Assembly: GCA_020796225.1 (NCBI GenBank) | Contig: CM036765.1 | Span: 3,618,228 to 3,682,227, forward strand | From: Arion vulgaris | Taxonomy: Eukaryota; Mollusca; Gastropoda; Stylommatophora; Arionidae | Length of the DNA: 64,000 nucleotides | Direction: 5' to 3' | Shown: piece by piece, positions 1 through 64,000 of the stretch | How positions within the stretch are numbered: the first letter of the stretch is position 1 | How the letters are laid out: every line of letters begins with the position of its first letter | Made by a program: the position numbers and the translations under genes | The notes under the pieces: generated by a model | Told to the model about the DNA's origin: nothing | The model's input: the letters and a program-made list of their open reading frames with translations, nothing else | The model's database searches: none

Positions 1-300
1 CACTGGTCTATGTTGTTGGTTGCGCTGTACAAGCAAATCTGATCCTAGTGGAAGTTATTTTTCAACGATATGATTTTACACTGTCTATGCTCTTACAGCG
101 TTCAAGAAGTACTCAAGTGTGTCGCACTGTAGCAACTATTAGGAATATCTATTTGATCTTTGGTGAAGTGGAAAGAGAAATTAAGTAGTCTGTCATTGGT
201 CTTTACGGTATTCAAGATATCTTCACATTCACGAGATCCACACTCAAAACTGAGGCAGTGAGACTTCATACTAACAAGGTTCTAGCTTCCCTGGAAGATA
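1..300. other. No recognisable feature
   Basis: I see no coding motif, repeat end or tandem structure here. The stretch is of ordinary composition and abuts the minisatellite that starts near 320. Confidence 0.5.
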
Positions 301-319
301 GACACTTTTGAAGCAATAT

Positions 320-510
320 TTGTCTTCTGATTTCTCACACGATGCACAGAACTATCGGTCATGTTCAGGAAGGTGTTGTTCTTCTTCTTCTGATTTCTCA
401 CATGCACAGAACTATCGGTCATGTTCAAGAAGGTTTTGTTCTTCTTCTGATTTCTCACACGATGCACAGAACTATCGGTCATGTTCAGGAAGGTGTTGTT
501 CTTCTTCTTC
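320..510. repeat. 60-bp minisatellite, 3 copies, at SINE D end
   Basis: Three copies of a unit of about 57-63 bp (GATTTCTCACACGATGCACA...) start near 329, 392 and 449. Length differences lie mainly in a (CTT)n run at the end of each unit. The last (CTT)n run merges with the (CTT)n end of the adjacent SINE D copy, so the array sits exactly at that element's tail. Open frames on both strands here are by-products of the repeat. Confidence 0.9.
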
Positions 511-760
511 TTCGAACGTTCCATATCGACTACTGTTAACCACTCTTTGGGATTTGTATGTCATCTGAGTCAAGAGCAATTGTATGTTGTCAGTTATCGC
601 CTACAAGTATACCAGAACATCCGATTTCTGCAACGTTTTTTTACTAGGTAGCTTCCCATTCCCTACCTCGGTTGCCTTGTAGATCGCAGTGTTACTATTC
701 TTTGCTTCTCCGTGGACCCAGCAGAACATGCATGAAGGAATCGTATGATATAGAGACAAT
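500..760 (-). mobile_element. SINE D copy 1
   Basis: This is the first of about 14 copies of an interspersed repeat of about 250 bp. In plus orientation it runs from (CTT)n through TTAACCACTCTTTG, ATGATCTGAG-like, GCCTACAAGTA, ACATCCGATTTCTGC, ACTAGGTAGCTTCC and GTTACTATTCTTTGCT to a CCGTGGACCCAGCA end. I set the sense strand as the one ending in (GAA)n, since SINE tails are simple repeats. No clear pol III A or B box is visible, so class is uncertain: a SINE or another short nonautonomous element. Confidence 0.8.
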
Positions 761-824
761 CCTCCTGGACCCAGCAGCATACATGCGATGAAGGAATCGT
801 ATATAGATATAGAGACAATCCTCC
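716..824. repeat. Short tandem duplication, about 60 bp x2
   Basis: Two copies of a unit with GGACCCAGCAG, GATGAAGGAATCGTAT and TAGAGACAATCCTCC occur head to tail. The duplication starts in the outer end of the SINE D copy before it. Confidence 0.8.
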
Positions 825-839
825 GGTGCCATAGGATTC

Positions 840-1280
840 CATATATTTGTGTTCACATTAGTCACACTGCTTAAGATCTTTTCGTCAAGCTGTTTGATGT
901 CACATACTCACCGATCACAAAACTTTACGAAGCAAAGACTCGCCTGAAACATTCCAGAAAATGATGTGAGGTGGTTAATAAACGAGGATACAGTCAGAAC
1001 GACAGTATAATACTCTAAACATGAAAATCACAGACCCAGTCTTCAGACTTCAGACGGACATTGCAGTCTCAGAGCACCTTCCAGAATGGGTCTCATGGAC
1101 TCGTGCATGCACATGGTGCACAAGCAGTCCAGGCACATCCTATCAAGACTGACCAGCCTGAGCAGTGTGAGGATGGAATCTCGGATCAACAGAAACAACC
1201 CTCAAAACAAATTTGGGGACCGGTTAAGACCTCAAGCGCACCACCCTGTTTATGACACATACCGGATTAGTCGAAGCAGA
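840..1280. other. No recognisable feature
   Basis: Two short overlapping open frames of 64 and 71 residues lie near 1,061-1,301. Neither shows a known motif or low-complexity bias that I recognise. I do not call a gene. Confidence 0.45.
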
Positions 1281-1297
1281 AGAAGGAATGTAGTGTA

Positions 1298-1442
1298 CTG
1301 AACAACATTGGCCATAGAACAGTGCTGTGGTAACGTGACATAGAACAGTGTTGGCAACATGGCCATAGAACAGAAGTGTTGTGCAACATTGCCCATAGAA
1401 CATGCTGTGGTAACATTGGCCAGAAAAGTGCTGTGGTAACAA
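1298..1442. repeat. Degenerate minisatellite around CATAGAACAGTG
   Basis: Four or five decayed copies of a 30-40 bp unit share CCATAGAACA and GCTGTGGTAAC. Minus-strand open frames here arise from the repeat. Confidence 0.75.
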
Positions 1443-1544
1443 ATTTTCTTACACTAAATATGATAGAAATCCTCAAAGTTGCAGTAGAGTTCAGGGAATT
1501 GTCTTTAAGAAGTTAAGATGTATTTGTTTATAAAAGCAACTCGC

Positions 1545-1795
1545 TGTTGCCGATGCTTCCTGGAGCAAAGAATAGCAACACTGCAACCTCAAAGGCAGAT
1601 TGGAAGAGGCGACAGAGGTAGGGCTAAGATGCTAACCTAGTAAATAAGAATACGTCTCATAAATCGGATGTGCTGACTTCTTGTATTCGCAAGCATGCAC
1701 AACGTACAATCGATCTTAAAGGCTCAGATCCTATTCAAATCACAGAGTGATTAAAAGGTTGTTTATGGAGCTAAAATGAAGAAGAAGAAGAAGTT
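1545..1795 (+). mobile_element. SINE D copy 2
   Basis: The copy is in sense orientation and ends in a clear GAAGAAGAAGAAGAAG tail at 1,778-1,793. It keeps AGCAAAGAATAGCAACACTGC, CCTAGTAAATAA and ATCGGATGTGCTG. It is the best view of the (GAA)n tail and the reason for the orientation used here. Confidence 0.82.
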
Positions 1796-1799
1796 TATT

Positions 1800-2185
1800 G
1801 AGAATCAAAGCACTTACAAAAGTCACCAATGCAAGAATCATAGTCATCGATCAATCAATCAATCATGCAATTGTCAATCATTCAATCAATCAAACAGATT
1901 TTAAATTTCTCTCTTCTTGCGTTGGTATGATCGAATTAATTTCATCTACGTCTTTGAAGATAAAAACAACTTTCATTTGAGAAAGTAAAGCTTAACCGAC
2001 CGTAACCTATCTGTTGATTTATTAGATGCTACCCAAGATAAATCGTGTCGTGGGAGAACTTAATCCTTCTGTAGCTATAATCGGCTTTAGATAATCCTCT
2101 ATCCTTTGATATGACACAGGATAACAAAAACATCAACTGGGAAAATAACATACTTCTTCTACTACTTCTTCTTGCAAACACTCAT
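1800..2185. other. No gene; (ATCA)n microsatellite
   Basis: An ATCAATCAATCAATCA run at about 1,849-1,865 is the only structure. This is the same simple repeat that forms the SINE A tail, but no SINE A body is recognisable next to it. Confidence 0.5.
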
Positions 2186-2342
2186 GCTCATGTGTTGTCG
2201 GTGCTCGACAAGGGAGCAATGAATAGTAACACCGCGACCTACAAGACATGTGGTTAGAGACGAAATGGCTCTTAGGCTCAGATCACATACAATTATAAAG
2301 AATGTTTAACAAGTTGTCAATATGGAGCGTTGGAAGAAGACG
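2186..2342 (+). mobile_element. SINE D copy 3, internally deleted
   Basis: The sense-strand start (TGTGTTGTCGGTGCTCGACA) runs to AAGACATGTGGTTAGAG, then jumps to TGGCTCTTAGGCTCAGATCAC and the GGAGCGTTGGAAGAAG tail. About 90 bp of the middle are missing. It lies tail to tail with the next copy. Confidence 0.8.
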
Positions 2343-2354
2343 AAATAAAACGAA

Positions 2355-2590
2355 CGTTACATATTGACCACTTGTTAACCGCTCTTTGCCATTTGTATAT
2401 GATCTGAGGCTAAGAGCGATTGCATGTTGTACCAGTTATGCGCCTACAAGTAGACCGGCACATCCAATTTCTGAGAAGCTTTTTATTAACTAGGATAGCT
2501 TCCCTAGGTCCCTCTTGCAACATGCATTGTAATTCACAGATTTACTATTCTTTTGCTCCCCGTGGTCCCAGCAACACACAGGGATGAAGG
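2355..2590 (-). mobile_element. SINE D copy 4
   Basis: A nearly full antisense copy from TATTGACCACTTGTTAACC to GTGGTCCCAGCAACACAC. Together with copy 3 it forms an inverted pair about 12 bp apart. Confidence 0.85.
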
Positions 2591-2664
2591 CAAAACATCG
2601 CAAATACACATCAGATCCATGCCTCTCTTATAGTCAGATATTAAATGATGAATAACGCCCGTGT

Positions 2665-2813
2665 GTTGTCGAGGCCCACAAGAGAAGAAAAGAATAGTAC
2701 CACTACGTCCTACAAGGCGCCTAAGAGCAGTTGTGCGTTGTGCTAGTTATACGCCCACAAGTAGGCCAGCACATCCGATTTCTGCGACGATTTTTGTTGA
2801 CTAGGGTAGCTTC
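2665..2813 (-). mobile_element. SINE D copy 5, left part, rearranged
   Basis: The first 55 bp read as a sense-strand head (CCCGTGTGTTGTCGAGGCCC). The rest reads antisense from GCCTAAGAGCAGTTGTGCG to GACTAGGGTAGCTTC, so an inversion or recombination has joined two orientations. The antisense part stops abruptly at 2,813 where a LINE begins. The missing remainder resumes at 5,256. Confidence 0.82.
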
Positions 2814-5255
2814 AGTTAGAAGATGAGGTGAGTGCGGAAGAATGCTGGCAGCAAGCAAAAACATATTTGGAATGAAAAGTGCACAGTGGTATTGGGAAAG
2901 AAGGAGCGGAATCATAAGGCATTGATAACTACAGAAACTCTCAAGGAATAGAAAAAGGAAAAGAGAAAATCAGATTTAAATAATAGCAAAACTAGAACTA
3001 CAAAGCCAAGCCCAAGAAAAATACACAGAAGCTAGCAAGAAAGTGAAGAAACAAATAAGGTTAGATAAAAGACAATACGTAGAAGATCTAGCAAGAGAAG
3101 CAGAGGTAGCTGCAGGAAAAGTAAACCTCAGAAATCTTTACGACACCACTAGAAAGCTAACATGTCAACCAAGTGGGCTGATTAAAAATGGTAGTGGGGA
3201 AACTATCACTAATGTTAGAGACCAAATGGAAAGATGGATGGAATACTTCAAGGAACTCCTGAACAGACCAGCACCTACAAACCCCCAGATATCCAACCGA
3301 CAGAAATTGACTTGGACGTCAACTGGGAGAAGCCATCCAAAGAGGAGATTAGTAAAGCCATCAAACTTTTGAAAGATTGGAAAGTGGGTGGTCCAGGTGG
3401 TATTCCAGCGGAGGCGGTTAAAGCCAACATAAACACATGTACATAAATAATGTATAAATTATTTCGCAGAATCTGGGAGACTGGAGAAATACCAGCAAAC
3501 TGGAGAGAAGGATACCTGGTGAAGCTACCAAAGAAATTCCAGCAAACTGGAGAGAAGGATACCTGGTGAAGCTACCAAAGAAATTCCAGCAAACTGGAGA
3601 GAAGGATACCTGGTGAAGCTACCAAAGAAATCCAGAAACTGGAAATAGAGAAATAACTGTGCCAGTACCTAGGAAAATCAGCAAACTGGAGAGAAGAGAT
3701 GCCATGGTAAAGCTAAGAGATGAACACTTCCAGCAAACTAGAGATGACAGATACCCATGCTACCAAAGAAATACCAGCAAACTGGAGAGAAGGATACCTG
3801 GTGAAGCTACCAAAGAAATTCCAGCAAACTGGAGAGAAGGATACCTGGTGAAGCTACCAAAGAAATTCCAGCAAACTGGAGAGAAGGATACCTGGTGAAG
3901 CTACCAAAGAAATACCAGCAAACTGGAGAGAAGGATACCTGGTGAAGCTACCAAAGAAAGGGGATCTTCAGAAGTGTGAAAACTATAGAGAAATAATGCT
4001 GTTGCCAGTACCTGGGAAAATACTAAGCAGAGTCATCCCGGAGAGACTGAGAGATGCCATCGATATAAAGCTAAGAGATGAACAGGAAGGCTTCCAACCA
4101 AATAGATCATGTTCTGACCAGATAGCCACATTACGTATAATAATAGAGCACATTATTGAATGGAAATCGCCACTTTATATCGGATTATGAGAAGGCTTTT
4201 GACAGTATTGATAGGGAAACCCTTTGCAAATTGATGAGGCATTATGGAATCCCACAGAAAATTATTAACCTAATAAAAGCAGCATATACAGATATGAAAT
4301 GTAGAGTTCTTCATGAAGGTAAACTAACAGACACTTTTGGAATAGAAACAGGAGTGCGTCAGGAATGTCTTCTATCACCTTTGTTGTTCTTACTGACAAT
4401 AGACTGGATTATAAAGACAGCAGTAACGAACACCAAAAATGGAATCCAATAGACTCTGACAGAACAACTAGAAGATCTGGACTTCGCTGATGATATAGCC
4501 CTTCTGTCACATACACGAAATCAGATGCAGGATAAGCTAAAACACTTTATTTAAAGTCCCAGCAACTAGGCTAAACATTCATAAGGGAAAACAAAGATAA
4601 TGAGAATTAACCAACAAACGACAACTCGCTCTCCCTGGGGGAAATCCCACTTCAAGAGGTAGAATCATACACATATTTGGGTAGCAATGTAGACAAAGAG
4701 GGTGGAACAGATAGAGATGTTAAAATAAGAACACAGAAGGCAAGAGAAGCTTTCATTTCACTGGGAAACATATGGAAGTCTAAAGAAATCAAATCTATTA
4801 AAAAATTCGGATATTTAACCAAATGTTAAAGTAGTTCTACTGTATGGGTCAGAAACATGGAGAACAACTAAAACAATAGGACATAAATTGCAAACATTCA
4901 TCAACTGGTGTCTGCGCAGAATAGAGGGAATAAGATGGTATGATAGGGTAACAAATGAGGAACTTATGGAGAGAACCAGACAGTTTCCGGTGGACCAAGA
5001 GATTAAAAAAAGACGCTGGCGCTGGATAGGACACGCGAAAACCTGAGGGGAATATAACAAGAAGGGTCCTTGCCTGGAACCCGTAGGGACAAAGAAGAAA
5101 GGGGAGGCCGAGAAATACATGGAGACGAGATTTGGAGGCAGAGATCAACAATATAAAGAAGAGCTGGAGGAGCTGCAGGAGATAGCTAGAGATAGGAAGA
5201 CTTGGCATGAGTTGGTTGAGCGCCTATCCGTGTTTAAAAGGCAGCGAGAGAGAGC
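2814..5255 (+). mobile_element. LINE A: 5'-truncated non-LTR retrotransposon
   Basis: Broken reading frames give the linker (KKQIRLDKRQYVEDLA, about 3,043), the start of the reverse transcriptase (WKVGGPGGIPAEAVKA, about 3,380-3,425), palm motifs (YEKAFDSIDRETL; RQECLLSP near 4,360, with E where G is usual), FADD at 4,483-4,494, and the C-terminal RWRWIGH-like segment near 5,015. No endonuclease domain is present, so the element is 5'-truncated. A 47-bp tandem expansion and several stops kill the frame. The motifs resemble RTE/Jockey-type LINEs; clade is not certain. AGCTTC flanks both ends (2,808-2,813; 5,256-5,261), fitting a target-site duplication. Confidence 0.85.
3483..3960. repeat. 47-bp tandem array inside LINE A
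   Basis: About nine units (AAACTGGAGAGAAGGATACC, CTGGTGAAGCTACCAAAGAA) are iterated within the coding region for the NWREGYLVKLPKK segment. The period of 47 is not a multiple of three, so the array shifts the frame. Units near 3,630-3,770 are mixed with sequence that belongs downstream at 3,985-4,095. Confidence 0.9.
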
Positions 5256-5360
5256 AGCTTCCATAGGTCTCTACCTCAGTCGCTTCTTATTACATGCTTT
5301 GTAGGTCGAGTGGTACTATTATTTGCTCCCTTGTGAGCCCAGGCAATACACGGGGAAGAT
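5256..5360 (-). mobile_element. SINE D copy 5, right part
   Basis: Antisense SINE D resumes with AGCTTCCATAGGTCTCTACC and continues through CTTGTAGG-like and TACTATTATTTGCTCCC to GGCAATACACGGGG. Joined to 2,665-2,813 across the LINE it makes a continuous copy, which dates the LINE insertion after the SINE D insertion. Confidence 0.85.
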
Positions 5361-5427
5361 AACATGACAATATGAACATTATGTGCTGATCATATTGTAG
5401 CACGTACTATACATATTTATCAGAATC

Positions 5428-6085
5428 ACGGTAGTCTCTGCGGCGTAGTGACTAGGTGCTCCCCTCTAGTTTCAAGCTGCTCGTTTCTCTATCTCATGGA
5501 GCCACCAGCATATTTTTCCAGAGATTCCTGATCTTAGTGGGGTGAGATCGAGTTCCTCTATGGAGATCCCTATCGGTAGAAATCAGACGAATAGAAACGT
5601 ATTTCCCATGTTCAAGTTGAGCACGTAAAAGAACTCTTGAACGTTCAAAATCGAGAAGAGCAGGCTGGAAAGCCGCCTGACTGAACAAAATCGCGAGAAG
5701 AGCAGGTGGAAAGCCACTGCCTGGACAATCAAAATCCGCGAGAAGAGCAGGCTGGAAAGCCACTGCCTGGACAAAATCGAGAAGAGCAGACTGGAAAGCC
5801 ACTGCCTGGACACAGTCCGGAGAAGAGCAGGCTGGAAAGCCACTGCCTTTGACAAAATATCTGACAAAATATTAAAAAAAAATAAAATTTCTACAAAATA
5901 ATTTTTCTAACTTCATAAATTACATTGGGAAATTACATCTGGGAACCTCACATGTGCTATGGAGTTCGTGCACTGCCGCTGATATCATCCTGTCTTTAAC
6001 AAAACAAAACGAGATGAGATTACATATGGCACCAAAGTGCAATGACGATGGTCACATCCATCACTCAATGTATCAATCAAAGAAA
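5428..6085 (+). mobile_element. SINE A copy 1 with internal tandem expansion
   Basis: The tRNA-like head begins GTAGTCTCTGCGGCGTAGTG. The body follows the order seen in other copies: GGTGAGATCGAGTTCC, CCTATCGG, CCATGTTCAAGTTGAGCACG, GAGAAGAGCAGGCTGG, AAATTACATTGGG, GAGTTCGTGCACTGCCGCTG, CACCAAAGTGCAATGACGAT, then a TCAA-rich tail. Between the GAGAAGAGCAG segment and an A-rich stretch the copy holds a five-fold tandem repeat. Confidence 0.83.
5648..5850. repeat. 39-bp internal array of SINE A, 5 copies
   Basis: The unit is GAGAAGAGCAGGCTGGAAAG followed by CCACTGCCTGGACAAAATC. Unit length varies a little through small indels. The same segment is single copy in the SINE A at 29.3 kb, so the amplification is local to this copy. 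Minus-strand frames rich in FQPALL come from the repeat. Confidence 0.9.
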
Positions 6086-6095
6086 GCAAGTGTTT

Positions 6096-6340
6096 ACAGC
6101 CGAAGATTGACTTCATTGCGCCAGGATTTATCTCTTATTGCTCGGTTCCTCTATGTAGAAAGGGCACGCCACCTGCCGAATGTTTGCACAAAGCACAAAC
6201 TCCATAGCTCCGACAACAATCCTAGGGTTTCTGGAAAAAAATTCACTCGTGAACAGAATGTCGCAGCCGGATTCGGACCTTCTTAAAAATACAGAAGAGC
6301 ATATGGCACTAGGCAAACCACTTAGCGACAGGACTCTCAA
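6096..6340 (-). mobile_element. SINE B copy 1
   Basis: Reverse-oriented copy. Shared blocks, as read on the plus strand, are AGCCGAAGATTGACTTCATT, GCACAAACTCCATAGCTCCG, ACAACAATCCTAGGG, TTCACTCGTGAACAGAA and a tRNA-like head (GGATTCGGACC near 6,270 is the reverse of a B box). It starts about 11 bp after the SINE A tail. Confidence 0.78.
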
Positions 6341-6427
6341 ATAAATGGCAGACTACCGTCCAAGAAGATGCCTAGATAAACCAAACAATAATATGAAATA
6401 CAAGCAAATAGAATGTAAATGCTGATA

Positions 6428-6493
6428 CGAACATAATAACAGTTTACTAAGTGCATTAGAACATAATAACAGCTTACTAAGTGCATTAGAACA
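6428..6493. repeat. 32-bp tandem duplication
   Basis: Two copies of GAACATAATAACAG(T/C)TTACTAAGTGCATTA occur in tandem, with no other feature recognised up to 7,030. Confidence 0.8.
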
Positions 6494-7030
6494 ATCACAC
6501 ACAAGATCTCTACATTCATCAATTAATTTATCAATCAAGGAAAGCAAACTTTCATGGAAAAATCAGTCATAGTCGCCATATAACGCTCCATGACTACGAA
6601 TGAATTCAAAGCGGACATACAGAAGGGGTAAAAGAACGACAGTATCACAAGAGGAACATTATCAGAACAAAACTGAAGATAAAACACTTTATTTAGTCCT
6701 TGCAGAGGGCATTGAACTTGCTTTATTAAAAATTCTGATAATTTGAAAAGAAGTGAAACAAAACAAAACAGAATATCAGAACACTGTATTTTGGCATGCA
6801 CCAAAAGCGCTATTTCAGTCAACAGAAGGAAACCCAATGTGCGAGCCTGGTGGATTAAAAGTGCAGACCATGCGCAATTTCAATAGCAACACTGGTCGTT
6901 TGAAGAAGTAGAATTAAGATGTAGTACTCACGCAGTATGATCATTTATTCTGATAGAATACTGAGATTCGGTTACAGACGAGACTTGTCGTTACTTCTTA
7001 ATGAGATGTAACATATTGTAGGATTCGTAG
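6494..7030. other. No recognisable feature
   Basis: No motif, tandem repeat or repeat family is recognised. Short frames are AT-rich and unconvincing. Confidence 0.45.
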
Positions 7031-7034
7031 ATTC

Positions 7035-7572
7035 GAATTGATTAATTCATTGATGAATATGAACATCATTTTTGTATTTCGGTGAATAACCATGTGTGCT
7101 CTCATCTCTTTCTTATACAGATCTCAGCGGCAGTGCACGAACATCATAGCACCGGCAAGGGTCCCGATGTAATTTAGAAGACAGTGAAGATATTTTGTAG
7201 TGTTTTTATTTTTAAACTTTTCTAATTCGAATTTTGCCCAAGCAGCGGCTTTCCAGCATCTCTTTTAGATTTTGAACTGCCCAGTGTTCTTTACATGTTC
7301 AAATTGAACTGCCCAGTGTTCTTACTGTTCAAATTGAACTGCCAGTGTTCTTTACATGTTCAAATTGAACTGCCCAGTGTTCTTTACATGCTCAAATTGA
7401 GCATGGGACCTACATTTTGTCGTCCGTCTCCGATAGGACTATAAACTCGATCTCACCTACACTGACATCATGGATCTCTAACAAAATATCCAGATGGCTC
7501 ATCGAGGAAGCGAACCTGGGGCATTTTGCTCGAGAGACGAGCTCCTAATCTCTACAGCACAGAGACCCCTCC
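7035..7572 (-). mobile_element. SINE A copy 2 with internal tandem expansion
   Basis: Reading the plus strand, the tail side comes first (TTCGGTGAATAACCATGTGT, GCAGTGCACGAACATC, ACCGGCAAGGGTCCCGATGT). The internal array follows, then one copy of the CGTCCGTCTCCGATAGGACT segment (the unit of the 36-45 kb satellite). It ends in the tRNA-like head (GAGGAAGCGAACCTGG, CTACAGCACAGAGAC). Confidence 0.83.
7273..7403. repeat. 32-bp internal array of SINE A, 4 copies
   Basis: The unit is GAACTGCCCAGTGTTCTTTA followed by CATGTTCAAATT. It corresponds to the part of SINE A just upstream, on the sense strand, of the 39-bp segment amplified in copy 1. It is single copy in other SINE A copies. Confidence 0.9.
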
Positions 7573-7965
7573 CCGATTGACACATATGGAACGTTGCTTT
7601 GAATGTGACGGCAAACTGGATGGCAGGCAAACCAAGTAGTCTAAAAAAGACTGGTAACCTGGGCAGATGACGCTCAACAACCAGGGAGGGAAGGTTGTCT
7701 AAGGGTAACCACTGTAAAAAAATAGCAACCTGCTGTCTTGTAGGTCGGCTGGAGATAGTCAAAGACTGACGGAGAGGCGAATCAGTAAACGCTGGCTAAA
7801 ACCGGACATATCGCTGAAGGATAAGCACCAGAGCTCCAAATGGCGCTTAGATGTGAAGAAACACACCAATGCTAAGGATGCACGAATCAGATTTCCACAT
7901 GAATAAGATTTATGGGGAAATCTGGTACATCAGTCTAAGCGGTGATCGCGAGAGAGAGACCAAGC
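7573..7965 (-). mobile_element. SINE C copy 1
   Basis: This stretch matches 18,525-18,900 in opposite orientation: GGCAAACCAAGTAGTC, GGGCAGATGACGCTCAACA, GTAGGTCGGCTGG, AGTAAACGCTGGCTAAAACC, GATAAGCACCAGAGCTCCAA, AATCAGATTTCCACATGAAT, AGCGGTGATCGCGAGAGAGA. It directly abuts the SINE A head. The frame on the minus strand is not conserved between copies. Confidence 0.78.
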
Positions 7966-8069
7966 ATTCATTCTATTGTAAAACAATACATATGTGGCCT
8001 CCAGTGCTTTTGTTATCTGTTGATTTATTGTCCATGTCTTACAACCTCTATATCAGTATTAAATTGTAT

Positions 8070-8512
8070 ATGTAGCAGTGAAGATCTTTCTAAGTTATCT
8101 CATTAAATATTGACTATATGTAGCATTGAAGATCTTTCTAAGTTTTCTCATTAAATATTGGTTATATGTAGCAGTGAAGATCTTTCTAAGTTATCTCATT
8201 AAATATTGGTTATATGTAACAGTGAAGATCTTTCTAAGTTATCTCATTAAATATTGGTTATATGTAGCAGTGAAGATCTTTCTAAGTTATCTCATTAAAT
8301 ATTATTTATATGTAACAGTGAAGATCTTTCTAAGTTATCTCATTAAATATTGGCTATATGTAGCAGTGAAGATCTTGTTATCTTTAATATTCTATAAGTA
8401 TGAAATCCATTATCCATTAAATATTGGTTATATGTACAGTGAAGATCTTTCTAAGTTATCTCATTAAATATTGTATATGTACAGTGAAGATCTTTCTAAG
8501 TTTTCATTAAAT
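8070..8512. repeat. 48-bp minisatellite, about 9 copies
   Basis: The unit is GTAGCAGTGAAGATCTTTCT, then AAGTTATCTCATTAAATATTG and GTTATAT. The period is 48, so a plus-strand frame of 16-residue repeats stays open. I treat that frame as a by-product. The last units are damaged by indels. Confidence 0.92.
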
Positions 8513-8514
8513 GT

Positions 8515-8850
8515 CCGAAAAATGAAGCTGCCTCTTTCTTCTGTTGCAAATGATCTATCTTTCTCTGCCAGTTAATTTCTTTCAGAACGATGTCTTCTTT
8601 TCTGCAATCCTAGTTTGATCACAGTGCCAGGGTAAGACAACATTTCTAGAGCTAGCTTTTGTGTGCGCTTACTAAACAGTGTATTTCGTTGCCTCTGTTT
8701 CCTTTGAAGTTCACCTTTTGCGTGGATGGCCTTTTCTTCTTCCTCTTGTTCTTCTTCTTGTTCTTTGCGTTCGTTCTCGCAACCAATTTTATCATTCGTT
8801 TTCTGATATATAATTGATCTTTGACAAGAACGTTTTTACATTGTGCCAAA
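8515..8850 (-). mobile_element. LINE F fragment 1 (3' coding end)
   Basis: Reverse-strand match to 20,980-21,140 and to 28,290-28,400: CAGTGCCAGGGTAAGACAAC, GTTGCCTCTGTTTCC, GAAGTTCACCTTTTGCGTGG. The minus-strand frame holds a K/R-rich segment and the shared VNFKGNRGNE(I/N)HCL peptide. It is a broken C-terminal LINE fragment. Confidence 0.65.
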
Positions 8851-8935
8851 TTATGCGCCGATGGTGACTAGGCCAGCACATTCGATTTAGTGCCAGCATT
8901 TTATTTACTAGCGTAGCTTGCTCTAGGATTGCCGT
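8850..8935 (-). mobile_element. SINE D copy 6, partial
   Basis: Only the middle third is present (TTATGCGCC, TAGGCCAGCACATTCGATTT, TTTATTTACTAGCGTAGCTT). Confidence 0.7.
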
Positions 8936-9700
8936 TTTACAATCATCTTTCGCCGTATATTTGGGCTTTATGATCTACGCCAAAGAGCTGTACAGTCTTT
9001 CTGACTATGTTCCAGACTAGAAACATTTTTCAGTATTCTTGGGGCACATAAGCTTCTCCTGGTACGGCATTTTACTAGTGTAACACACCGCGAAAAGTGT
9101 CGGCCTTGGCTATTGTTCGGAGTTGGACAGCCTGTCAAATCTTTACAATGTCGGCCTTACTTTTCTGACCAAGTAGAGTTTATTCCGGAACAGGAACATT
9201 CTCTGCTTTTTCGAGGCGCGTGTCGGCACTTGGCAATTTCCAGTTTCTACTCTACATTTTTCCTGGCCCCAGGAAACTCTGGACTGGGGCTGCGCACAAA
9301 TAATGTACAGGGTCGTTTCATTGAGTGCTATCGGCGCAACTTGGATTTTGCGCTCGCCAAACATCACCCGCCCCGGTTTCTCCGTGGATGTTAGTTGTAA
9401 GAACAACGGTACCGTTCCCAGTAGTTTCGTGGAAGGCAGTTTCGTTAAGTGCTAAAACATAACTTTAGGATTTGCGCTCGGCTAACTTTACCCAATAGAT
9501 ATATCTACGCTTGGCCTCTTGTACAGAGTTAACTGCAATCTTATCTTTGTCGTCACTTCGCATTGTATCTTTTCCAACGATCCTTGCCGAGAGCTGGCAA
9601 AGGCGTTGCCACTATTACTTCAAGGGGACGTGAATGTTTTCCTCCTGACGATTCGTACCGTGTCAATTTTATACGATTCGTTTTTCAATTTATTTCGCTT
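8936..9700. other. No gene; weak internal duplication
   Basis: A phrase with GGTCGTTTCATTGAGTGCTA (9,310) and GGATTTTGCGCTCG recurs in decayed form at 9,430-9,490. Overlapping frames on both strands at 9,113-9,406 lack any motif I recognise. Confidence 0.4.
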
Positions 9701-9702
9701 TT

Positions 9703-9858
9703 CCCGTCGGCTGGGAGAGATGTGCAGAGACAGTCACTCGACAGTCGGCAGGGAGAGATGGGCAGAGACAGTCACTCAGCAGTCGGCCGGGAGAGATGTG
9801 CGGAGACAGTCACTCGGCAGTCGGCCGGGAGAGATGTGCAGAGACAGTCACTCGGGGA
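9703..9858. repeat. 38-bp minisatellite, 4 copies
   Basis: The unit is GGGAGAGATGTGCAGAGACA followed by GTCACTCGGCAGTCGGCC. Two overlapping plus-strand frames run through it. Confidence 0.9.
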
Positions 9859-9859
9859 T

Positions 9860-10060
9860 TCTACTCGTTTATCTTGCGAGTAGATCTCGTATAACATAAC
9901 TGCTTGCATTCTACTTATACCAGAGTAGCTCACCCTCGACCCCTACCCGCTTAGCCAGACAGGATCCCCTGTCTGTTTCCATGGTCACCACGAAAGGGTG
10001 GGGTAGGATCTTGATTAGTGCCAGCTCACTAATCCTGGAGCGCCGTTGTCCCTAGAATTG
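9860..10060. other. Unassigned segment, relatively GC-rich
   Basis: It includes a small inverted motif, AGACAGGATCCCCTGTCT, near 9,957. No second copy occurs in the window and the class is unknown. Confidence 0.35.
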
Positions 10061-10300
10061 CATTTTTGACCACTGACGGCCTTTTGATTTGTGTCCACTG
10101 TATTGGAGTAACATTGCTCTTTGATGCGAACTGACTGTTGGTAATCTGCTTGTGTGGTCGAACCATTTAATTTGTTGTTTCTTGATGAAGCTCAGTACTG
10201 ATGTTGTACCCATCTTGATTAATTAAATCTTCATTTATAAACCTGTCTCTTCTTGTATATAATCAGAATACTCCCAGCATTCTGCCAGACACTTCATTTC
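10060..10300 (-). mobile_element. LINE F fragment 2 (3' coding end)
   Basis: Matches 21,120-21,330 in the same orientation: TGTATTGGAGTAACATTGCT, TTTGTTGTTTCTTGATGAAG, AGTACTGATGTTG, CCCAGCATTCTGCC. The reverse strand reads like a LINE C-terminus (FIKKQQ-like peptide near 10,170). It is cut at 10,300 by a SINE D. Confidence 0.65.
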
Positions 10301-10304
10301 TGCA

Positions 10305-10562
10305 CTTCCTCTTCTTCTTCTTCGAGAGCTCAATATCGACCACCTCTTAACCACTCGGTGTGGTTTGTATGTGATCTGAGCATAAGAGCGATTGTACGTT
10401 GTGCCAGTTATGTCTTACAAGTAGACCAGCACATACGATTTCTGCGAAGCTTTTTATTTACTAGGGTAGCTTCCCTAGATCCTAATTCAGTCGCCTCTTA
10501 CGACATGCATTATGGGTGACAGTGTTACTATTCTTTGCTTCCCTTACAGGCTCCGGCACCAC
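10305..10562 (-). mobile_element. SINE D copy 7
   Basis: Full-length antisense copy from CTTCTTCTTCTTCGAGAGCT to CAGGCTCCGGCACCACAAG. One of the better preserved copies. Confidence 0.87.
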
Positions 10563-10609
10563 AAGGGCGATAACTAATTTCATTCTATCATTTCAGAACG
10601 GTATACATA

Positions 10610-11360
10610 TTACACGATCTGCAAGACTTGATAGACATACTAGTGAGAGAAAGTGAAAAGAAAGGATTAAGCATGAATATAAAGAAAACAGAGGTTATGG
10701 TTGTCTCCAAGAAACAAGAAACACCAACATGCAATATCAAAATAAATAACACAACACTGAAACAAGTCCATCGATTCAAGTATCTAGGAACATTCTTAAC
10801 ACTAGATGGAAGATTGACAACAGAGATTATGAGTAGAATAGCTCAAACGAAAGCAGCTTTTATGAAAATGAAGAACACACTATGCGTGAACTCACTACCA
10901 ATGACACTGCGAAAACGAGTACTCCAATGCTATATTGAACCAATTCTTATGTATGGCAGCGAATCATGGACACTGAACAAACAATCAATACGATCATTGG
11001 AAGCCACAGAGATGTGGTTTTACAGAAGAATGTTGAGAATTCCATGGACAGCAAAGAAAACAAACGTGGAGGTTTTAAATCAGGCCTGCACACAAAGAAA
11101 CCTTATCAAAAGAATAAGAATCCGACAATCAAGGTTCTTCGGGCATATAATGCGAAGAGAAGGTTTAGAACATTTGGTGACTACAGGTAAAATTCAGGGA
11201 AGGAGAGATCGTGGAAGACAGAGGAGAAGATGTTGGATGGCCTGACATCATGGTTCGACAAAATATCGACGTCAGAACTGATTACATGCACCAAGCAAAG
11301 AGAGTTGTGGAGAGACATGATCGCTCACGCCGGCAGGCATGGCACTTGATTGATTCATAC
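10610..11360 (+). mobile_element. LINE B (RTE-like) 3' end, 5'-truncated
   Basis: An open stretch of 205 codons begins just past the reverse transcriptase YADD site. It contains FKYLGTFLTLDGRLTTEI, YGSESWTLNKQ, FYRRMLRIPWTAKKTNVEV and RQSRFFGHIMRREGLEH. A one-base shift near 11,235 moves the frame to MLDGLTSWFDKIST and RELWRDMIAHAGRHGT. The end TTGATTGATTC fits the short tandem-repeat tails typical of RTE LINEs. The palm and endonuclease are absent. Confidence 0.86.
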
Positions 11361-11387
11361 ATATTAATAGTAGATGGATTTCTGGTC

Positions 11388-11585
11388 AAGTTAGTACGGT
11401 ACACTGGAACTAGCACGGCACACTGGAACTAGCACGGCACACTGGAACTAGCACGGTACACTGGAACTAGCACGGCACACTGGAACTAGTACGGTACACT
11501 GGAACTAGCACGGCACACTGGAACTAGCACGGTACACTGGAACTAGCACGGTACACTGGAACTAGCACGTCACACTGGAACTATA
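11388..11585. repeat. 19-bp minisatellite, about 10 copies
   Basis: The unit is CACGG(C/T)ACACTGGAACTAG. It begins about 40 bp after the LINE B tail. Confidence 0.93.
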
Positions 11586-11589
11586 TTTC

Positions 11590-12178
11590 GGTGGCTCTCA
11601 ACGAAGCCAATTATAGATTTTCTTGAATGGAATTTGTGCTATCAGTGCCAAACATGGATACAGACATCAAACGATAGCATTTAATCCTTCTTAAACGTGT
11701 CCAAACAATAGCGGAGATAAAAATACAACATTGCTATGGTCCGGTTTCAACCAAAGACTAGTCGGTTTGGTCATCATTATTGCGGACAGCACACTCTGAA
11801 CCATTATACAATCTGCAATAATGTTTTTTTTTTTAAAACTGATAGCATCTCAGAATATTCCCAAGGAAAATATGTGTAGGCTTTCAATAATATTTTTGAA
11901 ATCGATGAGATTTAGAAGTAGCGTTGCTTCATTATGTGCATTTCTTTACAGTCTTCGCCATTCCCAATAAACGAGTCGTCGATTCTATATGTACCACTTA
12001 TACGTTCAGTAGTTGCCATTTCATTTTGAACGGTGGGGTCTATTATTTTCGTTCGTAAAATGCACACGAACAAATTTGCTTCCAAATTGCCGGCAGCGGT
12101 GTTAGAAATACGTGTTCTAACACTACATTAGACTTGCCATATTGGCTTTTATGGCTATAAATTATAGATACATTCTTG
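11590..12178. other. No recognisable feature
   Basis: AT-rich sequence without tandem repeats or motifs I can name. It could be non-repetitive or very old repeat. Confidence 0.45.
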
Positions 12179-12300
12179 GCATTTTGTTTATTTATTGTTT
12201 GTTTTGTTTATTTATTTGTTTGTTTATTTTATTATTGTTTGTTATTGTTGTTTTGTTGTTTATTTGTTTGTTTATTTGTTTGTTTATTTGTTTGTAATGA
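12178..12300. repeat. TTTG/TTTA microsatellite
   Basis: An irregular run of TTTGTTTATTTGTTTG-type repeats, about 120 bp. Confidence 0.92.
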
Positions 12301-12564
12301 TGGATTAAGCCTGTCAGGCACGACTCTTTCAACCTAAGGATGAGCATTTTATTGGTTATATCAGAGCATGTAGGACAACATAGATGAAAGATAAGAAATA
12401 ACTCCTTGCAATAGAATACAATAGTTATATGAGGTGTGGTTTTTTTCTGACATTCTTACAATTTAAAGTTTATTTATAATTGTTTTAATCACGTATAGAC
12501 GGAAGACATTTTAAAAAAAAAACAACTTTAATCCGCACATCAAGTATTCGTATACGGTGGATAA

Positions 12565-15020
12565 AACCCGCGATCATCATCAAGGTGCTTATCCTTTATT
12601 TGACGTTGCTCTGTAGCACATCTGAAATTAACCCTGTCTCTAGCATATTCATGGTTTCTTTAATATCGTGTAGCTACCTTCTTCTTGGTCTGCTTCTGCG
12701 TCCTGGAATTGCCCTCTAATATTGTTCTTTGCAGGTCATCGTGACGCTTAACTGCAAATTATCTAATTTTTCTGTCTAGTATGTTGTTTATCAGCCAATT
12801 CTCTTTAACATTTAGTTCTTTCAGGACATCAGTGTTCTTTCTTTTTCTGTCCATGGTATTCGTAGAACCTTTCTGTAGCATTTAGTTTCGAAGGACTGGA
12901 TTTTCGTTCTTGTTTTTTGTGCAATAGTCCATGATTCACAACCATAAGTAGTCACTGGAAAAATACATGTTCTCAATATTTTATACATTTAATATTTTGT
13001 TGGTGCCCTGCCACATGTTCTTCATTGTGTTTAACTTCTTGATAGCTACTGCCAATCTTCTTGAGATCTCTTTGGAGCAGTCACCATTATTGTTAATTAA
13101 TGAGCCCAGGTATTCGTAGCTCTCTACACATTGGAGTTCTTCATTGTTTATTTGGATGTTAGGCGAGCCTTTTGCTTTTTCAGTTGACATGATTTTTGTT
13201 TTTTTGTGTATTCAAATATAGATGTTAGTCTTCACTTTGTTTCTTGGTCGTCATGATTAGGTTTTCCAAACCTTCTTTGCTGGTGGATAATAATACTGTA
13301 TCGTCTGCGTATCTAAGCTCTGGTATGCATTTGCCGCCTATAGTGAGAGGGTCGTAATTCCCATAGTTGGCATTGTCTTTTACATTCCTCATGATGTTCT
13401 CTGCATATATGTTGAATAAGTATGGGGACAAAATGCATCCCTGTCTTCCCCCCTTTTGAATCTCGAACCATTCAGCTATTTCACCTCCTATTTTAATGGT
13501 TGCCTGTTGTTCGTGGTATAGAGATTCTATAGTTGTATTATGTGTGTTGGAAAATGCATGTCTTTCATGATGTTCCACATTTTCTGGTGTTGTATATGGT
13601 CGAAAGCCTTGCTATAGTCTATGAAACATGTATGCAAGTCTATGTTGTATTCTCTGCATTTCTCGATAATGAGTCTCATGCTACAAATATGATCTCTAGT
13701 GCCTCTACCTCTTCTGAAACCTGCTTGTGTTTCGTGTATTTCATCTTCAATTTTTGTTCCATCCTCTTCATTATGATTTTTAGTAGGATTTGCTGGCGTG
13801 ACTTATAAGGGCAATAGTTCTGTAGTTGGTGTATAGTTTCAGGTTTCCCTTCTTTGGAATAGAAATACATACTGATCTTTCCATTCCTTTGCCAGCAGGA
13901 GCTTTTCCATATCTTTGTGCACAATTTATAATATACCCGAACACTGGCTCCCGCCTGCTTGAATCAATTCTGCTGGTATATCATCGCACCCTGGTGGCTT
14001 CCCTCTCTTCAGGCTTTTGATGGCCAGGCGCACTTCATCCAACATGGGCTCTGGTTCTGTCTCTTCGCTTTCTGTTATTATCTTATGTGGATTTTTAGAT
14101 GTGTCTTCTACATGTTTCTGCAGTACTCACGCCATCTTTCTAGTACATCTTTCTTTTCTGTTAATGTTTTGCCATTGTTATCGTTTATGACTTGTATTGA
14201 TGGGCTGAAGTCACGTGTCATTATATTAATTTCGTTGTACATTTCTCTCTCTTTCCCTTGTTTTCTTAATTCATCAATTTTATTGCATGAGTTGACTATG
14301 TGTTGTTTCTTGTCTTTTCAGATTTCTTTCTTGACTTCTCTTGAGCAGTTTTTATATTCAGTGCTGTTTCGTTTTAACCCCTGTCTGTTTTAGCTTTCTT
14401 CTTTCTTCAATTAGCTTCAATGTTATTTCAGTTATGTAGACCTGTTTCTTGTATACTTTCCTGGGTATGATGTTTTAAGCGGCGGAGATTAATATATCTC
14501 TTGCCTGTGTTGCCAGTTCATCAGGTGTCATGTCTTCTTGAGCCGCCATAAGTATGTCAAATTTGTTTTGTATTTCTATGTTGTATTCTAGTGGAATGGC
14601 ATTTGTATCAAAACGTATAGGGCCAGCTGCTTTCTTTGTTGTCTTCAGTCTTAATTTAAACTCTGCCACCAGCAGTTCATGGTGGGAGTCACAGTCTGCT
14701 CCGGGTAGTGTCTTTACTGATAGAATACTTGTTATCTATCTTCTTTGGACCAAGATGTAATCTATTTAGTTTCTGGTGTTGTCATCTGGTCAGGTCCAGG
14801 TGTATAGTCTTCTTGGATGTTGCCTGCTTAGGGTGTTCGTAATGGAGAGATTATTTTCTAGACAGAATTCAATTAGTTTTGTGCCTCTTTCGTTTCGTTG
14901 TCCTATGCTGAAAGGACCTTTTATCTTTCCTCTCTTCAGCTCTTTCCTTGCCAACTTTGTGTTTAAATCGCCCATTACTATCAGGATGTCTCTTTAACCA
15001 ACTTTATCTATTGCTTCTTG
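12565..15020 (-). mobile_element. LINE C: RTE-like retrotransposon, broken
   Basis: Reading the minus strand from 15,020 down, the end of an apurinic-type endonuclease comes first (MGDLNTKLARKE; SRQHPRRLYTWT, 14,790-14,997), then a post-endonuclease segment (KKAAGPIRFDTNAIPLEYN, 14,475-14,669). The reverse transcriptase has RQGCILSPYLFNIY (about 13,415-13,455) and YADD at 13,300-13,311. The thumb contains ESYEYLGSLINNNGD (12,981-13,190). The 3' end carries GATGATGATC, a tandem tail of RTE type. Frames are split by many stops and shifts, so it is dead. The 5' part of the endonuclease is missing and a 58-bp array takes its place. Confidence 0.88.
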
Positions 15021-15029
15021 TAAATTTGT

Positions 15030-15552
15030 GTAAAACTGTTACTTCACATAAATAAATAACACATTATTTACCAATTAAAATATCAGAGTCAAACTGTTAC
15101 TTCACATAAATAAATAACACATTATTTACAAATTAAAAGATCACAGTAAAACTGTTACTTCACATAAATAAATAACACATTATTTACAAATTAAAAGACA
15201 AGTAAAACTGTTACTTCACATAAATAAATAACACATTATTTACAAATTAAAAGATCACAGTAAAACTGTTACTTCACATAAATAAATAACATTATTTACT
15301 GATAAAAAGATCACAGTAAAACTGTTACTCAATATAATAAATAACAACTTATTATACAATTAAAAGATCAAGTAAAATCGTTACTTCAAATAAATAAATA
15401 ACAATTATTTACAAATTAAACGATCAAGTAAAACTGTTACTTCACATAAATAAATAAACATTATTTACAAATTAAAAGATCACAGTAAAACTGTTACTTC
15501 ACATAAATAAATAACACATTATTTACAAATTAAAAGATCAGAGTAAAACTGG
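15030..15552. repeat. 58-bp minisatellite, 9 copies
   Basis: The unit is TAAAACTGTTACTTCACATA, then AATAAATAACACATTATTTA and CAAATTAAAAGATCACAG. It abuts the truncated 5' end of LINE C. Copies at 15,290-15,420 carry small indels. Confidence 0.93.
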
Positions 15553-15978
15553 CAGAGAATATCATTTGTCTTATTCTATCTGAATACAAATTAAATCAAA
15601 AGAAATCTGCATTTTACCGAATGATTAGCTTATCTTCTGATATAACAACGATTATCTGTGTGAAGGAGATGAAGATATCTTTTACAATCGGAGATTAGCT
15701 TTCTCAAAGAAAAATATGATGAATTATGTCAGTATTGGTAGTTGTATTTAACAGTTAAACGCGAATGGACAAAGTTAGGGCACGGATGTACGTGCGTGGA
15801 GACTACAAGGGACATTAGTGATGATGTGTTGTGAAGAGCTCAGTAAACATTTAAACGGATTGGCCTCCCTTAGTTATAACGAGGGCGCTGAAAGTCTCAT
15901 ATCTGAGATGTCAGCTGTTGTCAAGGTAACAGTCTACAACCGTGTGATTTTATGTTAATAACACTTTTTTTAATGCCA
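15553..15978. other. No recognisable feature
   Basis: The interval between two minisatellites; no motif or repeat family seen. Confidence 0.45.
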
Positions 15979-15979
15979 T

Positions 15980-17128
15980 ACTTCTTCAGTGCGCCCACCT
16001 CTCTACAATTAAAACTATTCACTCGGTTCTTCTTCAGTTCGCCCACCTCTCTACAATTAAAACTATTCACTCGGTTCTCCTTCAGTGCACCCACCTCTCT
16101 ACAATTAAAACTATTCACTCGGTTCTCCTTTAGTGCGCCCACCTCTCTACAATTAAAACTATTCATTTGGTTCTCCTTCAGTGCACCCACCTCTCTACAA
16201 TTAAAACTATTCATTCGGTTCTCCTTCAGTGCGCCCACCTCTCTACAATTAAAACTATTCACTCGGTTCTCCTTCAGTGCGCCCACCTCTCTACAATTAA
16301 AACTATTCACTCGGTTCTCCTTCAGTGCGCCCACCTCTCTACAATTAAAACTATTCACTCGGTTCTCCTTCAGTGCACCCACCTCTCTACAATTAAAACT
16401 ATTCATTTGGTTCTCCTTCAGTGCACCCACCTCTCTACAATTAAAACTATTCACTCGGTTCTCCTTCAGTGCGCCCACCTCTCTACAATTAAAACTATTC
16501 ATTTGGTTCTCCTTCAGTGCACCCACCTCTCTACAATTAAAACTATTCACTCGGTTCTCCTTCAGTGCGCCCACCTCTCTACAATTAAAACTATTCACTC
16601 GGTTCTCCTTCAGTGCACCCACCTCTCTACAATTAAAACTATTCACTCGGTTCTCCTTTAGTGCGCCCACCTCTCTACAATTAAAACTATTCACTCGGTT
16701 CTCCTTTAGTGCGCCCACCTCTCTACAATTAAAACTATTCACTCGGTTCTTCTTCAGTGCGCCCACCTCTCTACAATTAAAACTATTCACTCGGTTCTCC
16801 TTCAGTGCACCCACCTCTCTACAATTAAAACTATTCACTCGGTTCTCCTTTAGTGCGCCCACCTCTCTACAATTAAAACTATTCATTTGGTTCTCCTTCA
16901 GTGCACCCACCTCTCTACAATTAAAACTATTCATTCGGTTCTCCTTCAGTGCACCCACCTCTCTACAATTAAAACTATTCATTTGGTTCTCCTTCAGTGC
17001 GCCCACCTCTCTACAATTAAAACTATTCATTCGGTTCTCCTTCAGTGCGCCCACCTCTCTACAATTAAAACTATTCATTCGGTTCTCCTTCAGTGCGCCC
17101 ACCTCTCTACAATTAAAACTATTCATTA
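15980..17128. repeat. 48-bp minisatellite, about 24 copies
   Basis: The unit is CTATTCACTCGGTTCTCCTT, then CAGTGCGCCCACCTCTCTAC and AATTAAAA. I see almost no indels. Variation is confined to a few positions (ACTCGG/ATTTGG/ATTCGG, GCGCCC/GCACCC, TTCAGT/TTTAGT). Because 48 is divisible by three and the unit lacks stops in at least one frame per strand, frames of about 400 codons run on both strands. They encode 16-residue repeats (NSFNCREVGALKEN(R/Q)(V/M) on minus; FSAPTSLQLKLF on plus). Neither has a signal peptide or a known domain, so a repeat protein is possible but unlikely. Confidence 0.93.
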
Positions 17129-17164
17129 GGCGTTTTTATCCAAGATTCTCATAATATGAAATCT

Positions 17165-17340
17165 TCCATCATCAATCATCATCATCATCATCATCGTCAT
17201 CCGCAGGTTACAGCATTTGCATGTTGCTCTCTAGCCTCTATCTCTCTGTCTAGCCTTCCATCTTCTGTAAATATGCTTTCTAAGTATTTCAATTCGTGCA
17301 CTTGGTTGATCGTAGTAACATTGATATGGGTATTTTAGCT
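17165..17340 (-). mobile_element. LINE 3' fragment (thumb segment)
   Basis: After a (CAT)n run, the minus strand reads VHELKYLESIFTEDGRLDRE. This is the YLGS..t.DGR segment that follows the reverse transcriptase palm in RTE/Jockey-type LINEs. The (ATC)n at the low-coordinate side would be its 3' simple-repeat tail. Confidence 0.72.
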
Positions 17341-17384
17341 TATTATGTTTTCTTCCCATATTTATTATTTCGGATGTAGTGGTC

Positions 17385-17515
17385 TATGATTAGATTTGTA
17401 GCTTAGCGGTAGTAGATCACAATCCAAGAGCTCCCGGTTCAAACCCCGCAGCAGACAGTTTGGATGTAGTGAGATCACAATCCAAGAGCTTCCGGTTCAA
17501 ACCCCGCAGCACATT
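17385..17515 (+). mobile_element. tRNA-derived SINE head, duplicated
   Basis: TGTAGCTTAGCGGTAGTAGA resembles a pol III A box and CGGTTCAAACCCCGCAGCA a B box, spaced as in a tRNA. The second half (GATCACAATCCAAGAGCT to the B box) is repeated about 65 bp later, giving a second B box without a good A box. The T-arm does not pair well, so I read this as a SINE remnant, not a tRNA gene. Confidence 0.6.
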
Positions 17516-17519
17516 TGTT

Positions 17520-18400
17520 CCCGTTGTTTGTGACGAACGATAAAAATAGACCTTACTGTTCAGAAAGCAATGGCCTACTACTGAATGTATAAGTGATGCC
17601 TAGGAAATCAACGACTCGTTTAATGTGATTGATGGCAATGTGATATAAAGGATATACCCCGACTTTCATTTCATGATTAGTATTCCAAGAAAATGAGGGA
17701 CACGTAAAATCATCCAGTGTTAAAAAACGCTGAAATTATATGGTCTGATCCTCTCCTTCTCAATGATCAAGCTGATACTAACATGCAAAGCACACACATT
17801 CTCTATATGATCAAGCTGATACTAACATGCAAAGCACACACATTCTCTATAGGATCAAATCTACATAAACATGTTATTCACAAAATAGATAATATGAAAG
17901 ATAAACCAGACTCCAAAAGATCTATTATCAACATTTTCATCCATTATTTGGCATATCCGTTTGTTTTCAAAGATGATTAATCATTTACAGAAAAGATAAC
18001 AAGTATGTTGCGTGCCAGATTGTCCAACGGTCTACAGTTATAGAGGAAATATTAGCCGTGAACGATGTCTATGTTGATTGAATGAAATCCGGCAATGTCG
18101 TTCGGATTTTTTTTTTCTAATATATTTGCGCTTAAAATTAGCCGTGGTTAATTCTCTAGCGTGATATTTTGAGTGGACCTCGCCTTTATCTTGTTAAATA
18201 GCAGATTGCGATATTTTTAGGTATCGTTTTGCTAATTTCCTGTACTGACTACTCAAAATCTGCCCGTTAGATATAGGGTTTCGTGTTTTTAAATTTGGTT
18301 TAACACATTTTCGTTATAAATCTCACCATTAGATGAAAAGGTAATCACGCACAAAGAACGCACTATAAGAGCATGTATAATAGTATTTGTATAGTCACTT
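17520..18400. other. No gene; 44-bp duplication at 17,760-17,850
   Basis: The only structure is a twofold repeat of GATCAAGCTGATACTAACAT and GCAAAGCACACACATTCTCT. An 87-codon frame spans it without recognisable motifs. Confidence 0.45.
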
Positions 18401-18402
18401 AA

Positions 18403-18477
18403 GGAGGTCTCTGTGACTAGGTGGTTATGCTCTTTCCTTACAAGTTCAAGGTCGTGGGTCCCTTTTCCTCCTCTCCT

Positions 18478-18520
<43 letters not shown>

Positions 18521-18905
18521 GATCACCGCCCAGACCGATGTACCAGACCACCTCATAAATTTGCATTCATGTGGAAATCTGATTCATGCAGCTTTAGCAT
18601 TGATGTGCTTCGTCACATCTTCAGCGCCATTTGGAGCTCTGGTGCTTATCCTTCGACGATGTGTCCGGTTTTAGTCAGCGTTTACTGGGTTCGCTCTCCG
18701 TCAACCTTGGGCTGTCCCCAGCCGACCTGCAAGGCAGCAGGTTGCTATTTTCGTTTAGGGTAGCTACCCTTAGGCCTTAGACGACCTTCCCTCCCGGGAT
18801 GTTGAGCGTCATCTGCCCATGTTAAGTCTTTTTTTGGACTACTTGGTTTGCCTGCCGTATAGTTTTGTGCAAGGTTTGCTCCGCTAGCCTTTGATTGTCC
18901 CCAAT
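18403..18905 (+). mobile_element. SINE C copy 2 with tRNA-like head
   Basis: GGTCTCTGTGACTAGGTGGT (A-box-like) and AAGGTCGTGGGTCCC (B-box-like) form the head at 18,405-18,460. A (TC)n run follows at about 18,484-18,519, then the SINE C body: GAAATCTGATTCATGCAG, ATTTGGAGCTCTGGTGCTTA, TTTTAGTCAGCGTTTACTGG, CCGACCTGCAAGGCAGCAGG, GTTGAGCGTCATCTGCCCAT. The body matches 7,573-7,965 on the other strand. Confidence 0.75.
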
Positions 18906-19000
18906 CAAACTACAAGGCAGTAGTAGTGGTCGTGGGTTCGAAATCGAACCGCGCCGTTCTGTTCACGAGCGCATTTTTTCCAGAGACACGGTTGTTACCA
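18906..19000 (+). mobile_element. SINE B copy 2, head only
   Basis: TCGTGGGTTCGAAATCGAAC is a B-box-like block, followed by the SINE B sequence CGCGCCGTTCTGTTCACGAG and CATTTTTTCCAGAGAC. It breaks off near 19,000. Confidence 0.65.
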
Positions 19001-19094
19001 GAGTCAAACATAGACAACCAGCAAAGCACAGTGACAAACAAATAACTACATGTGAAACGCTCAGCATGCGACAAGTTGTCAACAAAACAAGAAA

Positions 19095-19180
19095 AGACCT
19101 AGTCACCAACGTCAGCAGAAGAAAGTTGAGAAAGAGCCTTGCTTGAATGGCATTGAGAAACAAAGAAAGAATTCGTTCGG
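19095..19180 (+). mobile_element. LINE H fragment, single-copy form of 67-bp array
   Basis: CAGCAGAAGAAAGTTGAG, GAGCCTTGCTTGAATGGC and ATTGAGAAACAAAGAAAGAA match the unit of the 24.8-25.4 kb array once. Near-coding peptides (SRRKLRKSLA; ALRNKERIRS) suggest a LINE C-terminal segment. Confidence 0.6.
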
Positions 19181-19408
19181 CTACTCTCTTGTCTACAGAG
19201 TCTACAACAACATAACATTAGGACAAAAGACGAGAGAAAGACAAAATTAAGGTGACATAGCAAAATCATCTTTAGAAAGCACAAATAACTATCATCCAAG
19301 CCACTAGAGAAAAGGTAAAACAAAAAGAGAAAATCAACAACAAGAGACAACAACATGGTAACAGTGTCAGGACAACAGAAGCAAACTAAACATAAATATA
19401 TATGGTCT
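19181..19408. other. No recognisable feature
   Basis: A-rich stretch with no motif. It may be the rest of the LINE H fragment. Confidence 0.35.
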
Positions 19409-19409
19409 A

Positions 19410-19650
19410 ACAGTTTCGGATTGACTTCATTGTCTGAGGTTTCCCCATATGACTGTGTCCATGTCAGCAGAAATAGCAAGCCATCTGATGTGAGTGTTGA
19501 ACAAAGCACAAACTATGTAGCTCCGGCAACAATACTAGGGAAACTCTGGTAGAAATGCACTAGGGAACAGAACAGCGCGGTTCTGATTCAAACTCACGAC
19601 TTTCGTAATGCAAGGCAAGAGATTAGCTCCTTAGCCACATAGACCTCACA
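19410..19650 (-). mobile_element. SINE B copy 3
   Basis: Near full length. From the tail side the plus strand reads CGGATTGACTTCATTGTCTG, CCCATATGACTGTGTCC, GCACAAACTATGTAGCTCCG, GAACAGAACAGCGCGGTTCT, GATTCAAACTC (reverse B box), TCCTTAGCCACATAGACC (reverse A box). One of the best copies for the family consensus. Confidence 0.82.
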
Positions 19651-19769
19651 ACAATAGCAGCTTAGAGAACATCACTACTAACAGCAAAACCATCAACAGT
19701 CAAATCAACTTTTAAAAAGAGCAATGCAGCAACAGGAATAATCACAACTGACATCAGCATTCCCTGACG

Positions 19770-20340
19770 ATGGGGATTCAGAAAAGGATATCATTGAAAA
19801 AATCAAGAAGACAAAACAAACTTTTGCGATGCTCAACAAAATTTCGAAAACAAAAGGACTAAATCTTAGGACAAAACTTAAAATATATAGAGGTAATGCA
19901 CTGGGAGTGATATTATACAGTTGTGAATGCTGGAAGAAGTAATGAACTGGGAGTGATATTATACAGTTGTGAATGCTGGAAGAAGTAATGAACTGGGAGT
20001 GATATTATACAGTTGTGAATGCTGGAAAATGACCCAACACATAATACACAAGTTGGAGACATTTCAGAATAAATGTTTAAGAAGAATCCTGCAAACATTT
20101 CTGACCAAATACCATAACAAATGAAGAACTTTTGAAACGAGCGGACTGTGCATCCTTGGAGACCATCATTACAAGACGAAGATGGAGGTAGTTTGGACAT
20201 GTATGTTGTATGCCACGGGGGGACATTGGCTAGGACAGCTCTCAGATGGACAGCGGATGGGAAGAGAAGGCCTGGACTTCCAAAGGAAACATGGAGAAGA
20301 ACGGTGGAGAGAGAGAGAGAGAGAGTTGAAGGAGTGTAGC
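19770..20340 (+). mobile_element. LINE D 3' coding end, broken
   Basis: Readable pieces are TFAMLNKISKTKGLNLRTKL, ILYSCECWKMTQHIIHKLET, FQNKCLRRIL, then a shifted NEELLKRADCASLETI and TRRRW. Pieces of RPGLPKETWRRTVERE follow, ending at a short GA-rich run. The order matches the C-terminal region of LINE proteins. Several shifts and a tandem insertion break it. Confidence 0.78.
19892..20028. repeat. 46-bp triplication inside LINE D
   Basis: The codons for GVILYSCECW (TGGGAGTGATATTATACAGT, TGTGAATGCTGGAAGAAGT) are repeated three times in tandem. The third copy continues into the normal LINE sequence. Confidence 0.9.
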
Positions 20341-20385
20341 CTGACGTTGGAGACGGTTGGTAGATTCGTTATTGGTTATTGGTTA

Positions 20386-20690
20386 CTAAACTGACGTCAT
20401 TGCACTCCGGGCAAACCCATAGGTGCTCAGTCTCCCCAACAGATATCGAAGAGTATGCATACTGATGGTTGCTGTGGCACGCTGATTAAACACACCTCTC
20501 ACACTGCCTCTCAGGCATCCAGTTCGACTTGAACAACGGGCAACTCCAAACTGCTTAAATCGCTTGATCGATTCAACATCGATTTTAGTGTCCTCATCCA
20601 ACAGAGAGTCGCGAAGAGACCGAAGAATATCCCCTTATCCATCTTCAACTCCCCAACAATCGATGCTGTTGATGTAAACCTGGTTGGTAG
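20386..20690 (-). mobile_element. LINE G remnant (downstream of RNase H)
   Basis: On the minus strand a segment matching 52,500-52,555 (ACAGCATCGATTGTTGGGGA, 20,655 downward) is followed by a 71-codon frame with ATISMHTLRYLLGRLSTYG. The same peptide pattern appears twice at 45.8-46.3 kb. Since 52,455-52,510 carries an RNase H GNERAD motif, I place this as the region after RNase H in one retroelement family. Confidence 0.62.
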
Positions 20691-20964
20691 AAAGGGAGCA
20701 GAACTTCAATAGTGGAGATCTCTTGTGGAAACCTTATGTGTCAATCGGGACACGAAAAGCATATAGCTAGACAGATAGGTTCACTTACGTTGGATGTTGA
20801 CAACAATATCTAATTATATCCTCTTTCTGTCACGTCAGATACATCACGATAATAATTCCTCCCGTGCCACTATTCGTTACATAAAGCTACAAGCAACTTT
20901 TCTATACCGCTCTATGCTGGACAACTTGTAGAATCTCTTGTATGGAATTGAAACCGATATTTCG

Positions 20965-21560
20965 TGTCTCTCTCAGCTCTTTCTTCTTTCTCTTTTCTCC
21001 AATCATGTTTTGCCTCACAGTGCCAGGATAAGATGATATTTCTAGAATGAACCATTATGTGCACTTCATAAAAAGCGTCTTTCGTCGCCTCTGTTATCTC
21101 TGAGGTTCACCTTTTGCGTGGCCGACCTTTTGCTTTGTATTAATTGTATTGGAACAACATTGCTCTTTGAGATCTACTGTCTGTTTGAAATCTGCTTATA
21201 GTGGCCGAACAATGTCATTTGTTGTTTCTTGATGAAGTTTAGTACTGATGTCTCAACTACTTTTTCGCCGATATCTACATTTCTCAACCGGTCTCATCTT
21301 GTTACCCCCAGCATTTTGCCTCTCTCAGCAAAGTTACATAAAGATTGCACAAGAGATTTCTATTGTTGCCGTTCTGCCGCTTGTCTACTTATTGTTTCTT
21401 ACTTGAGGCATAAATCTTTCAACTCTCTGTCCATAGTTCTTCCAATGTTGTCTTTGGACGTTCAGACCTTCTATTCCAATACGCTGTTCATGTTGTCTGT
21501 GCACGTTCAGACCTTCTATTCCAATACGTTGTTCATATTTAATCTTTCTTAGCTAACGTC
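20965..21560 (-). mobile_element. LINE F fragment 3, longest
   Basis: It joins the two parts seen separately at 8.5 and 10.1 kb: CAGTGCCAGGATAAGATGAT, GAGGTTCACCTTTTGCGTGG, TTGTATTGGAACAACATTGC, TTTGTTGTTTCTTGATGAAG and CCCCCAGCATTTTGCC. It shows that those fragments belong to one element. A 54-bp duplication (GTTCAGACCTTCTATTCCAA) lies at 21,455-21,540. Confidence 0.68.
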
Positions 21561-21630
21561 CGTACTGGTAATCTTTCTTAGCTAACGTCCGTACTGGTAA
21601 TCTTTCTTAGCTAACGTCCGTACTGGTAAT
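21540..21630. repeat. 29-bp tandem triplication
   Basis: Three exact copies of TAATCTTTCTTAGCTAACGT plus CCGTACTGG, directly before a SINE D. Confidence 0.95.
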
Positions 21631-21885
21631 TCTTCTTCTTCTTTCTCTCCTTCCAACACTTCATATCAACCACTTGTTAAATCACTCTTTGAGATTTGTA
21701 TATGATCTGAACCTAAGAGCGATTGTACGTTGTACCAGTTATGCGCCTACGAGTAGATCAGCACATCCGATTTCTACGAAGCTTTTTATTTAGTAGGGTA
21801 GCTTTCCTAGGCGCCTAATCACAGTCACCTCTTACTACATGCCTTGTAGGTTGCGCTGTTACTATTCTTTGCTCCCCATGTAACT
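21630..21885 (-). mobile_element. SINE D copy 8
   Basis: Full antisense copy from CTTCTTCTTCTTTCTC to ATTCTTTGCTCCCCATG. It forms a large inverted repeat with the next copy. Confidence 0.87.
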
Positions 21886-22062
21886 GATGCGCCTAGGAAG
21901 TTCCTAGTAAATAAAAAACGCCGCAGAAATTGAATGTGCTTGCCTACTTGTAGGCGCAAAATTGGCACAACGTACAAGAGCTCTTAGGCTCGGATCACAT
22001 ACAAATCACAAAGAGTGGTTAACAAGTGTCGATACTGAGCGTTCAGAGACGACCAAGAAGAA
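21886..22062 (+). mobile_element. SINE D copy 9
   Basis: A sense copy lacking its first third, from GCGCCTAGGAAGTTCCTAGT to GAGCGTTCAGAGACGACC and a decayed GAAGAA tail. The tail runs into the 13-bp array. Confidence 0.85.
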
Positions 22063-22071
22063 TACTTCTTT

Positions 22072-22235
22072 CAGCACATCAACATGAGACATCAACATGA
22101 GACATCAACATGAGACATCAACATGAGACATCAACATGAGACATCAACATGAGACATCAACATGAGACATCAACATGAGACATCAACATGAGACATCAAC
22201 ATGAGACATCAACATGAGACATCAACATGAGACAT
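22072..22235. repeat. 13-bp minisatellite, 12-13 copies
   Basis: Nearly exact repeats of ACATCAACATGAG, placed at the tail of SINE D copy 9. Confidence 0.95.
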
Positions 22236-22302
22236 TTTAGTAATTCATAAGATTTGTAGCATTCTCTGTCAAACTACATCTCCGTGGCTTCTAGAGGAAT
22301 TG

Positions 22303-22842
22303 TTAAACACAGAGAGGCTCACAAACACAGAGAGGCTCACAAACACAGAGAGGCTCACAAACACAGAGAGGCTCAGAGAGACTCACAAACACAGAGAGGC
22401 TCACAAACACAGAGAGGCTCACAAACACAGAGAGGCTCATAAACACAAAAGGCTCAGAGAGGCTCACAAACACAGAGAGCTCACAAACACAGAGAGGCTC
22501 ATAAACACAGAGAGCTCACAAACACAGATAGGCTCACAAACACAGAGAGGCTCACAAACACAGAGAGGCTCACAAACACAGAGAGACTCACAAACACAGA
22601 GAGGCTCACAAACACAGAGAGACTTACAAACACAGAGAGACTTACAAACACAGAGAGACTCACAAACACAGATAGGCTCACAAACACAGAGAGGCTCACA
22701 AACACAGAGAGGCTCACAAACACAGAGAGACTCACAAACACAGAGAGGCTCACAAACACAGAGAGACTTACAAACACAGAGAACTACAACACACAGAGGC
22801 TCATAAACACAGAGAACTCACAAACACAGAGAGGCTCACATA
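22303..22842. repeat. 18-bp minisatellite, about 29 copies
   Basis: The unit is ACACAGAGAGGCTCACAA with length variants. Open frames of 168 (plus) and 92 (minus) codons are low-complexity products of the repeat. Confidence 0.93.
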
Positions 22843-22879
22843 ATAAATGTACAAATTTATTTATTTATATAAACCAAAG

Positions 22880-23490
22880 AAATGGATTTTACATATATTA
22901 GAGGGACTGATATGTTATGATAAGATTACGAAGGAGGAACTCAGAGAAAGAGCTAAGCAGATACCAGTGGATAGAGAGAGTGATGAGGAAGACATGCTGG
23001 CGGTGGATAGGACACACGTTGAGAAGACCGACTTGAAGTATTGCAAGACAGACATTGTTTTGGAACCCGCAGAGAACAATGAGCAAGGGAAGGCCTAGAA
23101 ATACGTTAGAAAAGAAAATGGAAAAAGATTTTAAAAAGATGGTCAAGACGTGGACAGAATTGGAAGGGATGTATATTAAAAGATATGAAGACATGGACAG
23201 AATTGGAAGGGATGTATATTAAAAAGATATGCAAGACATGGACAGAATTGGAAGGGATGTATATTAAAAAGATAGTCAAGACATGGACAGAATTGGAAGG
23301 GATGTATATTAAAAAGATAGTCAAGACGTGGACAGAATTGGAAGGGATGTATATTAAAAAGATATGTAAGACATGGAAAGAATTGGAAGGGAATGGAGAA
23401 AAGTTAGAAGAAGTGCAAGACTGTGATCCGAATTGGAAGATGGATGAATATAAACGAAGAAGAAGAAGTAAAAGAGAAAGAAAGAAATAG
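22880..23490 (+). mobile_element. LINE A-type 3' end with in-frame tandem
   Basis: The reading YDKITKEELRERAKQIPVDR matches the C-terminal region of LINE A near 4,935-5,000. After a shift come RRWIGHT-like and NPQRTMSKGRPR segments and KKMEKDFKKMVKTWTELEGM. The last 15 residues are then amplified, followed by EYKRRRRSKRERKK and a stop. It starts about 40 bp after the 18-bp array. Confidence 0.8.
23140..23405. repeat. 45-bp in-frame array in LINE 3' end
   Basis: Six copies of AAGACATGGACAGAATTGGA, AGGGATGTATATTAAAAAGA and TATGC or TAGTC. The period is three times 15, so the LINE frame stays open through KTWTELEGMYIKKI(C/V) repeats (one copy has lost a base). Confidence 0.92.
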
Positions 23491-23804
23491 TAAAACATGG
23501 CATTTGATAGTTCTGTTCTGCTGTTCACTTTATTCGGTCTGATATTCTTGACAAGAGATGCCTTCTACACGTGAGGTGACAGGCATGTCAATCATTGGTA
23601 AAAAAGAAGGAAAAACAAATCTGATTTTTCACTCCGACATCTGTCAGAAGAAACGGAACATATATAGAACATTGAGTGATTCATTAAAGAGATCGATAAA
23701 GTAACAGCTTACTGTGGGCTAGATTCTACAGATTCCATGTTGACAAATAGTTTATGAATCACGAGCTGCCTATTCAAAGTTATAAGATCAACATCAGTAT
23801 GAAA

Positions 23805-23935
23805 CATGATATTGTTATGTCAGTGACTTTGTGAATGTCATCAACATATGACATGATTTCAGTGACTTTGATAATGTCATCAACATATGACATGATGTTG
23901 TCAGTTTCTTTGAGAAGGACATCAATATGTTATTA
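23805..23935. repeat. Degenerate 50-bp repeat, 2-3 copies
   Basis: Copies share GTCAGTGACTTTG and ATGTCATCAACATATGACAT, with decay in the third. Nothing else is recognised from 23,500 to 23,965. Confidence 0.75.
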
Positions 23936-23967
23936 CGTATGATGTTGTTATTTCCTAGTCCTCCAGG

Positions 23968-24245
23968 TTGGGGGTTGTACGTTGGGCTAACTACTCGGAC
24001 TATGGGGGTAAGTTGATTAGTCTGCGCATTGAGTTCCGAGGAAAGAGTGTTCAAATTCGGACAGCGCCGTTCTGTTCACAATTGCATTTTTTCCTAAGGG
24101 CCTCTAAGGTTATTGCAGCAGCTACGGAATTCGTGCTTTATACAATACTCTTGGTAAGTGGCGTGACATTTCAACGGAGAGGGATCGAGCCTTATGGAGT
24201 ACAATCCAGGCCAATGAAGTCAATCCTTCGGCTTTAGACCAATTC
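23968..24245 (+). mobile_element. SINE B copy 4
   Basis: Sense copy. The head is degenerate (AGTGTTCAAATTCGGACAGC as B box), followed by CGCCGTTCTGTTCAC, CATTTTTTCCTAAGGG, GCTACGGAATTCGTGC, and the end TGAAGTCAATCCTTCGGCTT. It is followed within 20 bp by the 32-bp array. Confidence 0.8.
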
Positions 24246-24257
24246 TTCTACTCTTTG

Positions 24258-24565
24258 TCGTCACACTGCTCCGTGTTGTTGCCCAGTGTCGTCACACTGC
24301 TACCGTGTTGTTGCCCAGTGTCGTCACACTGCTACCGTGTTGTTGCCCAGTGTCGTCACACTGCTACCGTGTTGTTGCCCAGTCTCGTCACACTGCTACC
24401 GGGTGTTGTACTGCCTGCAGTGTCGTCACAGCTGCTGCCGGGTTGCTACCTGTTGTTCAGTGTCGTCACACTGCTGCCGGGTTGTTGCCCAGTGTTGTCA
24501 CACTGCTACCGGGTTGTTGCACCAGTGTTGTCCAGTGTCACTGCACCAGGTTGTTGCCCAGTGTC
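24258..24565. repeat. 32-bp minisatellite, about 9 copies
   Basis: The unit is CACTGCTACCGTGTTGTTGC followed by CCAGTGTCGTCA. It lies between the SINE B end and a LINE H fragment. All plus-strand frames here are repeat products. Confidence 0.92.
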
Positions 24566-24599
24566 GTGGTTTTCTTTTGTCTTGCGCTGTTCTGGTGGA

Positions 24600-24845
24600 T
24601 TGCGTAATTGTTATAGTTGCTCTTTGACAGAATTCTGCTATGCCATCTAATCATCTTTTTCGTGGTCTTCCTCTCACATACTTTTCTAATGTTCTGTTGT
24701 AAAAGACTCGTGGATAAAAGATGCATTCTTATTAAGTGGCCAAACCATTTCATTCTTTTGTTTCTCATCGTAATTCAAGCAAAGTTGTACCATCTTTCTT
24801 TCTTATAATGTTATTGGTGACTGTCTTTTCTCCAACATCAGCATA
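24600..24845 (-). mobile_element. LINE H fragment (3' coding end)
   Basis: The minus strand reads MRNKRMKWFGHLIRMHLL and SLLQQNIRKVCERKTTKKMI, the K/R-R-WFGH segment typical of LINE C-termini. Its high-coordinate part (reverse of AAGAAAGAAAGATGGTAC) is the same sequence, inverted, as the adjacent 67-bp array unit. Confidence 0.72.
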
Positions 24846-25372
24846 AGAAAGAAAGATGACACAGAACCTTGCTTAAATTACATTGAGAAACAAAGTCACC
24901 AACATCAACATAAGAAAGAAAGTTGGCACAGAACCTTGCTTAAATTACATTGAGAAACAAAGTCACCAACATCAACATAAGAAAGAAAGTTGGTACAGAA
25001 CCTTGCTTGAATTACACTGAGAAACAAAGTCACCAACATCAGCATAAGAAAGAAAGTTGGCACAGAACCTTGCTTGAATTACACTGAGAAACAAAGTCAT
25101 CAACATCAGCATAAGAAAGAAAGTTGGAACAGAACCTTACTTGAATTACTTTGAGAAACAAAGTCACCAACATCAGCATAAGAAAGAAAGTTGGAACAGA
25201 ACCTTGCTTGAATTACATTGAGAAACAAAGTCATCAACATCAGCATAAGAAAGAAAGTTGGCACAGAACCTTATTTGAATTACATTGAGAAACAAAGTCA
25301 TCAACATCAGCATAAGAAAGAAAGTTGGAACAGAACCTTACTTGAATTACATTGAGAAACAAAGAATGAATT
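24838..25372. repeat. 67-bp array derived from LINE H, 8 copies
   Basis: The unit is AACATCAGCATAAGAAAGAA, AGTTGGCACAGAACCTTGCT, TGAATTACATTGAGAAACAA and AGTCACC. It matches LINE H single copies at 19.1 kb (same strand) and 24.8 kb (opposite strand). Confidence 0.93.
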
Positions 25373-25499
25373 TCGCCATAAATATATAAAAAGATTGTAA
25401 GTTAATAAACTAAACAAATTCAAGAATTAAAGCGCATGATAACAAAAGGAACGCCATAATCAGACTGAAACGAAGTTTGAGGACAGAGCTGCTGACTAT

Positions 25500-25900
25500 A
25501 ATCATCATCATCAGGTGAGTATCCTTTATAGACGTCGCTTTCTTTGCAGCACATCTGAACGTCACTCTCTAGTCAGTCCACCCACTTCGTCGATGGTCAT
25601 ATTCATGGTTTCTTTAATATCCTGTAGGTATCTTCTTCTTGGTCTGCCTCTGCCTCTGCGTCCTGGGACCCTGCCCTCCACAATTGTCCTCTCCAGGCCA
25701 TCGTGACGCTTAATATGACCAAAGTATCTCATTCTATCCTAGACAGACATCTCTCAAGGCCATCGTGACGCTTAATATGACCAAAGTATCTCATTCTATC
25801 CTAGACAGACATCTCTCAAGGCCATCGTGACGCTTAATATGACCAAAGTATCTCATTCTATCCTAGACAGACATCTCTCAAGGCCATCGTGACGCTGATG
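25500..25900 (-). mobile_element. LINE C-type 3' end 2
   Basis: ATCATCATCATCAGGTGAGT, TCGATGGTCATATTCATGGT, TCTTCTTGGTCTGCCTCTGC and AGGCCATCGTGACGCTTAAT match the 3' end of LINE C (12,575-12,760) and the copy at 56.9 kb. The (ATC)n side is the 3' tail; the copy is strongly 5'-truncated. Confidence 0.82.
25690..25897. repeat. 62-bp array inside LINE C-type end, 3 copies
   Basis: CATCTCTCAAGGCCATCGTG, ACGCTTAATATGACCAAAGT and ATCTCATTCTATCCTAGACAGA are repeated. The first unit is the normal LINE sequence. Confidence 0.93.
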
Positions 25901-26044
25901 GTTTTCATTTATGCCACAACAGAAACATTCATGGCCTTACAATGAATTGACCGAGTCTCTCCATGGAGCCACGCTCTAATCCATTCGGCCAGTGATAAAG
26001 TAACAGCAATAAATGACTATAGATGACTTTAATTAGTCACACAA

Positions 26045-26815
26045 AGATAAGGTGAATGCACGAGTCACTGACCATAAGACTGAAGTGGTGAAGTGCTCCG
26101 AGTCACTGACCTAAGACTGAAAGTGGTGAAGTGCTACCGAGTCACTGACCATAAGACTGAAAGTGGTGAAGTGCTACCGGAGTCACTGACCATAAGACTG
26201 AAAGTGGTGAAGTGCTACCGGAGTCACTGACCATAAGACTGAAAGTGGTGAAGTGCTACCGGAGTCACTGACCATAAGACTGAAAGTGGTGAAGTGCTAC
26301 CGGAGTCACTGACCATAAGACTGAATAGTGAAGTGCTACCAGAGTCACTGACCATAAGACTGAAGTAGTAAGGCTACCAGAGTCACTGACCATAAGACTG
26401 AAAGTGGTGAAGTCTACCAGAGTCACTGACCATAAGACTGAAAGTGGTGAAGTGCTACGGGAGTCACTGACCATAGACTGAAAGTGGTGAAGTGCTACGG
26501 TCACTGACCATAAGACTGAAAGTGGTGAAGTGCTACCGAGACATGACCATAAGACTGAAAGTGGTGAAGTGCTACCGGAATCACTGACCAAAGACTGAAG
26601 TGTGAAGTCACGAGTCACTGACCATAAGACTGAAAGTGGTGAAGGCTCGAGTCACTGCCAAAGACTGAAAGTGGTAAGGCACAGTCACTGACCAAGACTG
26701 AAAGTGGTGAAGTCTACGGAGTCACTGACCATAAGACTGTAATTGGTCGCTAGAGTCAGGACCATAAGACTGGAAGTGGTAAAGTACTACCAGAGTCACT
26801 GACCATAAGACTAGA
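26045..26815. repeat. 41-bp minisatellite, about 19 copies, indel-rich
   Basis: The unit is GAGTCACTGACCATAAGACT, GAAAGTGGTGAAGTGCTACC and G. Many copies lack one to three bases at scattered positions, especially 26,320-26,720. Confidence 0.92.
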
Positions 26816-26911
26816 AGTGGAAAAGGCCAAAAGAAGCTGCTTTCATGAAGATGGAAGTTCTGAATGCCACAGCGAAAACCAGAATTATGGACACCAGAGG
26901 TTGAATGAAAA

Positions 26912-27170
26912 CATGCACCCGTGTGTTGCCGGGGCCCTGAAGATGAACAAGGACTAGTAACACTGCGACATACAAGGCATGTCGTAAGAGGCGGATGAGG
27001 TAGGAGCCTAGGGAAGCTTCCCTAGTAAATAAAAAACGTCGCAGAAATCGAATGTGCTGGCTTAGTTGTAGGCGCATACCTGGCACAAAGTACAATTGCT
27101 CTTAGGCGCGGATCATATACAATCGTAAAGATTGGTTAACAAGTGGTCGATATGGAGCGTACAACGAAGA
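26912..27170 (+). mobile_element. SINE D copy 10
   Basis: Full sense copy from CCCGTGTGTTGCCGGGGCCC to TATGGAGCGTACAACGAAGA, the clearest 5' end of the family. It lies between two minisatellites. Confidence 0.88.
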
Positions 27171-27174
27171 ATAA

Positions 27175-27680
27175 GTAAAGAAAATGTATAAGACTTCAAT
27201 ATGACATGAAGAAGTGCAATAGAAAAAAATATGACATAGAGAAGTGAGTAACAAATAGACATGAGGAAGATGCAATAGAAACAAAATATGACATGAGAAG
27301 TGAGTAGACACAATGACATGAAGAGAAGTGCAATAGAAAAATCAAAATATGACATAGAGAAGTGTAGTAGACACAATAGACATGAAGAAGTGCAATAGAA
27401 ACAAAAATGACATGTAGAAGTGTAGAATGACAAATATCGACATGAAGAAGTGCATATCATAAACAAAATATGACATAAGAAGTGTAGTAGATCACAATAC
27501 GACATGAGGAAGTGCAATATAGAAACAAAATATGACATAGAAATGTATAGTGACATGAAATGCGACATGAGAAGTGCAATAGAAACAAAAATATGACATA
27601 GAGAAGTGTAGCTAGACACAACATACGACATGAGGAAGTGCAATAGAAACAAAATATAGACATAGAGAAAGTGTAGTAGA
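27175..27680. repeat. About 60-bp minisatellite at SINE D tail, 8 copies
   Basis: Units share ATGACATGAAGAAGTGCAAT, AGAAACAAAATATGACATAG and AGAAGTGTAGTAGACACAA. Alternate halves are themselves related, suggesting a 30-bp ancestral unit. Indels are frequent. Confidence 0.9.
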
Positions 27681-27684
27681 CATG

Positions 27685-28000
27685 TAGAACATTACGAGTG
27701 CAGTGAGGAAGAGCATTAGACACAAAACGAAAATACATAAAACCACAACCGGAACACAATACAGAAGATGTCCAAGGACAGAGAAGAATGTAGTTTATTT
27801 GTTACTACCCTAAGCGCTAAGAGCATCACAGGCTAGAGTGGGGGACGAGGATAGAAAGAGCGATAGACAGATGAGAGAGAGGAAGAGAGGGGGAGAGATG
27901 ATCGCCTTCTCCAGCGGAAATCGTGGAAGATGGTGATGCTTTTTGTCGAGGACCCATACCCAGAGGGAGCTGAATATATATTTGTTTCTTCTATATTATT
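27685..28000 (+). mobile_element. LINE I 3' end remnant 1
   Basis: ACACAATACAGAAGATGTCC, AGGACAGAGAAGAATG and GCGCTAAGAGCATCACA match 61,425-61,510. The function is unreadable; it looks like the last part of a LINE plus untranslated sequence. Confidence 0.55.
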
Positions 28001-28002
28001 TT

Positions 28003-28200
28003 CAAAGTGAAATGTCTACTCAGAATGTTGGGAGTATCATGAAGAGACCGGTTTAGAAATGTTTACTCAGAATGTTGGGAGTATCATGAAGAGACGGTTT
28101 GAAATGTCTACTCAGAATGTTGGGAGTATCATGAAGAGACCGGTTTAGAAATGTCTACTCAGAATGTTGGGAGTATCATGAAGAGACAGGTTTAGAAATG
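28003..28200. repeat. 47-bp array derived from LINE F, 4 copies
   Basis: The unit is GTCTACTCAGAATGTTGGGA, GTATCATGAAGAGACCGGTT and TAGAAAT. It matches the reverse of LINE F at about 10,230-10,290 and leads straight into a LINE F fragment. Confidence 0.9.
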
Positions 28201-28420
28201 AGGTATCAGGAAAACAGTTGTACAACATCAGACTGAATTTCATCAGAAACCACAAATTAAATGGTTCGGACATAAGCAGATTAGTAAAGACATGTTCATC
28301 AAAGAGCAATCATGCGATACAGTGGATGCAAAGCAAAAGACCGTCAACGAAAAAGGTAGACCTCAGAAATAACAGAGGATACGAAAATCACTGTTTATGA
28401 AACGCGCACGGAAGCCAGTT
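28190..28420 (+). mobile_element. LINE F fragment 4
   Basis: The plus strand reads a LINE C-terminus: a KWFG-like segment near 28,260, SKSNHAIQWMQSKRPSTKK and VDLRNNRGYENHCL. The last peptide corresponds to the frame at 8,652-8,849. Confidence 0.68.
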
Positions 28421-28421
28421 C

Positions 28422-28673
28422 TACAGGGTGTTCAACTGAAAAAGAGCCTGTGAATGGAGCTAATCTGGCATATATGTATGGAAGTGAAAATGTTCAGTTA
28501 TGACGTAGTATAGGTCAAGGTTGTGTGATGGTGTGTATGTAGGCGAAGGGCGATGAACAAATTTGACGTAGGACGGCTAGTCAGAACCGGTTTAAATAGT
28601 AAATAAACACAACTCAATGTACCTGGCAACTTTCGAATGTGTCAATGGGCTGAATTATCTTGAACACCCTGTA
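28422..28673. mobile_element. Short TIR element (MITE) copy 1
   Basis: CAGGGTGTTCAA at 28,424 and its complement TTGAACACCCTG ending at 28,671 form terminal inverted repeats flanked by TA. The interior (AATCTGGCATATATGTATG, GTTCAGTTATGACGTAGTAT, AACCGGTTTAAATAGTA) matches the copy at 32.1 kb. TA flanks suggest mobilisation by a Tc1/mariner-type transposase. Confidence 0.85.
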
Positions 28674-28674
28674 G

Positions 28675-29335
28675 AAATCTCTTCTTACCATGACGCTGTG
28701 AGACAAAAAACAGGATTAGAGAATAGAAAAGAAAAAGACAAGATTTCAACTTGCATCCATTTGCAGCATCACAATAATAAATTTATTAGATTTTTAAGAC
28801 AAATTTTCAAAGAACATCATATTGTTATTTGTTTTGAACGGAATCAACCCTAGTTTACACATTTATTCAGTCCCTGTTACTACCCTGTCTGCTTAAACTC
28901 TCCATAGCATACGTCATAGTTCTGGAAACTCTCACAGCTCTATTATGGAATAAATTTATAATTTCACCGATTCTGAAATCGGTCGCAAGATAGTTGAAAG
29001 ATTAGTGTACATTGGAAACCAATGTTATTTACGTATCATTGTCATGACAACACGACGAGTCCACTTGGTGCACAGGATCCACTGATTTTAGTCACGTGAG
29101 AATACATTCGATGTTCCCATTAACGCCATGTTTTAAGAAAAGTCTAGCGCTGGGAGTAATCTCCCTTGGGTAGGGAGAGCTTAGGTTTTTAGTACATTAG
29201 GTGCGTCAGGTTCTGGTAGTGGACCATCCGACTGTTTATATAAATATATCTATGTTTATATGTTTATGTGTGCTTATGTTTGTATGTATGTTTTTTAGTG
29301 TGTGTGCGTGTGAGTTTATATGTACATTTACGTAT
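28675..29335. other. No recognisable feature
   Basis: AT-rich sequence with a 78-codon frame at 28,617-28,853 that starts inside the TIR element and has no motif. A TATGTTTATGTG-rich stretch lies at 29,240-29,340. Confidence 0.4.
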
Positions 29336-29337
29336 GT

Positions 29338-29790
29338 ATAAGTCTCTGTGGCGTAGAGATTACGTTCTCGCTTCTCGTTTCAAAGTCACTCGGTTCGCTT
29401 CCTCGTGGAGGTATGGAGATGTAATTCCAGACATCTATAAAAGTGTATGTGAGATCGAGTTCTTAGTCCTATCGAAGAGGGACGATAAAACGTAGGTTCC
29501 ATTTTCAAGGTTTTCACGTAAAAGAACCCCTGGCACCTCAAAATCGAGAAGAGCAGGCTGGAAAACCGCTGCCCGGGCAAAATTCATTAGAGGAATTTAA
29601 AATATTATAAAAAACATTGCCACAAATTATTGTCACCATCTTCTAAATTACATCAGGTAATTTTGCCAGTGCTACGGAGTTCGTGCACTGCCGCCGAGAT
29701 CTATTTATACAAGAAAGACATCGGAGCACACATGGTTACTCACCGAAGTGTAATGATGATAGTCCTATCAATCAATCAATGTATATGTGT
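29338..29790 (+). mobile_element. SINE A copy 3, reference copy
   Basis: The best complete copy without internal expansion. The head is TCTCTGTGGCGTAGAGATTA (A-box-like) with CACTCGGTTCGCTTCC (B-box-like) about 35 bp on. The body has GAGATCGAGTTCTTAGTCC, TATCGAAGAGGGACGATAAA, AAAGAACCCCTGGCACC, GAGAAGAGCAGGCTGG, AAATTACATCAGG and GAGTTCGTGCACTGCC. The tail is CCTATCAATCAATCAATG. Length is about 450 bp. Confidence 0.85.
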
Positions 29791-29849
29791 GGTTTTATTT
29801 ATGATTTCATGTATGGGTACAATTATATATGTAAGTGTGTTGATGAGTT

Positions 29850-31115
29850 TGTATGTGACGTTTAAATACAAGGAATGAGATAAGTGTGACGCTAAATACA
29901 GGAATGAGAGATAGAAGTGACGTCTAAATCAGAAAAGAGAATGAGAGATAGAAGTGTGACGTCTAAATACAGGAAAGAGAATAGAGATAAAGTGTGAGTT
30001 TAAATACAAGGAATGAGAGATGAAGTGTGACGTTTAAATACAAGGAATGAGAGATAGAAGTGAGTCTAAATACAGGAATGAGAGATAGAAGTGTGACGTC
30101 TAAATACAGGGAATGAGAGATAGAAGTGTGACTCTAAATACAAGAATGGAGATAGAATGTGACGTCTAAATCAGAGAAAGAGAAGAGAGATAGAAGTGTG
30201 ACGCTAAATACAGAGAAAGAATGAGAGATAGAAGTGGACGTTTAAATACAAGGAATGAGAGATAGAAGTGGACATACAGAATGAGATAGAAGTGAGTCTA
30301 AATCAGAATGAGAGATGAATGTGAGTCTAAATCAGAGAATGGAGAGATGTAAGTAACAGGGAATGAGAGATAAAGTGAGCAAATACAGAGAAGAGATAGA
30401 GATAGAAGTGTGACGTCTAAATAGAGAAAAGAATGAGAGATGAAGTGGAGTTAAATCAGAGAAGGAATGAGAGTGAAGTGTAGCTAAATCAGAGAAGAGA
30501 ATGAAGATAAGTGCCATTTAAATTTCATCAAGTAATTTGAGAGTGTGGAGTTCAGGAGCGCATAGAGATTATTTATACAAGAGAAGAATGGAGATAGGTT
30601 ACTCAAAACGAATGAATGGATAGAGTGGTCCCAAATACGAATAGATGTAAGTGTGGTTTTAAGTAGGATGGATGAAGTGTGACGTTAATAAGGGAATGAT
30701 GAGTGAATGTGACGTTTAAATACAGGGAATGAGAGATAAAGTGTGACGTCTAAATACAGGGAATGAGAGATAGAAGTGTGACGTCTAAATACAGGGAATG
30801 AGAGATAAAAGTGTGACGTCTAAATACAGGGAATGAGAGATAAAAGTGTGACGTCTAAATACAGGGAATGAGAGATAGAAGTGTGACGTCTAAATACAGG
30901 GAATGAGAGATAGAAGTGTGACGTCTAAATACAGGGAATGAGAGATAGAAGTGTGACGTCTAAATACAGGGAATGAGAGATAGAAGTTTGACGTCTAAAT
31001 ACAGGGAATGAGAGATAGAAGTGTGACGTCTAAATACAGAGAAAGAGAATGAGAGATAGAAGTGTGACGTTAAATACAGGAATGAGAGATAGAAGGTGAC
31101 GTCTAAATACGGAAT
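29850..31115. repeat. 35-bp minisatellite with embedded SINE A tail
   Basis: The clean unit (30,720-31,030) is GTGACGTCTAAATACAGGGA plus ATGAGAGATAGAAGT. Between 29,900 and 30,520 and again after 30,660 most copies have lost bases. At 30,518-30,690 the array is interrupted by a decayed second copy of the SINE A tail region. Confidence 0.9.
30518..30690 (+). mobile_element. Duplicated SINE A tail inside the 35-bp array
   Basis: TTTCATCAAGTAATTT, GTGTGGAGTTC, AGAGATTATTTATACAAGAG, GGTTACTCA and GTGTGGTTTTA follow the order of 29,640-29,800 with many small deletions. So the array plus SINE tail was duplicated as a larger block. Confidence 0.78.
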
Positions 31116-31117
31116 GA

Positions 31118-31292
31118 GAGATAGAAGAAGACAAATGGATACAATTCAGGACGGTTCTAAATCGTGGTTCAACAATAGTTCTGTGACGAAGTTGATGGAT
31201 TGTACCAGATAAAGACCGATGTGGAGAGACATAATCACCAACGCCAACCGGCATAGCACTTGATTGATTGATTGATTGATTGATTGATGTGC
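31118..31292 (+). mobile_element. LINE B (RTE-like) 3' end, very short
   Basis: ATACAATTCAGGACGGTTCT, ATGTGGAGAGACATAATCAC, CAACCGGCATAGCACTTGAT followed by (TTGA)n match 11,200-11,355. The tail is seven TTGA units. It links the 35-bp and 26-bp arrays. Confidence 0.8.
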
Positions 31293-31324
31293 GGTCTGCG
31301 TGTTTATGTTTAGTTTTATTTGTG

Positions 31325-32108
31325 TATGAGTGTGATTACTTGCATGATTGTATGAGTGTGATTACTTGCATGATTGTATGAGTGTGATTACTTGCATAAT
31401 TGTATGAGTGTGATTACTTGTTTGATTGTATGAGTGTGATTACTTGCATGATTGTATGAGTGTGATTACTTGCTTGATTGTATTAGTGTGATTACTAGCT
31501 TGATTGTATGAGTGTGATTACTTGCATGATTGTATGAGTGTGATTACTTGCTTGATTGTATGAGTGTGATTACTTGCATGATTGTATGAGTGTGATTACT
31601 TGCATGATTGTATGAGTGTGATTACTTGCATAATTGTATGAGTGTGATTACTTGTTTGATTGTATGAGTGTGATTACTTGCATGATTGTATGAGTGTGAT
31701 TACTTGCTTGATTGTATGAGTGTGATTACTAGCTTGATTGTATGAGTGTGATTACTTGCATGATTGTATGAGTGTGATTGCTTGCATGATTGTATGAGTG
31801 TGATTACTAGCTTGATTGTATGAGTGTGATTACTTACATGATTGTATGAGTGTGATTACTTACATGATTGTATGAGTGTGATTACTTGCATGATTGTATG
31901 AGTGTGATTACTTGCATGATTGTATGAGTGTGATTACTAGCTTGATTGTATGAGTGTGATTACTTACATGATTGTATGAGTGTGATTACTTACATGATTG
32001 TATGAGTGTGATTACTAGCTTGATTGTATGAGTGTGATTACTTGCTTGATTGTATGAGTGTGATTACTTACATGATTGTATGAGTGTGATTACTTGCTTG
32101 ATATTTTC
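31325..32108. repeat. 26-bp minisatellite, about 30 copies
   Basis: The unit is TGATTGTATGAGTGTGATTA plus CTTGCA, with CTTGCT, CTTACA and CTAGCT variants arranged in recurring order. It begins near the (TTGA)n tail of a LINE B end, and its TGATTG core may have come from that tail. Confidence 0.93.
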
Positions 32109-32132
32109 TCCTTTTTTCGGCATGCCTTCTTC

Positions 32133-32395
32133 TACATGGTGTTCAAGATAATAGCAGCCTGTGAATGGAGTCAATCTGGCATATATGTATGAAAATGAGA
32201 AGGTTCAGTTATGACGTAGTATAGGTCAAGGTTATGTGACGGTATGTAATTGTAGTGCGGGAAAGGGCGATGAACAAATGTGACGTAAAACGAGCTAGTC
32301 AGAACCGGTTTAAATAGTACATAAACATAACGCGATAGATTATCTGGCAACTTTCGATTTGTCAATGGGGCTGCTTTAATCTTGAACACCCTGTA
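32133..32395. mobile_element. Short TIR element (MITE) copy 2
   Basis: TA, CATGGTGTTCAAG, an interior matching 28,440-28,650, then CTTGAACACCCTG and TA. Length is about 259 bp. The left end has CATGG where copy 1 has CAGGG. Confidence 0.85.
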
Positions 32396-32439
32396 TAATT
32401 TCTGTTTATGTTTGGAATATCTTCATTGCGCTCCTGATA

Positions 32440-33190
32440 TGTTCATGTGTGCTCCGATCTCCTTCGCAATATCTCCACCTGCGTCCAGCGACTGACCGTA
32501 CCAGCTCGCAATATCTCCAACAGCGTCCAGTGACTGACCGTACCAGTTCGATTTTGATTGATCTCCTTCCATAATGGTCTTCTCTAACCTTTCGTTTCTC
32601 TTTAACCTACCACGGTTGTCTCCAGATCTGGCCTGCCCACCTTAGATCTGTAGATTTCCTTACATCGTCCAAAATACTTCAATTTTCTCATTCTTATTTT
32701 GTAACATTAACCAGTTTTCTTTGATTTTGAGATCTTTCTTGATAGATCAATTTGTTCTCTTCTCTGTCCAAGATATACGGAGGACTCTTCTGTAACATTT
32801 ATATTCAAAAGCACATATATGTTTTTCCACTGCCTTGTTAAACGTCCATGATTCATATCCATATGTTGTCACTGGTAATATTTATGCTCTTAGTATTCTG
32901 ATGTTTGTTTTCCAATTAGTTACATTCCATACTGTTTTTAGTTGTTTAATTTGTTTTTATACTTGGCTTGGCAAATTCTTTTCCTTTCCTCGTGGAGCAT
33001 CGACATTTGTTCGCCACTCTTCACGGTCTATGCCTGTTGTTCGCCACTCTTCTCTGTCTATGCCTGTTGTTCGCCACTCTTCTCGGTCTATGCCTGTTGT
33101 TCGCCACTCTTCTCTGTCTATGCCTGTTTTCTTCTCTGTCTCTGCCTGTTTTCTTCTCGGTCTATGTCTGTTTTCTTTATGATCTCACAT
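32440..33190 (-). mobile_element. LINE E2 (RTE-like) 3' region
   Basis: The minus strand matches the plus-strand fragment at 50,255-50,360 (reverse of ATCTTGGACAGAGAAGAGAA, ACTGGCTGATGCTACAAAT-like). It continues upstream with the TYGYESWT-like thumb region (32,830-32,870). Small tandems lie at 32,462-32,560 (43 bp x2) and 33,005-33,170. No open frame survives. Confidence 0.7.
33005..33178. repeat. 30-bp minisatellite in LINE E2, 5-6 copies
   Basis: The unit is TCTATGCCTGTTGTTCGCCA plus CTCTTCTCGG. The last copies lose the TTCGCCACTC part. Three plus-strand frames run through it because the period is 30. Confidence 0.9.
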
Positions 33191-33394
33191 GATAGTTGAG
33201 CACGCTTCAGTTCCTCTAAAAGACTTCGTCTTCAGAACTGTTTAGGCGTCCTCTTTACGTTTTCCTTGCGGGTTCCACTCAAATTGCTTGTATGATGACT
33301 CTCGACTGTGTCTTCCGTAGCGTATGCCCAACACATCGCCATTTTCTCCTCGTGAACTGGGTCATCATGGGTTCGTGTCGGGCTCTTATCCACA

Positions 33395-33570
33395 TGTCTG
33401 TGTTTGTTACTCTTTAATATCATCTCAGTCTGATCCACAGGTCTGTGTTTGTTACTCTTTTAAAATCATCTCAGTCTGATCCACATGTCTGTGTTTGTTA
33501 TTCTTTAATATCATCTCAGTCTGATCCACAGGTCTGTGTTTGTTACTCTTTAATATCATCTCAGTCTGAG
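33395..33570. repeat. 46-bp minisatellite, 4 copies
   Basis: The unit is TCTGTGTTTGTTACTCTTTA, ATATCATCTCAGTCTGATCC and ACAGG. A minus-strand 68-codon frame ends here and has no motif I recognise. Confidence 0.9.
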
Positions 33571-34375
33571 AATCCGCTGCTGTTGTTTTTGTAAGGCTAT
33601 GTGTAATCTGATACCCGTTTGTTTACTGAGACCAGAATTTAGGGTAAAGAATAGAACCACTATTACCAACCACATGCTGTGTAAAGCGAAAGCGGGGTTT
33701 GTCTTGGGATTAGCTGCCCCACCCTGGAAAAATACTCTATCAAAAACTATCACAAAAGCTATCAAAAAAGCACAACCAAGCGCATGAGAGGTTGATGACC
33801 CATGTCTCTTTGTGGCGATGAGTAAAGAAGAAGAAGGAAGGCCCTGTTTATTCTTTTTTTATGTTCCTTCATTCTATATACACGTATAGGGACGTATATT
33901 GGGGCGTTTGTCTGTGACAACGTCAACCGTAAAAACGAAGCCTTGTATAATATTCACTGACCGCGAATCAAACGATCGACAGAAAAGAACTTTCAAAATC
34001 TACAAAAAGAAACAACAAAAAAACAGACAAAGTGTAGTGTTGATGTATTTATGATCATAAACTAAGTTAGTCTATTCTTTGTTCTGCTTCAGTGTTGACG
34101 ATGATTTCCTGCACGAACTCACGCAATCATCACAGAGCACTCTGTTAGAGCATATACTTTACATAGTGATTTTCTAACCGTCTCTGAAACAATAAAACTA
34201 CACAGGCAACACAGATGTAGATAAGTGTAAATATAAATCAGAGAACATGTCATTTAATCAAGATTAGATCGAAATTTGGATGTGTCTGTCCTTCATGTCG
34301 TAGCTACGTCGGGGGAACCCAGACAAAACAAAGGTTATATTATTTTACAAAATATACAGGGTAAGAAAACCAACG
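33571..34375. other. No recognisable feature
   Basis: Frames of 60-70 codons on both strands at 33,556-33,787 overlap. I see no domain. AT-rich beyond 33,840. Confidence 0.4.
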
Positions 34376-34377
34376 AA

Positions 34378-34860
34378 ACATCATCATCATCATCAAGTAG
34401 CCTGTCTTGCAATACTTTCGGTTGGTCTTCTCAATGTGTGTCCTATCCATCGCCAGTGTCTCCACCTTTGCCCTTTCTCCTCTGGTATCTACTTTGCTCG
34501 TTTTCCTCTGGTATCTACTTTGCTCGTTTTCCTCTGGTATCTGCTTTGCTCGCTCTCCTCTGGTATCTACTTTGCTCGTTCTCTGAGTTCCTCATTTTTA
34601 ATCTTATCATACCATCTCGGTTCCTATATTCTACGTAAGTATCCATTTATGAAGGTCTATAGATTTCTGGTTTTAACTTTTGTTTTCCTCCATTTTTCCG
34701 AGCCATAGAACAGCACTGACTTCACATTTGATTGAAAGATTCTCAGATTTGTGTTTATTTTGATCTCCTTTGACTTCCATATCTTACTCAATGCAATAAA
34801 GTTTCCTTTTGCTTTTTGTATTCTTATTTTGACATCTTAAACGTGTATACTTTCACAATC
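34378..34860 (-). mobile_element. LINE A-type 3' end, minus strand
   Basis: After (ATC)n at 34,380-34,395 the sequence is the reverse of the C-terminal region of LINE A (compare CTTATCATACCATCTCGGTT with 4,930-4,960, and TGTGTCCTATCCATCGCCA with 5,010-5,030). It carries a 25-bp tandem. Confidence 0.75.
34478..34582. repeat. 25-bp array in LINE A-type end, 4 copies
   Basis: The unit is CTCTGGTATCTACTTTGCTC plus GTTTTC. It replaces the normal spacing of the LINE coding region. Confidence 0.9.
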
Positions 34861-35025
34861 TTCAAAATTACATTGGGGATCCAACGCCAATACTACGAAG
34901 TCAGTGCACTATCACTGAGATCTTCCTGTATTAGAATACGATTTTAGCACAAATGTTTACTCACCGAAGTTCATTGTTGATTGTCCTATCACGCAATCAA
35001 CTCATCAATCAATCAAGCTACCCAA
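34855..35025 (+). mobile_element. SINE A copy 4, 3' part only
   Basis: AAAATTACATTGGGGATCC, AGTCAGTGCACTATCACTGA, TTACTCACCGAAGTTCATTG and a tail with ATCAATCAATCAAG. The head is missing, as expected for 5' truncation. Confidence 0.78.
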
Positions 35026-35574
35026 CATAAACACACACACATAGCTAGGCATTCAGCTGACACAGAAATACACATTTGACCTACATTATTGGAATGACAT
35101 TTAAAAAAAAAAAAGAATATTTCTCTTATAATGTAAATTAAAACAAAAACATAAAAATATTTGTAAAGTTCACTTAGTCTAGAACTCAGTAAATTTGAAG
35201 GTGGAAAAATGACATGAACAGGGAACTTCCGTTCATTCCCGTGTTCATGTTTGTGAACGGTGCAAATACCTACTTTGTTGAACAGGAAACTGCATGAAGT
35301 TTTGTCGTTAGAGAGTGTTTACAACATCGTCTATTGCACCATAAGTTGAGCTCCATGTGCGTGCTGCACGCACATGGATCAGTTTCTCTCACATTCTGAA
35401 TCGGTTCAGTATATAGCACTATAACATAAAATAAGTATTTGTCCTAATCTTGGCTTAAATGTAATGCTACATTGAACGCTTGTGGAGATTATAAGTCAAT
35501 TACTGTTGAAATGTGTTTGGGATTTGAAAGGATTGTATTTAATGTTATTTAAAATACACAGTGATTAAGGCCGA
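35026..35574. other. No recognisable feature
   Basis: AT-rich with no repeat or motif I can place. A small palindrome, GTGCGTGCTGCACGCAC, lies near 35,357. Confidence 0.45.
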
Positions 35575-38500
35575 TTGATTGATTGATTGATTGATGGATA
35601 GGGCCATCATGATTGCACTTCGGTGAGTAGCTATGTGTTCTCTGATCTCCTTCTTACACAGGAAGATCTCGGCTGCAGTGCACGAACTCTGTAGCACCAG
35701 AGAAGGTCCCCGATTTAATTTGAAGACATTTTTAGAATTTAATTTTTATCTTTTAAATATTGGCTGGCCCAGGAAGCGGCTAGTATTCTCGGTTTGGAGC
35801 CTACAAGGGTTCATTTATGTGTTTAAGTTGAACACGGGACCTACGTTTTATCGTCTGTCTCCGATAGGGCTAGAAGCTCGATCTCAACTACGCTGATATC
35901 AGGGTATCGTCTGTCTCCGATAGGACTAGAAGCTCGATCTCACCTACGCTGATATTAGGGTATCGTCTGTCTCCGATAGGGCTAGAAGCTCGATCTCAAC
36001 TACGCTGATATCAGGGTATCGTCTGTCTCCGATAGGGCTAGAATCTCGATCTCCACTACGCTGATATCAGGGTATCGTCTGTCTCCGATAGGGCTAGAAG
36101 CTCGATCTCAACTACGCTGATATCAGGCTATCGTCTGTCTCCGATAGGGCTAGAATCTCGATCTCCACTACGCTGATATCAGGGTATCGTCTGTCTCCGA
36201 TAGGACTAGAAGCTCGATCTCACCTACGCTGATATCAGGGTATCGTCTGTCTCCGATAGGGCTAGAAGCTCGATCTCAACTACGCTGATATCAGGCTATC
36301 GTCTGTCTCCGATAGGGCTAGAAGCTCGATCTCACCTACGCTGATATTAGGGTATCGTCTGTCTCCGATAGGGCTAGAAGCTCGATCTCCACTACGTTGA
36401 TATCAGGGTATCGTCTGTCTCCGATAGGGCTAGAAGCTCGATCTCAACTACGCTGATATCAGGGTATCGTCTGTCTCCGATAGGGCTAGAATCTCGATCT
36501 CCACTACGCTGATATCAGGGTATCGTCCGTCTCCGATAGGCTGAAGCTCGATCTCAACTACGCTGATATCAGGGTATCGTCTGTCTCCGATAGGGCTAGA
36601 AGCTCGATCTCAACTACGCTGATATCAGGGTATCGTCTGTCTCCGATAGGACTAGAAGCTCGATCTCCACTACGCTGATATCAGGGTATCGTCTGTCTCC
36701 GATAGGGCTAGAAGCTCGATCTCAACTACGCTGATATCAGGCTATCGTCTGTCTCCGATAGGGCTAGAAGCTCGATCTCCACTACGCTGATATCAGGGTA
36801 TCGTCTGTCTCCGATAGGGCTAGAAGCTCGATCTCAACTACGCTGATATCAGGGTATCGTCTGTCTCCGATAGGGCTAGAAGCTCGATCTCACCTACGCT
36901 GATATCAGGGTATCGTCTGTCTCCGATAGGGCTAGAAGCTCGATCTCACCTACGCTGATATTAGGGTATCGTCTGTCTCCGATAGGGCTAGAAGCTCGAT
37001 CTCCACTACGTTGATATCAGGGTATCGTCTGTCTCCGATAGGGCTAGAAGCTCGATCTCAACTACGCTGATATCAGGGTATCGTCTGTCTCCGATAGGGC
37101 TAGAATCTCGATCTCAACTACGCTGATATCAGGGTATCGTCTGTCTCCGATAGGGATAGAATCTCGATCTCAACTACGCTGATATCAGGGTATCGTCTGT
37201 CTCCGATAGGGCTAGAAGCTCGATCTCAACTACGCTGATATCAGGGTATCGTCTGTCTCCGATAGGGCTAGAAGCTCGATCTCAACTACGCTGATATCAG
37301 GCTATCGTCTGTCTCCGATAGGGATAGAATCTCGATCTCAACTACGCTGATATCAGGGTATCGTCTGTCTCCGATAGGGCTAGAAGCTCGATCTCAACTA
37401 CGCTGATATCAGGGTATCGTCTGTCTCCGATAGGGCTAGAATCTCGATCTCCACTACGCTGATATCAGGGTATCGTCTGTCTCCGATAGGGCTAGAAGCT
37501 CGATCTCAACTACGCTGATATCAGGCTATCGTCTGTCTCCGATAGGGCTAGAAGCTCGACCTCAACTACGCTGATATTAGGGTATCGTCTGTGTCCGATA
37601 GGGCTAGAAGCTCGATCTCAACTACGCTGATATCAGGCTATCGTCTGTCTCCGATAGGGCTAGAAGCTCGATCTCAACTACGCTGATATCAGGGTATCGT
37701 CTGTCTCCGATAGGGCTAGAAGCTCGATCTCAACTACGCTGATATCAGGGTATCGTCTGTCTCCGATAAGGCTAGAAGCTCGATCTCAACTACGCTGATA
37801 TCAGGGTATCGTCTGTCTCCGATAGGGCTAGAAGCTCGATCTCACCTACGCTGATATTAGGGTATCGTCTGTCTCCGATAGGGCTAGAAGCTCGATCTCA
37901 ACTACGCTGATATCAGGGTATCGTCTGTCTCCGATAGGGCTAGAATCTCGATCTCCACTACGCTGATATCAGGGTATCGTCTGTCTCCGATAGGGCTAGA
38001 AGCTCGATCTCAACTACGCTGATATCAGGCTATCGTCTGTCTCCGATAGGGCTAGAATCTCGATCTCCACTACGCTGATATCAGGGTATCGTCTGTCTCC
38101 GATAGGGCTAGAAGCTCGATCTCAACTACGCTGATATCAGGCTATCGTCTGTCTCCGATAGGGCTAGAAGCTCGATCTCAACTACGCTGATATCAGGGTA
38201 TCGTCTGTCTCCGATAGGGCTAGAAGCTCGATCTCACCTACGCTGATATTAGGGTATCGTCTGTCTCCGATAGGGCTAGAAGCTCGATCTCACCTACGCT
38301 GATATCAGGGTATCGTCTGTCTCCGATAGGGCTAGAATCTCGATCTCCACTACGCTGATATCAGGGTATCGTCCGTCTCCGATAGGGCTAGAAGCTCGAT
38401 CTCAACTACGCTGATATCAGGGTATCGTCTGTCTCCGATAGGGCTAGAAGCTCGATCTCAACTACGCTGATATCAGGGTATCGTCTGTCTCCGATAGGAC

Positions 38501-41500
38501 TAGAAGCTCGATCTCCACTACGCTGATATCAGGTATCGTCTGTCTCCGATAGGGCTAGAAGCTCGATCTCAACTACGCTGATATCAGGGTATCGTCTGTC
38601 TCCGATAGGGCTAGAAGCTCGATCTCCACTACGCTGATATCAGGGTATCGTCTGTCTCCGATAGGACTAGAAGCTCGATCTCAACTACGCTGATATCAGG
38701 GTATCGTCTGTCTCCGATAGGGCTAGAAGCTCGATCTCACCTACGCTGATATCAGGGTATCGTCTGTCTCCGATAGGGCTAGAAGCTCGATCTCACCTAC
38801 GCTGATATTAGGGTATCGTCTGTCTCCGATAGGGCTAGAAGCTCGATCTCCACTACGTTGATATCAGGGTATCGTCTGTCTCCGATAGGGCTAGAAGCTC
38901 GATCTCAACTACGCTGATATCAGGGTATCGTCTGTCTCCGATAGGATAGAATCTCGATCTCAACTACGCTGATATCAGGTATCGTCTGTCTCCGATAGGG
39001 ATAGAATCTCGATCTCAACTACGCTGATATCAGGGTATCGTCTGTCTCCGATAGGGCTAGAAGCTCGATCTCAACTACGCTGATATCAGGCTATCGTCTG
39101 TCTCCGATAGGGCTAGAAGCTCGATCTCCACTACGCTGATATCAGGGTATCGTCTGTCTCCGATAGGGATAGAATCTCGATCTCAACTACGCTGATATCA
39201 GGGTATCGTCTGTCTCCGATAGGGCTAGAAGCTCGATCTCAACTACGCTGATATCAGGCTATCGTCTGTCTCCGATAGGGCTAGAATCTCGATCTCCACT
39301 ACGCTGATATCAGGGTATCGTCTGTCTCCGATAGGGCTAGAAGCTCGATCTCAACTACGCTGATATCAGGCTATCGTCTGTCTCCGATAGGGCTAGAAGC
39401 TCGACCTCAACTACGCTGATATTAGGGTATCGTCTGTGTCCGATAGGGCTAGAAGCTCGATCTCAACTACGCTGATATCAGGGTATCGTCTGTCTCCGAT
39501 AGGGCTAGAAGCTCGATCTCAACTACGCTGATATCAGGGTATCGTCTGTCTCTGATAGGGCTAGAAGCGCGATCTCCACTATGCTGATATCAGGGTATCG
39601 TCTGTCTCCGATAGGGCTAGAAGCTCGATCTCAACTAAGCTGATATCAGGGTATCGTCTGTCTCCGATAGGGCTAGAAGCTCGATCTCAACTACGCTGAT
39701 ATCAGGGTATCGTCTGTCTCCGATAGGGCTAGAAGCTCGATCTCCACTACGCTGATATCAGGGTATCGTCTGTCTCCGATAGGGCTAGAAGCTCGATCTC
39801 AACTACGCTGATATCAGGCTATCGTCTGTCTCCGATAGGGCTAGAAGCTCGATCTCCACTACGCTGATATCAGGGTATCGTCTGTCTCCGATAGGGCTAG
39901 AAGCTCGATCTCAACTACGCTGATATCAGGGTATCGTCTGTCTCCGATAAGGCTAGAAGCTCGATCTCTACTACGCTGATATCAGGGTATCGTCTGTCCC
40001 CGATAGGGCTAGAAGCTCGATCTCAACTAAGCTGATATCAGGGTATCGTCTGTCTCCGATAGGACTAGAAGCTCGATCTCAACTACGCTGATATCAGGGT
40101 ATCGTCTGTGTCCGATAGGGCTAGAAGCTCGATCTCAACTACGCTGATATCAGGGTATCGTCTGTCTCCGATAGGGCTAGTAGCTCGATCTCAACTACGC
40201 TGATATCAGGGTATCGTCTGTCTCCGATAGGGCTAGAAGCTCGATCTCAACTACGCTGATATCAGGCTATCGTCTGTCTCCGATAGGGCTAGAAGCTCGA
40301 TCTCCACTACGCTGATATCAGGGTATCGTCTGTCTCCGATAGGGCTAGAAGTTCGATCTCAACTACGCTGATATCAGGGTATCGTCTGTCTCCGATAGGG
40401 CTAGAAGCTCGATCTCAACTACGCTGATATCAGGGTATCGTCTGTCTCCGATAGGGCTAGAAGCTCGATCTCAACTACGCTGATATCAGGCTATCGTCTG
40501 TCTCCGATAGGGCTAGAAGCTCGATCTCCACTACGCTGATATCAGGGTATCGTCTGTCTCTGATAGGGCTAGAAGCGCGATCTCCACTATGCTGATATCA
40601 GGGTATCGTCTGTCTCCGATAGGGCTAGAAGCTCGATCTCAACTAAGCTGATATCAGGGTATCGTCTGTCTCCGATAGGGCTAGAAGCTCGATCTCAACT
40701 ACGCTGATATCAGGGTATCGTCTGTCTCCGATAGGGCTAGAAGCTCGATCTCCACTACGCTGATATCAGGGTATCGTCTGTCTCCGATAGGGCTAGAAGC
40801 TCGATCTCAACTACGCTGATATCAGGGTATCGTCTGTCTCCGATAGGACTAGAAGCTCGATCTCAACTACGCTGATATCAGGGTATCGTCTGTCTCCGAT
40901 AGGGCTAGAAGCTCGATCTCCACTACGCTGATATCAGGGTATCGTCTGTCTCCGATAGGGCTAGAAGCTCGATCTCCACTACGCTGATATCAGGGTATCG
41001 TCTGTCTCTGATAGGGCTAGAAGCTCGATCTCAACTACGCTGATATCAGGGTATCGTCTGTCTCCGATAGGGCTAGAAGCTCGATCTCAACTACGCTGAT
41101 ATCAGGGTATCGTCTGTCTCAGATAGGGCTAGAAGCTCGATCTCCACTACGCTGATATCAGGGTATCGTCTTTCTCCGATAGGGCTAGAAGCTCGATCTC
41201 AACTACGCTGATATCAGGGTATCGTCTGTCTCCGATAGGGCTAGTAGCTCGATCTCAACTACGCTGATATCAGGGTATCGTCTGTCTCCGATAGGGCTAG
41301 AAGCTCGATCTCAACTACGCTGATATCAGGCTATCGTCTGTCTCCGATAGGGCTAGAAGCTCGATCTCAACTACGCTGATATCAGGGTATCGTCTGTCTC
41401 CGATAGGGCTAGAAGCTCGATCTCAACTACGCTGATATCAGGGTATCGTCTGTCTCCGATAGGGCTAGAAGCTCGATCTCTACTACGCTGATATCAGGGT

Positions 41501-44500
41501 ATCGTCTGTCCCCGATAGGGCTAGAAGCTCGATCTCAACTACGCTGATATCAGGGTATCGTCTGTCTCCGATAGGACTAGAAGCTCGATCTCCACTACGC
41601 TGATATCAGGTATCGTCTGTCTCCGATAGGGCTAGAAGCTCGATCTCAACTACGCTGATATCAGGGTATCGTCTGTCTCCGATAGGGCTAGAAGCTCGAT
41701 CTCAACTACGCTGATATCAGGGTATCGTCTGTCTCCGATAGGGCTAGAAGCTCGATCTCCACTACGCTGATATCAGGGTATCGTCTGTCTCCGATAGGGC
41801 TAGAAGCTCGATCTCAACTACGCTGATATCAGGGTATCGTCTGTCTCCGATAGGGCTAGAAGCTCGATCTCAACTACGCTGATATCGGGGTATCGTCTGT
41901 CTCCGATAGGTCTAGAAGCTCGATCTCAACTACGCTGATATCAGGGTATCGTCTGTCTCCGATAGGGCTAGAAGCTCGATCTCAACTACGCTGATATCAG
42001 GGTATCGTCTGTCTCCGATAGGACTAGAAGCTCGATCTCAACTACGCTGATATCAGGGTATCGTCTGTCTCCGATAGGGCTAGAAGCTCGATCTCCACTA
42101 CGCTTATATCAGGGTATCGTCTGTGTCCGATAAGGCTAGAAGCTCGATCTCAACTACGCTGATATCAGGGTATCGTCTGTCTCCGATAGGGCTAGAAGCT
42201 CGATCTCAACTACGCTGATATCAGGCTATCGTCTGTCTCCGATAGGGCTAGAAGCTCGATCTCTACTACGCTGATATCAGGGTATCGTCTGTCCCCGATA
42301 GGGCTAGAAGCTCGATCTCAACTACGCTGATATCAGGGTATCGTCTGTCTCCGATAGGACTAGAAGCTCGATCTCCACTACGCTGATATCAGGTATCGTC
42401 TGTCTCCGATAGGGCTAGAAGCTCGATCTCAACTACGCTGATATCAGGCTATCGTCTGTCTCCGATAGGGCTAGAAGCTCGATCTCAACTACGCTGATAT
42501 CAGGGTATCGTCTGTCTCCGATAGGGCTAGAAGCTCGATCTCCACTACGCTGATATCAGGGTATCGTCTGTCTCCGATAGGGCTAGAAGCTCGATCTCAA
42601 CTACGCTGATATCAGGGTATCGTCTGTCTCCGATAGGTCTAGAAGCTCGATCTCAACTACGCTGATATCAGGGTATCGTCTGTGTCCGATAGGGCTAGAA
42701 GCTCGATCTCAACTACGCTGATATCAGGCTATCGTCTGTCTCCGATAGGGCTAGAAGCTCGATCTCAACTACGCTGATATCAGGGTATCGTCTGTCTCCG
42801 ATAGGACTAGAAGCTCGATCTCAACTACGCTGATATCAGGGTATCGTCTGTCTCCGATAGGGATAGAAGCTCGATCTCAACTACGCTGATATCAGGGTAT
42901 CGTCTGTCTCTGATAGGGCTAGAAGCTCGATCTCAACTACGCTGATATCAGGGTATCGTCTGTCTCCGATAGGACTAGAAGCTCGATCTCACCTACGCTG
43001 ATATCAGGGTATCGTCTGTCTCCGATAGGGCTAGAAGCTCGATCTCAACTACGCTGATATCAGGGTATCGTCTGTCTCCGATAGGGCTAGAAGCTCGATC
43101 TCCACTACGCTGATATCAGGGTATCGTCTGTCTCCGATAAGGCTAGAAGCTCGATCTCAACTACGCTGATATCAGGGTATCGTCTGTCTCCGATAGGACT
43201 AGAAGCTCGATCTCACCTACGCTGATATCAGGGTATCGTCTGTCTCCGATAGGGCTAGAAGCTCGATCTCAACTACGCTGATATCAGGCTATCGTCTGTC
43301 TCCGATAGGGCTAGAAGCTCGATCTCCACTACGCTGATATCAGGGTATCGTCTGTGTCCGATAGGGCTAGAAGCTCGATCTCAACTACGCTGATATCAGG
43401 GTATCGTCTGTCTCCGATAGGGCTAGAAGCTCGATCTCAACTACGCTGATATCAGGGTATCGTCTGTCTCCGATAGGACTAGAAGCTCGATCTCAACTAC
43501 GCTGATATCAGGGTATCGTCTGTCTCCGATAGGGCTAGAAGCTCGATCTCCACTACGCTTATATCAGGGTATCGTCTGTGTCCGATAAGGCTAGAAGCTC
43601 GATCTCAACTACGCTGATATCAGGGTATCGTCTGTCTCCGATAGGACTAGAAGCTCGATCTCCACTACGCTGATATCAGGGTATCGTCTGTCTCCGATAG
43701 GGCTAGAAGCTCGATCTCAACTACGCTGATATCAGGGTATCGTCTGTCTCCGATAGGACTAGAAGCTCGATCTCCACTACTCTGATATCAGGGTATCGTC
43801 TGTCTCCGATAGGACTAGAAGCTCGATCTGCACTACGCTGATATCAGGGTATCGTCTGTCTCCGATAGGGCTAGAAGCTCGATCTCAACTACGCTGATAT
43901 CAGGGTATCGTCTGTCTCCGATAGGACTAGAAGCTCGATCTCCACTACTCTGATATCAGGGTATCGTCTGTCTCCGATAGGACTAGAAGCTCGATCTGCA
44001 CTACGCTGATATCAGGGTATCGTCTGTCTCCGATAGGGCTAGAAGCTCGATCTCAACTACGCTGATAGGGTATCGTCTGCCTCCGATAGGGCTAGAAGCT
44101 CGATCTCAACTACGCTGATATCAGGCTATCGTCTGTCTCCGATAGGGCTAGAATCTCGATCTCCACTACGCTGATATCAGGGTATCGTCTGTCTCCGATA
44201 GGGCTAGAAGCTCGATCTCAACTACGCTGATATCAGGCTATCGTCTGTCTCCGATAGGGCTAGAAGCTCGATCTCCACTACGCTGATATCAGGGTATCGT
44301 CTGTCTCCGATAGGGCTAGAAGCTCGATCTCAACTACGCTGATAGGGTATCGTCTGTCTCCGATAGGGCTAGAAGCTCGATCTCAACTACGCTGATATCA
44401 GGCTATCGTCTGTCTCCGATAGGGCTAGAAGCTCGATCTCAACTACGCTGATATCAGGGTATCGTCTGTCTCCGATAGGGCTAGAAGCTCGATCTCAACT

Positions 44501-45622
44501 ACGCTGATATCAGGGTATCGTCTGTCTCCGATAGGGCTAGAAGCTCGATCTCACCTACGCTGATATCAGGGTATCGTCTGTCTCCGATAGGGCTAGAAGC
44601 TCGATCTCAACTACGCTGATATCAGGGTATCGTCTGTCTCCGATAGGACTAGAAGCTCGATCTGCACTACGCTGATATCAGGGTATCGTCTGTCTCCGAT
44701 AGGGCTAGAAGCTCGATCTCAACTACGCTGATATCAGGCTATCGTCTGTCTCCGATAGGGCTAGAAGCTCGATCTCCACTACGCTGATATCAGGGTATCG
44801 TCTGTCTCCGACAGGACTAGAAGCTCGATCTCCACTACGCTGATATCAGGGTATCGTCTGTCTCCGATAGGGCTAGAAGCTCGATCTCAACTACGCTGAT
44901 ATCAGGCTATCGTCTGTCTCCGATAGGGCTAGAAGCTCGATCTCAACTACGCTGATATTAGGGTATCGTCTGTCTCCGATAGGGCTAGAAGCTCGATCTC
45001 AACTACGCTGATATCAGGGTATCGTCTGTCTCCGACAGGACTAGAAGCTCGATCTCCACTACGCTGATATCAGGGTATCGTCTGTCTCCGATAGGGCTAG
45101 AAGCTCGATCTCAACTACGCTGATATCAGGGTATCGTCTGTCTCCGATAGGGCTAGAAGCTCGATCTCAACTACGCTGATATTAGGGTATCGTCTGTCTC
45201 CGATAGGGCTAGAAGCTCGATCTCAACTACGCTGATATCAGGGTATCGTCTGTCTCCGATAGGGCTAGAAGCTCGATCTCAACTACGCTGATATCAGGGT
45301 ATCGTCTGTCTCCGATAGGGCTAGAAGCTCGATCTCAACTACGCTGATATCAGGGTATCGTCTGTCTCCGATAGGGCTAGAAGTTCGATCTCAACTACGC
45401 TGATATCAGGGTATCGTCTGTCTCCGATAGGACTAGAAGCTCGATCTCAACTACGCTGATATCAGGGTATCGTCTGTCTCCGATAGGACTAGAAGCTCGA
45501 TCTCCACTACGCTGATATCAGGGATCTCTAGGGAAATATCCCGATGTCTTCAGGAGGTAGCGAACCGAGTAACTTTGGAATGAGAAACGAGCGCCTAGCC
45601 TCTATGCCACAGAGACTCATTA
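35575..45622 (-). mobile_element. SINE A copy 5, carrying the 9.7-kb satellite
   Basis: The left flank is the SINE A tail half, on the plus strand: (TTGA)n at 35,575, TGCACTTCGGTGAGTAGCTA, GCAGTGCACGAACTCTGTAG, GGTCCCCGATTTAATTTGAA, GGGACCTACGTTTTATCG. The right flank is the head half: GGGATCTCTAGGGAAATATC, GAGGTAGCGAACCGAGTAAC, GCGCCTAGCCTCTATGCCAC, AGAGACTC. These are the two halves of one element in the expected order and orientation. Between them only one SINE segment is present, iterated about 173 times. Confidence 0.88.
35851..45522. repeat. 56-bp satellite, about 173 copies
   Basis: The unit is TCGTCTGTCTCCGATAGGGC, TAGAAGCTCGATCTCAACTA, CGCTGATATCAGGGTA. Starts at 35,851 and 35,907 show the 56-bp period. 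Common variants are CTCAACTA/CTCCACTA/CTCACCTA, GCTAGAAG/ACTAGAAG/GCTAGAATC, CAGGGTA/CAGGCTA. Indels are rare (a few units lack one base; 4-base losses near 44,070 and 44,345). Each typical unit has one GATATC. The sequence is the single-copy SINE A segment seen at 7,418-7,475 and, reversed, near 29,445-29,505. No long frame survives. Confidence 0.97.
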
Positions 45623-45631
45623 GTTACGATT

Positions 45632-45760
45632 GTGTGTGTGTTTATCCTCTCTCGTACCGCTATAGTGTTACATTTGTGTGTGTGTTTTACCTCTCTCGTA
45701 CCGCTATAGTGTTACATTTGTGTGTGTGTTTTTCCTCTCTCTACCGCATAGTCTTACATT

Positions 45761-45798
<38 letters not shown>
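45632..45798. repeat. 51-bp repeat x3 and (TA)n
   Basis: Copies of TGTGTGTGTTTATCCTCTCT, CGTACCGCTATAGTGTTACA are followed by a (TA)n run at about 45,768-45,797. Short frames are repeat products. Confidence 0.88.
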
Positions 45799-45807
<9 letters not shown>

Positions 45808-45819
45808 TTGTGTGTTTTA

Positions 45820-46280
45820 ACCAGCGATTCACAGGAACCATCAGTATGCATACTTTACAATATCCGTTGGGGAAGACTAAGCACCTATATGACTTCCAGG
45901 AGTGCTGTGACACCAGTTCAGTAACCAATAACGTTACATATGTCCTTCAAGCAATGTTTCCGTACCGCTCTATTCCGGACAACTTGTCCATAAACCGGTT
46001 TTATGAAACTAAGTCTGACATTTCTACTCTCAGTAAAGTTTTCGTTTCAGGGGTTTTTCATATGCATTGGTTATTTATTCAACGAACAAGATAAAGGATA
46101 TTCACTATCTCGGTTGCGCAAGTTGTGCATACTGATAGGTGTGGCAAGACGGGAAACCCAAGAGAAACCCAGTAGATACACCAATCAACACAGAACGGGA
46201 GTTGTTAGTCTAAACACAATGAGATACATGCTTGGGAGGAGATCGGAGCAATTATGGGCATCTCCGATGTGCGATGAAGA
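45820..46280 (+). mobile_element. LINE G remnants, two divergent copies
   Basis: Two related segments at 45,828-45,935 and 46,180-46,270 read TGTISMHTLQYPLG and TGVVSLNTMRYMLG, matching ATISMHTLRYLLG on the minus strand at 20.4 kb. An intervening block (ACCGCTCTATTCCGGACAAC, 45,965) resembles 20,910 on the same strand. This is probably the tail end of an RNase H-bearing retroelement family. Confidence 0.55.
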
Positions 46281-46289
46281 TGATCCTTA

Positions 46290-46427
46290 AATGAACAATG
46301 AACTATGCCCTTTATTTCTTGAACCTTTTCCCTTCCACTTCTATGTATGCTTTCTGATTCTCTGATCACTTCGTTTCAGAGTATGTCCAATAAATATTCA
46401 TATTTGGTTGTATATAACAATTGTTAC
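46290..46427 (-). mobile_element. LINE E fragment, left of mariner insertion
   Basis: The reverse strand (AGTAACAATTGTTATATACA, then the GACATACTCTGAAACGAAGT block) matches 58,850-58,920, where it codes for VTAVIRRRRLKYFGHTLRRN. It is continued across the transposon by the array at 49,531. Confidence 0.72.
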
Positions 46428-46440
46428 TATAGTTCGTTCC

Positions 46441-47497
46441 AAAATTCCTGATCATCTTGACCGACCGATATAAAATCATCCACTTTGACAGAAATTCTTG
46501 ATCATCTTTACCGACTGATATAAAATCATCCACTTTGACAGAAATTCGTGATCATCTTTACCGATCGATATAAAATCATCCACTTTGACAGAAATTCGTG
46601 ATCATCTTTACCGATCGATATAAAATCATCCACTTTGACAGAAATTCGTGATCATCTTTACTGACCGATATAAAATCATCCACTTTGACAGAAATTCTTG
46701 ATCATCTTTACCGACTGATATAAAATCATCCACTTTGACATAAATTCGTGATCATCTTTACCGATCGATATAAAATCATCCACTTTGACAGAAATTCGTG
46801 ATCATCTTGACCGACCGATATAAAATCATCCACTTTGACAGAAATTCTGATCATCTTGACCGACCGAGATAAAATCATCCACTTTGACAGAAATTCTTGA
46901 TCATCTTTACCGACCGATATAAAATCATCCACTTTGACAGAAATTCGTGATCATCTTTACCGACCGATATAAAATCATCCACTTTGACAGAAATTCTTGA
47001 TCATCTTTACCGACCGATATAAAATCATCCACTTTGACAGAAATTCTTGATCATCTTTACCGACTGATATAAAATCATCCACTTTGACAGAAATTCGTGA
47101 TCATCTTTACCGATCGATATAAAATCATCCACTTTGACAGAAATTCGTGATCATCTTGACCGACCGATATAAAATCATCCACTTTGACAGAAATTCTGAT
47201 CATCTTGACCGACCGATATAAATCATCCACTTTGACAGAAATTCTTGATCATCTTACCGATCGATATAAAATCATCCACTTTGACAGAAATTCGTGATCA
47301 TCTTTACTGACCGATATAAAATCATCCACTTTGACAGAAATTCTTGATCATCTTTACCGACCGATATAAAATCATCCACTTTGACAGAAATTCTTGATCA
47401 TCTTGACCGACCGATATAAAATCATCCACTTTGACAGAAATTCGTGATCATCTTTACCGACCGATATAAAATCATCCACTTTGACAGAAATTCTTGA
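46441..47497. repeat. 50-bp subterminal array, about 21 copies
   Basis: The unit is GAAATTCTTGATCATCTTTA, CCGACCGATATAAAATCATC and CACTTTGACA. The first unit is continuous with the left TIR, so each unit repeats the inner TIR core AAATTC(T/G)TGATCA, which also occurs reversed at the right TIR. A few units have small deletions. Confidence 0.95.
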
Positions 47498-47819
47498 TTT
47501 TTATATTTTTAGATAGGTAACAGTGACGACGTTCCAAAAGTATTTTTGCCCACCCAAAACTTTAGTTATGTAAGATTTGAATGATATGTTATTACTAATT
47601 TAACATCGATGTAGATTTGGTATGATTTTAGAATGTTAACGGTACGAAAGTGAAGTATTGACGTCAAGGTGCCAATGTGCGCTCCACGTGCAATTCAGCA
47701 GTAGTTAAAATCGGGAATCCCGTGAAATAATCATTTCACACTGTATGTGAAAGATTGTCATTGGCGTGTCACAAACCATTTATTTGCATTACTTGAAGCG
47801 GAAGGTACTATTTTATTAT

Positions 47820-49103
47820 CAGTATTAGAAATGAGTTTGAAGTGTAAATTCACTACCATGCAGAAGGTGACTGCACAACTGTATATCTACTTCTGCAAAG
47901 AAGCCAGACGTGGTGGTTTATATTACAACTTACAAGACCCGAAGAGGAAAACACAACATGCTCTTGGTATAAGTAGAATGTAATTTTGCCGTTGGATAGA
48001 ACAGGACTGTAGTGATGAACGTAAGGAACACAGAAAAGGCCGGAAATGGAAAACTGACGATTTCGATAAAGATGTTATTGTGAGAGAGATTCATAAAATG
48101 TTTAAGGTCAATGATGTGGTTACACTACGTAAATTGAAATCACGTCTGCGAATTCAATGTGATATTGATATATCTAAAACCGCCTTATGGGGAGTTGTTA
48201 GGAGCAGATGTTTCACTTTTCGGAAATCTAGTACAGGTCGGAATATAGTTTGTGAGAAAACGCATCTGATAGCTGCACGAAGCAAATGTCTGCGGAAGAT
48301 ACGGTAGCGTAGGACGGAAGGTTACGATATTGTATATCTGGACGAATCGTGGGTAAATGCTCAACATACGTTTGATAAAGAATGGCAATCACTAGACGGA
48401 ACTAAGAAAAGGGAAATTCAAAGCAGCAAGGGACAACGCATTGTGATAGGTCATGCCGGCAGCAAAGCAAATGGTCTTGTCAGTGGTGCAGAACATCTTT
48501 TTCAAGCACTGTCTACAGATGGTAGGGACTACCACACCGAAATGAACGGACTTATTTTCAGGGATTGGTTAGCGAACACACTTCTGCCTGCTCTGGATAG
48601 GCCATTGTGTATTGTAATGGACAATACCTCCTATCATAATGTAGTGGCGCATGCAGACAAAATTCCCACCTCATCAAGCACAAAACAAGACATCATGGCG
48701 TGGCTTGCAAAAGAAAATATATCGTTTTGTTGCAACAATTTCAAAACTGAGTTGTTGCAACTGGTGAGACAGACTAAGAAGTCAAAGATTTTTATAATCG
48801 ATAAAGTCATTGCTGAGCACGGCCACACTTCTCTTCGATTACCACCTTCCATTCACATCTCAATCGCATTGAACTTGTGTGGGCTGCAGTCAAAGGTCAA
48901 GTTGCAGCAGTAAACAAGACTTTCAAACTTCGGATGTAAAAGTGCTAACACGTGATGCCGTCGCAAAAATAGATATAGAATACTGGAACAAATGTGAAGA
49001 GCATGTGCTCCGAGAAGAAGAGGCATATTGGCAACGAGATGGTTTGATTTTCTCCAGCCGCAGCAGTAGTCAATCTCTTCGACTCTTCAGACTCCGAATC
49101 TAA
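47820..49103 (+). pseudogene. Mariner-like transposase, inactivated
   Basis: The N-terminal DNA-binding part reads IYFCKEARRGGLYYNLQD and KRKTQHALGIS (47,884-47,975), then after a shift FDKDVIVREIHKMFK (48,062 on). The catalytic region has IVYLDESWVNAQHT with the first Asp at 48,341-48,343, IVMDNTSYHN with the second Asp at 48,620-48,622, and IELVWAAVKGQV with Glu at 48,871-48,873. Second Asp and Glu are about 83 residues apart. A stop at 48,305-48,307 and a frameshift just before the Glu block break the gene, as does the shift near 47,980. It cannot encode an active enzyme. In intact relatives the product cuts and pastes the element at TA sites. Confidence 0.85.
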
Positions 49104-49530
49104 TAGCTAACATCCCATTTGTTTTCACCTTCACCAATTGCCTCACATTACCAGGGACTGGCAACAACTACCAAAGGTACGTCAATTTGATGGCCAAAGA
49201 TAATATCAACATAAAAACACTCATGAAGAAAAAGCTAACCATGTCACATTGCTTTTTATAATATGTAATAGGGTTACGCCTTTGCAATGATTCGCCACCA
49301 TTTTGTGTATTACTGTAAATTCTAAACTTTGTTTATCATTTTGTTGTGCTTATACAAAATTATATAACAAAAACGTTTTTTGCATCAACTAAGCTACCTA
49401 CCAATTAGTTAAACATGATTCGTAACGTTGTGAGGTATATAAGACTGCATGCAAAAAATTACTTGTATCCATCAGATAGATTTCGTACAAATTAAACCTA
49501 GTGTGATCACGAATTTTGGAACCAACTATA

Positions 49531-50038
49531 GCAGTTGACCAGTCATTTCTCTGATTTCATCACTTCTCCTTCTTATAACAGTTGTTACTAGTAGTTGACC
49601 AGTCATTTCTCTGATTTCATCACTTCTCCTTCTTATAACAGTTGTTACTAGTAGTTGATCAGACATTTATCTGATTTCATCACTTCTCCTTCTTATAACA
49701 GTTGTTACTAGTGGTTGACTCAGTACATTTCTCTGATTTCATACTTCTCCTTCTTATAACAGTTGTTACTAGTAGTTGACCAGACATTTTCTGATTTCAT
49801 CCTTCTCCTTCTTATAACAGTTTTACTAGAGTTGACCAGTCATTTCTTGATTTCATCACTTCTCTTCTTATAACAGTTGTTACTAGCATTGATCAGACAT
49901 TTCTGATTTATCACTTCTCTTCTTATAACAGTGTTACTGCAGTTGATCAGACATTTCTCTGATTTCATACTTCTCCTTCTTATAACAGTTGTTACTAGTA
50001 GTTGACCAGACATTTCTCTGATTTCATCACTTCTCCTG
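49531..50038. repeat. 60-bp array derived from LINE E, 8-9 copies
   Basis: The unit is AGTTGACCAGTCATTTCTCT, GATTTCATCACTTCTCCTTC and TTATAACAGTTGTTACTAGT. Its reverse complement reads SDEIREMTGQLLVTTVIRRR, the same segment as LINE E at 58,745-58,890. The mariner element sits at its left edge. Copies at 49,790-49,930 have several single-base losses. Confidence 0.92.
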
Positions 50039-50224
50039 GATTCTTATCATGTTATATTAATTATTTTTTCAGGTATTTTTTTCCAAATGCATTGAACTTT
50101 TTTTTCTTATCATTCACATACGACAGCTACACCATTTTCCCAACAAAAATGATTATATATTCAATGTCTGATTGATTGTTCCCATGCAAGTACGGTGTGA
50201 AGCATGACATTTAATAAAGCAGGG

Positions 50225-50605
50225 AATATATATGTTCTTTTGAATATAAATATTACAGAAGAGTCCTTGGTATATCTTGGACAGAGAAGAGAACAAATAG
50301 ATCTATACAGAAAGAAGTCAAAGAAAACTGGCTGATGCTACAAATAAGAAAGAGAACATTTAGGTATTTACGACATATAAAAACACGAAGGGCTGGAGAA
50401 GACCATCATGGAAGGAGGCATACCAGCAACGAGGAGAAGGGGAAGAGCGCAAAGAATATGGATTCAGGATGTAACTGATGGTTTGAACATGATGGCTGCA
50501 GAGGCGGGACATCTGGCATACGTCAGAGAAATTCCGAAGGCCTGTTGGAGTGGCAAAGTTCTGCACAGAACCAGCTATTTGATGATTGAGGATGATTGAT
50601 TCATT
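50225..50605 (+). mobile_element. LINE E2 (RTE-like) 3' end
   Basis: The frame RRVLGISWTEKRTNRSIQKE, then (shifted) EGGIPATRRRGRAQRIWIQD and VTDGLNMMAAEAGHLAYVRE, is typical of RTE C-termini. It ends in a GATGATTGATTCATTGAT tail, directly followed by SINE A copy 6 in the opposite orientation. Confidence 0.8.
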
Positions 50606-50745
50606 GATAAGAACATCATCATTCCATTTCTTGGAATAACCATGCATGTTCCGATCTATTTCTTATACAGGATGATCCCATCAGCAGTACACAAGCTCCT
50701 CGTCACCGGCGAGGGTTACTGAAATAATTTTTAGAACTGAATATT
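50600..50745 (-). mobile_element. SINE A copy 6, 3' part only
   Basis: AACATCATCATTCC, TTGGAATAACCATGCATGTT, TCTTATACAGGATGATCCC, GCAGTACACAAGCTCC and ACCGGCGAGGGT match the tail half in reverse. Its TTGA-type tail merges with the LINE E2 tail. Confidence 0.76.
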
Positions 50746-50789
50746 TTTATGAAATTTTTGTTTTACAAAATTGTATTAATTCGTGTTTG

Positions 50790-51090
50790 TCTAATGAACC
50801 CTCCTTCCTTTCGTTCATCTTGAAATATTGTCTATATATTCAGCGTTGTCTCTTGTATCCTTCCTTCCTTTCGTTCATCTTGAAATATTGTCTATATATT
50901 CAGCGTTGTCTCTTGTATCCTTCCTTCCTTTCGTTCACTAGAAATATTGTCTATATATTCAGCGTTGTCTCTTGTATCCTTCCTTTCTTTCGTTCATCTT
51001 GAAATATTGTCTATATATTCAACGTTGTCTCTTGTATCCTTCCTTCCTTTCGTTCGCTTGAAATATTGTCTATATATTCAGCGTTTCCTC
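50790..51090. repeat. 60-bp minisatellite, 5 copies
   Basis: The unit is TCCTTCCTTCCTTTCGTTCA, TCTTGAAATATTGTCTATAT and ATTCAGCGTTGTCTCTTGTA. It directly follows SINE A copy 6. Confidence 0.93.
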
Positions 51091-51176
51091 TTTTATAAAC
51101 TTCACTGTTTTTTGTAGCTCACACAGAGGTCTGTGCAGTTCTTATGCCGAGTGTTGTTTCATTAGGCATATCTATT

Positions 51177-51500
51177 TCAGTCTTGAAGTATGTGCTGTGC
51201 AGTCTGATGTGCCTGTCCACATGTACACATGACTGAATTACCAATCTTGAATTTTGTATACATGTGGCTGCGGAGCCGATTGTGTCCTGTTCTAAGGCAC
51301 AGAATCACAACTTGTTCCAATCTGCTCATATTATAGTAATCGTCTTGTGTTGGTATTTCTGGCTTTCTCATTGATTTAATCATCCTTTTCTTTTGGTGGT
51401 AGGTAACTGGCACATCAAGTTGTTCTCCTGCAGCCCCTGTCTTGGTCAGTCGGTCTGCTGTTTCCCTTTTCCTGGTATTCCACAGTGAAAGAATATCCAC
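51177..51500 (-). mobile_element. RNase H-type LINE C-terminal fragment
   Basis: An intact 107-codon minus-strand stretch includes YNMSRLEQVVILCLRTGHNR, LRSHMYTKFKIG and CTCGQAHQTAQHILQD. The LRTGHNRL followed by C.CG...QT..HIL pattern marks the segment downstream of RNase H in many LINE and RNase H-bearing retroelement proteins. It has no upstream part here. Confidence 0.75.
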
Positions 51501-51835
51501 TGTATGACACTTGCGATTGAATAATCATTTAAAATTTGAATTCTACATTTTAATTCATCTTATTCCCGTCTTAAACGATCCATTTTTTCATCCATTTTCT
51601 ATTTCATGTATATAATCATTTGAAAATTAACCATGTATGACAGAAATATGTATCAATTTTCTATGTCAAAGAAAAAATAGAGCATGTATATATGTGGAAG
51701 GGGGGCGTTGACAAACTGTTATAATGTGGAGGGGCCTTTAGTTGTTAGCGGTATCTCTTTATTGACAACAGTGATGTGAAGGCCAGTTTGCTGTATGAGT
51801 GGATGTCGTCTATAAGAAGTTTCTAACCTCCAGAG
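51500..51835. other. No recognisable feature
   Basis: AT-rich sequence without motifs; frames are short. Confidence 0.45.
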
Positions 51836-51844
51836 GTTTACGTG

Positions 51845-52450
51845 GATATACTGTCCTGATACATATTTGGATAGTAAAGTGTCAAACAACGGAAACGCGA
51901 TGAAAGAAATAAACTCTCGTATTGCTAGAGCAGCTAGTGCCTTCACTAAATTAACGAATATCTGGCAATCTCAAGACCTTAGTATATGCACAAAAGTTAA
52001 ATTATTTAGGTCATGTGTGATTCCTGTACTGACCTACGTTGTGAAAGTTGGAAATCAACAAAGAAAATTGATAAGAAACTGGACAGCTTTGAGAATAAAT
52101 GTCTCCAAAAATTATTAAAATAAAATGGAGTGATTTCGTTTCTAACAACACAGTGAGAGATAGAACACACCAACAACCCATATCAAATATTATAAGGAAA
52201 CGAAGGTCGAAATATTTAGGTCATGTTGTTAGATCAGACGAAAATAGACTAAATCGACAAGTCACCAGTTGGGAAAAGAAAACGTGGAAGACCAAAGACC
52301 ACTCTTCGAAAAACCATCCAACAAGAAAGTAAACTATTGGGATGTAAAACCATACAAGATCTCCAACTGCTAGCAAAGAACCGTATCACATGGAGATCTA
52401 AAACCTCTGCCCTATGTCCGCCTTTGGCACGAAAGGAACAAACTAACTAA
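51845..52450 (+). mobile_element. LINE 3' coding region (post-palm), broken
   Basis: The frame reads a YLDSKVSNNGN-type start, AMKEINSRIARAASAFTKLT, NIWQSQDLSICTKVKLFRSC and VIPVLTYV. After shifts come a KCLQKLLKIKWSDF-like segment, VSNNTVRDRTHQQPISNIIR, KRRSKYLGHVVRSDENRLN and a basic tail. The order equals the thumb to C-terminus of LINE A-like proteins, but sequence identity to LINE A is low, so it is another family. Confidence 0.8.
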
Positions 52451-52454
52451 CGAA

Positions 52455-52555
52455 CTGTCCTGAGCATGCGGGTGTTTACGGTAATGAGAGAGCGGCAGAC
52501 TTGCATCAACAGCATCGATTGTTGGGGAGTTGAAGATGGATAAGTGGTGGGTGGG
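52455..52555 (+). mobile_element. RNase H C-terminal motif, LINE G
   Basis: The reading PEHAGVYGNERADLHQQHR is the GH/GNE.AD end of a retroelement RNase H domain (H-to-D block). The following ACAGCATCGATTGTTGGGGA links it to the remnant at 20.4-20.7 kb. It runs directly into the 16-bp array. Confidence 0.72.
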
Positions 52556-52559
52556 GGGG

Positions 52560-53957
52560 TATTCTTCGGTCCTTATTGTCCAGTCCTTATTGTCCCAGTC
52601 CCTTATTGTCTTTGTCCCTTATTGTCTCGGTCCCTTATTGTCCCAGTCCCTTATTGTCTCTGTCCCTTATTGTCTCTGTCCCTTATTGTCCCAGTCCCTT
52701 ATTGTCTTTGTCCTTTATTGTCCCAGTCCCTTATTGTCCCAGTCCCTTATAGTCTCAGTCCCTTATTGTCTCTGTCCCTTATTGTCTCAGTCCCATATTG
52801 TCTCTGTCCCATATTGTCCCAGACCCTTATTGTCCCAGTCCCTTATTGTCCCAGTCCCTTATTGTCCCAGTCCCTTATTGTCCAGTCCCTTATTGTCTCA
52901 GTCCTTATTGTCTCAGTCCTTATTGTCTCAGTCCTTATTGTCTCAGTCCCTTATTGTCTCAGTCCTGATTGTCTCGTCCCTTATTGTCTCAGTCCTTATT
53001 GTCTCAGTCCTTATTGTCTCAGTCCTTATTGTCTCAGTCTCTTATTGTCTCAGTCCCTTATTGTCTCAGTACCTTATTGTCTCTGTCCCTTTTGTCTCAG
53101 TCTCTTATTGTCCCAGTCCCTGTATTGTCTCAGCCCCTTATTGTCTCAGTCCCTTATTGTCTCAGTCCCTTATTGTCTCAGTCCTTTATTGTCCCAGTCC
53201 CTTATTGTCCCAGTCCCTTATTGTCTCAGTTCCTTATTGTCTCAGTTCCTTATTGTCTCAGTCCCTTATTGTCTCAGTCCCTTATTGTCCCAGTCCCTTA
53301 TTGTCTCAGTCCCTTATTGTCTCAGTCCCTTATTGTCTCAGTCCTTTAGTTGTCTCTGTCCCTTATTGTCCCAGTCCCTTATTGTCCCAGTCCCTTATTG
53401 TCCTATTCCCTTATTGTCTCAGTCCCTTATTGACTCAGTCCCTTATTGTCCCAGTTCCTTATTGTCTCAGTCCCTTATTGTCCCAGTCCTTTATTGTCCC
53501 AGTCCCTTATTGTCCCAGTCCCTTATTGTCTCAGTCCCTTATTGTCTCAGTCCCTTATTGTCTCAGTCCCTTATTGTCCAGCCCCTTATTGTCCCAGTCC
53601 CTTATTGTCCCAGTCCCTATTGTCTCAGTCCCTTATTGTCTCAGTCCCTTATTGTCCCAGTCCCTTATTGTCCCAGTCCCTTATTGTCTCAGTCCCTTAT
53701 TGTCCCAGTCCCTTATTGTCTCAGTCCCTTATTGTCTCTGTCCCTTATTGTCTCAGTCCCTTATTGTCACAGTCCCTTATTGTCTCAGTCCCTTATTGTC
53801 CCAGTCCCTTATTGTCCCAGTCCCTTATTGTCCCAGTCCCTTATTGTCTCTGTTCCTTATTGTCCCAGTCCCTTATTGCCCCAGTCCCTTATTGTCCCAG
53901 TCCCTTATTGTACCAGTCCCTTATTGTACCAGTCCCTTATTGTCTCTGTCCCTTATT
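52560..53957. repeat. 16-bp minisatellite, about 87 copies
   Basis: The unit is AGTCCCTTATTGTCTC, with CCCAGT/CTCAGT/CTCTGT variants. Several 15-bp units at 52,900-53,040 lack one C. The unit has no stop in any plus frame, which explains frames of up to 501 codons. They are not genes. It ends at the (CTT)-like end of SINE D copy 11. Confidence 0.96.
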
Positions 53958-54232
53958 CTTTTTACTCTTCTTAGAACGCTCCATATCGACCACGTGTTAA
54001 CCACTCTTTGTGATTTGTATGTGATCCGAGCCTAAGAGCGATTATACGGTGTGCCAGTTACCCGCCTATAAGTAGGCCAGCACATCCGATTTCTACAACG
54101 GTTTTTTTTACTACAGTAGCTTCCATAGATTCCCACCTCAGTCGCCTCTTACGACATGCCTTGTAGGTCGTAGTGTTTCTATTCTTTGCTCCCCTTGCGG
54201 TCTCCGGCAACACGCGGGCTCTCTGTCCTTAT
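53958..54232 (-). mobile_element. SINE D copy 11
   Basis: Full antisense copy from CTTTTTACTCTTCTTAGAAC to GGTCTCCGGCAACACGCGGG. Well preserved. Confidence 0.87.
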
Positions 54233-54484
54233 TACATTTATTCTCCAGATGTAATAATGTGAGCCAGGGACGTGCGGTCTATTTTCTCAGTATGATGCAA
54301 GTCTTTGAAATGTCGCCCTGAAATGCTTCAAAGTGTAATTTGACTGCGCTGCTTATGCCGACCCTTTAAGGTGACGCCTAATTTGACCCAGTCTCTGTGT
54401 CATAGCAAGGTACGGCCCTGATGTAAGGCGTAATAGAAAATATGATAGTATCAATTGTTGGCTAAAACCTAGAACAAATAATAC

Positions 54485-55925
54485 TATAGTCCGTTCAACA
54501 ACTCATGCCCACAGTCCAATGCGAATTGTAGCAAAACCATCAGTTCCACAGTAGCGAAACCCAACCTTAGAATTATACCGACGCAAATTTCTGATGGAAG
54601 AAATTGCTATAGGAAACCTGGATTTTGTAATATAACGGTTTCCTTTGATGTTGGCGCATATTTGGCTAGTCTGATACAGCATTTGCGTTTTACAGTAAAC
54701 GACACATATGACATTTGATGACAAGTCTCATTCAAAGGCGTATCATCTCAGCTTATACATGGGGGCCAATGTTGATAATTGCAATACAATCATGAAATAA
54801 ACAAGAAAAGTAGACTTAGTTGTATTATTGCTTTTAAATAACTTACATTACAGTTAAAGTTAGCTGTCATGTCATAATGCAATCCTTTCACGTCCAGGCT
54901 TGGGACTGGAAATGGCGGAGATCAAGTAGCAGTACGTCCCTTGCGGAACCTCGCATTCATCACAGCCCGTCTGAAACGCTCTATATCTCTTGCAAGTTCT
55001 CCTGCCTCTTACAGCGTCATGTTCAGGGTTTCTTTGATGTCCTGCTGCCATCTTCGTCTTGGTCCTCCCGCCTCGTTTTCTAGGAACCAGGTCTTTCATT
55101 ACCTTTCTCTCCAGACCAATGTGGCGTTTAATGTGGCCAAAATATTCCATCTTCCAGGACATGATGTTATTTATGAGCCAATGCTTCTTGATATTCAGGT
55201 CTTGTTGGATGTCTTTGTTTCTTGTCTTCTCTGTCCAGGATGCTCTAAGAACTTTTCTATAGCATCTTGTTATGGCGGAGCTACTGGAGAGATTCTTTTC
55301 AAATTGCTACTTCTTCGTTACAATGTGCGTGTGTTAACATATGTGGTAGGGAGGTATCACTATAATAAAATAGCACTTTTCTCTGGTTCTTGTATACTGT
55401 AGTACAGATGACCCATATGTGCCTCTTTGCGGAAATGAGTGTATAGCATTAATGATACATTTTGTATTGTAACTTCAAACTCATTAGAAATGTTATACTA
55501 ATTTCTGTTTTGAGAAGTCAACAATATGACCCAATAGCATCACACTAATTTCGATATACGCCTTTAACTAAATGTCCGTCTCGCACTAATGACGTCAATT
55601 CTTTACTATGTTCAAGCCCGAGTCTTTTGGTCATGGAAATGCAAGAATTGTTCAAAACCACGGAATTCGTCCTGAATGTTGCTATTTGTGTCATCAATGT
55701 ATTAAATGTCTGTAAACATGAGTTTTCTCCAACCATGCCAATGGACGCGTTAAATATATAGCACAAAGAAGACAACTTCTAGATGGTATGATTGTTTGAA
55801 TGGCAAAAATATTTTGTAGCGTCGAGAACATGTGTAGTTCACATGCAAGTTTTCAAGTTATTTCATCAAAGGGTTACAAAGATACAAATTTTTATCTGTG
55901 GGCATGACAAGTTGAACGGACTATA
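54485..55925. mobile_element. TIR element (TA-flanked) with nested RTE
   Basis: TATAGTCCGTTCAACAACTC at 54,485 and the reverse of the right end (TATAGTCCGTTCAACTTGTC from 55,925) match at 16 of 20 bases and continue to GCCCAC, with TA at each end. The first bases (TATAGT.CGTTC) resemble those of the 46.4-kb mariner, so a Tc1/mariner relative is likely. No transposase motif is visible; a 76-codon minus frame at 55,545-55,775 is unrecognised. About 450 bp of the interior are an RTE insertion. Confidence 0.83.
54868..55325 (-). mobile_element. RTE-like LINE 3' end inside TIR element
   Basis: The minus strand reads SWKMEYFGHIKRHIGLERKV and MKDLVPRKRGGRTKTK, preceded (55,200-55,260) by the SWTEKTRNKDIQQDL region of RTE C-termini. 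It resembles LINE C but diverges, and is truncated at 5'. Confidence 0.8.
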
Positions 55926-55964
55926 GCTTCAATTCCTTTCACAACAAAGGAGTGGAGGTGGGGG

Positions 55965-56205
55965 TTAATAGCCGAAGGATTGATTCATATCAATACCCAT
56001 ATGACTCGGTCCCTCGCCACAGAAATAGCACATCACCTACACTAAATTATTGCAAAAAAAAACACGATTTACGTAGCTCCAGCAACAATCCTAGTGGTCT
56101 CTTGAAAAAAAAGGCACTCGTATACAGAACGACGCGGTCCGGATTCGAACCCACGACATTGGACTCTCTATGCAAGGGCTTAACCACTTTACGGCAGAGA
56201 CAACG
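55965..56205 (-). mobile_element. SINE B copy 5
   Basis: From the tail: AATAGCCGAAGGATTGATTC, CCCATATGACTCGGTCCCTC, TTACGTAGCTCCAGCAACAA, ACGCGGTCCGGATTCGAACC (reverse B box GGTTCGAATCC) and GGGCTTAACCACTTTACGGC (reverse A box). This copy has the best tRNA-like promoter of the family. It starts 40 bp after the TIR element. Confidence 0.86.
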
Positions 56206-56880
56206 TTCATTTCACAAAAGCAATATTTGTATTTGATTTGATATCTGACTTCATATATAAAGAGAGAAATAAAAAGAAGGAAGAAAGTTTGAAACAAAAA
56301 CCAATAAATAGGGATAGAGATGAGATTAGACATGTCACATGTAAATAATTCGAATGGATTAAAAGAGCAAAAATACATAGACACGTTCTTATAAGCAGGC
56401 TAACGGGGGAAGCCTAACATATCATAGACACGTTCTTATAAGCAGGCTAACGGGGAAGCCTAACATATCAATTTAATAATGAACAATAGCTTAGAACTAA
56501 TCAACAGCTAGAACATGTTCTGGCTTCATGGAATTACTTTGTTTTATCTTAGATATGAAGAAAGGGCACAGAAGAAATACTAGGAGCGTGTATATTCTAA
56601 GTAGTAATGCATTTGTGGGAGACATAGATATGCAACACAACAGTGGAAAAGCATCATCAGGTGCCGTACCGGCTGGAGTAGGCGAACATGGATTTACACA
56701 AATCTCTGTCTCTGGTGTTTGCTATCATCTCTGATGTTGACTCTCTTCCATGACATGAAGTCAGGTTATCCAAAATTGTCTCTCTGTATTCCTCTGTCTC
56801 GTTTTCCTTCGATTTTACCAGTTGTTACAATGTGTTCTAAACCTCACTTTCTCATCACATGACCAAAAATGATGATTGCC
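56206..56880. other. No gene; 46-bp duplication at 56,372-56,468
   Basis: CATAGACACGTTCTTATAAG plus CAGGCTAACGGGG and AAGCCTAACATAT occurs twice. The other frames (up to 97 codons) have no motif. Confidence 0.5.
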
Positions 56881-56884
56881 TCTT

Positions 56885-57390
56885 TCTTATGATCATCATC
56901 AAGGTGCGTATCATTTATAGGACGTTGCTCTCTTTGCAGCACATCTGAAATTCACTCTATCTCTTGCCAGTTCACCCACTTCGTCGATGGTCATATTCAT
57001 GGTTTCTTTAATATCTTGTAGCCATCTTCTTCTTGGTCTGCCTCTGCTTCTGCTTCCTGGGACCCTGTCCTCTAGAATTGTTCTTTCCAGGCCATCGTGA
57101 CGCTTGATGTGACCAAAGTATGTAATTTTTCTGTATAGTATGTTGTTTATCAGCCAATTCTCTTTAACATTTAGTTCTTTCAGGACATCAGTGTTCTTTC
57201 TTTTCTGTCCATGGTATTCGTAGGATCTTTCTGTAGCATTTAGTTTCGAAGGACTGGATTTTCGTTCTTAATTTGTGTCTCTTTCTTATATTGATGATAA
57301 ACTTTCTCTGTGTCGTGACCTCATTCAACATCTCCACATTAGTCATTTTAGCAGTCCATGGGAATCTCATCAATCTTCAATAAAACCACA
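56885..57390 (-). mobile_element. LINE C-type 3' end 3
   Basis: ATCATCATCAAGGTGCGTAT, TCGATGGTCATATTCATGGT, TTCTTCTTGGTCTGCCTCTG, AGCCAATTCTCTTTAACATT and GTCCATGGTATTCGTAGGAT match LINE C from 12,580 to 12,900 almost base for base. The minus strand reads KCYRKILRIPWTEKKEH and MMRFPWTAKMTNVEMLNE. Short and 5'-truncated. Confidence 0.85.
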
Positions 57391-57504
57391 TATATGTGGT
57401 CCTCAGAGATTTTTCGATCTATTTGTTTAGTGCCCATGACTGGCATCCTTATGTCAGTAGTGGTTCTATGTAGCACCGTATTACTATCATTCTGACATCA
57501 ATTG

Positions 57505-57605
57505 ACATTATCTTGTTGGGAAAAGCATAAACGTACGTTGAAGTATAAATGTTACAGTCTTGTTGGGAAAAGCATAAACGTACGTTGAAATATAAATGTT
57601 ACAGA
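57505..57605. repeat. 47-bp tandem duplication
   Basis: TCTTGTTGGGAAAAGCATAA, ACGTACGTTGAA(G/A)TATAA and ATGTTACAG occur twice. It stands just before the SINE D tail. Confidence 0.9.
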
Positions 57606-57621
57606 AGAAGATTTTTGGGTT

Positions 57622-57882
57622 TCTCTTCTTCTTCTTCCAACGCTCCATAACGACCACCTGTTAAACCAGTCTTTGTGATTTGTGAGATCTGAGTCTAAGA
57701 GCGTTTGTACGTTGTGCCAGTTATGCACCTATAAGTAGACCAGCACATCATATTTCTGCGATGCTTTTTATTTATTAGGGTTGCTTGTTTAGGTCAATAA
57801 TGTAGTCGCCTTTTACGACATGCCATGTAGGTCGCAGTGTTATAATTGTATGCTCCCGTTAGATCCCCCAAGACACCGGCGA
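57622..57882 (-). mobile_element. SINE D copy 12
   Basis: Antisense copy starting with CTCTTCTTCTTCTTCCAACG; the middle has ATTATGCACCTATAAGTAGA-like sequence and the end is ATGCTCCCGTTAGATCCCC. Confidence 0.84.
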
Positions 57883-58425
57883 GTTCAGGGATTAAAGCGA
57901 AAAGACATAAGAGGGAGAAGAACTTCTTCGTCTACCTTCAACCCCCACCCCTAGAGAGGCATAGATTCGCAGCCAAGGTTTTCCAAGCCCTCCTATCTAA
58001 GACATTTTTTTCAGATCTCTCCACTCTCACCATTTACTTGCATCCTGTTTCTAACTTCCACCTCCAGGTGTTCTTGTGTCTTCCCTTGCCTCTATTTCTC
58101 TCGGGGGTTCATCGGAGGGCCTGTATCGTGATGGTGTTAGGAGTTTGCTTAGTGTGTGCCTATTCATCGCCACCTTCTACCCTGTATCTGTTGTTCCACC
58201 TGCCCTTGTCCCACTCTATCCCACAGTTTCTTGTGTGTGATCATGACATCTTATCGTATATCTGTTGTTCCACCTGCCGTTGTCCCCTCTATCACAGTTT
58301 CTTGTGTTGATCATGACATCTTATCGTATATCTTGGAGTATCTTGGAGTACATTTGAGTACCTTGCAGTATCTTGGAGTACCTTAGAGTATCGTGGAGTA
58401 TCGTGGAGTATCTTGGAGTATCCAT
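57883..58425. other. No gene; small tandems at right
   Basis: A 154-codon plus frame (57,846-58,310) is rich in L, S, P and C and has no domain. Part of it is a 70-bp duplication (ATCTGTTGTTCCACCTGCC, TGATCATGACATCTTATCGT) at 58,190-58,330. A TATCTTGGAG-type 10-bp repeat follows to 58,420. Confidence 0.5.
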
Positions 58426-58504
58426 TGGTGAATGTCTGCAACTTTTAGTATTCCCTTATTTGTGCTTGAAGAAGAACTTTATAGAAATGAATACTAGCTT
58501 ATAC

Positions 58505-58720
58505 AATGCATTGTCTGCGAACAATAATGAACATGAAATAGATGTCTACGAACAATAATGAACATAAAATAGATGTCTGAGAACAATAATGAACATAAAA
58601 TAGATGTCTGAGAACAATAATGAACATAAAATAGATGTCTGAGAACAATAATGAACATAAAATAGATGTCTGAGAACAATAATGAACATAAAATGATGTC
58701 ACGAAAAATAATGAACATAA
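58505..58720. repeat. 31-bp minisatellite, 7 copies
   Basis: The unit is GTCTGAGAACAATAATGAAC plus ATAAAATAGAT. It leads into a LINE E fragment. Confidence 0.94.
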
Positions 58721-58737
58721 AATGCGAAGAATTCAGG

Positions 58738-59140
58738 AGAAGTGATGAAATCAGAGAAATGTCTGATCATCCACTAGTAACATCTATTTGAAGAGAGGGA
58801 GAAGATGGAGATATTTTGGACATACCTTGAGAAAAAATGTCTGGTCAACTACTAGTAACAGCTGTTATAAGAAGGAGAAGATTGAAATATTTCGGACATA
58901 CTTTGAGAAGAAATGATCAAAGAATGCCAAATCATGCATTGAAGTGGGATGCAAAGGGTTCAAGAAAGAGAACGCCCTGGGGAACCCTGAAACGAACTTT
59001 GCTGAGAGAGGCAAGAAAGATCTGACTCAATTTCATGGAAGAGATTGAGTTAGTTACACAGGATAGAGCGATATGGAGAAATTACTTGCATGCCTTATGT
59101 AACGTATAACAGTACGAGAGAAATTATGATTATTATTATT
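58738..59140 (+). mobile_element. LINE E 3' end
   Basis: A partly duplicated start (SDEIREMS twice, the first damaged) leads to GQLLVTAVIRRRRLKYFGHT, LRRNDQRMPNHALKWDAKGS, RKRTPWGTLKRTLLREARKI, then FMEEIELVTQDRAIWRNYLH. It ends in a (TTA)n tail at 59,128-59,142. This is the reference for the sequence amplified at 49.5-50.0 kb. Confidence 0.84.
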
Positions 59141-59142
59141 AT

Positions 59143-60115
59143 AACCAAGACATTTAACCACGGCTAAATGTCATCAAACCAGTCTTCTAAGTTGCAACTT
59201 TACTACGCCATATTTGTTGCTATCAACACCACGTAACCAAACTAGACTCTCTAACCCAAACTCATCCTTGACTGATTCGTATCCTGTTTTACAGTCTAAA
59301 AATCCCATGAACACATCGGAAATAATCATACTTCAAAACAACATTGCATTTCTAAATCAAAGGCGACGTTTCGTATTGACGCACACAAATGTATTGTGAA
59401 ATTCGGTCCCACATTTCTTTAATGTTCATTACAACGCCTTTGTTTCCGTGCCGTACTCAGAGATTGCCACAAAAATACTTTCAACCGAAATTCGGGTAAT
59501 ATTTTTGGAGAAGAAATATCAGCCTTTGTGTGTTAAAGATACCGCACGCTTAATGGTCTGTTCTTTGTTCCACCTCTCCAACATTTCGTTATGTGATTAA
59601 CCAATCGTTATGTTACAGGATTTATAACACTAGGATTAATTGTTATAATCATAGTCGCATAGTGTGATACCATTAGTCAAAGATGGAGGACAACCTGATG
59701 TAACTGTACACAATGGTTGCTATCAATGAATCATGTATTGAAAGTGGAGTTTGTTCTGTTCATGTTGTGGCTATGCAATAGTTAAGACCTCTTGTTATCG
59801 TGATATTCCTAATGGCAAATTTTGAGTAAAATTACAGGGATGTGTTTTGAAATCGTTATCATCATTATCATGTTCCGGACAGGTCTGTGTCATTTTTATT
59901 TTTGTTTTCCCGTTATGATTTAAGGCGTAGCCTTGCTGCGTTATATGCCACCTCTAACTGATTTGTTGCATAAAGGCTTGCTTTCCGTATCACCAGTGCC
60001 CTCATCCGACAGTCACGCGAGCCTCACTCCGACTTCAGATGTACTTGAAAGACGGTAGGGGTCTACTAGAAAAGCGCTTAAGCCGTTTACTTATCTTTCG
60101 AAGGTTCGATCGGAG
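59143..60115. other. No recognisable feature
   Basis: About 1 kb without a recognised repeat or coding motif; one of the longer apparently non-repetitive stretches. Confidence 0.45.
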
Positions 60116-60121
60116 CTGCAG

Positions 60122-60268
60122 ATTTTGTGCTTTCTGCAGTACTTCGAAAGTAGTATGCCATTTCTGCAGTACTCTCGGAAAGTAGTATGCCATTTCTGCA
60201 GTACTCTCGGAAAGTAGTATGCCATTTCTGCAGTACTCTCGGAAAGTAGCATGCCATTTCTGCGGAGA
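60122..60268. repeat. 32-bp minisatellite, 4 copies
   Basis: The unit is TTTCTGCAGTACTCTCGGAA plus AGTAGTATGCCA. Three minus-strand frames run through it. Confidence 0.92.
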
Positions 60269-60489
60269 GATGGACTGGCCCATTTGGCGTAACACACGGT
60301 GCAATCAAGTCTATTTTGTCTTTAAGTTAATTGCATTTTCTTTACAGGACTTTGCGAATCAACCCCAGCTTTTTAACGCTGTTTGTTATTTTTCTAGGCT
60401 TTATTACGTTCAGTAGTTTGCCATTGCTATCTGAACTGTTGGTGCCATCGTCCTTTTGTAAAATTACAAATGAAACAATTTGCAACCAA

Positions 60490-60575
60490 ACTCACCTTCT
60501 CCGCAGCGTGATTGGAACTCAGAACGTCGGGGTTAATAGACCGAGTCACTATCCCTAAACCACAGACGACACTAA
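60490..60575 (-). mobile_element. tRNA-like SINE head, probably SINE B
   Basis: The reverse strand has TGTGGTTTAGGGATAGTGAC (A-box-like) and TTCTGAGTTCCAATCACG (B-box-like) about 30 bp apart. The body after the head is not recognisable. Nothing else is seen from 60,270 to 60,870. Confidence 0.55.
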
Positions 60576-60929
60576 TTTTGTCTTTAGACACATTAAATAT
60601 ATAAATACCCTTGAAAAACTAGATGAGTATCATTGTTTGTTCCTGGTAAGACGCAAAGTAAATCAAGTAGAAAGAATAAAGAAACAGATTTTCAAATAAT
60701 ATCATCAAGAAAATCATCAATGAGAATCGTATAGATTGTGAGTATCATTTAGTTGTGCATGCTAATATTTACACTCATTCTCTTATGGAATTCAGAATAT
60801 CAGCCTTCTCCGTTGCTCGCCCGCTTTTTACGTGCCAAAACAGTTGATATATGGCGAGCTTGAAGGGACAGACGTTCAGTTGGTGGACAAAAATAACTCT
60901 TTAAAGAGACTCGTAAAGTGTCTCTCAAA

Positions 60930-61200
60930 TGCTTTGATATAGAGACTACGTGCTGTGTATCCCTCGCGCAAGATAGCCAAATATGGCGCTGTAACAGTAA
61001 AAGAGAAACTCGCATAACTGAGAATCGTCGTGCCGTTGAGACACAGAGAAAGCGAGAAGCGCAAAATAACAACACATACAACACCCACATGTCTAACTTT
61101 GATCTTGTATGCCCAGCTTGTGGTAGGAGATTGTGTTCAAGATTGTACTTACAGTCACATCTGCACACCACAGAGAGTGCGGCAGCACACGGTCGAGGTT
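60930..61200 (+). mobile_element. LINE I C-terminus with zinc finger
   Basis: The plus frame has SLAQDSQIWRCNSKRETRIT, ENRRAVETQRKREAQ and CPACGRRLCSRLYLQSH with a further His. The arrangement (D..W, a basic helix, then a C2H2-like finger with R..SR..L..H) is the known C-terminal layout of a group of animal LINE proteins. Two overlapping frames in other phases are shadows. Confidence 0.75.
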
Positions 61201-61404
61201 GTGATCATCGCTTGCGATGGACGGCTATTTTTATTTTTATTATTTACAGCAGCCATACCTGCAAGCCTTTCTGCCGTTTTTCCCCAACACCTGCTAGCCC
61301 TCGCAAAAAATGAAACTGATTTTGGCAGTCTAAACCTCTTTAGCGACTCCAACCACTATCTTCGAGCCCATTCTGTTTCCATCTTCCTGAGCACATGAAC
61401 TGAA

Positions 61405-61620
61405 AGAAATGAATTACAGCTGAAACACAATACAGAGGACGGCTAAGAACAGAGATGAATGGCGTCGTACATATGTTGCTGCACTGAGCGCCAAGAGCGT
61501 CACATGTTAGATGGAGAGATGCGCATGGAGATGTCACAAAAGTTACACTAAGATGAACACCAGAGGGTAGACGAAAACATGGAACACGCTAAGCGACCTG
61601 GGGGAGAACAGTAGAACAGG
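61405..61620 (+). mobile_element. LINE I 3' end remnant 2
   Basis: AACACAATACAGAGGACGGC, AAGAACAGAGATGAATGG and GAGCGCCAAGAGCGTCACAT match 27,740-27,830. It follows the zinc-finger fragment by 200 bp and may be the same insertion. Confidence 0.55.
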
Positions 61621-61648
61621 AAATGAAAGTAATGAATTATAGTTGACA

Positions 61649-62008
61649 CTTCTACTTCTTTGAACGTTCCACTGTCAGCACTTGCTACACCATTCTTTGT
61701 GACCTGTATGTGATCTGAGCCTGCTTCTACTTCGAACGTTCCACTGTCAGCACTTGCTACACCATTCTTTGTGACCTGTATGTGATCTGAGCCTGCTTCT
61801 ACTTCGAACGTTCCACTGTCAGCACTTGCTACACCATTCTTTGTGACCTGTATGTGATCTGAGCCTGCTTCTACTTCGAACGTTCCACTGTCAGCACTTG
61901 CTACACCATTCTTTGTGACCTGTATGTGATCTGAGCTCGTTCTACTTCGAACGTTCCACTGTCAGCACTTGCACACCATTCTTGTACCTGTATGTGATCT
62001 GAGCCTGC
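61649..62008. repeat. 72-bp array made from the end of SINE D, 5 copies
   Basis: The unit is CTTCTACTTCGAACGTTCCA, CTGTCAGCACTTGCTACACC, ATTCTTTGTGACCTGTATGT and GATCTGAGCCTG. This is the (CTT)-end segment of SINE D. The last unit passes without a break into a complete SINE D, so the array is an in-place expansion of the element's end. Confidence 0.93.
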
Positions 62009-62228
62009 TTCTACTTCGAACGTTCCATATCAACCACTTGTCAACCACTCTGTGGATTTGTAAGTGATCTGAGACTAAGAGCGATTGTATCGTTGTGACA
62101 GTTATGCGTCACAAGTAGGCCAGCATATCCGATTTCTGCGCTGCTTTTTATTTACTCAGTCCTCAGTCGCCTTGTAGGTCGTAGTGTTACTATTCTTTGC
62201 TCTCCTTGCAAACCCTGATAACACACGG
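62005..62228 (-). mobile_element. SINE D copy 13
   Basis: Antisense copy from CTTCTACTTCGAACGTTCCA-TATC to CAAACCCTGATAACACACGG, missing about 20 bp after TTTACT. Its tail end is amplified in the array to the left. Confidence 0.86.
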
Positions 62229-62229
62229 C

Positions 62230-63240
62230 CGACAGCTGAAATAATAGACAAGACGGTCAAGATAGAGAATGATAACGTATGTATGATGTTGCATTAAACG
62301 CCCAGGGTCGACATAGGTTAGAGAGAGATATCACTCACAATACACGGAATACTAATATAAATCTAGTTGTGAATACATGAGATTAGACAAGTAGCATCTA
62401 TTTCATAACGAAATGTGTTATAGATTAAGGAAATCTCTATTAATCATATTGCGTTATGTAAAGTGTACTCTGATATTCTGACCATGCCCTTGTCATCTGT
62501 TACAAACTAAGAGCCGACACTGAATCATAACATGTTTCCCACACATATATTTAGTAAATTTCAAAAACGAATAAATCTTGCTGAAGTTCTCTTTACTCTC
62601 TGCTCAATTTATGCACACACGTACTCAACAGACGAACATCGTTAGCATATACAATGTAGACAAGGGAGATAATTACATTTATCAGCAAAAGAAGGGGAAG
62701 TAATACATTTTATATGTCAATAAAGGAAAGGGGAAAAATTATCAAGCTTATCCTGTGCTACGCTCAAAGAAAAAAATATAACTAAATTAAACACACAACA
62801 CAACAACAACATAAAGTGATCTATTTCTGTCTCGTCTTACTGGAATAAATACACCTTCCATTCATTTAATATTTCGTTTCTGTTATCTCCCTTAGAAATC
62901 AAAAACAATTTCTAGCACATAGATTCCATAATTTAATAAATGGTTGTGTGCCACATGTCGTGTATTTCTGACCTCTGACACCTGATGGGGAGACTGTTAA
63001 TGATCAGTTCTGGCCAATGCGACAACAGTATTTAGCTATTAAGTGTGCGGTGTAGATTGATAGCTGTCACGGCCTAATCTTCGTTTGTTGACACCTTCGT
63101 TATGTGTTATCTGGGCACAAGTAACAGATTGAGACCGTCATTGTCTTTCATCTGCTCTCATTGTGTGTTTATTTATAAAAGTCGCGCACAAAATAAATGC
63201 GCATCAGTGCGGCTGTTGTGTCAATTATGTCAAAACAGCC
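62230..63240. other. No recognisable feature
   Basis: About 1 kb without tandem repeats or known repeat families. No frame with a motif. Confidence 0.45.
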
Positions 63241-63244
63241 TCTT

Positions 63245-63490
63245 CATATTCTTTTTCGAACGCTTCATATCGATCACTCTGTGTGTGATCTGTTGCAATC
63301 TGAGCCTAAGAGTGATTTCACATTGTGCAAGTTATGCGCCTACAAGTAGGCCAGCACATCCGATTTCTGCTACACTTTTTATTTACTAGGTAGCTTCCCT
63401 AGGCCACTACCTTAGTCGTCTCTTACGACATGCCTTATAGGTCGCAGTGTTACTATTCTTGCTCCTTGAGGACACCGGCAACGCACAGGC
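63245..63490 (-). mobile_element. SINE D copy 14
   Basis: Antisense copy from TTTTTCGAACGCTTCATATC to GAGGACACCGGCAACGCACA. Well preserved in TTATGCGCCTACAAGTAGGC. The next array starts at its non-tail end. Confidence 0.87.
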
Positions 63491-63504
63491 AGCGAGTGAA
63501 TATA

Positions 63505-64000
63505 ACATCACAATGATTGCTGCCGTCATCAACGTCATTGTCCCATCTACCATCAGTATCATCACTGCCATCATCAACATCATTGTCCCATCTACCATCA
63601 GTATCATCACTGCCATCATCAACATCATTGTCCCATCTACCATCAGTATCATCACTGCCATCATCAACATCATTGTCCCATCTACCATCAGTATCATCAC
63701 TGCCATCATCAACATCATTGTCCCATCTACCATCAGTATCATCACTGCCATCATCAACATCATTGTCCCATCTACCATCAGTATCATCACTGCCATCATC
63801 AACATCATTGTCCCATCTACCATCAGTATCATCACTGCCATCATCAACGTCATTGTCCCATCTACCATCAGTATCATCACTGCCATCATCAACATCATTG
63901 TCCCATCTACCATCAGTATCATCACTGCCATCATCAACATCATTGTCCCATCTACCATCAGTATCATCACTGCCATCATCAACATCATTGTCCCATCTAC
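63505..64000. repeat. 45-bp minisatellite, 11 copies, runs off window
   Basis: The unit is CATCATCAACATCATTGTCC, CATCTACCATCAGTATCATC and ACTGC. It is almost perfect. With a period of 45 a minus-strand frame of 15-residue repeats (DGTMMLMMAVMILMV) stays open for 193 codons. The hydrophobic Met-rich product is not credible as a real protein without transcript support. Confidence 0.95.

Follow-up and report, generated by a model that had tools for sequence, protein, structure and literature searches.

SINE-derived satellites have been described in other animals. In squamate reptiles, SINE-derived satellites (sSats) are tandem repeats of a SINE portion; their terminal units run on into the SINE end, mostly with one extended end, although minor variants match both SINE termini, and a locus may hold up to 1000 units (PMC10702118). 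In the limpet Patella caerulea, the satellite PcH-sat was traced to Nin-SINE (PMC11121367). Among human arrays, 7,276 (23% of minisatellites/satellites) are TE-derived, and their initiation took place mostly without flanking direct repeats (PMC3389668). Events of the kind reported here are thus not new among animals, and the both-ended minor variants of squamates (PMC10702118) count against the claim of an earlier note that the locus analysed here is unusual.

The locus lies in a window of 64,000 nucleotides of Arion vulgaris DNA, and its features are listed in Table 1. TRF analysis revealed a tandem array with a period of 56, 173.0 copies and 96% matches. Parsing of the array into units gave 173 units with no remainder, of which 166 are 56 bp long, three 55 bp, two 54 bp and two 53 bp, and the earlier count of about 173 units was thus reproduced by both methods. 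The array stands inside a copy of SINE A, a set of short dispersed copies that share a head and a simple-repeat (ATCA)n tail.

Table 1. Positions of the array, its host SINE and related features in the window
Feature	Coordinates	Strand	Basis
Host SINE A, body-and-tail half with (ATCA)n at its left end	35,572-35,848	-	alignment, nhmmer
56-bp satellite array (173 units) derived from SINE A body	35,849-45,523	- (strand of SINE)	TRF, unit parse, profile search
Units 12-33, block-duplicated at units 45-66 (38,311-39,539), offset 33 units	36,465-37,694	-	ordered-variant recurrence
Units 101-111, block-duplicated at units 115-125 (42,227-42,841), offset 14 units	41,444-42,058	-	ordered-variant recurrence
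Host SINE A, head half, A and B boxes imperfect	45,524-45,617	-	nhmmer, box matching
Sister SINE A copy with own in-place array of ~40-bp units (5,646-5,858), other segment	5,433-6,082	+	TRF, profile search
Sister SINE A copy with own in-place array of ~32-bp units (7,272-7,400); 56-bp segment single copy	7,037-7,566	-	TRF, alignment, profile search
Sister SINE A copy, no internal array; 56-bp segment single copy	29,341-29,789	+	TRF, alignment, profile search
SINE A tail fragment	34,848-35,014		profile search
SINE A tail fragment	50,593-50,797		profile search
Family B copies, (GAA)n end within 25 bp of or inside an array	500-736; 21,639-22,059; 26,909-27,176; 53,960-54,221; 57,624-57,883; 61,649-62,234		

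The flanks of the array were placed with an nhmmer profile of SINE A built from four copies, the array locus among them. The left flank with the first unit corresponds to profile positions 95-462 (35,904-35,572, minus, E 2.8e-100), and the last unit with the right flank to positions 1-150 (45,617-45,468, minus, E 1.3e-45). The two halves are correctly ordered and oriented and share the 56-bp unit; BLAST with the 29.3-kb SINE A copy as sole query agreed with this placement, so that the tail-left, head-right arrangement described in the earlier note was found by both programs. When the array copy was cut to one unit and aligned with the sister at 7.0-7.6 kb, both junctions and the unit itself were gapless; in the other two of the three sisters, the alignment had gap columns inside the unit (3 in the 29.3-kb copy and 15 in the 5.4-kb copy). 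Identity of the one-unit copy to the three sisters was 0.71-0.73 in the head, 0.74-0.84 in the unit and 0.70-0.72 in the body and tail, and divergence of the unit from the sisters is thus not above that of the flanks. A foreign 56-bp satellite inserted by chance in the SINE would not give such continuity. The unit consists of SINE A sequence that runs on into the flank on either side, which contradicts that reading; no point in support of a foreign origin was found, and we assign it a negligible probability. Because the flanks are complementary SINE A halves and the unit corresponds to the part that would lie between the two, we conclude with high confidence that a satellite-like array was born in place, by expansion of 56 bp of one decayed SINE A copy that is still attached as the donor. 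The gapless junctions and the flank-like identity of the unit uphold what the earlier note had proposed, including the attachment of the donor at both ends.

No target-site duplication above chance was found around the array-bearing copy, nor around any of the four full SINE A copies, all of which are strongly decayed; the assignment of the two halves to a single insertion thus lacks this mark, a point against the in-place reading. An array of 44-bp units (45,623-45,767) starts 6 bp past the head end of the host SINE.

The SINE A profile recovered six places in the window, four full copies and two tail fragments; further matches at 46.2 and 32.4 kb were weak (<13 bits). The full copies (n=4) are 426-476 bp long once their arrays are collapsed. 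In size, and in sharing a head and an (ATCA)n tail, they fit a tRNA-derived SINE, a name that we keep with reserve. The array copy agrees with the A box at 10 of 12 positions and with the B box at 9 of 11, and the sisters at 9 of 12 and at 7 to 10 of 11, with some of their best matches at other places. ARAGORN made no tRNA call and Rfam gave no match. The putative "tRNA-like head" of the earlier note thus shows imperfect A- and B-box matches but no tRNA or Rfam call.

Alignment and profile search showed one copy of the 56-bp segment each in the SINE A copies at 7.0-7.6 and 29.3 kb, as stated in the earlier note, and also in the third full sister (5,433-6,082). The 56-bp array itself is absent from all three full sisters in the window (TRF, profile search). 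These data bear on whether the array was already within the source copy of the SINE and arrived with the insertion. The full copies compared number only four, all in the window, which leaves that reading some room, but none of the three full sisters carries the array, and the units are 3.5% apart whereas the SINE copies are 27-30% apart. We therefore regard it as very improbable, and in-place expansion in an already inserted copy is preferred. Since this SINE A copy is 27-30% from its sisters, the array can be called young, as it was in the earlier note, relative to the SINE only.

The divergence and position-39 figures refer to the 166 units of exactly 56 bp. These units are on average 2.0% from their consensus and 3.5% from each other (pairwise mean), and the array contains 43 unit types when coded by variant. 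At position 39, all three sister SINE A copies have C, while C is found in 13 of the 166 array units and A in 153; ancestral variants thus persist in the array. A 23-base piece of the unit had no exact match in viral or bacterial and archaeal contigs, a search that lay outside the host genome, and no literature report of the unit was found in papers searched without using the unit's letters. On the SINE-sense strand, the array lacks any run of four T, so that Pol III read-through would be conceivable, but the boxes are imperfect.

Array length and unit order were taken as assembled. Analysis of ordered-variant recurrence revealed a new detail, namely that blocks of several units were duplicated in part of the array. 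The recurrence score was 28.9 at lag 33 (13 of 22 units identical) and 19.7 at lag 14 (8 of 11 units identical), against a shuffle maximum of 16.4 (n=300) in each case; lags 26 and 18 scored 13.5 and 12.7, above the 95% level (11.3) only. The paired blocks differ at 13 of 1232 bases (lag 33) and 6 of 616 bases (lag 14), figures that are biased low since the blocks were chosen for likeness. Identical neighbouring units were rarer than in shuffles (7 versus 15.6, P 0.005), and the mean distance between neighbouring units exceeded that of shuffles (z +2.28). Together these data indicate that single-unit slippage did not shape the present order. The deficit of identical neighbours is not predicted by the in-place growth model and is unexplained. 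Of four other long arrays, two had excess neighbour likeness (z -1.86 and -3.74; best lags 2 and 6), and the remaining pair had none (z 0.27 and 0.02; best lags 7 and 9).

Long tandem arrays are frequently misassembled, and the odd deficit of identical neighbours would fit a locus that is real but whose array length and unit order are a product of the assembly. Against this stand the recurrence of ordered blocks of unit variants and the parse into units without remainder, neither of which is proof of length. We consider an assembly product unlikely.

At the breakpoints of the array, in-register microhomology is absent, ATC being present on both sides but one base off, and slippage between short direct repeats is therefore unsupported. 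In human TE-derived arrays, known mechanisms account for 6% of cases (Ahmed and Liang, PMC3389668). A hairpin trigger was not supported, since predicted folding of the single-copy 56-bp segment did not differ from that of shuffled sequence (z 0.11). The tandem form with two junctions did fold better (z -2.18), which is what repeated palindromes would give.

We propose that an old minus-strand SINE A copy decayed alongside its sisters, and that a later replication or repair error may have led to a tandem duplication of 56 bp of the SINE A body. The array would then have reached its present 173 units, in part at least because blocks of several units were copied or exchanged out of register, at offsets of 33 units (about 1.8 kb) and 14 units (about 0.8 kb); this would also have scattered variants along the array. 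The two SINE halves, their unbroken junctions, the source of the unit and the block duplications are observed, and from them we infer the kind of the first duplication as well as the growth process, which would be unequal exchange or break-induced copying. A function need not be invoked for the array. As a single locus holds the donor, its two breakpoints and the expanded array, the founding step of the satellite and its mode of growth are readable, and both can be dated relative to the SINE.

The window is rich in other tandem arrays. Manual merging of 82 TRF rows gave 54 loci, which cover 25,433 bp or 39.7% of the window; three short rows were left out (5,917-5,945, 8,737-8,765 and 19,319-19,355). 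The 56-bp array is the largest of the 54, and the remaining arrays cover 15,758 bp. In-place arrays are present in three of the four full SINE A copies, with units of 56, about 40 and about 32 bp from segments that are all different, as might be expected if SINE A were specially prone to internal expansion. This was not reflected in placement and repeat-derivation tests of 50 arrays, from which the four loci with units <10 bp were excluded. Random placement in the collapsed window gave a mean of 2.0 copies with arrays against the three found (P 0.32), so that no array preference for SINE A was detected. Nor was a preference for repeat-derived units found: relatives in array-free sequence were present for 10 of the 50 arrays, fewer than for random single-copy segments (mean 17.05 of 50, range 10-22, 20 draws). 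The latter test is called conservative, because it missed the 7,272-7,400 array, the unit of which is plainly SINE A by position. A special proneness of SINE A thus has a low probability; within the window, the number of arrays in SINE A is what its length would lead one to expect. That in-place arrays are carried by two further full copies, at the rate that array density predicts, also weakens the claim that the locus is unusual, and among its neighbours the 56-bp array is one case of a common process. An array of 60-bp units at 50,802 was also observed directly after a SINE A tail fragment (50,593-51,096 region).

A second family, B, of about 265 bp and with a (GAA)n end, was found at 17 places (profile search, array repeats not counted). 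It presumably recalls mollusc SINEs, which we take as a lead only; a literature search with a 12-base piece of family B gave nothing related. Of 11 family B copies, seven have an array within 25 bp of the tail end (binomial P 3.4e-5) and four have one within 10 bp (P 0.006). The corresponding counts within 25 bp of an end were 1 of 10 for family B heads, 0 of 6 for SINE A tails and 1 of 4 for SINE A heads. The tail test was made post hoc, with the pattern already seen; two of the seven tails are inside an array, and for one tail the coordinate was placed manually at an array edge. The test used 11 of the 17 places, and among the six omitted fragments one reaches the tail end, with no listed array beside it. 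The tandem units beside or around the (GAA)n ends are different in each case. At 61,658-62,027, an in-place array has 72-bp units that derive from the region next to the tail in a family B copy (TRF, profile search).

A rather unlikely reading of these observations is that retroposon insertions in this genome may seed arrays in two ways, by internal expansion (of SINE A segments of 56, about 40 and 32 bp and of a 72-bp segment of family B) and by expansion of DNA abutting the family B (GAA)n end, where replication would perhaps stall. If so, no other product of this process, which would have filled 40% of the window, would be as large as the 9.7-kb array. Family B points to a connection between the tails of retroposons and the birth of arrays that can be tested. 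Also seen in the window are a reverse transcriptase fragment (RVT_1, E 2.5e-12) at 13,228-13,611 (minus) and a transposase-like ORF (DDE_3, E 8.3e-6, below the Pfam cut-off) at 48,308-48,910.

Comparison with known systems places the 56-bp array as follows. Like human TE-derived minisatellites, it is a tandem duplication within a TE copy, but the majority of the human arrays unexplained by known mechanisms have two units (PMC3389668) versus 173 here. Satellite-like arrays of the Pacific oyster are likewise tied to a mobile element, Helentron, which carries and spreads its array (PMC7492417), whereas of the four full SINE A copies seen here a single one has the 56-bp array. PcH-sat is also SINE-derived, its 179-bp unit holding a 118-bp SINE segment; unlike the 56-bp array, it is pericentromeric and makes up about 10% of the Patella caerulea genome, and no attached donor copy is mentioned in the text consulted, while the 56-bp array has one (PMC11121367). 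The sSats of squamates derive from other SINE families, mostly have one extended end and occur at many loci per genome in some taxa, with a subtelomeric preference (PMC10702118). As in sSats, the 56-bp unit represents part of a SINE (identity 0.74-0.84 to the corresponding stretch in the three sisters), its 173 units exceed the four middle units that the squamate study takes as its working minimum, and, like the minor sSat variants, the array extends into the SINE at both ends (PMC10702118).
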